Origin: a virus | DNA: 24,909 nucleotides | Strand: one strand, 5' to 3' | Virus record (IMG/VR): IMGVR_UViG_3300042507_003349 | Span: 1 to 24,909 of that record | Part shown: piece after piece, positions 1-24,909 of the stretch | How positions within the stretch are numbered: position 1 is the first letter of the stretch | Layout: every line of letters begins with the position of its first letter | Notes under the pieces: generated by a model | What the model was told of the DNA's origin: nothing | Seen by the model: only the letters and a program-made list of their open reading frames with translations | Database searches by the model: none | Translations under genes and position numbers: made by a program

Positions 1-1456
1 TGAAGATATTGGCGCTCTCGAACATCTCCTCCGCCACCACCCTCAGTTCCTTGGGCAGCAGGAAGCCGCTCGATATTGTGTACTTCCGCTGCGGCGTCGT
101 CCGCCACACGCGGGTCTGGTAGTCGTTGGTGAAGGTCTGCCCCGTGAAGGCCAGCACATCAGGGATAGCCATGTTGGGCTTGCTCAGGATATCGCGGCGC
201 ACCGACATCTGGCGCGTCTCATCGCCTTGGAAGGTGAACGCATCCACGCCGCCAAGCTTGTTGAGGTAGTACCACCGCTTGTTGATGCCCTTGCACGCCT
301 CGATATTGAACGTCCATATCTCGGACATCCGCGCCGACGTGCTGCCGTTGATGAGGTAGACCTGGAACTTCACAGCCCCGGCGGGTGCCGTGTGTGCTGC
401 CAGCCCCACGTTGGCGATGTATGACGTGGCTCCGAGGTTGGCGTTGCCGGGGTTGCCGATGTCCGCCGTGCCAAGGATGGTGCCCGTGGCATCACCGTAG
501 CGGATGCGCATCTTGCCACGCGACAGGGCCGTGCCCTGCCACAGGAACGCAAGGAAGAAGGCATCGCCCGACCGTATCGTGGTCAGGTCACGGTCCATGT
601 AGGAGAGGAACCGCTTGCTGGTGACAGGACCACCGACACCGATGGTGTTCATGACATAGTCCGTGCTGAAGCTATCCGCCCAGTCGAGGTCCACCGTGCC
701 ATCCCTCTCGGTATGGTGGTATGGGTGGATGGCGTTCACGGCCACCTGGTTGAAGATCTCAAAGGTGGGGTCATCGACGCCATCGAACCGCGTGAAGGTC
801 ACCACGCCGAGGGGGCTGACCACGTCATAGCCCGCGAACATGCGGACGCTGTACTTCATCGAGACATACCCCTCCGCATCTGTGATGGCGGTGGTGTTGG
901 CCGTGATGAGGTTCTTGACGTCCTTGAAGTGGCGGGCGATGACGTCGCGGCAGTCCAGCTCGAAGATGTAGGCGACGCTGCCGAAGACATCCGACAGCAC
1001 GGGCTTGAGGGAGAACTCGACGGGCTGTGGGATGTTCGGACCATACACCACGGCGAACACCGTGTAGTTGCCCTTCACCTTGCAGACGCTGCCGCCGACG
1101 GTGTCGATGCCCACATAGGTCGCCGCCACCACCATCAGGGTGTCCGACAGCACGCGGGTCACGCGGTAGGTGCCGGGGTAGCGCGACGTGCCGGAGAGGT
1201 CATCCGGTGCCGCGCTCAACGGCAAGGCCACCAGCTCGTTGTTGTAGAAGGTCGCTGCGGTGTGCTCCACCACCACGTCGGTCGAGGAGATGCCGTACAG
1301 GTCTACCTCCGTGGACGTGGCAAGGCGGACCCGAACCGCCTGCGCACTGGCGCTGAACACCGACGGCGGCAGGTAGTCGCTGTTGGTCACGCGGTACAGG
1401 ATAGGCCTGTAGGCGCTGTGATAGTCGAAGGGGTATGATAGCGGAGTGAACGACAT
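1..1456 (-). CDS. Large virion structural protein, 5' part only (runs off the left edge)
   Basis: An uninterrupted frame of 485 codons starts at ATG 1456 and is still open at base 1. The start overlaps the upstream stop by one base (TGATG), as elsewhere in this operon. The protein begins MSFTPLSYPFDYHSAYRPIL and is rich in beta-prone, Thr/Ser/Val/Gly stretches. It has no signal peptide or membrane segment and few cysteines. Near the edge it reads KRWYYLNKLGGVDAFTFQGDE and later SGFLLPKELRVVAEEMF. Its size, composition and place after neck/tail genes suggest a virion protein, perhaps of the tail or baseplate. I do not recognise a named family. No catalytic motif is visible. Structural role fairly sure; exact identity unknown. 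Confidence 0.8.
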   Translation of the reverse strand, partial: MSFTPLSYPFDYHSAYRPILYRVTNSDYLPPSVFSASAQAVRVRLATSTEVDLYGISSTDVVVEHTAATFYNNELVALPLSAAPDDLSGTSRYPGTYRVTRVLSDTLMVVAATYVGIDTVGGSVCKVKGNYTVFAVVYGPNIPQPVEFSLKPVLSDVFGSVAYIFELDCRDVIARHFKDVKNLITANTTAITDAEGYVSMKYSVRMFAGYDVVSPLGVVTFTRFDGVDDPTFEIFNQVAVNAIHPYHHTERDGTVDLDWADSFSTDYVMNTIGVGGPVTSKRFLSYMDRDLTTIRSGDAFFLAFLWQGTALSRGKMRIRYGDATGTILGTADIGNPGNANLGATSYIANVGLAAHTAPAGAVKFQVYLINGSTSARMSEIWTFNIEACKGINKRWYYLNKLGGVDAFTFQGDETRQMSVRRDILSKPNMAIPDVLAFTGQTFTNDYQTRVWRTTPQRKYTISSGFLLPKELRVVAEEMFESANIF

Positions 1457-1836
1457 CAGTTGATCCAGCAGTATTCAACGATGGCCGTGCTGCTGGACGT
1501 GCGGGCATGGACGCCGACCACCTCGGCGACCGTGTTCGCGTCGTTGATGAACAGCTTGGGGATCACCATGACGCCGCCAGCGATCAGGTTGAAGATGGCG
1601 TAGTCATAGGTGTCGGCAGGAGACATCGTGACGCGCACCGCCACATCCACCGTCCCCGCATTGTACAGCAGCAGCGCCGTGCGGTGGATGGCACTCCCCG
1701 CCATCACCTCGTAGGTGTTGCCGATGGTCTGCGACCCGGTGATCATGTTGCTGGCCTCGATGGTCTCTCCGCCGCTGACCGTGCGTGCCTCACCGTCGAT
1801 GGTGACAGACGCGCTGTATTGGATGTTGAGGTTCAT
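1456..1836 (-). CDS. Small beta-rich structural protein, 126 aa
   Basis: ATG 1836 overlaps the upstream stop by one base. The 126-residue protein starts MNLNIQYSASVTIDGEARTV and is dominated by alternating hydrophobic/polar segments typical of beta strands (VDVAVRVTMSP, YDYAIFNLIAGGVMVIPKLF). There is no membrane or signal segment. It sits between two other structural genes of similar style, which suggests a small virion component such as a tail, decoration or adaptor protein. No family recognised. Coding is well supported by the tight overlaps on both sides; function is inferred from context only. Confidence 0.75.
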   Translation of the reverse strand: MNLNIQYSASVTIDGEARTVSGGETIEASNMITGSQTIGNTYEVMAGSAIHRTALLLYNAGTVDVAVRVTMSPADTYDYAIFNLIAGGVMVIPKLFINDANTVAEVVGVHARTSSSTAIVEYCWIN

Positions 1837-2261
1837 CAGCTGATCAGTTTGAGACCCACCAACGATGCGTTGTTGAGCGGGCCTGTTAGTAGGCTGTAAG
1901 AGGCAGCGGTGAGGTCGTTGGTCGGCGTGTCTGTTGCCGTGGTGCTGAACTTCGCCGCGCCGGTGAAGCCGGTGCCCACGCCGCTATACATCACGAACGG
2001 TAGGTGCGGTGGCAGTATCGGACCCAATGGCGTGCTGCCCTCGGTCAGCAGCAGCTTCACGAGGCTTCCACGCGCCTTGTTAGCGAACAGCACAACGGCA
2101 GCGCCGCTATAGCTGATGCTCCCGACACCACCGCCCTCGGTGGCGAAGATGCTGCCGGAGTCCCCGGTCTGTATCAGTGCCGTGTCCACCACGATGGAGG
2201 CGCTGCGGCTCCACGTCACACCGTTGCCGGAGGCCGTGATGGTGATGGTCATTGTTGCCAT
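1836..2261 (-). CDS. Probable virion structural protein, 141 aa
   Basis: Starts at ATG 2261, overlapping the preceding stop (TAATG). The 141-residue product begins MATMTITITASGNGVTWSRS and is rich in Gly, Ser, Thr and Val with predicted beta strands. It has no cysteines and no membrane helix. It lies between the gp10-like protein and another small beta-rich protein, so a tail-tube or minor structural role is plausible. It is shorter than most major tail proteins, and no family signature is visible. Treat it as an unassigned structural protein. Confidence 0.75.
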   Translation of the reverse strand: MATMTITITASGNGVTWSRSASIVVDTALIQTGDSGSIFATEGGGVGSISYSGAAVVLFANKARGSLVKLLLTEGSTPLGPILPPHLPFVMYSGVGTGFTGAAKFSTTATDTPTNDLTAASYSLLTGPLNNASLVGLKLIS

Positions 2262-2752
2262 TATCGTAGTCCTGTTTGAAGGTCCACCACCACTGTCTGC
2301 GCCATCGCATCGGCGATGGCATTGGCGGCGTTGACCAGGTTATCGTTATCGAACTGCCACTGCGTGATGCCGTCCTCGAAGACGTTGGTCCGCTTGGCAC
2401 GGTAGTCGGCACTGCCCTCGGCACCTATCTTCTTAGCCACCGCCCACGCACTCAGCGACAGGCCCTTGGCATCTATCCACCGCTGGATGCTGGTCACCGG
2501 AGGCATGCCACCGGGACCACGCCCATTGCCCACGAACTTCCAGTTGGCGTTGGCCGCCAGCCGTGCCGTGATGCCGAACGTGTTTCCTTGCAGGTTCTCG
2601 TAGCTGTTGACCTCGGTGGTCATGCTGTCCCGCGTGCCTCCCGTGGCGACCTTGTCCCGCGTGGTCATGACCTCCACGATGCCGCGCTGAAGCTCCACCA
2701 TGGCAGCCTCCATGAGGCCCTTGGCCGATGTGAGGTCAGCTGAAGAAGCCAT
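2261..2752 (-). CDS. HK97 gp10-like neck/tail-completion protein, 163 aa
   Basis: The 163-residue protein begins MASSADLTSAKGLMEAAMVE. It contains a central patch WKFVGNGRGPGGMPPVTSIQ followed by RWIDAKGLSLSAWAVAKKIG. This 'FVxxGRGPGxMPP...I..WI..KG' pattern, with a following Ala-rich helix, is typical of small phage head-tail joining proteins of the HK97 gp10 type. Such proteins act at the head-tail connector during assembly. The gene overlaps its upstream neighbour by 17 nt. Family assignment is by motif impression only; a related minor tail protein is the main alternative. Confidence 0.65.
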   Translation of the reverse strand: MASSADLTSAKGLMEAAMVELQRGIVEVMTTRDKVATGGTRDSMTTEVNSYENLQGNTFGITARLAANANWKFVGNGRGPGGMPPVTSIQRWIDAKGLSLSAWAVAKKIGAEGSADYRAKRTNVFEDGITQWQFDNDNLVNAANAIADAMAQTVVVDLQTGLR

Positions 2753-3218
2753 CGGGGCAGGGTGCTGGTATGTTGTTCCTGAAGGTCACCGTCATCCGTG
2801 CGCCGGTCGTCAGGCGCCCCGGCTCATCCCACAGCGCCGTCAGCGTCGGGCTGGTCTCCACATCGAGGTCGATGGTCACACCTTGGTAGGTGGCGTTGTC
2901 CAAAATGTAGAGCTGCCGGAACCGGTAGAAGCACTGACGTGCCACCGCCTCCATCCGCTCGTAAGCCTCATCCCTCTGGTCGCTGGTCCTGTCGCTGTCG
3001 GTGTCGTCGACGAACACCACGTCAAGGCCGAAGGTGTCAAAGCTGACATCTCCCTCGATGATGACCCCAGTGGTAGGAGGCTTCCAGATGCAGGCAGGGT
3101 AGGACAGGTCGTGGTCCATGTCCAGCGCCGCCGTCCAGTCGGACAGCCACGACACTCCCAAGATGTGGCTCTCCACCACACCCTTGAACAGCTCCCGGAT
3201 GATGTCGACGCCAACCAT
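2736..3218 (-). CDS. Hypothetical phage structural/neck protein, 160 aa
   Basis: ATG 3218 gives MVGVDIIRELFKGVVESHIL. A TTG eight codons upstream (3242) would also be in frame, but I prefer the ATG because the residues from there look like a normal amphipathic N-terminus. The protein is acidic, with a central DVVFVDDTDSDRTSDQRDEA segment and a C-terminal half rich in beta strands (RLTTGARMTVTFRNN). No catalytic motif or membrane segment is visible. It follows the frameshift gene and precedes a gp10-like protein, so a role in the head-tail junction is plausible. I do not recognise the family. Confidence 0.7.
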   Translation of the reverse strand: MVGVDIIRELFKGVVESHILGVSWLSDWTAALDMDHDLSYPACIWKPPTTGVIIEGDVSFDTFGLDVVFVDDTDSDRTSDQRDEAYERMEAVARQCFYRFRQLYILDNATYQGVTIDLDVETSPTLTALWDEPGRLTTGARMTVTFRNNIPAPCPDGFFS

Positions 3219-3253
3219 ATCGTGCGAAAGTAATACCGCCAAAGGCGCCCCGT

Positions 3254-3270
3254 GGCCTATCCTTTAGGCC
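3254..3270 (-). other. Short perfect inverted repeat after the frameshifted reading frame
   Basis: GGCCTA and TAGGCC form a perfect six-base-pair stem with a five-nt loop. It begins six bases downstream of the stop codon of the -1 frame extension (stop 3276-3278). There is no T-run after it on the minus strand, so it is not a canonical intrinsic terminator. It may be a transcript-stabilising or processing hairpin between two structural genes. Confidence 0.35.
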
Positions 3271-3275
3271 GCCGG

Positions 3276-3590
3276 CTATCGCTTGCGGCTGCGCTCGTTC
3301 TCCTTCATCCGCTGGTACCTCTGCTTGATGCGCCCCTGTAGCATGTCGCTGTCGCGCTCGTAGCTCAGGACCGTCAGGCATTCCGCCGTGCTGTAGCGCA
3401 CCACCTCGCCCTTGTCGCCGAACAGGGCCACGAGGATGGGCTTCAGCTCGGCAAGTCGGTAGATGGTGGCGAACCACCCGTAGCGTCGCTCAAGTCGCTC
3501 GCTACCTGCTGAAACAGCTGCAGCGCGGACGTCAGCCTCTGACTCAAATGTCGGCTCATGACGTCCTGCAACCGAGTCCCGCTGACGAAA
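3276..3590 (-). CDS. -1 frame extension of the upstream gene (likely frameshift product C-terminus)
   Basis: The -1 frame stays open for 104 codons from the T-run to TAG at 3276-3278. It has no ATG, TTG or GTG start until well inside (first GTG about 50 codons in). The last two-thirds reads like a real protein: WFATIYRLAELKPILVALFG, then a charged helical tail ending KENERSRKR. Bases 3276-3442 would otherwise be a gene-free gap in an operon with almost none. Expression is therefore most simply explained by ribosomal slippage on the nine-T run, giving a product of about 282 residues. The alternative is a homopolymer sequencing error, which would make one continuous gene. Confidence 0.6.
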   Translation of the reverse strand, partial: FRQRDSVAGRHEPTFESEADVRAAAVSAGSERLERRYGWFATIYRLAELKPILVALFGDKGEVVRYSTAECLTVLSYERDSDMLQGRIKQRYQRMKENERSRKR

Positions 3591-4123
3591 AAAAAAGCGG
3601 ACATCTTCATGGCGTACTCAACAGGCAGGTGCCGCATGGCGCTGACGCGTGCGTCGAGGTCCAGCCCATCGTACTCCTTGCCCTCCTCCACGAGCAGGAT
3701 GGCGAGGATGACCGGCAGCATGTCCACGTCGCTGGTGAGCGTCTCGAGGCGTGCGTTGATGTCTGCCCACTGGCCGAAGGTGGTGTCGGCCTCGATGTTC
3801 TGGGGCACCGTGTAGGTGATGCCGCCCCAGGTGAAGGTGGCCTCCGGCGTCCACGCATCCATCCGTGCCTTGGTGGCCTGCCCCAGCATGGTGCCGAGCG
3901 CGGTCACCAGCGCCTCCACGTCGGCGGGCTTCATGCGCCGGAGCTTGGCCTTGGGGATGCGCACCCACCGCCGGATCAGCTCGTAGGTCGCGTCGGCATC
4001 GTCGGGCGCGATGGGCGGGTTGGTGATGTCGTACCAGTCGGCGATGGTCAGGTCCTCGAACGGCATGATCCGGTAGTCGTGGCTGGAGCCGTCCGGCTCA
4101 TGGAGTGTGATGAACTTGCTCAT
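3443..4123 (-). CDS. Conserved morphogenesis protein with frameshift site (tail-assembly-chaperone-like), 226 aa
   Basis: ATG 4123 overlaps the terminase stop as ATGA. The 226-residue zero-frame product begins MSKFITLHEPDGSSHDYRIM. It is largely helical and soluble, with a central beta pair (TFTWGGITYTVPQ) and the segment TTFGQWADINARLETL. Near residue 176 the codons GCT TTT TTT TTC encode SAFFF; beyond it both this frame and the -1 frame stay open. A G/GT-style pair of products is typical of tail assembly chaperones in siphoviruses and myoviruses. The position right after the large terminase, rather than before a tape measure gene, is unusual for that role. Gene real; function inferred. Confidence 0.75.
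   Translation of the reverse strand: MSKFITLHEPDGSSHDYRIMPFEDLTIADWYDITNPPIAPDDADATYELIRRWVRIPKAKLRRMKPADVEALVTALGTMLGQATKARMDAWTPEATFTWGGITYTVPQNIEADTTFGQWADINARLETLTSDVDMLPVILAILLVEEGKEYDGLDLDARVSAMRHLPVEYAMKMSAFFFVSGTRLQDVMSRHLSQRLTSALQLFQQVASDLSDATGGSPPSTDLPS
3588..3596 (-). other. Slippery run of nine T (candidate -1 frameshift site)
   Basis: On the minus strand the coding sequence reads GCT TTT TTT TTC at codons 176-179 of the upstream gene. Homopolymeric T/A runs of this length are known to permit -1 slippage in phage tail chaperone genes. The -1 frame after the run is open for more than 100 codons. No downstream pseudoknot was tested. Confidence 0.6.
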
Positions 4124-5481
4124 GAGATGCTCTTGCGTATGTTGTCGACGAAGGCCGTGCGGCGGTGCCTCTGCCCCTTGGCGCGAAGGTAGTCGGAGCC
4201 GACCACATCACCGCGCAGCTCGAGCACCATCCTCATCATCATCGCATCGGCGAAGTCGGGTGAACGCCCGAGACCCTCCTTGACCTTGTCCTTGCCGAGG
4301 ATGTGCAGCTTTGTGTCGCTGTTCACCTTGTCCCGCTTGACCCACCGCAGCTCGGTGCTGACCTCCTCATGCCACACGTCAGGCTCCCACGCCACCAGCC
4401 CATCGTTGACGTGCGCCGCCAGCTCATAGCTGCACTGCGCCTTGAGGTTTTGGTACTCGCCCTTGCCGATGACCTTGCCGCCACCCTTGAAGGCGACGCA
4501 CCCGGGGAGCAGGTCCACCACGCCACCGCCGATGCCGTCGTCGTCCACCACGATGCGTGACCGTGCGACGCCCTCCTGCTCGGCGAGCTGGCGGATGGCC
4601 GCAGCGGCCTCGGTGATCGCGTTGCGGTCCATCACGGTGACATGGGCGATGCGCAGCCCCGACCACAACATGATGACCGTGCGGTCGCTGCCGTAGCGTG
4701 CGATGTCGGCGGTGATAGCCATCTTGCCCTCCGGGACATGGTCGGCGCTGAAGATGTCCATGATGGCGTCGGCGGCCATGAGGGCGTACGGGTCGTTGTC
4801 ATAGTCCCAGTTGCCGAGCAGCAGGCGCTCACGGTCGGGGCCTGTGAGGCGCTTGAGGTTGTCGATGTAGTGGGGGCTGATGTGGCTGTTGTCCGTCACA
4901 AGGGCCGGCACGAACGCACGGTGCGTGGGGAGACTGCCCTTGCGCCACGGGTCGTAGAAGTCCGTGAACACCCAGTTGCGTGCCGGGTTGCACGTCAGCA
5001 GCATCTTAGGCGTCAGGCCGAACTCGTCCAGCTTGTATCTGATGCGGGACCCCACGATGGCCTTGGCCTTGGCGGACACCTGGTTGGCCTCGTCGATGAA
5101 GGCGCCCGTGATCTCGAGGGAGCCGAGGTCGTCGAAGTTGGGGTCGGACGGGTAGGCGAACAGGTCCTTGAGGATGATGGTGGACTGGCCGAGGGCTATC
5201 TGGCCGGTCTGGGCGTTGTAGGTGTAGTGTTCACCGGCGCGGTATCCGTGCTGTGCGCAGACGTCGAAGAAGGAGTTGAGCGTGGTCTCCTTGAGTGTCT
5301 TGGCTACCGCCCTGCCCATGAGCCACCGGGAGCCGGGGTAGCGCAGGGCGTTGGTGAACAGCCACAGGGCACCGAGCCACGACTTGCCGCCGCCTGCCGC
5401 TCCTCCATACAACACCTCGCTGTGCGTGGTGTCCTCAAGGTATCGCCATGCCAGACCCTGCTTAGGACTGAGGTCCGCCAC
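4120..5481 (-). CDS. terL: Terminase large subunit (ATPase plus nuclease)
   Basis: The 453-residue protein is the DNA-packaging motor that cuts concatemers and pumps DNA into proheads. Walker A is GGAAGGGKS at residues 26-34; Walker B is AFIDEA at 127-132. The ATPase coupling region follows (LLTCNPARN, 161-169). The C-terminal RNase H-fold nuclease shows acidic residues at ADIARYGSDR (259, 266), VVDDDGIGGG (313-315) and RSPDFADA (409, 412). The start is a GTG at 5481, 20 nt inside the upstream gene; there is no ATG upstream before a stop. The GTG lies within a 48-bp segment that copies an internal part of this same gene (see repeats). Length is normal for the family. Confidence 0.95.
   Translation of the reverse strand: MADLSPKQGLAWRYLEDTTHSEVLYGGAAGGGKSWLGALWLFTNALRYPGSRWLMGRAVAKTLKETTLNSFFDVCAQHGYRAGEHYTYNAQTGQIALGQSTIILKDLFAYPSDPNFDDLGSLEITGAFIDEANQVSAKAKAIVGSRIRYKLDEFGLTPKMLLTCNPARNWVFTDFYDPWRKGSLPTHRAFVPALVTDNSHISPHYIDNLKRLTGPDRERLLLGNWDYDNDPYALMAADAIMDIFSADHVPEGKMAITADIARYGSDRTVIMLWSGLRIAHVTVMDRNAITEAAAAIRQLAEQEGVARSRIVVDDDGIGGGVVDLLPGCVAFKGGGKVIGKGEYQNLKAQCSYELAAHVNDGLVAWEPDVWHEEVSTELRWVKRDKVNSDTKLHILGKDKVKEGLGRSPDFADAMMMRMVLELRGDVVGSDYLRAKGQRHRRTAFVDNIRKSIS
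4943..4990 (-). repeat. Internal terminase segment duplicated at the gene start (copy A)
   Basis: This 48-nt stretch encodes terminase residues PARNWVFTDFYDPWR (166-180) and is the native copy. It matches 5476-5523 at 44 of 48 positions in the same orientation, about 530 bp apart. Confidence 0.8.
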
Positions 5482-5707
5482 GGGTCGTAGAAGTCGGTGA
5501 ACACCCCGTTGCGTGCTGGGCTGGAGGCCTTGACTCGATGTTTTTCACCAGCTCCTTGCAGCATGCCTCGACGGTGTCCCCAAGGCCGCCCATGCTCACC
5601 ACCTCCCTGACCATCATCATGCTGGCCGGGTGGTAGACAGTGACGCACATAGCCTCGACGGTGATGCTGGCACCGGCTTCGACGGCTTGCTCTCTCCAGC
5701 TCTTCAT
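5462..5707 (-). CDS. Hypothetical protein upstream of terminase, 81 aa
   Basis: ATG 5707 overlaps the upstream stop as ATGA. The product starts MKSWREQAVEAGASITVEAM and continues through a Met-rich helix (ASMMMVREVVSMGG) and a Cys pair (EACCKELVKN). Its last 20 or so residues (from about RPPAQHA) are low complexity. They come from reading the terminase-like duplicate in another frame, so the C-terminus looks recently rewritten. The stop lies 20 nt inside the terminase gene. Its location between a small-terminase candidate and TerL suggests a packaging-region accessory protein. No family recognised. Confidence 0.6.
   Translation of the reverse strand: MKSWREQAVEAGASITVEAMCVTVYHPASMMMVREVVSMGGLGDTVEACCKELVKNIESRPPAQHATGCSPTSTTRGGPQS
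5476..5523 (-). repeat. Terminase-derived duplicate spanning the terminase start codon (copy B)
   Basis: Copy B differs from copy A by four substitutions. In one frame it still spells PARNGVFTDFYDPWR, but that frame is neither the frame of the upstream 81-aa gene nor that of the terminase. It contains the GTG used as the terminase start. It looks like a short duplicative recombination scar. Confidence 0.75.
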
Positions 5708-5988
5708 GGCTGTATGGGTGGTACGTTGATGGTCACGGACGGCAGCCTGTCGCCACCGCTGGTGACATCCTGCGGGATCAGCTTGCTGTACAGCTTGTAG
5801 AACTCCTTGAGGTTGTCGTTGTCGGACGCTGCCCACTCTGCAAGGCGCTCCCATCCACCGATCTTGTCGAACGCCATCTGGAAGGCGGTCTTAGCAGCCA
5901 TCGTAGACTTGTTGGGCGTGCCAGCAGGCCGCCCTGTGTTGCCAAGGCCAAAGCGGCCCGTAGAGGTCCGTTCTTTTCGGTCACTCAT
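5704..5988 (-). CDS. Small terminase-like / DUF5681-type protein, 94 aa
   Basis: The N-terminus is basic with GRFGLGNTGRPAGTPNKST (residues 11-29), a pattern seen at the start of many phage packaging-region proteins (DUF5681-like, KGQSGNPxGRPKGxxN type). The C-terminal half, LKEFYKLYSKLIPQDVTSGG, resembles the helical end of small phage terminase-like proteins. The gene overlaps its neighbours by a few bases on both sides and sits two genes before the large terminase. A DNA-recognition role in packaging is inferred from this. It is shorter than classic TerS proteins, so oligomerisation and exact role are uncertain. Confidence 0.6.
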   Translation of the reverse strand: MSDRKERTSTGRFGLGNTGRPAGTPNKSTMAAKTAFQMAFDKIGGWERLAEWAASDNDNLKEFYKLYSKLIPQDVTSGGDRLPSVTINVPPIQP

Positions 5989-6418
5989 TGCGCTTGACTA
6001 TTGATTTAGCCCATGTGTATCCTGGGTCACCGCCCCACAGCGCCCATGCGATGCGGCCGTTGCTCGGGTAGCCATCCTCGCCGGGTGACCATCCCTTGCC
6101 CTTCTTGTCGACCTCGTGCCTGTCGAAGTACGCCTTCATGCGCTTGACGGTGTCGAGGGGTAGGTTCTTGCGGTTGCTGATGTCCCTTGCCCTTGCGAGG
6201 CCCACCTCGGTGCCCCCGCGTCCGTACTCGCGGCGCCATGCCAGCCCCCGCTCGGCCTCGGCCACCATGCCGTCGGTGGGCTTGTAGCTGTCCTGCATGC
6301 GCAAGGTGCTGCGCTCGATGGCGCGGCCTGCACGCTCCGCCTGCTCCTCGGTGTCGAAGACGCAGGAGCCGCGCTGGCCCCACTTCCACTTGCCGTTGCT
6401 ACACCGCTGTGCTGGCAT
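5981..6418 (-). CDS. Conserved phage packaging-region protein, 145 aa
   Basis: Begins MPAQRCSNGKWKWGQRGSCV, then an amphipathic helix (TEEQAERAGRAIERST). The C-terminal two-thirds carries GLARARDISNRKNLPLDTVK, HEVDKKGKGWSPGEDGYPSN and GRIAWALWGGDPGYTWA. This last motif series (ARARD...S..TVKRM..YF.RHE.D...GYPS.GRIAW.LWGGD.G..WA) recurs in phage proteins encoded near portal or protease genes; I recall it without a firm functional label. It has an unusually clear ribosome binding site, AAAGGAGG, two bases before the ATG. Likely a packaging or head-maturation accessory; function not established. Confidence 0.75.
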   Translation of the reverse strand: MPAQRCSNGKWKWGQRGSCVFDTEEQAERAGRAIERSTLRMQDSYKPTDGMVAEAERGLAWRREYGRGGTEVGLARARDISNRKNLPLDTVKRMKAYFDRHEVDKKGKGWSPGEDGYPSNGRIAWALWGGDPGYTWAKSIVKRNE

Positions 6419-6464
6419 CGCCTCCTTTGTTTTGCTTCACCTTGTTGATGGGTAGTTTAAGCAT
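6399..6464 (-). CDS. Possible 21-codon mini-ORF overlapping two genes
   Basis: ATG 6464 overlaps the TGA of the 24-aa membrane protein (TGATG) and ends at TAG 6399, inside the next gene. The peptide is MLKLPINKVKQNKGGDASTA plus one Val. Its first part repeats the ending PINKVK of the protein encoded at 6535-6759, because a 19-bp segment is duplicated. It could be a coupling peptide or simply a non-functional duplication remnant; evidence is limited to the overlaps. Confidence 0.25.
   Translation of the reverse strand: MLKLPINKVKQNKGGDASTAV
6421..6428 (-). promoter_or_regulatory. Strong Shine-Dalgarno AAAGGAGG
   Basis: A perfect AAAGGAGG lies two bases upstream of ATG 6418. Elsewhere in this window clear Shine-Dalgarno sequences are rare and starts rely on overlap with the previous stop, so this one stands out. 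The short spacing is atypical. Confidence 0.5.
6434..6452. repeat. 19-bp direct repeat, copy 1
   Basis: Plus-strand GCTTCACCTTGTTGATGGG is repeated exactly at 6540-6558. The two copies bracket the 24-codon membrane peptide gene. Confidence 0.7.
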
Positions 6465-6538
6465 CACTCTTCGGCTTGATGATAGCCTAAATAAAAGCCA
6501 AAGGCAAAACAGATGATGAAGGATAAGATAAGCATCAT
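6464..6538 (-). CDS. 24-residue membrane peptide
   Basis: ATG 6538 overlaps the previous stop as ATGA. The peptide MMLILSFIICFAFGFYLGYH plus QAEE is a single hydrophobic helix of about 18 residues with a short polar tail. The surrounding DNA is AT-rich compared with its neighbours. Such single-span phage micropeptides may act in membrane or host-interaction roles, but nothing here assigns a function. Flanking 19-bp direct repeats suggest it was created or inserted by a local duplication. Confidence 0.5.
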   Translation of the reverse strand: MMLILSFIICFAFGFYLGYHQAEE

Positions 6539-6759
6539 GGCTTCACCTTGTTGATGGGCTTGGCGTATTCGTTGACCAGCAGCTTGGCAAAGGCCATGCT
6601 GAGGACCTTGTCGTACGTCTCCTGCTGGTGCTTGGTGAGCTTGCGTACGATGCCGTAGCGTAAAGGTTCCTCGGCCATGATGGCGTCGGCCACCTCGTAC
6701 TCCTGCCGCTCGACGGCGAGGGTCTCGGCAAGGGTCAGGATCTCACAGAAGCGTGGCAT
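6535..6759 (-). CDS. Hypothetical helical protein, 74 aa
   Basis: I chose ATG 6759 (MPRFCEILTLAETLAVERQE) because the longer open frame would overlap the upstream gene by more than 50 bases. The product is helical and charged, with RKLTKHQQETYDKVLSMAFA, and ends PINKVKP. There is no cysteine cluster or membrane segment. It overlaps its upstream neighbour by 17 nt. The family is not recognised; it lies in a run of small genes before the packaging module. Confidence 0.65.
   Translation of the reverse strand: MPRFCEILTLAETLAVERQEYEVADAIMAEEPLRYGIVRKLTKHQQETYDKVLSMAFAKLLVNEYAKPINKVKP
6540..6558. repeat. 19-bp direct repeat, copy 2
   Basis: Exact copy of 6434-6452. It encodes the PINKVKP ending of the 73-aa protein on the minus strand. 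Confidence 0.7.
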
Positions 6760-6964
6760 CGGTAGGCTTTTTCCGTGTCTTGAGGCGCGGGGCATCATCT
6801 GGGTCGAGGCGCAGCATGAACTGCTCGAACTCGGCGGGTATCCTGTTCAGCGGGTCGGGCACGATGCGGCACCCTCGTGCGATGAGCGCGTTGATGATGA
6901 TGCTGCCGTGGCGCATCGCTCCCGGTGTGGTTCCATCTTCGAGGGTCATGCGTGCTTTCACCAT
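6743..6964 (-). CDS. Hypothetical protein, 73 aa
   Basis: ATG 6964 overlaps the preceding stop in the arrangement ATGGTGA. The product MVKARMTLEDGTTPGAMRHG continues with SIIINALIARGCRIVPDPLN and a basic tail (RLKTRKKPTD). An in-frame ATG five codons later is the alternative start. No known domain is visible. The tight overlap with the Cys-rich gene upstream suggests co-translation. Confidence 0.65.
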   Translation of the reverse strand: MVKARMTLEDGTTPGAMRHGSIIINALIARGCRIVPDPLNRIPAEFEQFMLRLDPDDAPRLKTRKKPTDATLL

Positions 6965-7332
6965 TTGCCAAGGGGGCAGTGTTGTTTCTTGAACGATGCC
7001 TTGAGGTCGACGAAGCACCCGCACACGCCGCAGTTGAGGCCCGGCCATGCCAGGTGCTCGCATGCGTCGCTGCCATCGTCGGCCACACCTCGGCAGGTGG
7101 CGAGGCGCCGCTCGCGCTGTGACTGGGTGGCCTCCTGCCCGATGGGCGGCAGGTCGCTGGCGGTGCGCAGGATGTTGACCACCTTGAGGTGGCAGGTGAG
7201 GCAGTTACCTTTGGGCTTGTAGCCCGCCAATGACCACGCCAAGGACCAAGCCTCCTCTCGGTGCTGACCCCAGTGGACATGGGTTGGGCTATAGTCTATC
7301 TCTTTCAAGATAGCCTGTGCTCTTTGGTTCAT
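6958..7332 (-). CDS. Cys-rich, putative zinc-binding phage protein, 124 aa
   Basis: The N-terminal half is helical (REEAWSLAWSLAGYKPKGNC) with a CLTC pair at residues 44-47. The C-terminal half shows C80, C91, then CGVCGCF (101-107) and a terminal KKQHCPLGKW. The pattern R..xC..C...CG.CG...K......CP.GKW is common in small phage and Bacteroidota proteins (DUF6171-like) and suggests a structural zinc site. It is the last minus-strand gene before the divergent plus-strand glycosyltransferase; the two starts are only 21 bp apart. Function unknown. Confidence 0.75.
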   Translation of the reverse strand: MNQRAQAILKEIDYSPTHVHWGQHREEAWSLAWSLAGYKPKGNCLTCHLKVVNILRTASDLPPIGQEATQSQRERRLATCRGVADDGSDACEHLAWPGLNCGVCGCFVDLKASFKKQHCPLGKW

Positions 7333-7353
7333 AGATACACTAAGTCAAGGACA

Positions 7354-8001
7354 ATGATAATAGCATCCACCTGTTTTCACAAGAGAGAGTTATTAACACG
7401 GCTGTGGATAGAGCACACGCTGCCCTTGCTGCCGGTGGTGGTAGCGGTGAGCGATGATGAGGGCGAGGCCCTTGCGGTGGAGTATGGGCTGACGTATGTC
7501 AGGACGGAGAATCGGCCGTTGGGTGCCAAGCACAATGCGGCGCTGGCGCTGGCGCGGGTGCTGGACCCCGACCGGGTGGTGGTGCTGCCCAGCGATGACT
7601 TCATCAACCCCCGGTATCTGGAGGCGGTGCAGGCCAGCGATGCCGACTACATCTTCCCCGGCAGCTGTGGGTTCTTGGACCAGCACACGGGGCGTGCGTG
7701 CCTGATGCGCTGGGGTGGTGGTGACACGCTGCTGTATGGTGCGGGTCGTGTGGTGAGCAGGGCGGTGCTGGCGGCGGTGCCTGAGCTGTGGACGCCGGGG
7801 CGCCTCAAGGGGTTGGATCAGGACAGCCACTGCACCATCCGGGCGGCGGGCTTCGACGCCACGCCAATCGACGTGGATGGCGGCGTCTGCCTGACGGATG
7901 TCAAGACGGGTGAGAACCTGTGGGGCTATGACATCGTCGCGCACCGTGCCAGCCGGGTGGATGCTCAGGTGGTCATGAGCCACGTCTCCTGCGCTATCTG
8001 A
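7354..8001 (+). CDS. Glycosyltransferase-like protein (GT-A type), the only plus-strand gene, 215 aa
   Basis: I start at ATG 7354 (MIIASTCFHKRELLTRLWIE) because a longer frame would run back into the divergent gene. The fold cues are those of a GT-A sugar transferase: an N-terminal beta strand and helix, VVVLPSDDFINPRYLEAV with the acidic SDD metal/nucleotide-sugar motif near residue 86, and a downstream KGLDQDS acidic motif. Its 3' end overlaps the methyltransferase gene on the opposite strand by 37 bp, so the two transcripts collide. It belongs functionally to the sugar-modification cluster but is inverted relative to everything else. No promoter was recognised in front of it. Exact donor and acceptor are unknown. 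Confidence 0.75.
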   Translation: MIIASTCFHKRELLTRLWIEHTLPLLPVVVAVSDDEGEALAVEYGLTYVRTENRPLGAKHNAALALARVLDPDRVVVLPSDDFINPRYLEAVQASDADYIFPGSCGFLDQHTGRACLMRWGGGDTLLYGAGRVVSRAVLAAVPELWTPGRLKGLDQDSHCTIRAAGFDATPIDVDGGVCLTDVKTGENLWGYDIVAHRASRVDAQVVMSHVSCAI

Positions 8002-8567
8002 TGGATGTCGGGGTCGCGGGTGGCGACGAGCATGCCGCGCTTGGTGGCTTCGCCGGGGCGGTCCTTGGCGTCGATGGTGATGAGCCACCCGGCATCGCTC
8101 AGGTGCTGGTGCAGGTGTTCGGCTCCCTCGCAGTATGGGTATCCGGCGGCGGTGGAGCGGACGTCGTGGGCCACGATGATCAGTGGCGGGTTGGCGTCGA
8201 GGGCTTCTATCTCTTCGGTGACGCTGTCGAGGTCGTGGTTACCATCGACGAGCACCAGGTCGAAGGGAGGCATGGCGAGCAGCACCTCGGCACCTTTGCG
8301 CTGGTGGAGTGTGCCGTGGTCACCGATGACCTTGTGTGCCTCGAGGGAGAAGCCGAGGTCGGCGAAGTGTGCGTCGCCTATGTTGGCCGCGACGAAGGCG
8401 GATGCGCTGGCTCCGGTGTGGACGCCTATCTCGAGGGTGCGCTCCACCTTGGTCTGCATGAGCAGGTATCGCAGCCATAGGATGTGTCGGCGGTCCATGC
8501 AGGGCCCATGGTCGTGCCAGTCGGGTATCCACTGGGTCAGGTCGATGATGTCGGCGTAGCTCTTCAT
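7965..8567 (-). CDS. Class I SAM-dependent methyltransferase, 200 aa
   Basis: Motif I appears as RTLEIGVHTGASASAFVAAN (residues 43-62), the SAM-binding loop. The acidic FDLVLVDGNHDLDSV (102-116) corresponds to the motif found in Methyltransf_24-type enzymes that often modify sugars. A later LIIVAHDV strand fits the Rossmann-like fold. The start ATG 8567 overlaps the previous stop as ATGA. Within a glycosyltransferase cluster it may methylate a sugar or glycan; that substrate is inference from context. Its 3' end overlaps the plus-strand glycosyltransferase. Confidence 0.8.
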   Translation of the reverse strand: MKSYADIIDLTQWIPDWHDHGPCMDRRHILWLRYLLMQTKVERTLEIGVHTGASASAFVAANIGDAHFADLGFSLEAHKVIGDHGTLHQRKGAEVLLAMPPFDLVLVDGNHDLDSVTEEIEALDANPPLIIVAHDVRSTAAGYPYCEGAEHLHQHLSDAGWLITIDAKDRPGEATKRGMLVATRDPDIHQIAQETWLMTT

Positions 8568-9205
8568 AGGGTCTTGAGGATGGCGAGGCGGTCCACGTTG
8601 GTCAGGTGCATGAGCAGGTCACCGGGTTCCCACGGCATGGGTGCGCTGATGGGGAAGCTGCGGTTGGTGCAGGTGTGGTGGACGGCGTTGAAGGTGCGGC
8701 GCGGGTGTCGGCGCACGAGGCCATCGAGCCACGGCTGGTCCTTCATGGCGGCCCGCAGGCCGTCCTGCTCCCAGCAGCAGATGTCACGGACGGCATACCG
8801 CTCGGAGTAGTTGGCCCATGTGTGCAGGAACTTGGTCGTGCGCTCCTTGCGCCAGATGATGAAGTTGCCGGCCGACAGGTAGGTGGTGGTGAGGTCGTCG
8901 GGCATGGGTGCGCACCAGTCGATGCTGATGTCCATGACGTGCTGCCCGTAGTATAGCGGCTCGAGGTCCATGTCTCCGGTGACGTAGCTGTCGGCGTCCA
9001 TCCACATGATGCCGTCATATCGACTGATGCGCTCGGTGATCATCTCGAGCTTCTGGTGGCTGGGGTGCGTCCGGCTGTGGTATGTGCGCACCGTCTCATG
9101 GGTGTAGCCACGACGCTCGGCGTAGGCGCGCTGCGATGCTGCGCAGCGGTCCCCCACGTCGGCCATGTTATCGGTGTATCCGGTCAGGACAAGGATGTTC
9201 GCCAT
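8564..9205 (-). CDS. Glycosyltransferase with DxD motif (GT34/GMA12-like), 213 aa
   Basis: ATG 9205 is chosen (MANILVLTGYTDNMADVGDR); the ten extra residues upstream would lie deeper in the previous gene. Residues 62-75 read RYDGIMWMDADSYV, the classic 'W.DAD' nucleotide-sugar/metal motif at the end of a beta strand, preceded by HPSHQKLEMI. This order resembles galactosyltransferases of the GMA12/MNN10 type. A later LSAGNFIIWR resembles the 'aGnfiir' acceptor-side motif of that family. The gene overlaps its upstream neighbour by 22 nt. Probably adds a hexose to a phage or host glycan. Confidence 0.75.
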   Translation of the reverse strand: MANILVLTGYTDNMADVGDRCAASQRAYAERRGYTHETVRTYHSRTHPSHQKLEMITERISRYDGIMWMDADSYVTGDMDLEPLYYGQHVMDISIDWCAPMPDDLTTTYLSAGNFIIWRKERTTKFLHTWANYSERYAVRDICCWEQDGLRAAMKDQPWLDGLVRRHPRRTFNAVHHTCTNRSFPISAPMPWEPGDLLMHLTNVDRLAILKTL

Positions 9206-10044
9206 TGCGCTATCGTTTGGACGCGGTTGTTCCATCGGTCGTTGGCAAATGTGCTCTCGGCCTGCTCCATGCCGAGCGCCTCGGTCTGGACGGGGTTGTC
9301 GAGGGCGTTGCGCACCTCCTCGATCAGCTGCTCGGTGGTCATGGCCGTGCCGTTGATGGTGTAGGCGCCGCAGGCGCGGGACCGCAGGTATCGGTCGGAG
9401 TAGAATCCTGCGCGGTCGAAGTGGTCGAGGTTGATGGCGATGAGCGCCTCCTTGTAGACCTCGGCGTCGGTGCCCTTGAGGACCATCTTACCGAACCCTT
9501 TACCGTAAGCGTGGAAGTCCGAGCGGAAGGCGTGGTGCAGCGCGTCCACCTTCTCACGGCGGTCCTTAGACAGCGGGAACCGGTCGCGGTAGTCGTTGCC
9601 GATGAACACGATGCGGGGGCGGCAGGGCGGTCGGTAGAGGGTGTTGTAGATCAGCGGGTCGTAGCCTATCTGGAGGTAGCGTGCGTCGAAGCCCATCTCG
9701 CGCATGGTCAGCACGTCGGGGTGGTTCGTGAAGGCGGTGATGTCGACGTGCGGCGCCAGGTCGATGTAGTGCTGTGGGATGGGGTCACGCACGTCACCGG
9801 TCCAGTTGATGACCATCACGCCCATGTCGCGGACCTCCTTCAATGTTGAAGGGTCGACTACGTTGGGCGTCTGCAGCTGCATGAACAGCACGTCGGCCTT
9901 CAGGAAGTAGCAGTTCTCGATGATCGACCGCTGCCGGCTGCGGTGGTCCATGCTCCCCCAGTCGAGGCGCAGAATGGGGTGCCCTTCTTGGATGGCGGCG
10001 CTGTCGAACTCGGGCATGCCCATTGCGAGGTGGATAATCGTCAT
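9184..10044 (-). CDS. GT-B-type glycosyltransferase-like protein (CgeB/Glyco_trans_1-like), 286 aa
   Basis: ATG 10044 overlaps the previous stop as ATGA. The product begins MTIIHLAMGMPEFDSAAIQE. It has strand-helix units ADVLFMQLQTPN, VMVINWTGDVRD and CRPRIVFIGNDYRDRFPLSK, then AYGKGFGKMVLKG and ALIAINLDHFDRAGFYSDRY. The last part (residues around 205-235), with SRACGAYTI after it, matches the C-terminal lobe of CgeB/Glyco_trans_1_2 proteins, where E or D plus 'R..E..ACG' binds the nucleotide sugar. Length is close to that family. It works in the same cluster as three other putative sugar enzymes. Confidence 0.75.
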   Translation of the reverse strand: MTIIHLAMGMPEFDSAAIQEGHPILRLDWGSMDHRSRQRSIIENCYFLKADVLFMQLQTPNVVDPSTLKEVRDMGVMVINWTGDVRDPIPQHYIDLAPHVDITAFTNHPDVLTMREMGFDARYLQIGYDPLIYNTLYRPPCRPRIVFIGNDYRDRFPLSKDRREKVDALHHAFRSDFHAYGKGFGKMVLKGTDAEVYKEALIAINLDHFDRAGFYSDRYLRSRACGAYTINGTAMTTEQLIEEVRNALDNPVQTEALGMEQAESTFANDRWNNRVQTIAQWRTSLS

Positions 10045-10604
10045 AGTGTGCAGGGGTTGACCATGTGGTATGGTGGTGTGATGGTGTATGCCTTGGGCTT
10101 TCCGCGCCCCTCGCCATAGGTGCGGTAGTTGCTGGTGTGCAGGTGGATGGCGTGGACGCTCCGGCAGGGGTTGATCACGTCGAGGCCCATCGCCTTCAGC
10201 TCGTAGGCGATGGCGTTGTCGCATCCGGGGATGCCCATCGGGAAGGGTGCGTCGACGGTCCACGGGCCACCACGGACCACCCACGCATCCTGGCTGTCGG
10301 AGCGGTGGTATGGCAGCAGTGTTGTGCCGCCGAGGTCTTCCCACCGGGACAAGGCCCAGCACTGGTCGGGGTCCAGCGTGTCGCTGTTCTCGCGCAGGGT
10401 GTGGTCGAAGTAGATGTCGCTGTTGGCGATCACGTTGACGTGGTCGGGTAGGCACATGGCGAACAGCTCGGTGAAGTCTGGGCGCCCTTGGATGGCGGAG
10501 ACCACATCGAAGATGGCGGCGTTCTGGTGCCAGCAGTAGAGCAGCTCGGCCTCGCGCTCTTCGGGGCCGTAGAGTTCTTGGGGCTGGATGAGGTGGAGCT
10601 TCAT
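10041..10604 (-). CDS. Glycosyltransferase-like protein, 187 aa
   Basis: Begins MKLHLIQPQELYGPEEREAE. The stretch VNVIANSDIYFDHTL (residues 56-70) carries an acidic SD.YFD motif at the end of a strand, as in GT-A enzymes. A second patch, PMGIPGCDNAIAYELKAMGL, matches the 'GCDN.ia' pattern of small phage glycosyltransferase-like proteins. A His-rich SVHAIHLHTSNYRTYGEG follows. The start overlaps the previous stop (ATGA). It opens the sugar cluster. Donor and acceptor cannot be told from the sequence. Confidence 0.65.
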   Translation of the reverse strand: MKLHLIQPQELYGPEEREAELLYCWHQNAAIFDVVSAIQGRPDFTELFAMCLPDHVNVIANSDIYFDHTLRENSDTLDPDQCWALSRWEDLGGTTLLPYHRSDSQDAWVVRGGPWTVDAPFPMGIPGCDNAIAYELKAMGLDVINPCRSVHAIHLHTSNYRTYGEGRGKPKAYTITPPYHMVNPCTL

Positions 10605-10906
10605 GGCTTGGTTGGTTTGAACCCGGCAGCTTCGGCGGCGTCATTTGCCGCCATCCAAGAGGCACGATGCGTATGCCAATGTGAACGCCTTACATCGTTT
10701 TCAATGAAAGGTTCGTTCACTTCTATCAGTGCAGCCATTGCATTCCCCTCGTGGATTAGGCGCTGTATCAGTTTGGCATCCTTGGCGCGGTCGGCTTCTA
10801 CCTGTCGCAGTTCCTGCAACGCCTCGCTAATGCGTTCGCACGCCCGTTCGGGGTTCAGCACATCTACGGTCTCCAATAGTTCGCGCAAATACTTTGTGTC
10901 GCTCAT
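10601..10906 (-). CDS. Hypothetical helical protein, 101 aa
   Basis: ATG 10906 overlaps the nuclease stop as ATGA. The N-terminal 60 residues form a charged heptad-like helix (ERISEALQELRQVEADRAKD). The rest includes HWHTHRASWMAANDAAEAAG. The DNA here is less GC-rich than in the neighbouring genes, which hints at separate acquisition. No family recognised; it bridges the replication and sugar-modification modules. Confidence 0.65.
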   Translation of the reverse strand: MSDTKYLRELLETVDVLNPERACERISEALQELRQVEADRAKDAKLIQRLIHEGNAMAALIEVNEPFIENDVRRSHWHTHRASWMAANDAAEAAGFKPTKP

Positions 10907-11139
10907 GGTCTGATTACGTCAACGGTGAAGCCACGGGCACGCAGCTCGGCGTGGCGGTACTCTTGCACGGGTGACAGCCTGCCCTTCTCGGCCTTGACCT
11001 CCACCCAGCGGACCTCGTTGGGCTTGGTCAGGATGAGGTCGGGCATGCCGGTTTTGTTGCACTGGATGAGCTTGGTGACGTACCACCCCTCGGCCTCATA
11101 CCGCTTGATGAGTGTCGCTTGAAAGGCTGCTTCGGTCAC
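10903..11139 (-). CDS. VRR-NUC-type nuclease, 78 aa
   Basis: The core reads TGMPDLILTKPNEVRWVEVK then AEKGRLSPVQEYRHAELRAR. This is the standalone VRR-NUC pattern, a PD-(D/E)XK nuclease with catalytic E3, D34 and E47-x-K49, followed by the conserved G-L-S-x-x-Q. I take GTG 11139 as the start (first residues MTEAAFQATL), which puts the conserved Glu at residue 3 and overlaps the helicase gene by 44 nt; a longer frame only adds helicase shadow sequence. Such enzymes accompany phage SF2 helicases and probably act on branched or replication-intermediate DNA. Confidence 0.85.
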   Translation of the reverse strand: MTEAAFQATLIKRYEAEGWYVTKLIQCNKTGMPDLILTKPNEVRWVEVKAEKGRLSPVQEYRHAELRARGFTVDVIRP

Positions 11140-12346
11140 GTCGGTAGTGGTTGGTGGTGTAGTCCTCCTTGTTCCTGACCAGCTTGTAGATGCTCGGCTC
11201 GATGGACCGGGCGGCGAACAGCCAATGTACCCTGTTGGCCCTGTCACGGCCAAGGTAAGATGCGCGATCCCGTCCCTGCAAATATGATAGTGCGCTGTGG
11301 TCGATGCTGAAGAACACCAGGTCGTCGGCGCTGCTCAGGTTGACCCCCTCCCTGCTCGACTGCACCTGCCCGATGTAGACCTTGTCGGTGGCGTTGAACT
11401 CCTCGGGGCTGTCGGTCCACCGCCCCTCGAACGCGGCTTTGAGCATGGCCCCCTCCGCTTGGAACTTGTATAGAATGGCGGTCTTTCCTTTACACAAGTG
11501 CTGCGATATGTAAAGGACCTTGCTGTTGTCGAAGGCTATCGCTCCGTGGCTTTCGGTGATGACCGTGCCGCTGTAGATCTGGTGGAGCTTGGACAGCTCC
11601 TTGACCGCGGTGTCGGCCAGCACCACCCTGCGCCCCGGCTTGCCAATGACCCCATCGCGCATGATGCGACGCGCCAGCCGGTAGGTGCGGGGCAGCATCT
11701 CGACGCGGTGGACCTGCTCCTCGATATGTGTCGTGAACCCCGCCTGCTCTTGGGTGATGTTGACGGTGAGCGGCTGGATGTCGCGCATGATGATGGCCTC
11801 CTTGGCGTCGCTGTAATCCTTGACCACCGTGCCGGTGCCCACCCTCTTGTCCTTCACGTTGACGAACGTGTCCGCCCACCGGTAGAAGTTCTTGTAGGCA
11901 GCCCACGGCGCAGGGCCAATGGCGAACTGGTGGTATAGCTGGCTGTAGCTCTCCGGCGATGGCGTCCCGCTCATCAGCAGCAGGCGCGTGTAGTGGAGCT
12001 GCTTGAGGTCCTTGAACCGCTTGGACGGCTTGGGATAGGCACCGACGCCGTGGGCTTCGTCGACGATGAGCAGGTCCCAGGATGTGCCCTTGAGCTTCGG
12101 GAGCTGCTCGTAGTTGGTGACGGTGGCCTCGACGCCGATGGCGGCGGCGTCCTTGACGATGGAGGCGATGGCCTTCTTCTTGGTCACCACCAACACTCTG
12201 GTGGCACGAAGAAGTCGAGCGGCTTGGAAGGCGGTCAGCGTCTTGCCGGTGCGCACCTCACCACGCAGGTAGGCGATGCGATGGTCCATCAGTAGGCGGA
12301 CCAGATGGTGCGCTGCCTCGGTCTGGTAGGGGCGTAGGGTAATCAT
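11096..12346 (-). CDS. SF2 DEAH helicase (SNF2-like), 416 aa
   Basis: The protein starts MITLRPYQTEAAHHLVRLLM, with the Q-motif-like 'RPYQ'. Motif I is GEVRTGKT (residues 29-36), motif II DEAH (96-99), motif III SGTP (126-129). Motif VI-like GRDRASYLGRDRANR lies near the end of the second RecA domain. The layout matches phage SNF2-like helicases that remodel replication or recombination intermediates. The Walker A carries GEVRTGKT, as often in this phage subgroup. It overlaps both neighbours and is directly followed by the VRR-NUC gene, a pairing common in phage replication modules. Confidence 0.9.
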   Translation of the reverse strand: MITLRPYQTEAAHHLVRLLMDHRIAYLRGEVRTGKTLTAFQAARLLRATRVLVVTKKKAIASIVKDAAAIGVEATVTNYEQLPKLKGTSWDLLIVDEAHGVGAYPKPSKRFKDLKQLHYTRLLLMSGTPSPESYSQLYHQFAIGPAPWAAYKNFYRWADTFVNVKDKRVGTGTVVKDYSDAKEAIIMRDIQPLTVNITQEQAGFTTHIEEQVHRVEMLPRTYRLARRIMRDGVIGKPGRRVVLADTAVKELSKLHQIYSGTVITESHGAIAFDNSKVLYISQHLCKGKTAILYKFQAEGAMLKAAFEGRWTDSPEEFNATDKVYIGQVQSSREGVNLSSADDLVFFSIDHSALSYLQGRDRASYLGRDRANRVHWLFAARSIEPSIYKLVRNKEDYTTNHYRRDRSSLSSDTHQAV

Positions 12347-12561
12347 GCGAACAGGTTGAGTTGCTTACCGGATAGTTCAACACCCACTATTTTCAATTTG
12401 CGCTCCCAGTCCTGTGGCTCGTACTTGTATAGGTGAGTGTCGCGGATGAAGTTGCCATTTGGCTGCTCCACATGCACCATCTCACACTCGCCATTCTTGT
12501 TCAGCACGCTGTGCCTCAGTCCACTTTTGCGGACTGCTGTTTTGACCTCGTCCCACGTCAT
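12343..12561 (-). CDS. Hypothetical protein, 72 aa
   Basis: ATG 12561 overlaps the previous stop (ATGA), and the stop overlaps the helicase start in the same way. The product is MTWDEVKTAVRKSGLRHSVL followed by NKNGECEMVHVEQPNGNFIR and ends KIVGVELSGKQLNLFA. The terminal QLNLFA resembles the clamp-binding-like peptide QLxLF (beta-sliding-clamp motif) seen in replication proteins; with nothing else to confirm it, this is only a suggestion. No domain recognised. Confidence 0.7.
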   Translation of the reverse strand: MTWDEVKTAVRKSGLRHSVLNKNGECEMVHVEQPNGNFIRDTHLYKYEPQDWERKLKIVGVELSGKQLNLFA

Positions 12562-12746
12562 GGCTTCACCAGCTTGTTGATGTCCTCCTTGGTCAGCGGA
12601 GCCAGGTCCAGCAGTCCACGAAGCTCGGCCAGCGCCGTCTCGTGGTTCATCCATGCCTGTGTATAGTACTGCCCCTTGACATCCTTCTTGGCGGCCTCGA
12701 TGGCCCCGATGGCGCGTTCCACGGCCTTCTGTTCTTTGTCGGTCAT
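12558..12746 (-). CDS. Small helical protein, 62 aa
   Basis: Begins MTDKEQKAVERAIGAIEAAK and ends EDINKLVKP. It is almost wholly helical and charged, with a Tyr/Trp patch (QYYTQAWMNHETALAELRG). Overlaps with both neighbours are ATGA. It lies between the PD-(D/E)XK nuclease and the helicase and may be a small replication accessory; no family recognised. Confidence 0.7.
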   Translation of the reverse strand: MTDKEQKAVERAIGAIEAAKKDVKGQYYTQAWMNHETALAELRGLLDLAPLTKEDINKLVKP

Positions 12747-13249
12747 GGTCGTGCACCGTGTTCAAAGCGTGCTGTCTGAGCCTTAAGTAGTGCGCTCTTG
12801 AAAGGCTCCTCATCTTTCACACAGCTGTCGCACCAGTAGATACCACTCTCGTAAGGCCTCCCCATGACCAAATCCCTGAATGGTAAGTCGCCCATACCAT
12901 CCTCTGGTTGGCATACCCTTAGGCTTCCGTCGTCTTCCTTTGTTATAGTAGTGGCAAGTGTGTTTTCGGGTATTCCAACAAACAAGCAAAGGTCTTTGCC
13001 AGACTGAAGCACAAGCCTTTTCATCTTTTCCATGTCATCGTTGGAAATGTCTACACTGCCCTTGACCTCTCCATACATCTTATGCTTTGGAAACCAGAAA
13101 TCAGGCAGGTAGAATACCCCGTTGCCAAGGTCATAACCTTCTTTCTCATACTCCCATTCAACACCTAACGCATCGAAGTACACGGCCCATCTCGCCTCAG
13201 TCCTTGACCGGAAGTAGTTGCCCTTGTAAAGTGTGTTCAGTGCTTTCAT
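12743..13249 (-). CDS. PD-(D/E)XK nuclease, 168 aa
   Basis: The N-terminal 65 residues read YFRSRTEARWAVYFDALGVE, then a beta hairpin and VFYLPDFWFPKHKMYGEVKG. This gives catalytic E18, D50 and E61-x-K63, the phage PD-(D/E)XK type with an 'FRSR.EARWA.f.d.lG' start. The C-terminus has a CDSC pair (about residues 140-143) and a helix. It begins two bases after the primase stop. Probably an endonuclease or exonuclease acting in replication or recombination. The coding sequence is more AT-rich than flanking genes. Confidence 0.85.
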   Translation of the reverse strand: MKALNTLYKGNYFRSRTEARWAVYFDALGVEWEYEKEGYDLGNGVFYLPDFWFPKHKMYGEVKGSVDISNDDMEKMKRLVLQSGKDLCLFVGIPENTLATTITKEDDGSLRVCQPEDGMGDLPFRDLVMGRPYESGIYWCDSCVKDEEPFKSALLKAQTARFEHGARP

Positions 13250-13251
13250 AA

Positions 13252-15651
13252 TCAGAATGGTGCTTCTTCAGTTACTGCCTCCTGTGTTGCTACTTGCTCG
13301 GAGTCCCCATCGAGGTACACCGTCCATCGGTCTCCCGCCTGGTCCTTACCATCCTGCATGGTGTACCCCTTGTACTCTCCCCAGATAGTCATCCACTGGG
13401 TGAACTTCTTCTGGCTGATGCCGTGCGGCTTGGCCCTCGGCTCATAGTCGGGGTACTCCCGTATGAATTCTGCAAACCGGTTCGAGCGAACCAGGCGGAT
13501 GCCCACATGCAGGTTGCCCTCCTCCGCCCACTCCCAGAACTCGTGGCTGGTTTCCTTGATCAGCTTCCGCACGTTGAGGTTATGGAACGCAGACTGAATC
13601 AGACCCGTGCGTAGGTAGTCACGCAGGCAAATGATCATGTATCGGTCGAAGCACGCCCATTGGTGGTCATCCCATTCATCAAAGAGCATGCACCCGAACT
13701 CATCCAGCGGCGTGTGCTTGGCGCTGAAATGGCTCGATAGCTCGACCTCCCACTTGCGGCGCTCGAAAGACCCACCAACACCACCCACGGTGTAGTTCGT
13801 GGTGATGATGATCTTGGGCGACCGCTGCACCGGAAGGCGCACCGCGTCCTTGTTCTTCTTCTCGAGGGTGATGCCCTCGGTGATGAGGCTGAACAGCCGC
13901 TCGAACCGGAAGTACTTGTCCACGTCATCGAACACCAGCACCTGCGTGTCGGCACCCACTGTCTGGTAGGGGAAGGACTTGTCGAAGCTAAAGACCTTGC
14001 CGTCGATGGTGCATGTCCGCTTCATGTGGGCGATGCCTTGGCAGAACAGCCCCTTGCCGCTGCCACCGTTGGGGTTCTCGCTGATGGTCTCGTCGTTGAG
14101 GATGACCGCCCTGTTCTTGGCGCTGGTCTTATAGCTGTGCAGCAGGTAGCCGATGGTGGACCGCAGCGATGCCTCCCGCTCGTCATTGTCGCCAGCGATG
14201 AGCCTGATGAACCTACGGTAGTGGCCGTCAGGTCCATCGCCTCCGTTCCACTCGCGCTCCACAATGTGCTTCCGCCAGACGTAGCCCTCCAGGTCCAAGT
14301 AGTCTACCGTCTCGGTGTCTCCCTTGGTGACCTTGACCGCGCAGTTGCGGTAGTAGATCATGGCATGGTCATCGGCGTCCTCCACGAACGTAGCCTCGAT
14401 GGGGTCGAGCATGGACAGGTAGTCCTCCTTGAAGTATCTGGTGGCCCCTGCCATGTGCTCGAACACGGCGATGTCCTGCACCTTCTTGAGCAGGTGTTGC
14501 AGCACATAGTCCTTGATCTCTGATGGGCTGGCGTTGCTGATCAGGTTGTTCTCGACCTTGACGAACACGAAGTTCTCGGACCCCTCCGGGTACAGCTTCT
14601 TGAACCCGTTGTGCTCCAGCCAGCTTTTGAACTTGTGGTTCACCACCCTGACCCTGCCATTGTCATCCTTGGCCCAGAACTCTATCCAAGGGCTGGACCG
14701 CTCGATGGAGTTGATGGCGTTCTCTGCCTCCTGTTCAGGCATCCTATCCAGCAGAGCGGTCTTGATGGATGCCTTACTCTCCCCCGATATTAGACCCCGT
14801 TGGATAAAGTCCTTGGTCGTCCGATCCTCGAAGTACTTGGTGCCGTGGCTCTCGACCTTGGAGTAGGCGCTGTGCAGGATGCGCTCTATCTCGCGCTGGT
14901 CGAACCCTTCGTGGGCGAACTCCATCAGCACGCCGCCCGCCTCGATGCGGGACACCCCAAAGTCGTTGAAGGCTGCTGCCAGCTTGAATACGTTGGCGTT
15001 CCGCTCGCCCTCCACCAGACCGTACTTGCCCGTCCACCACTTCATCAGGCGGCGGATGATTTCGTTCTCAGACCGCAGCTTAATCTCGGGCATGCGCTCG
15101 GACAGGTCAAAGAACTCGCGCTCCTTGCGCTTCTCCCATAGCTGGCTGTCCGGGTTGTGGTATAGGTCGGGGTCCGACGATGCGAAGCAGATGCGCGAGA
15201 TGTTGCTGCTGGTCCGGTCGAAGTGCGGGTCTGCGTAGTACTCGCCGAGCGCGTCGAAGTGCGCCTTGTGGTCCTCCACCGATGGCGGTATCTTGACCAG
15301 CACCTTGATGCCCTTTCCTCCTGGTGAGGTGAACAGTGCAAAGGTGAACGGGTCGGCGGTCAGTTTCTTCCTGAGCGCGGCCAGCTCCTCATCGGTCATC
15401 TTGTCGAAGTCCAGGCACACCAGTCCGCTGTGCTCGATGATGGCGCTGTCGAGGCGCTGGGAGAATGTCCCGCACCAGCAAATGGACATCAGGCGCTTCT
15501 TGAGGAGCTCCCGCTTGACGGCATCCGGCTCGGTCCTAACGCGCTCCACCTCGGCGGCGTACTTCCCTTCTTTGATTCGGCGAAGGATGTCCTCCGCTGG
15601 CCGATGGAACGGGGCGTGGGTCTCGTTGTAGTTCTTGAATGCTGTTACCAT
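13252..15651 (-). CDS. Primase (VirE_N/BT4734-like) fused to SF3 helicase, 799 aa
   Basis: The N-terminal part (residues 50-170) shows LVCLDFDKM (acidic DxD at 81-83), FALFTSPGGKGIKVLVKIP and SSNISRICFASSDPDLYHN. This is the signature of BT4734/VirE N-terminal, archaeo-eukaryotic-type primase domains common in Bacteroidota elements. A helical linker follows. The C-terminal half is an SF3 helicase with Walker A NPNGGSGKG (526-534), Walker B VLVFDDVD (571-578) and motif C SPKIIITTN (611-619). The combined enzyme would unwind and prime at the phage origin. ATG 15651 follows a promoter, a structured leader and the ACGGCACAT repeat array. Confidence 0.9.
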   Translation of the reverse strand: MVTAFKNYNETHAPFHRPAEDILRRIKEGKYAAEVERVRTEPDAVKRELLKKRLMSICWCGTFSQRLDSAIIEHSGLVCLDFDKMTDEELAALRKKLTADPFTFALFTSPGGKGIKVLVKIPPSVEDHKAHFDALGEYYADPHFDRTSSNISRICFASSDPDLYHNPDSQLWEKRKEREFFDLSERMPEIKLRSENEIIRRLMKWWTGKYGLVEGERNANVFKLAAAFNDFGVSRIEAGGVLMEFAHEGFDQREIERILHSAYSKVESHGTKYFEDRTTKDFIQRGLISGESKASIKTALLDRMPEQEAENAINSIERSSPWIEFWAKDDNGRVRVVNHKFKSWLEHNGFKKLYPEGSENFVFVKVENNLISNASPSEIKDYVLQHLLKKVQDIAVFEHMAGATRYFKEDYLSMLDPIEATFVEDADDHAMIYYRNCAVKVTKGDTETVDYLDLEGYVWRKHIVEREWNGGDGPDGHYRRFIRLIAGDNDEREASLRSTIGYLLHSYKTSAKNRAVILNDETISENPNGGSGKGLFCQGIAHMKRTCTIDGKVFSFDKSFPYQTVGADTQVLVFDDVDKYFRFERLFSLITEGITLEKKNKDAVRLPVQRSPKIIITTNYTVGGVGGSFERRKWEVELSSHFSAKHTPLDEFGCMLFDEWDDHQWACFDRYMIICLRDYLRTGLIQSAFHNLNVRKLIKETSHEFWEWAEEGNLHVGIRLVRSNRFAEFIREYPDYEPRAKPHGISQKKFTQWMTIWGEYKGYTMQDGKDQAGDRWTVYLDGDSEQVATQEAVTEEAPF

Positions 15652-15655
15652 CAGT

Positions 15656-15717
15656 AAAAAACAGAAAGCCCCTCGCTTACTCGGTCGCAGTGCAGCGCGA
15701 CCTTTCAGCTCAGGGCT
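15656..15717 (-). promoter_or_regulatory. Structured leader ending in a T-run just before the primase start
   Basis: On the minus strand, AGCCC (15717-15713) can pair with GGGCT (15671-15667), GAAAG can pair with CTTTC, and GGTCGC pairs perfectly with GCGACC around an eight-nt loop (15683-15702). The helix is followed at once by TGTTTTTT (T-run 15656-15661), ending four bases before the ATG. Stem plus T-run resembles an intrinsic terminator, so an attenuator is possible. No ligand-binding class was recognised. Confidence 0.4.
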
Positions 15718-15772
15718 ATGGGACTGTTCGATTTCATGGCCTGCACGCCACTACGACCATCTGGTCGGTTTG

Positions 15773-15802
15773 CAAACATAAGAACGAAAGCTACACTTCC
15801 AA
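15773..15802 (-). promoter_or_regulatory. Bacteroidota-type promoter for the primase operon
   Basis: The -7 element is TATGTTTG (15780-15773) and the -33 element is TTG within TGTTG (15802-15800), with a 19-nt spacer. This matches the known Bacteroidota consensus TTTG/TTG-N19-TAnnTTTG. The predicted transcript start is near 15768, giving a leader of about 117 nt. The first ACGGCACAT repeat begins five bases upstream of the -33 element. Confidence 0.65.
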
Positions 15803-15806
15803 CAGC

Positions 15807-15896
15807 ACGGCACATATTTATCTTACGGCACATCGCACGGCACATTTACGGCACATTATTTCCTACAGCCACGCGGGTTACGGCGCAACGGCACAT
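15807..15896. repeat. Iteron-like array of five ACGGCACAT repeats
   Basis: Exact copies of ACGGCACAT lie at 15807-15815, 15825-15833, 15837-15845, 15848-15856 and 15888-15896, all in the same orientation. A degenerate copy (ACGGCGCAA) sits at 15880-15888. Copies 2 to 4 start 11-12 bp apart, one helical turn. The array is directly upstream of the primase promoter, a classic position for an origin or an operator array. Copies 4 and 5 overlap the end of the 45-aa gene. Confidence 0.65.
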
Positions 15897-15983
15897 TGGT
15901 CGGCCATTTTTGAAACGCACTTTGTCGGCGACAGTTTTGCCATAGGGGGTATAGGGGCTACCACAAGTGCCATGCGCCGTCAT
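15846..15983 (-). CDS. Small Cys-containing protein, 45 aa, ending inside the repeat array
   Basis: ATG 15983 overlaps the preceding stop as ATGA, which supports real translation. The product begins MTAHGTCGSPYTPYGKTVAD, contains PMCRCAV and stops with TAA at 15846. Two ACGGCACAT repeats (ATGTGCCGT on this strand) lie in its coding sequence, spelling MCR and the final VP-stop. It is basic, with three cysteines and no membrane segment. It could be a small repeat-binding or regulatory protein, or a fortuitous frame; no family recognised. Confidence 0.5.
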   Translation of the reverse strand: MTAHGTCGSPYTPYGKTVADKVRFKNGRPMCRCAVTRVAVGNNVP

Positions 15984-16195
15984 CCTTCCGTCTCGATGAT
16001 GTTGGCAAGGAAGCTCTCCGCCCTGCGCTTGGCCTCGGCCGTGTCGCTGTTCCAGACGCTGCCCGCACCGAGGCGCTTGCCGCCTCTGGTGACCTCCCAC
16101 TGCCCGCCGGCCATGACGTGTATCGCCGCCCATCCTTTGCGCGTCTCCACCGTCCTCACCTGCCGGCCGCTGGGCAGCACCCTGTAGACGCTCAT
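15980..16195 (-). CDS. DUF2188-like small protein, 71 aa
   Basis: ATG 16195 overlaps the previous stop (ATGA). The product MSVYRVLPSGRQVRTVETRK is followed by GWAAIHVMAGGQWEVTRGGK and a C-terminal helix SDTAEAKRRAESFLANI. The strand pattern with 'W.V..gG.....' and a final Ala-rich helix resembles DUF2188 domains, small proteins of unknown function. The codon use and GC content match the neighbouring genes. Confidence 0.65.
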   Translation of the reverse strand: MSVYRVLPSGRQVRTVETRKGWAAIHVMAGGQWEVTRGGKRLGAGSVWNSDTAEAKRRAESFLANIIETEG

Positions 16196-16545
16196 GCGTT
16201 GAGGAACCAGTACTCGCATGACCGGCACCGCTCATCCTCGGGCACCTTGTTGAAGACCTCCCCTGACACCACGTTGTCGGCATCGGCTGATGCGTGCATG
16301 CACATGACGTTGGACGACCAGTGCGTCTTGAGGGGCGTGTACTTCTTGGGACCCGACAGCTTGATCACGATGGGTCTGCTGTGCTTGAGCAGGTCGGCGG
16401 CGCGGGCGAACAGGTCGAGGGCGTCCGGCTCGAAGTGGGGACGCCACCCGTCCCATCGCTTCTGGTACTCCTTGGAGCCTGGCTCCGGCGTCCAGACCTT
16501 GTCGGTGGGCAGGTGGCAGTCGCTGGGGACGATGATGCTATACAT
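16192..16545 (-). CDS. Hypothetical protein with CxxC near its C-terminus, 117 aa
   Basis: I start at ATG 16545 (MYSIIVPSDCHLPTDKVWTP), since the longer frame would overlap the 43-aa gene completely. The N-terminus has Pro-rich turns. The middle is helical (DALDLFARAADLLKHSRPIV), followed by KLSGPKKYTP. The end carries ERCRSCEYWFLNA, a CxxC that could be half of a metal site together with C81. The gene overlaps the upstream one by eight bases and the downstream one by four. Function unknown. Confidence 0.7.
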   Translation of the reverse strand: MYSIIVPSDCHLPTDKVWTPEPGSKEYQKRWDGWRPHFEPDALDLFARAADLLKHSRPIVIKLSGPKKYTPLKTHWSSNVMCMHASADADNVVSGEVFNKVPEDERCRSCEYWFLNA

Positions 16546-16669
16546 GGTGGGTCCAAGTGTTGTATCGTTTGCGCTGTCGGGTGTCGGGCTGTCGCTCCTT
16601 GTGCTTGGGCTTGCCGCCCGTGATCCAGCAGCGCAGCTCACGGACGTTGAAGTACTTTGAGTCTGTCAT
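16538..16669 (-). CDS. Small basic protein, 43 aa
   Basis: ATG 16669 to TAG 16538 encodes MTDSKYFNVRELRCWITGGK followed by a Lys/Arg/Gln-rich tail (PKHKERQPDTRQRKRYNTWT). It fills the space between the 35-aa and 117-aa genes and overlaps the latter by eight bases, in keeping with the packed layout. The strong positive charge suggests nucleic-acid contact, but this is only an inference. Confidence 0.55.
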   Translation of the reverse strand: MTDSKYFNVRELRCWITGGKPKHKERQPDTRQRKRYNTWTHHV

Positions 16670-16678
16670 GGTGGGTGG

Positions 16679-16786
16679 TCATTTGTATCGGCGCGGCGAG
16701 AGCCACCGTCCGATGCGTTGGTTGATGCGTCGCTCGGCGTCCTGCACTGCGGCGCGGACCATGCCGATGATGATGGGCCAGATCAT
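16679..16786 (-). CDS. Small protein with hydrophobic N-terminus, 35 aa
   Basis: ATG 16786 gives MIWPIIIGMVRAAVQDAERR followed by INQRIGRWLSPRRYK. The first ten residues are hydrophobic and the rest is a basic amphipathic helix, so membrane association is possible. A longer frame upstream would run through the hairpin after the SSB gene and is less likely. It fills an otherwise empty gap. Evidence is modest. Confidence 0.45.
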   Translation of the reverse strand: MIWPIIIGMVRAAVQDAERRINQRIGRWLSPRRYK

Positions 16787-16796
16787 GGGCGTAGGT

Positions 16797-16819
16797 GGGG
16801 GCGACCATGTGCCGCCCCC
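16797..16819 (-). terminator. GC-rich hairpin after the SSB gene
   Basis: A perfect seven-base-pair stem, GGGGGCG with CGCCCCC, closes a nine-nt loop. It starts eight bases after the stop codon of the single-strand binding protein gene. No T-run follows on the minus strand, so it is more likely an mRNA-end stabiliser or pausing hairpin than a full intrinsic terminator. Confidence 0.4.
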
Positions 16820-16826
16820 GGTTACG

Positions 16827-17312
16827 TCAGAAGGTGACCGGCGTATCGGTGTTGCCATCGACGGCGTCGAACACGTCACCACCGCCTGAGCTGTATGGCA
16901 CGTGGTTCACCACCTGGATGGCGTTGAGGTACAGCAGCGTGCCCTTCTGGGTCTTGCTCTTGGCCCACGGGAACAGCGTCACGGCGATGTTGCACACCGA
17001 CCCGTTGCCGATGTCCTCACCACCCCACGGCATCTTGTTGGAGGTCACGATGACCGGAGGCGTCACCGCTGCCTTCTCACGGCTCACGGTGTTGCGCTTG
17101 GCGATCCAGTACTCGGAGCCTTCCTTGTCCTCCTTGGGGTTGATGCCTCGCGCCATGAGGTTGTCGCGGTCTTCATCGGTGACGTACATGCTGACTGACC
17201 AGAGGTCGGGCTGGCTCTCGTCGTAGGCCTTACCGGGTCGGATGACCTTGGCGTACTTCACGCGGACGTTCCGCAGTATCAGTTGTTGGGCTTCACTCTT
17301 CTTGTCGCTCAT
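16827..17312 (-). CDS. Single-stranded DNA-binding protein (Enc34/DUF2815-like), 161 aa
   Basis: ATG 17312 gives MSDKKSEAQQLILRNVRVKY; the longer frame upstream is low complexity and lies in the intergenic gap. The series ILRNVRVKYAKVIRPGKAYD, then LWSVSMYVTDEDRD and GTLLYLNAIQVVNHVPYSSG matches DUF2815/Enc34-type OB-fold single-strand binding proteins. These coat ssDNA during phage replication. The protein ends in a disordered, acidic-to-polar tail (GGGDVFDAVDGNTDTPVTF), as SSBs do. It lies upstream of the primase operon and is followed by a GC hairpin. Confidence 0.85.
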   Translation of the reverse strand: MSDKKSEAQQLILRNVRVKYAKVIRPGKAYDESQPDLWSVSMYVTDEDRDNLMARGINPKEDKEGSEYWIAKRNTVSREKAAVTPPVIVTSNKMPWGGEDIGNGSVCNIAVTLFPWAKSKTQKGTLLYLNAIQVVNHVPYSSGGGDVFDAVDGNTDTPVTF

Positions 17313-17353
17313 TGTATCGGGTTGTTTAATGTGGGGCTGTTGAGCGCCGCCCT

Positions 17354-17554
17354 CTACGCGCTGTTGCGTTCGATGCGTTCTGCCAGCCACTTGGCTTGGT
17401 TCGTTTGGCTGTCCGTGTCCGGGAAGTAGTCGACCTTACAGTCGTCGATGATTGCGTGGATACGGGCTACGGCGCGTGGTGACAAGTGGTCGCCGTCCTC
17501 CGATTGTAGGCGTCGGATGATGGACCAGACCATCTCCTCTGTTGCTGTCTCCAT
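17354..17554 (-). CDS. Hypothetical helical protein, 66 aa
   Basis: ATG 17554 (METATEEMVWSIIRRLQSED) is preferred; a TTG at 17572 would add six residues. The product has two or three helices, with GDHLSPRAVARIHAIIDDCK and a basic C-terminus (KWLAERIERNSA). It shares 119 bp with the preceding gene in a different frame. No family recognised. The residue pattern looks like a genuine folded protein, more so than the competing frame over this stretch. Confidence 0.65.
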   Translation of the reverse strand: METATEEMVWSIIRRLQSEDGDHLSPRAVARIHAIIDDCKVDYFPDTDSQTNQAKWLAERIERNSA

Positions 17555-17657
17555 TGAAGTATCGGTATTCAAGGTAATTGAGGTAGCTGCATGCGTCGAG
17601 GGCGCGGTCTTCTTCCATCATGCGGTCGAAGGCGGCGGAGTTCTTGGTGAGGCTCAT
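17436..17657 (-). CDS. Hypothetical protein with doubtful C-terminal half, 73 aa
   Basis: ATG 17657 overlaps the preceding stop as ATGA. The first 35 residues, MSLTKNSAAFDRMMEEDRAL then DACSYLNYLEYRYFNG, look like a real helical protein. From about residue 36 onward the frame runs through the next gene and reads as low-quality Arg/Pro/His sequence. Either the two genes overlap by 119 bp or a one-base indel/frameshift has broken what was once a single gene. Confidence 0.45.
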   Translation of the reverse strand: MSLTKNSAAFDRMMEEDRALDACSYLNYLEYRYFNGDSNRGDGLVHHPTPTIGGRRPLVTTRRSPYPRNHRRL

Positions 17658-17773
17658 TCGGATGCGTGGTTGAAGGTTGAACGGCTCGAGACATAGCATC
17701 GGCGGTAGATCGCCAGGTAGCGCACCCAGATGGCGAAGGACCGTGCGGGGCGCTGTGGGATGGTGGTGGTCAT
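17654..17773 (-). CDS. Small basic protein, 39 aa
   Basis: ATG 17773 to TGA 17654 encodes MTTTIPQRPARSFAIWVRYL then AIYRRCYVSSRSTFNHASE. Both ends use ATGA overlaps, which argues for translation despite its size. It is basic, with an aromatic amphipathic helix. No function assigned. Confidence 0.55.
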   Translation of the reverse strand: MTTTIPQRPARSFAIWVRYLAIYRRCYVSSRSTFNHASE

Positions 17774-18045
17774 GGCCGGATGGATGGGAAGTTGAAGTGG
17801 TCTGGCATGGTCGGGCGCTGGCGGATGCTGCACACGATGCCGTCGACGTCACCGTCGAGGCGGTCGATGGCCTGCGCCAGCTCGTTGATGGCGTCCATCA
17901 CATCGCGGGTGACATGCAGGAGGTCGGTGTGCGTCCCGAACTGTTCCTCTTCGGTTTTGGCGATTTCGATTGCCTTGGCGTGGTCTTCTGCGCTGATGAT
18001 GTCCGACAGGAGCATGTGCAGCTTTTCTTTGGTGGTGTGGCTCAT
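17770..18045 (-). CDS. Hypothetical helical protein, 91 aa
   Basis: The start ATG 18045 overlaps the previous stop (ATGA); the longer frame upstream is a shadow of that gene. The product begins MSHTTKEKLHMLLSDIISAE, then an acidic helix (KAIEIAKTEEEQFGTH) and a long amphipathic helix VTRDVMDAINELAQAIDRLD. Likely a small coiled-coil protein. No family recognised; a member of the early small-gene island. Confidence 0.7.
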   Translation of the reverse strand: MSHTTKEKLHMLLSDIISAEDHAKAIEIAKTEEEQFGTHTDLLHVTRDVMDAINELAQAIDRLDGDVDGIVCSIRQRPTMPDHFNFPSIRP

Positions 18046-18242
18046 TTGGCTTGAAGGTAGCATTCGTTGAGTGTGACGGTGTATCCGGCGTCTTCGATGA
18101 TCTTGCACAGGATGTCGAGTTCGGTCTCCTCGGTCTCCTGGATGGTCTCTTGGGTGGTGTCAGTCGGTCGGCTGATGGTTAGCTGTGCGGTGAAGTCTAC
18201 TGGGTATCGTGCGGTGTTGGGCCAAGCTGGATCGTATGACAT
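18042..18242 (-). CDS. Small acidic protein, 66 aa (MSYDPAWP family start)
   Basis: It begins MSYDPAWPNTARYPVDFTAQ. The first eight residues match those of the otherwise different protein at 18698-18907 (MSYNPAWP). The middle is Thr/Glu-rich (TDTTQETIQETEETELDILC) and the end is KIIEDAGYTVTLNECYLQAK. It follows a 53-bp hairpin element and an A/C-rich leader with no Shine-Dalgarno sequence. No function recognised. Confidence 0.65.
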   Translation of the reverse strand: MSYDPAWPNTARYPVDFTAQLTISRPTDTTQETIQETEETELDILCKIIEDAGYTVTLNECYLQAK

Positions 18243-18268
18243 GTGTGTGTGTTGGTTGGTTGTGTGGT

Positions 18269-18321
18269 TAGGTCCGGCCCGCTCCCTTGCAACTTAAAGG
18301 ACTATGGGGGAGCGGGTCCGG
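18269..18321. repeat. 53-bp hairpin element, copy 1
   Basis: One of three identical 53-bp copies. CCCGCTCCC (18276-18284) pairs perfectly with GGGAGCGGG (18306-18314) around a 21-nt loop that includes CAACTTAAAGG. GGTCCGG-type arms extend the stem imperfectly. It sits between the 62-aa and 66-aa genes, starting about ten bases after the upstream stop. Confidence 0.85.
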
Positions 18322-18331
18322 CCTGTGTGGT

Positions 18332-18520
18332 TTAGGCGTTTGCTTGCTTGCGGTATTCGGTCAGATACTTGTCTGCTCCTTTCTGTGTACGGTATGGCTT
18401 GGACAGAAACTCAACATCGCCATCGCCGTAGCTAAAAATGGCAAAGAACACTTCGCCCATGTGGTACACAAAGTATCCGCGGTTCCCGTTCTTCTCTTTG
18501 TTGGTGATTGTGGTGTTCAT
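18332..18520 (-). CDS. Hypothetical small protein, 62 aa
   Basis: It begins MNTTITNKEKNGNRGYFVYH and continues MGEVFFAIFSYGDGDVEFLS, with a Lys/Arg/Gln-rich C-terminus (KGADKYLTEYRKQANA). The alternating hydrophobics suggest a small beta-sheet plus helix. It is driven by one of the two duplicated promoters (18547-18576), with a predicted leader of about 22 nt, and its stop is followed by hairpin copy 1. AT content is higher than in the late genes. No family recognised. Confidence 0.7.
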   Translation of the reverse strand: MNTTITNKEKNGNRGYFVYHMGEVFFAIFSYGDGDVEFLSKPYRTQKGADKYLTEYRKQANA

Positions 18521-18544
18521 GTGTGTGTTGTTGTTCGTTGATGG

Positions 18545-18608
18545 GACAAATGTAGGCCAATAAATGGCCCGCGCAACATCTACCCCTAATTTAGAATCAG
18601 TCTAAATA
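18545..18608. repeat. 64-bp promoter module, copy A
   Basis: Matches 19395-19458 at 63 of 64 positions. On the minus strand it holds an inverted repeat ATTTAGA-N5-TCTAAAT (18589-18607), the -33 and -7 elements and a GGCC-N7-GGCC palindrome in the spacer. The 17 bp just downstream are also largely shared. Confidence 0.85.
18547..18576 (-). promoter_or_regulatory. Bacteroidota-type promoter A with operator-like palindrome
   Basis: TTG (18576-18574, within TGTTG), a 19-nt spacer, then TACATTTG (18554-18547). The spacer contains GGCCAATAAATGGCC (18555-18569). The predicted start near 18542 gives a 22-nt leader to the 62-aa gene. Confidence 0.65.
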
Positions 18609-18616
18609 GTGCCTCG

Positions 18617-18669
18617 GGTCCGGCCCGCTCCCTTGCAACTTAAAGGACTATGGGGGAGCGGGTCCGGCC
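18617..18669. repeat. 53-bp hairpin element, copy 2
   Basis: Identical to the copies at 18269 and 18938. It separates the 69-aa membrane gene (stop 18698) from promoter module A. Confidence 0.85.
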
Positions 18670-18697
18670 TCAGTCCCCTCTCTTCGTTCTGGGTGGT

Positions 18698-18907
18698 CTA
18701 CTTGGGATTGTACGTATAAGCAGTATCCACTCCCTCCGGCCCAACAGTAACCGTGTAGCTTACCTTGCCTGACCGGCAATCGGCTATACCCTTGGTGTAG
18801 GCGGTGTTGGGGGCAGTGACCGTTGCCATCATGGTGATCATCCCCATGATGAATCCCACGACCAGTCCTCCAAAAAAGTAGCCGGGCCAAGCGGGGTTGT
18901 AGCTCAT
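18698..18907 (-). CDS. Small membrane protein, 69 aa (MSYNPAWP family start)
   Basis: MSYNPAWPGYFFGGLVVGFI opens a transmembrane helix of about 20 residues (roughly 9-30). A polar tail follows, probably outside the inner membrane (APNTAYTKGIADCRSGKVSY, ending AYTYNPK). The first eight residues resemble those of the soluble protein at 18042-18242, and both genes follow the same hairpin and A/C-rich leader. It may act at the host envelope, for example in superinfection exclusion, but there is no direct evidence. Confidence 0.65.
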   Translation of the reverse strand: MSYNPAWPGYFFGGLVVGFIMGMITMMATVTAPNTAYTKGIADCRSGKVSYTVTVGPEGVDTAYTYNPK

Positions 18908-18934
18908 GTTCGTGTTGGTTGGTTGTTGGTGTGG

Positions 18935-19195
18935 TTAGGTCCGGCCCGCTCCCTTGCAACTTAAAGGACTATGGGGGAGCGGGTCCGGCCTGTGTTGTTT
19001 AGGCAAGCAGATTGGGTACTCCGGCAGATGTTGCCACCACTCAATGTGCTGCATCTCAGATTTGCGGTCGTGGTCAACCCACACATCACCTGTAAACCGC
19101 GCAATAGCGTAGGGCGGTTGGCAATACTTGGCGTGAACCAGTACGTACTCGTTCACCTTTGGCAATGATTCTGATATATGCTTCCAGTCGTTCAA
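18935..19195 (-). CDS. DUF551-like protein, 86 aa, with repeat-encoded tail
   Basis: Starts at TTG 19195 overlapping the previous stop (TTGA); no ATG precedes the conserved region. NDWKHISESLPKVNEYVLVH, VWVDHDRKSEMQHIEWWQHL and PEYP match the DUF551 pattern 'W..v...LP...e.VLv...W...H.mplPe'. That domain is common in phages, function unknown. The normal end would be near PEYP. Here the frame continues about 28 residues, the last 18 encoded by hairpin copy 3. A one-base shift would restore a GCC-TAA stop like that of the 62-aa gene. Confidence 0.7.
   Translation of the reverse strand: MNDWKHISESLPKVNEYVLVHAKYCQPPYAIARFTGDVWVDHDRKSEMQHIEWWQHLPEYPICLPKQHRPDPLPHSPLSCKGAGRT
18938..18990. repeat. 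53-bp hairpin element, copy 3
   Basis: Identical to copies 1 and 2. It lies within the 3' end of the DUF551-like reading frame and 30 bp before the start of the 69-aa gene. The flanking sequence toward the next gene (plus-strand GTGGTTAGG) is also shared with copy 1. Confidence 0.85.
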
Positions 19196-19371
19196 AACAA
19201 CTCAGGGTATTGAGCCACCACTTCAGTAATCCTAGCAACTTCCGAAACATAATCGGCAAGAAGGTTGCTGTATTCCTTTGCCTCCCAAGGCTGAAGTTCG
19301 CTGGACTGCAATGCTTCGTTGCAATAGGCGATGCAATTCTTGAGGCTGGTGATTTGTTCGTTGGCGTTCAT
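19192..19371 (-). CDS. Small helical protein, 59 aa
   Basis: ATG 19371 (MNANEQITSLKNCIAYCNEA) is chosen; the longer frame would run back into promoter B. The product is one or two helices, LQSSELQPWEAKEYSNLLAD, ending ITEVVAQYPELF. The leader is A/C-rich (CAACGAACAACAACAC) with no Shine-Dalgarno sequence. It is the first gene after promoter module B. No family recognised. Confidence 0.7.
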   Translation of the reverse strand: MNANEQITSLKNCIAYCNEALQSSELQPWEAKEYSNLLADYVSEVARITEVVAQYPELF

Positions 19372-19394
19372 GGCGTGTTGTTGTTCGTTGACCT

Positions 19395-19458
19395 GACAAA
19401 TGTAGGCCAATAAATGGCCCGCACAACATCTACCCCTAATTTAGAATCAGTCTAAATA
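19395..19458. repeat. 64-bp promoter module, copy B
   Basis: Second copy of the module at 18545-18608, one mismatch. It overlaps the 3' end and stop codon of the 52-aa membrane protein gene. The inverted repeat ATTTAGA-N5-TCTAAAT is at 19439-19457. Confidence 0.85.
19397..19426 (-). promoter_or_regulatory. Bacteroidota-type promoter B with operator-like palindrome
   Basis: TTG (19426-19424), a 19-nt spacer, and TACATTTG (19404-19397). GGCCAATAAATGGCC lies at 19405-19419 in the spacer. The predicted start near 19392 gives a leader of about 21 nt to the 59-aa gene. Confidence 0.65.
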
Positions 19459-19594
19459 AGACCGCCTCGATGGCACAGGCCACAGCCACGGCCACCCAGC
19501 CACCGTCGACCCATGTGTTGGCTCCCACCACGATCATGATGGCGCACACGGCTTGTATGGCCGTGAAGGCCGTGCCTCCCATCGGCTTCCTCAT
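19436..19594 (-). CDS. Small two-helix membrane protein, 52 aa
   Basis: ATG 19594 overlaps the RHH gene stop (ATGA) and TAG lies at 19436-19438. The product MRKPMGGTAFTAIQAVCAIM then IVVGANTWVDGGWVAVAVAC and AIEAVLFRLILN has two hydrophobic helices (about 9-24 and 32-50). The size and topology would suit a small holin or an envelope-acting early protein. Co-expression with a regulator rather than the lysis cassette argues for the latter. Its last codons come from promoter module B. Confidence 0.6.
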   Translation of the reverse strand: MRKPMGGTAFTAIQAVCAIMIVVGANTWVDGGWVAVAVACAIEAVLFRLILN

Positions 19595-19758
19595 GGCTTG
19601 TACCCTGCTTGGAGCAGCGCAGACTCCCGCAGGAACTGCGCCGGTGCGTTGGTGATCTTGAGGATGGCGTTCAGCTCATCCGGGTGCAGCGAGACCTTGA
19701 CGATCCGTGTGCGCGGCCCCTTTGGCCCCTTGGGCCTGCCTGGTGTTCGTTTTTTCAT
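19591..19758 (-). CDS. Ribbon-helix-helix (Arc/CopG-like) regulator, 55 aa
   Basis: The product is MKKRTPGRPKGPKGPRTRIV then KVSLHPDELNAILKITNAPA and QFLRESALLQAGYKP. A basic N-terminal arm is followed by RIVKVSLHPDELNAIL (short strand plus helix A) and APAQFLRESALL (helix B). This is the RHH DNA-binding pattern 'v.vrl.peel..l......s.flR.a'. RHH dimers insert a beta ribbon into the major groove of palindromic operators. The gene has its own promoter, overlapped by a GGCC-N7-GGCC palindrome, and the predicted transcript start falls at or next to the ATG. Likely the autoregulator of the small-gene island. Confidence 0.75.
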   Translation of the reverse strand: MKKRTPGRPKGPKGPRTRIVKVSLHPDELNAILKITNAPAQFLRESALLQAGYKP

Positions 19759-19759
19759 G

Positions 19760-19774
19760 GGCCAAATATAGGCC
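19760..19774. promoter_or_regulatory. Candidate operator GGCC-N7-GGCC at the RHH promoter
   Basis: GGCCAAATATAGGCC overlaps the -7 element of the RHH promoter. The same layout, GGCCAATAAATGGCC, occurs in promoters A and B. An overlapping perfect 10-bp palindrome, ATAGGCCTAT, lies at 19768-19777. Confidence 0.5.
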
Positions 19775-19792
19775 TATGAACGAAACGACAAA
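19763..19792 (-). promoter_or_regulatory. Bacteroidota-type promoter for the RHH operon
   Basis: TTTG (19792-19789), an 18-nt spacer and TATATTTG (19770-19763), a full match to the consensus. It fills the gap after the zinc-ribbon gene. The predicted start lies within a few bases of ATG 19758, so the mRNA would be nearly leaderless. Confidence 0.7.
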
Positions 19793-19794
19793 TA

Positions 19795-19929
19795 TTAGTT
19801 CTGCGACTGCCGGCCGATGGTCTTCCGTATGGCCTTGATCAGCTCGGAGATGACGTCCTCCTTCGGCGTGCAGAACGGGCAGACGGCGCCCTCGGGCAGC
19901 TCGTCACCACAGGTGGGGCAGCTTGTCAT
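19795..19929 (-). CDS. Mini zinc-ribbon protein, 44 aa
   Basis: ATG 19929 overlaps the previous stop (ATGA). MTSCPTCGDELPEGAVCPFC contains two CPxC knuckles (residues 4-7 and 17-20), a typical single zinc ribbon. A short helix, DVISELIKAIRKTIGRQ, follows. A longer frame upstream is only the shadow of the spanin gene. It is the last gene of the lysis operon. Its partner is unknown; such ribbons often mediate protein or nucleic-acid contacts. Confidence 0.65.
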   Translation of the reverse strand: MTSCPTCGDELPEGAVCPFCTPKEDVISELIKAIRKTIGRQSQN

Positions 19930-20549
19930 GGTAGCAGCAGGATGAGGATGAGGCCCGCCCTCCACCGCCGCGTGTCGCGATGGATGACGGCGCCGAAGAT
20001 GAGCATGGCCGCGACCATCAGCCCCCATGTCCACCACAGGGCCGTGCGGTACCAGTGAGCAACGCCGGGAGGGGGGCACGCCTGCGACACTACCTGCGGC
20101 ACCTGGGTGGTGACCGCAGCAGTAGCCACGCGAGGCAGCACGCGGTACCAGTAGCGCAGGGCGTGCCCTTGCGTCCAGATCTTGAGCTCGATGAGGCTGT
20201 CGGCCACGTTCACCGGCGAGAGCCTGCACAGCTCGGTGCGCATGCGCTCGATGGTGCGCTCGCGCTCCTCCAGCTCATCGCGCACCATCATCGTGTTGAG
20301 CAGGTCATTACAGATGGCGGTGATGCTGTCCATGTCCGCCGCCGTGTAGCCCGTCTGCCCGCTGTCCGTCGCGCCATCGACCACCACGGTCACCGTGTCG
20401 ACGCGTGCCTCGGTGCGCAGCAGGTCGGGGCACAGCATGATGGCCTTCGCCATGTGCCTGTTGGCCTTCCGACAACCCCGCTCCGCAGCCTTACGGGGCT
20501 GGGAGCAGGCTGCGAGGACCACCAGTAGGAACAGGACTGCGGCCCTCAT
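19926..20549 (-). CDS. Lipoprotein with C-terminal membrane anchor, candidate unimolecular spanin, 207 aa
   Basis: The N-terminus MRAAVLFLLVVLAACSQPRK is a lipoprotein signal with lipobox LAAC (Cys15). A long periplasmic part includes a helical coiled-coil-like segment (DELEERERTIERMRTEL, about residues 92-108). The C-terminus holds a transmembrane helix, WWTWGLMVAAMLIFGAVI (about 170-187), then a basic HRDTRRWR and a short hydrophobic end. Lipid anchor at one end and inner-membrane anchor at the other is the hallmark of unimolecular spanins, which fuse inner and outer membranes in the last step of Gram-negative lysis. It directly follows the endolysin gene with a one-base overlap. Confidence 0.7.
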   Translation of the reverse strand: MRAAVLFLLVVLAACSQPRKAAERGCRKANRHMAKAIMLCPDLLRTEARVDTVTVVVDGATDSGQTGYTAADMDSITAICNDLLNTMMVRDELEERERTIERMRTELCRLSPVNVADSLIELKIWTQGHALRYWYRVLPRVATAAVTTQVPQVVSQACPPPGVAHWYRTALWWTWGLMVAAMLIFGAVIHRDTRRWRAGLILILLLP

Positions 20550-21007
20550 CAGGCTTTGTGCTTTGGTCGGACGAACACCGGCGCGGACTTGAAGTTGCGC
20601 ACGCGGCGCATCACCTGCCCGCCGTTGCTCTGGTTGGTCATGCTGGTGTTTCCTTCGATGGTCCAGAACATGGTGCGCGAGGGCTGGAAGGAATCGAAGA
20701 TACCGACGTGATCGTAGCGGCCATCCTTGTTCCAGTCAAAGAAGACGATGTCCCCCGGCTGCGGGTCCGTCACCACCATGCCCTTCTTGCGGAAGTGGGC
20801 GACCGCGGTCTGGCATCCGGCGAACCCCTTGGTGAAGCCGATGTTGCCGAGGGGCACGCCTGCCTTGTCGTACACCCACGACACGAACATGCCGCACCAG
20901 GCCACGCCGTCGAGGCCGAACCACTTGCCGTACTTGGTGCGGTTGCTGTTGGTGGGTGTCTCGGAGTAGCCGACCTCCTTGGTTGCGATGGCGACGATGT
21001 TGCTCAT
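20549..21007 (-). CDS. CHAP-domain endolysin, 152 aa
   Basis: Starts MSNIVAIATKEVGYSETPTN. The CHAP amidase/peptidase motifs are GVAWCGMFVSWVY (catalytic Cys38), PGDIVFFDWNKDGRYDHVGI (catalytic His100) and TIEGNTS (Glu118/Asn120). Together these form the Cys-His-Asn/Glu site of peptidoglycan-cleaving enzymes. There is no signal peptide, so release would need a holin. The flanking genes are membrane proteins and spanin candidates, as expected for a lysis cassette. Start and stop overlap both neighbours. Confidence 0.9.
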   Translation of the reverse strand: MSNIVAIATKEVGYSETPTNSNRTKYGKWFGLDGVAWCGMFVSWVYDKAGVPLGNIGFTKGFAGCQTAVAHFRKKGMVVTDPQPGDIVFFDWNKDGRYDHVGIFDSFQPSRTMFWTIEGNTSMTNQSNGGQVMRRVRNFKSAPVFVRPKHKA

Positions 21008-21417
21008 AGGTCTCCGTGTTGTGCTTTGGTGCGCATCAGCTCTGCGTACTGATCATCGCGCAGCTCGCGCTCACGCTTGAGGTCCTCCATCAGCTTGCCG
21101 ACCATCTCGCCCTGCCTGCTGAAGGCGACGTTGAGCTGGCTGAACTGCCCGCGCAGCTCCGTGAACTCGCCGTGCAGTCGGGCGTGCGCCGTGTTCAGCT
21201 CATCGTTTTTGTTCTTGAGGCTGTGCTCCAGTCGCTGGAGTTCCTCGATCATCCTCCGCGCCTTCGCCAACTCCTCCTTCATGCGCCGCAGCTCCACGGT
21301 GCTGGTGGATGTCCACAGGCGGTAGTACAGCAGCAGCGCACAGCCGAGCAGCGCCCACCCTGCCCATCCCCACGGCCCGATAAGATACATGTGGTCGTTC
21401 ATCGCGCTCTTCATCAC
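21004..21417 (-). CDS. Membrane-anchored coiled-coil protein, 137 aa (holin or i-spanin candidate)
   Basis: GTG 21417 overlaps the previous stop; an ATG directly follows it, so either codon may initiate. One transmembrane helix, GWAGWALLGCALLLYYRLW (about residues 17-35), is followed by a long charged coiled coil (RRMKEELAKARRMIEELQRL onward). This is the topology of inner-membrane spanin subunits, and of some accessory lysis proteins. It lies directly before the endolysin. It might equally be a structural scaffold of the lysis region. Confidence 0.65.
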   Translation of the reverse strand: MMKSAMNDHMYLIGPWGWAGWALLGCALLLYYRLWTSTSTVELRRMKEELAKARRMIEELQRLEHSLKNKNDELNTAHARLHGEFTELRGQFSQLNVAFSRQGEMVGKLMEDLKRERELRDDQYAELMRTKAQHGDL

Positions 21418-21989
21418 ATCCTCACCTTAGAGGTCTTGCGACCCGTTTGCACTTCTTGACGCAGTAGCTGTAGCTCCTCCTGCTGCTGCCGGATCATCTG
21501 CGTCAGCTCGTCGAGCTTCTGCGTGTTGTCGCTCGCTTGTGTCGCCACCAGCAGGCGGGCCAGCTTCTCGTCGAACGCGCCGGGCAGGTCCTCCATCTTG
21601 CCGTTCATCGCCACGATGCTGCGCTGGAGGACGCGCTGGTTCTTGTCGAGCTGCTCGAGGCTGGTGAGCATGGGTTGCAGGATGGTGTCCTTGGCGAGCT
21701 GCCGCTCGGAGGCGAGATAGTCTCGCAGACGCTGGTCGTACTGCATGATGGTGCCGTTGACCACGTTGGTCACGGCCTCGTCGCTGACGGCAGCCAGGTG
21801 CTCGGTCTGCTCGCTCAGGTCCTTCTTGGTGACCATGATGCCGAGGCGGTCTTGCAGGAAGCCCGTGCCCCAGAAGAGGTACATGGCGAGCACGATGGCG
21901 AGGGCGATGCCGCTGGCTACGCCATAGCCCACGAAGCGTTTGAGGGCGCCGGGGATGTTATCCCATATCGTTCGCATGATGTCCGTCAT
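21414..21989 (-). CDS. Membrane-anchored coiled-coil protein, 191 aa
   Basis: Start ATG 21989 overlaps the lipoprotein gene's stop (ATGA); a 60-codon upstream extension in frame would sit inside that gene and is rejected. The product begins MTDIMRTIWDNIPGALKRFV. It has one transmembrane helix, GVASGIALAIVLAMYLFWG (about 22-40), then a long helical region with heptad character ending QQQEELQLLRQEVQTGRKTS. It could be the inner-membrane partner of the lipoprotein encoded just upstream, or a holin-associated protein. No family is recognised with confidence. Confidence 0.65.
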   Translation of the reverse strand: MTDIMRTIWDNIPGALKRFVGYGVASGIALAIVLAMYLFWGTGFLQDRLGIMVTKKDLSEQTEHLAAVSDEAVTNVVNGTIMQYDQRLRDYLASERQLAKDTILQPMLTSLEQLDKNQRVLQRSIVAMNGKMEDLPGAFDEKLARLLVATQASDNTQKLDELTQMIRQQQEELQLLRQEVQTGRKTSKVRM

Positions 21990-22255
21990 GGCCTGCGCTC
22001 GGGCTTGTACTTGGTCGTTTGTGGTTGCCAGAACCACAGGCTCTTCCACCATGTCTGCCTCACGCTGGGCTTGCCGGGTGTGGGCTTGGATGATGTGCCG
22101 ATGTCGTACTTGGGGCGTGCGAAGTGGGTGTTGCTGTCCATCGGGGCAGCGCATGCCACGAGGCTGCATGTGAGCAGCAGCGCCATGATGGATGTCAGCA
22201 GCGCCACCAGCGCCATGCGCACCATCAGCCTTTCGCGCTCTGCTCTGGTGGTCAT
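21986..22255 (-). CDS. Small lipoprotein (o-spanin candidate), 89 aa
   Basis: MTTRAERERLMVRMALVALL continues as a hydrophobic signal with lipobox SLVAC (Cys35). The mature part is short, polar and proline-containing (TSSKPTPGKPSVRQTWWKSL), ending WQPQTTKYKPERRP. Its size, Pro content and lipobox resemble Rz1-like outer-membrane spanins. The next gene, overlapping by ATGA, encodes a one-span coiled-coil protein that could be its inner-membrane partner. It is linked to the gene before it by a ten-codon mini-ORF. Confidence 0.6.
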   Translation of the reverse strand: MTTRAERERLMVRMALVALLTSIMALLLTCSLVACAAPMDSNTHFARPKYDIGTSSKPTPGKPSVRQTWWKSLWFWQPQTTKYKPERRP

Positions 22256-22284
22256 GGCTTGCTGAAGGTTGTGCTGATGTTCAT
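22252..22284 (-). CDS. Ten-codon mini-ORF linking two genes
   Basis: ATG 22284 overlaps the upstream stop (ATGA) and its own TGA overlaps the lipoprotein start (ATGA again). It spells MNISTTFSKP. The double overlap suggests a translational relay across what would otherwise be a 26-base gap. The peptide itself is probably not functional. Confidence 0.35.
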   Translation of the reverse strand: MNISTTFSKP

Positions 22285-22586
22285 AGGTCCATCAGGTTGA
22301 TGTCGGGGCTGGGTATCCACGGCACATCGCTATGCCGCAGCACCGTGCAGGGCAGGATGGCTGCGCTGAACTTGTCGAATGCGTCTGCGTAGATGCCTCC
22401 CTTGCCGACCTCTGCGAGGATGTCACAGGACAGGGTATATGCGCCATCGGAGAGCAGCACCGGACGCAGCGCGATGCGGCTATTATCGAACGCGCTCTCC
22501 ACGGTGTTAGCCTGTTCAGCCGACATCACCATCCACAGGTCGGTGACGTTGTCGGGCAGGTTGTTGATGATGTCTGATACTATCAT
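22281..22586 (-). CDS. Hypothetical virion-associated protein, 101 aa
   Basis: ATG 22586 overlaps the stop of the tail protein (ATGA). It begins MIVSDIINNLPDNVTDLWMV and is beta-rich and acidic (ALRPVLLSDGAYTLSCDILA), with no membrane segment. Its position directly after a long tail/receptor-binding protein suggests a tail-associated chaperone or fibre partner. No family recognised. Confidence 0.65.
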   Translation of the reverse strand: MIVSDIINNLPDNVTDLWMVMSAEQANTVESAFDNSRIALRPVLLSDGAYTLSCDILAEVGKGGIYADAFDKFSAAILPCTVLRHSDVPWIPSPDINLMDL

Positions 22587-24826
22587 GGCATGATGGCATC
22601 TACAGCGGTGAAGAATGTGGTCAGGCGGCTGTCAAGGTCTGCGAGCGTGATGCCTTCGCCGACATGGTAGAAGCGCATGCGTGCTGAGGTATAACCGAAG
22701 AAGCCACCACCAGCAGCCGTGGTGGTCACGAAGACCATGACGTTGCTGTTGTATGGCGTCTGGCTGGCTCTGGTGATGGAATTGTCAGACCCTGCCAGCC
22801 GTGCCGTAAAGCCTGTGCTGCTTGTGCGGCTCAATCCGACGTATCCTGTCGATGTGCCTCCGGCAATGCCATCAACGCTGGCGTTCCTGCTGCGGAAGCC
22901 TAACTGCGTATCATTTGGCGCGGTGCGACGAATGATGTGTGATGCGCCATTTTCAGCAGTTCCGGCGCCTATTGCAGCACCGCCAATCTGAAGCGCCGTG
23001 TGCAGCCACACGCCGATGGCTTGGTCGTCCTGCGAATCGGCGTTGTTGTTGCGGTTGGTGTTTAGATACTTGCTGGAGCCGTTGCCGACCAGTCCGGTCT
23101 TCCTGCTATAGTCACCGCTCACGAAGTTGAACACCGTCGGCTGCGGACCTTTGAGCGGCACAAAGGCCGCATCAAAGGTCCGCGCCACGCTCAACAGACC
23201 AACAGCCTTCAGTTTCGTCCATATGCCATCCGCCTTCAAGCCCGTGACAAGGTCGCACACAGCCTGCCGCACACCAACTTCAAGGAACTGCCCATCCAGC
23301 GCTTCAACACCTGATATCCACGCCTGTGCGTCAAGGTCGCAGGTGCTTGCCATATTCGCGTATTCGCGCTGGTCATCGTCCATGCAGTCGATGACCTCTG
23401 TCTCGATGTCGCCCGCTGCCACATCACCGATGAGGTCGCAAAGCGTCGGGACCACCCATACGCCACCGACGAGGCTGCCGACTGGGTTGCCGTCGCTATC
23501 CTCCACGTCCACATCAGCCGTGGCACCACAGGGGTCTGCCACCGTGCCATACGTCGTGCCGTTGATGGCGATGGTCAGGTCTGCACATGGTACTTCGTTG
23601 CCGCCGCAGTAGGCACCGATGGTAGCTTGTTGAACCGTCACGCTCGTCGCGCTCCAGTTCGCAAGCCATGGGAAGGTCTGACTTCCCAACGCAGCATCCA
23701 CATCGCTACCGGGCTTCACCAGCCTCCACCGCGTGCCGGTGTACTCAAGGTTGTGCGAGCCGTCCAACGTGTACACGTTGCGCCCGTTGAGCGTCCCCGT
23801 GATCAGGTAGGTTCCGGTCACGCTGCCACCGTCCTGCACATAGGCCGCGTTAAGAAGCGTGCCGCAGTCTAGGTTCTCGGTGTCGCCGCTGGGCACCGTG
23901 CCGACGGACAGGCCGTCAAAGGTGATGGTGCCATCGGGGGCGATGGGCACCGTGTCGTTCATCAGGTCCTCCGCCGTGACCTTGGCAGCGCCCACCACAT
24001 TGCCAAGGCTGTTGCGCAGGTCGGCATTTAAGATGGGGTCCGACGTCACAAGGTTGAGGCCATCAAAGCCGGTGTCGGTCAGGAATAGCGCCACGGGGGT
24101 GCCGCCCGCGTTTATATACGTCACATAGGTCTGCGGCAGGTTGTAGTTACTGCCGCTCGGCACCTGTGCCACGGTCAAAACGGTGTCGGTCGCCCGGATG
24201 GTGGCATCGGGCGCGAGCAGCGTAAGGTTCTCTCCGCAAGGGTCAGGCACTCTACCACTGTCCAGCTCATCATCGTTGGTGTTGACCAGCGAGTAGCTCA
24301 GGTCATCGCACGTCGGTATTACCCACACGCCGCCGACCAGCGAGCCTACGGCTGTACCATCCTGCTCAACGTCCACGGTAGCGATGGCACCGCAAGGGTC
24401 AGCGATGCTCGCATACGCCACACCATTGACGCGCACCGACAGCGGGTCGCACTCATCGCCATCGGTAGGGCACGTCTCCGTCCACCCGCCATCCGCCACG
24501 CCATCGCCGACCACGAAGATGTCGACATCCTTGACCAGCCTATTGGCCGAGGCGGGCACCAGGTTGATGCTGCTGGTCTGCTCGTAGATCTTGAGGTTCC
24601 AGTTGCCCGGAGGTGCCAGCAGGACCTCGCCATCCAGCGCCACCGGCGCAGAGGTCTCGGTGAACGTCAGGCTGATGAACGCACCACCGCTGTTGCCCGG
24701 CTCCACCACGCAGTAGGCGTTGCCACCGCGCTCGATATCGGTGAAGTGGAGCAGCCAGTAAGAGGGTGACAGCGTCACCCTTGCCATCACCACAAGGGTG
24801 TTGCTCGCTCCGCGTTCAATCTGCAC
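22583..24826 (-). CDS. Tail fibre / receptor-binding protein with internal duplication, 747 aa
   Basis: GTG 24826 is the likely start, overlapping the upstream gene's end by 11 bases; ATG at residue 14 is an alternative. An N-terminal beta-rich region (1-120) is followed by a Cys-containing module at 128-174 (VNGVAYASIADPCG..., GSLVGGVWVIPTC). The module recurs at 417-463 (INGTTYGTVADPCG..., GSLVGGVWVVPTLC). Between them are further Thr/Gly-rich beta segments. The C-terminal 200 residues (from FDAAFVPLKGPQPTVFNFVS) form a lectin-like beta domain ending in LADLDSRLTTFFTAVDAIMP, a layout typical of tail appendage tips. Exposed repeats and a terminal lectin-like domain suggest host binding. Confidence 0.8.
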   Translation of the reverse strand: MQIERGASNTLVVMARVTLSPSYWLLHFTDIERGGNAYCVVEPGNSGGAFISLTFTETSAPVALDGEVLLAPPGNWNLKIYEQTSSINLVPASANRLVKDVDIFVVGDGVADGGWTETCPTDGDECDPLSVRVNGVAYASIADPCGAIATVDVEQDGTAVGSLVGGVWVIPTCDDLSYSLVNTNDDELDSGRVPDPCGENLTLLAPDATIRATDTVLTVAQVPSGSNYNLPQTYVTYINAGGTPVALFLTDTGFDGLNLVTSDPILNADLRNSLGNVVGAAKVTAEDLMNDTVPIAPDGTITFDGLSVGTVPSGDTENLDCGTLLNAAYVQDGGSVTGTYLITGTLNGRNVYTLDGSHNLEYTGTRWRLVKPGSDVDAALGSQTFPWLANWSATSVTVQQATIGAYCGGNEVPCADLTIAINGTTYGTVADPCGATADVDVEDSDGNPVGSLVGGVWVVPTLCDLIGDVAAGDIETEVIDCMDDDQREYANMASTCDLDAQAWISGVEALDGQFLEVGVRQAVCDLVTGLKADGIWTKLKAVGLLSVARTFDAAFVPLKGPQPTVFNFVSGDYSRKTGLVGNGSSKYLNTNRNNNADSQDDQAIGVWLHTALQIGGAAIGAGTAENGASHIIRRTAPNDTQLGFRSRNASVDGIAGGTSTGYVGLSRTSSTGFTARLAGSDNSITRASQTPYNSNVMVFVTTTAAGGGFFGYTSARMRFYHVGEGITLADLDSRLTTFFTAVDAIMP

Positions 24827-24909
24827 AGCACTCGCCGTATTGGTTCAAGTTGCGGTTGCTCTCGTCGGGTGTCCGCACGCCGTATGGGTACTGCCACCGC
24901 GACTTGCGG
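24816..24909 (-). CDS. C-terminal end of an upstream gene (partial)
   Basis: The frame open at the right edge reads RKSRWQYPYGVRTPDESNRN then LNQYGECCAD and stops at TGA 24816-24818. Only about 30 residues are visible. It overlaps the start of the tail protein by 11 bases, so it belongs to the same operon and is probably another tail protein. No family can be assigned from this fragment. Confidence 0.6.
   Translation of the reverse strand, partial: RKSRWQYPYGVRTPDESNRNLNQYGECCAD

Follow-up and report, generated by a model that had tools for sequence, protein, structure and literature searches.

A recurrent hairpin beside an exchangeable gene slot in phages of probable Bacteroidota hosts: a candidate intercistronic RNA element

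The stretch of DNA analysed here (the window; 24,909 nt) is a 24.9-kb phage fragment that encodes a terminase, a VirE-type primase/helicase, a gp2.5-like ssDNA-binding protein and an endolysin, and the genes at issue are located on its minus strand. Between these genes lie three copies of a 53-bp element that are 100% identical (54 bp with one flanking base) and that are found on the minus strand, as are the genes. The features of the region are given below in the direction of transcription, with reference to three related IMG/VR records (L008, L013, and L014).

19397-19458, minus strand: promoter P1, a TTTAGA-N5-TCTAAA inverted repeat followed by TTG-N19-TACATTTG, of the Bacteroidota sigma-ABfr type; bounds the first slot on its 5′ side
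19192-19410, minus strand: slot ORF of 72 aa from the listed TTG start (phrog_9544 / phrog_7866), absent from this position in L008, L013, and L014
18935-19195, minus strand: slot ORF, DUF551-like, whose frame crosses hairpin copy 3
18938-18990, minus strand: hairpin copy 3, after the slot ORFs at 19192-19410 and 18935-19195 and before the MSYNPAWP gene
18698-18907, minus strand: MSYNPAWP ORF of 69 aa between copies 3 and 2, with first codons and leader like those of the MSYDPAWP gene
18617-18669, minus strand: hairpin copy 2, between the MSYNPAWP gene (18698-18907) and promoter P2
18547-18608, minus strand: promoter P2, a duplicate of P1 (84 nt, 95%); bounds the second slot on its 5′ side
18332-18520, minus strand: slot ORF of 62 aa, with its stop codon just upstream of copy 1
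18271-18323, minus strand: hairpin copy 1, between the ORF at 18332-18520 and the MSYDPAWP gene (18042-18242)
18243-18270, minus strand: A/C-rich leader (96% A+C) from copy 1 to the start codon, predicted to be unpaired
18042-18242, minus strand: MSYDPAWP gene of 66 aa, which follows the hairpin as a conserved neighbour in the window, L008, L013, and L014

In gene sense, the element reads GGCCGGACCCGCTCCCCCATAGTCCTTTAAGTTGCAAGGGAGCGGGCCGGACC. Structure prediction, which an earlier note on this DNA had proposed as a check, yields a hairpin on the gene-sense strand in which GG-CCGG-[A]-CCCGCUCCC pairs with GGGAGCGGG-CCGG-[A]-CC, giving a 15-bp stem with one unpaired A per arm and a 21-nt loop. 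The predicted folding energy of the element is approximately -29 to -32 kcal/mol on this strand (z -3.7 to -5.2). The earlier note had recognised the three identical 53-bp copies, with starts that were correct to about 2 bases, and the absence of a T-run, which holds on the sense strand. Its perfect 9-bp stem was too short: the fold has 15 pairs and, in addition, two unpaired As. Copies 1 and 3 also have their flanks in common (a 93-nt family, 95%), because the small genes behind them share a leader and their first codons (MSYDPAWP / MSYNPAWP). Copy 2 shares nothing with copies 1 and 3 beyond the element itself, and the 53 bp are therefore regarded as a real unit. A collapsed assembly repeat, which had been raised as an objection, is excluded because the flanks differ at each copy and because all three copies recur, at 100% identity, in a second IMG/VR record (L007/L010). 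Chance or an assembly artefact was rejected on the basis of the identical repeats, the second record and the covariation described below. A known RNA family was also rejected, as no Rfam family matches: there was no match at the gathering score in the window and, up to an E-value of 10, only CRISPR-DR36 was reported at the elements, with 14 bits where 38 are needed.

IMG/VR was scanned with loop patterns, stem patterns and one neighbouring protein. The phage in L007/L010 is 100% identical to that of the window and has three copies, and L008, L013/L011, and L014/L009 are 92-95% relatives of the window with one copy each. The element is also carried by L012 (38 kb), L024 (29 kb), and L015 (54 kb); L012 and L024 form one lineage (approximately 89% to each other) and L015 stands alone. 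IMG/VR thus yielded five distinct versions of the element in three phage lineages, with one to three copies per record, and the recurrence in related phages on which the earlier note had made its reading depend was found. The window has 3-7 ORF matches, mostly weak, to L012, L024, and L015, the proteins being mostly unrelated or less than 50% identical; the terminase and a large protein (22583-24826) share approximately 35-46% identity between the window and records of the other lineages. The alignment of L015 with the window extends essentially over the element only, and the element is therefore a discrete unit. It was absent from INPHARED and PLSDB in searches by loop pattern or sequence similarity, and was not found in GTDB species genomes, where the loop-pattern scan gave only two stemless chance matches. 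Exact loop matches without a stem in five further records (L019-L023, of which L021-L023 are from IMG/VR) were likewise set aside as chance. No copy is present in MW202828.1, the INPHARED record whose primase is closest (47%), and no description of the element was found in targeted searches of open-access papers. Judged by promoters and primase relatives, the hosts of the phages that bear the element are probably Bacteroidota.

Elsewhere in the window, a 48-bp direct repeat (92%; 4943-4990 and 5476-5523) consists of a piece of the terminase gene coding NPARNWVFTDFYDPWR, which is also present at the very start of the terminase ORF. A similar piece is present in another record (L017; 12287-12336). 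This repeat is possibly a recombination scar or a duplicated fragment.

The covariation alignment comprised the five distinct versions, among which two pairs vary. All 15 pairs are intact in every version (100% of cells paired), and the paired cells fall to 25-56% in controls with slid partners. Pair 13-41 is U-A, G-C or C-G, and pair 5-48 is G-C or A-U, both sides having changed in each; the covariation score was matched by 4 of 500 shuffles. In L015, four arm substitutions, two per arm, leave all pairs canonical (approximately 0.8% under a simple placement null). Compensatory changes that preserve the stem, as expected of a structured cis-RNA element, were thus found at two doubly changed pairs. 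The loop halves CCATAGT and GTTGCAA do not change in any of the three lineages, and neither do the bulged As; the middle of the loop varies, so that the loop, of 20-21 nt across versions, has the core CCAUAGU-N6/7-GUUGCAA in RNA. The total loop conservation that had been described holds among the copies of this phage but not in its relatives, where four loop positions differ. Selection, which had been offered beside recent copying as an explanation, is supported by the compensatory pair changes and by the invariant loop core in unrelated phages, for which recent copying alone does not account. On these comparisons, both the structure of the hairpin and selection on it are well supported. Template switching at inverted repeats (quasipalindrome correction) could yield paired changes without selection on structure; such correction, if unchecked, should also erase both bulged As, and their retention everywhere argues against it. 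A cruciform or ssDNA function would produce identical covariation.

The backbone of the window, L008, L013, and L014 (92-95%) aligns up to approximately the ATG behind the promoter and resumes at approximately the stop codon before the hairpin, and the ORF in between differs in each. The same slot pattern is found in L012 and L024, with a different promoter sequence and a different downstream gene. As judged from these alignments, the hairpin borders an exchangeable-ORF slot in two lineages and lies between two small genes in the third, in a near-fixed position and a fixed orientation. The slot ORF region of L008 is 91% identical to L012 over 214 nt, starting at the -7 box/leader and ending inside the ORF, and the hairpin of L008 is of its own lineage type despite the L012-like slot ORF (the recipient type was kept). 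By the same comparison, accessory ORFs are exchanged between phage lineages at the slot, the single traceable exchange having no crossover in the hairpin. The earlier proposal of a recombination hot spot that shuffles gene cassettes is thus borne out in that cassettes are shuffled beside the element, but not as regards the site, since the traced L008/L012 junctions are found in the promoter leader and inside the ORF. The L008 ORF itself (2838-3046; L012 reverse strand, 5285-5497) is a shortened relative of that of L012, with 91% DNA identity followed by an early stop. In a sequence of the L024 phage (L034, 1-1200), two tandem copies of the L012-type promoter precede one small ORF each; the two ORFs differ, and only the second has the hairpin behind it.

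Every copy is intergenic and in the same orientation as transcription, as would be expected of a structured cis-RNA element acting in untranslated space, the sole exception being copy 3, through which the upstream frame reads. The frame in question, the DUF551-like ORF (18935-19195), continues in frame across copy 3 to a stop codon immediately beyond it, as though an ORF had been fused out of register with the stop codon originally present. The distance from stop codon to hairpin is 8-20 nt for most copies and 29 nt for copy 2, which is located just before promoter P2 and so adjoins a promoter, not a gene directly. The leader between the hairpin and the next ATG comprises 84-96% A+C in five of the six examined (67% in L015), compared with 54% in the genome, and the leaders behind the hairpin in the window are predicted to be unpaired. 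Usually 20-40 nt separate the end of the hairpin from the ATG, and the hairpin is not paired with the ATG. In Flavobacterium johnsoniae, initiation occurs without a Shine-Dalgarno (SD) sequence and favours leaders with little structure and with A at key upstream positions (PMC6847099). Sense-strand promoters matching TTG-N18-20-TAnnTTTG were found in the window only at 19791, 19426 (P1), 18576 (P2), and 15802; they fit TTG-N19-TAnnTTTG, a pattern of Bacteroidota type. Because no consensus sense promoter is present between copy 1 and approximately 15.8 kb, read-through of the hairpin would be needed, and the genes of this interval appear to rely on transcription through it, unless off-consensus promoters exist. 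The TTTAGA-N5-TCTAAA repeats (18591-18608 and 19441-19458) are operator-like, just upstream of P2 and P1, and are also present before the same promoter in L008, L013 and, nearly, L014, and absent in L012.

We propose, with moderate confidence, that the hairpin may act in cis as an intercistronic RNA element, with a role in processing, stabilising or insulating mRNA at the exchangeable-gene slot. Of the options listed in the earlier note, an RNA processing or stability signal would be the best option, and protein binding may also play a part. In the mechanism that we infer, the hairpin would fold by itself within the polycistronic mRNA, and a host or phage factor, in the simplest case a nuclease or RNA-binding protein, would read its loop or bulges. 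The upstream cistron would gain a protected 3′ end and the downstream cistron a clean, unstructured A/C-rich 5′ leader, with the result that any ORF placed in the slot behind the fixed promoter would leave the following gene undisturbed. The invariant loop core suggests a trans-acting factor as a candidate. More tentatively, a factor that the hosts have in common may recognise the fixed loop, in which case the hairpin would be an undescribed phage RNA element that marks and insulates a plug-in slot, made up of a fixed promoter, an exchangeable ORF and the fixed hairpin itself, and whose spread has reached unrelated phages of Bacteroidota. Loop-loop dimers could form through the self-complementary UUGCAA of the loop, yet a palindrome of 6 nt is no rarity in a loop of 21 nt.

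Could the inverted repeat instead act in DNA, as a cassette boundary at which accessory ORFs are swapped by recombination or preferred crossover (cruciform, single-strand annealing)? The different ORFs between promoter and hairpin on 92-95% identical backbones would be explained, the window seems to hold a tandem duplication of promoter and hairpin units, and the phage encodes a protein of the gp2.5-like ssDNA-binding/annealing family (phrog_112). Such a boundary nonetheless seems unlikely, given that the junctions of the L008/L012 exchange fall outside a hairpin that kept its own type, and that a crossover site needs neither an orientation tied to transcription nor a conserved single-stranded loop. 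Neither tyrosine integrase (PF00589) nor Y1 transposase (PF01797) had a match in the six partial records. That no such transposase was found there also weighs against a mobile element of the REP/MITE kind, a small hairpin spread by copying and no more than tolerated. Such an origin would account for a discrete 53-bp unit in unrelated contexts and for the flank of copy 2, common to no other copy, but it is very improbable for an element with one to three copies per genome, always in the same sense and with paired changes kept, that is absent from host genomes by the loop-pattern scan. A REP or IS200-type hairpin was rejected for its lack of a PF01797 match in the six partial records and for the one to three copies per record, rather than many dispersed ones.

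A terminator or attenuator that lacks a U-tract, possibly dependent on Rho or another factor, and that would lower read-through from the slot gene to the next gene, is suggested by the strong GC stem behind stop codons, by copy 2 just before a promoter, and by the C-rich unstructured RNA behind the hairpin, which could suit Rho. Termination could at most be incomplete, since the downstream genes seem to be without a promoter of their own, and a plain terminator has no use for a conserved 21-nt loop; with the T-run also absent, we consider this role improbable. Full termination is unlikely because read-through seems to be required and there is no T-run. An intrinsic terminator was rejected, as no T-run follows the GC stem on the sense strand and no sense-strand terminator was called at the elements. 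The invariance of the loop core and bulged As would also suit a site at which an RNA-binding protein of phage or host, or an antisense RNA, controls downstream translation, like the coat-protein operators of RNA phages. We rate this as quite improbable: a gap of 20-40 nt usually separates the hairpin from the ATG, with which it does not pair; no binding protein shared by the three lineages emerged as a candidate; and a search of the rest of the window for 9-nt stretches complementary to the conserved loop ends gave none. For loop pairing elsewhere in the phage, only a 10-nt complement at approximately 14513 was found, which covers the variable middle of the loop and was not convincing.

As a candidate intercistronic processing, stabilising or insulating element, the hairpin would be an RNA signal in a phylum with poorly understood mRNA processing and SD-less translation. 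Its loop core on a covarying 15-bp stem offers a sequence handle for exchangeable accessory-gene slots in Bacteroidota phages, in which accessory genes are not easily recognised. Should the loop bind a host factor, the element would give direct access to that factor and serve as a useful insulator part for expression in Bacteroidota.

The early intercistronic RNase III sites of phage T7 are strong hairpins between early cistrons of one transcription unit. They resemble the hairpin described here in being strong intercistronic hairpins that need read-through, and its stem length is compatible with an RNase III intercistronic site; to our knowledge, a conserved long loop is not a feature of the T7 sites. 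Integron cassettes with attC sites have a promoter, an exchangeable ORF and a hairpin behind the ORF, with the core boxes RYYYAAC / GTTRRRY and an integron integrase. The promoter-ORF-hairpin order is the same, but the loop of the present hairpin is conserved where that of attC is variable, and the traced crossover lies outside the hairpin. An attC site was rejected, as the core boxes were absent from the element (read by eye) and PF00589 had no match in the six partial records.

Closest in placement, as phage-specific inverted repeats, are the SAS/ESAS of Cluster K mycobacteriophages, which are located just upstream of the starts of some non-structural genes and for which a role in translation was suggested (PMC3203893). 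ESAS occur mostly in one orientation, in wider-than-usual gaps and beside genes of different families, and SAS are essentially absent from the host (PMC3203893). The hairpin is not an ESAS: the arms of ESAS are imperfect and 17 bp long, their spacer varies from 4 to 13 bp, the 13-bp SAS is separate, and both sequence and host phylum differ (PMC3203893), whereas the hairpin has a 20-21-nt loop with a fixed core and no SAS. The 13-bp SAS GGGATAGGAGCCC, which by definition lies beside the start codon (PMC3203893), is absent between the hairpin and the ATG. The plastid intercistronic expression element (IEE) is short and makes stable, translatable monocistronic units from an operon, its cleavage having been shown experimentally (PMC2230500). 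No sequence relation between the present hairpin and the IEE is claimed; the likeness would lie in the proposed working principle.
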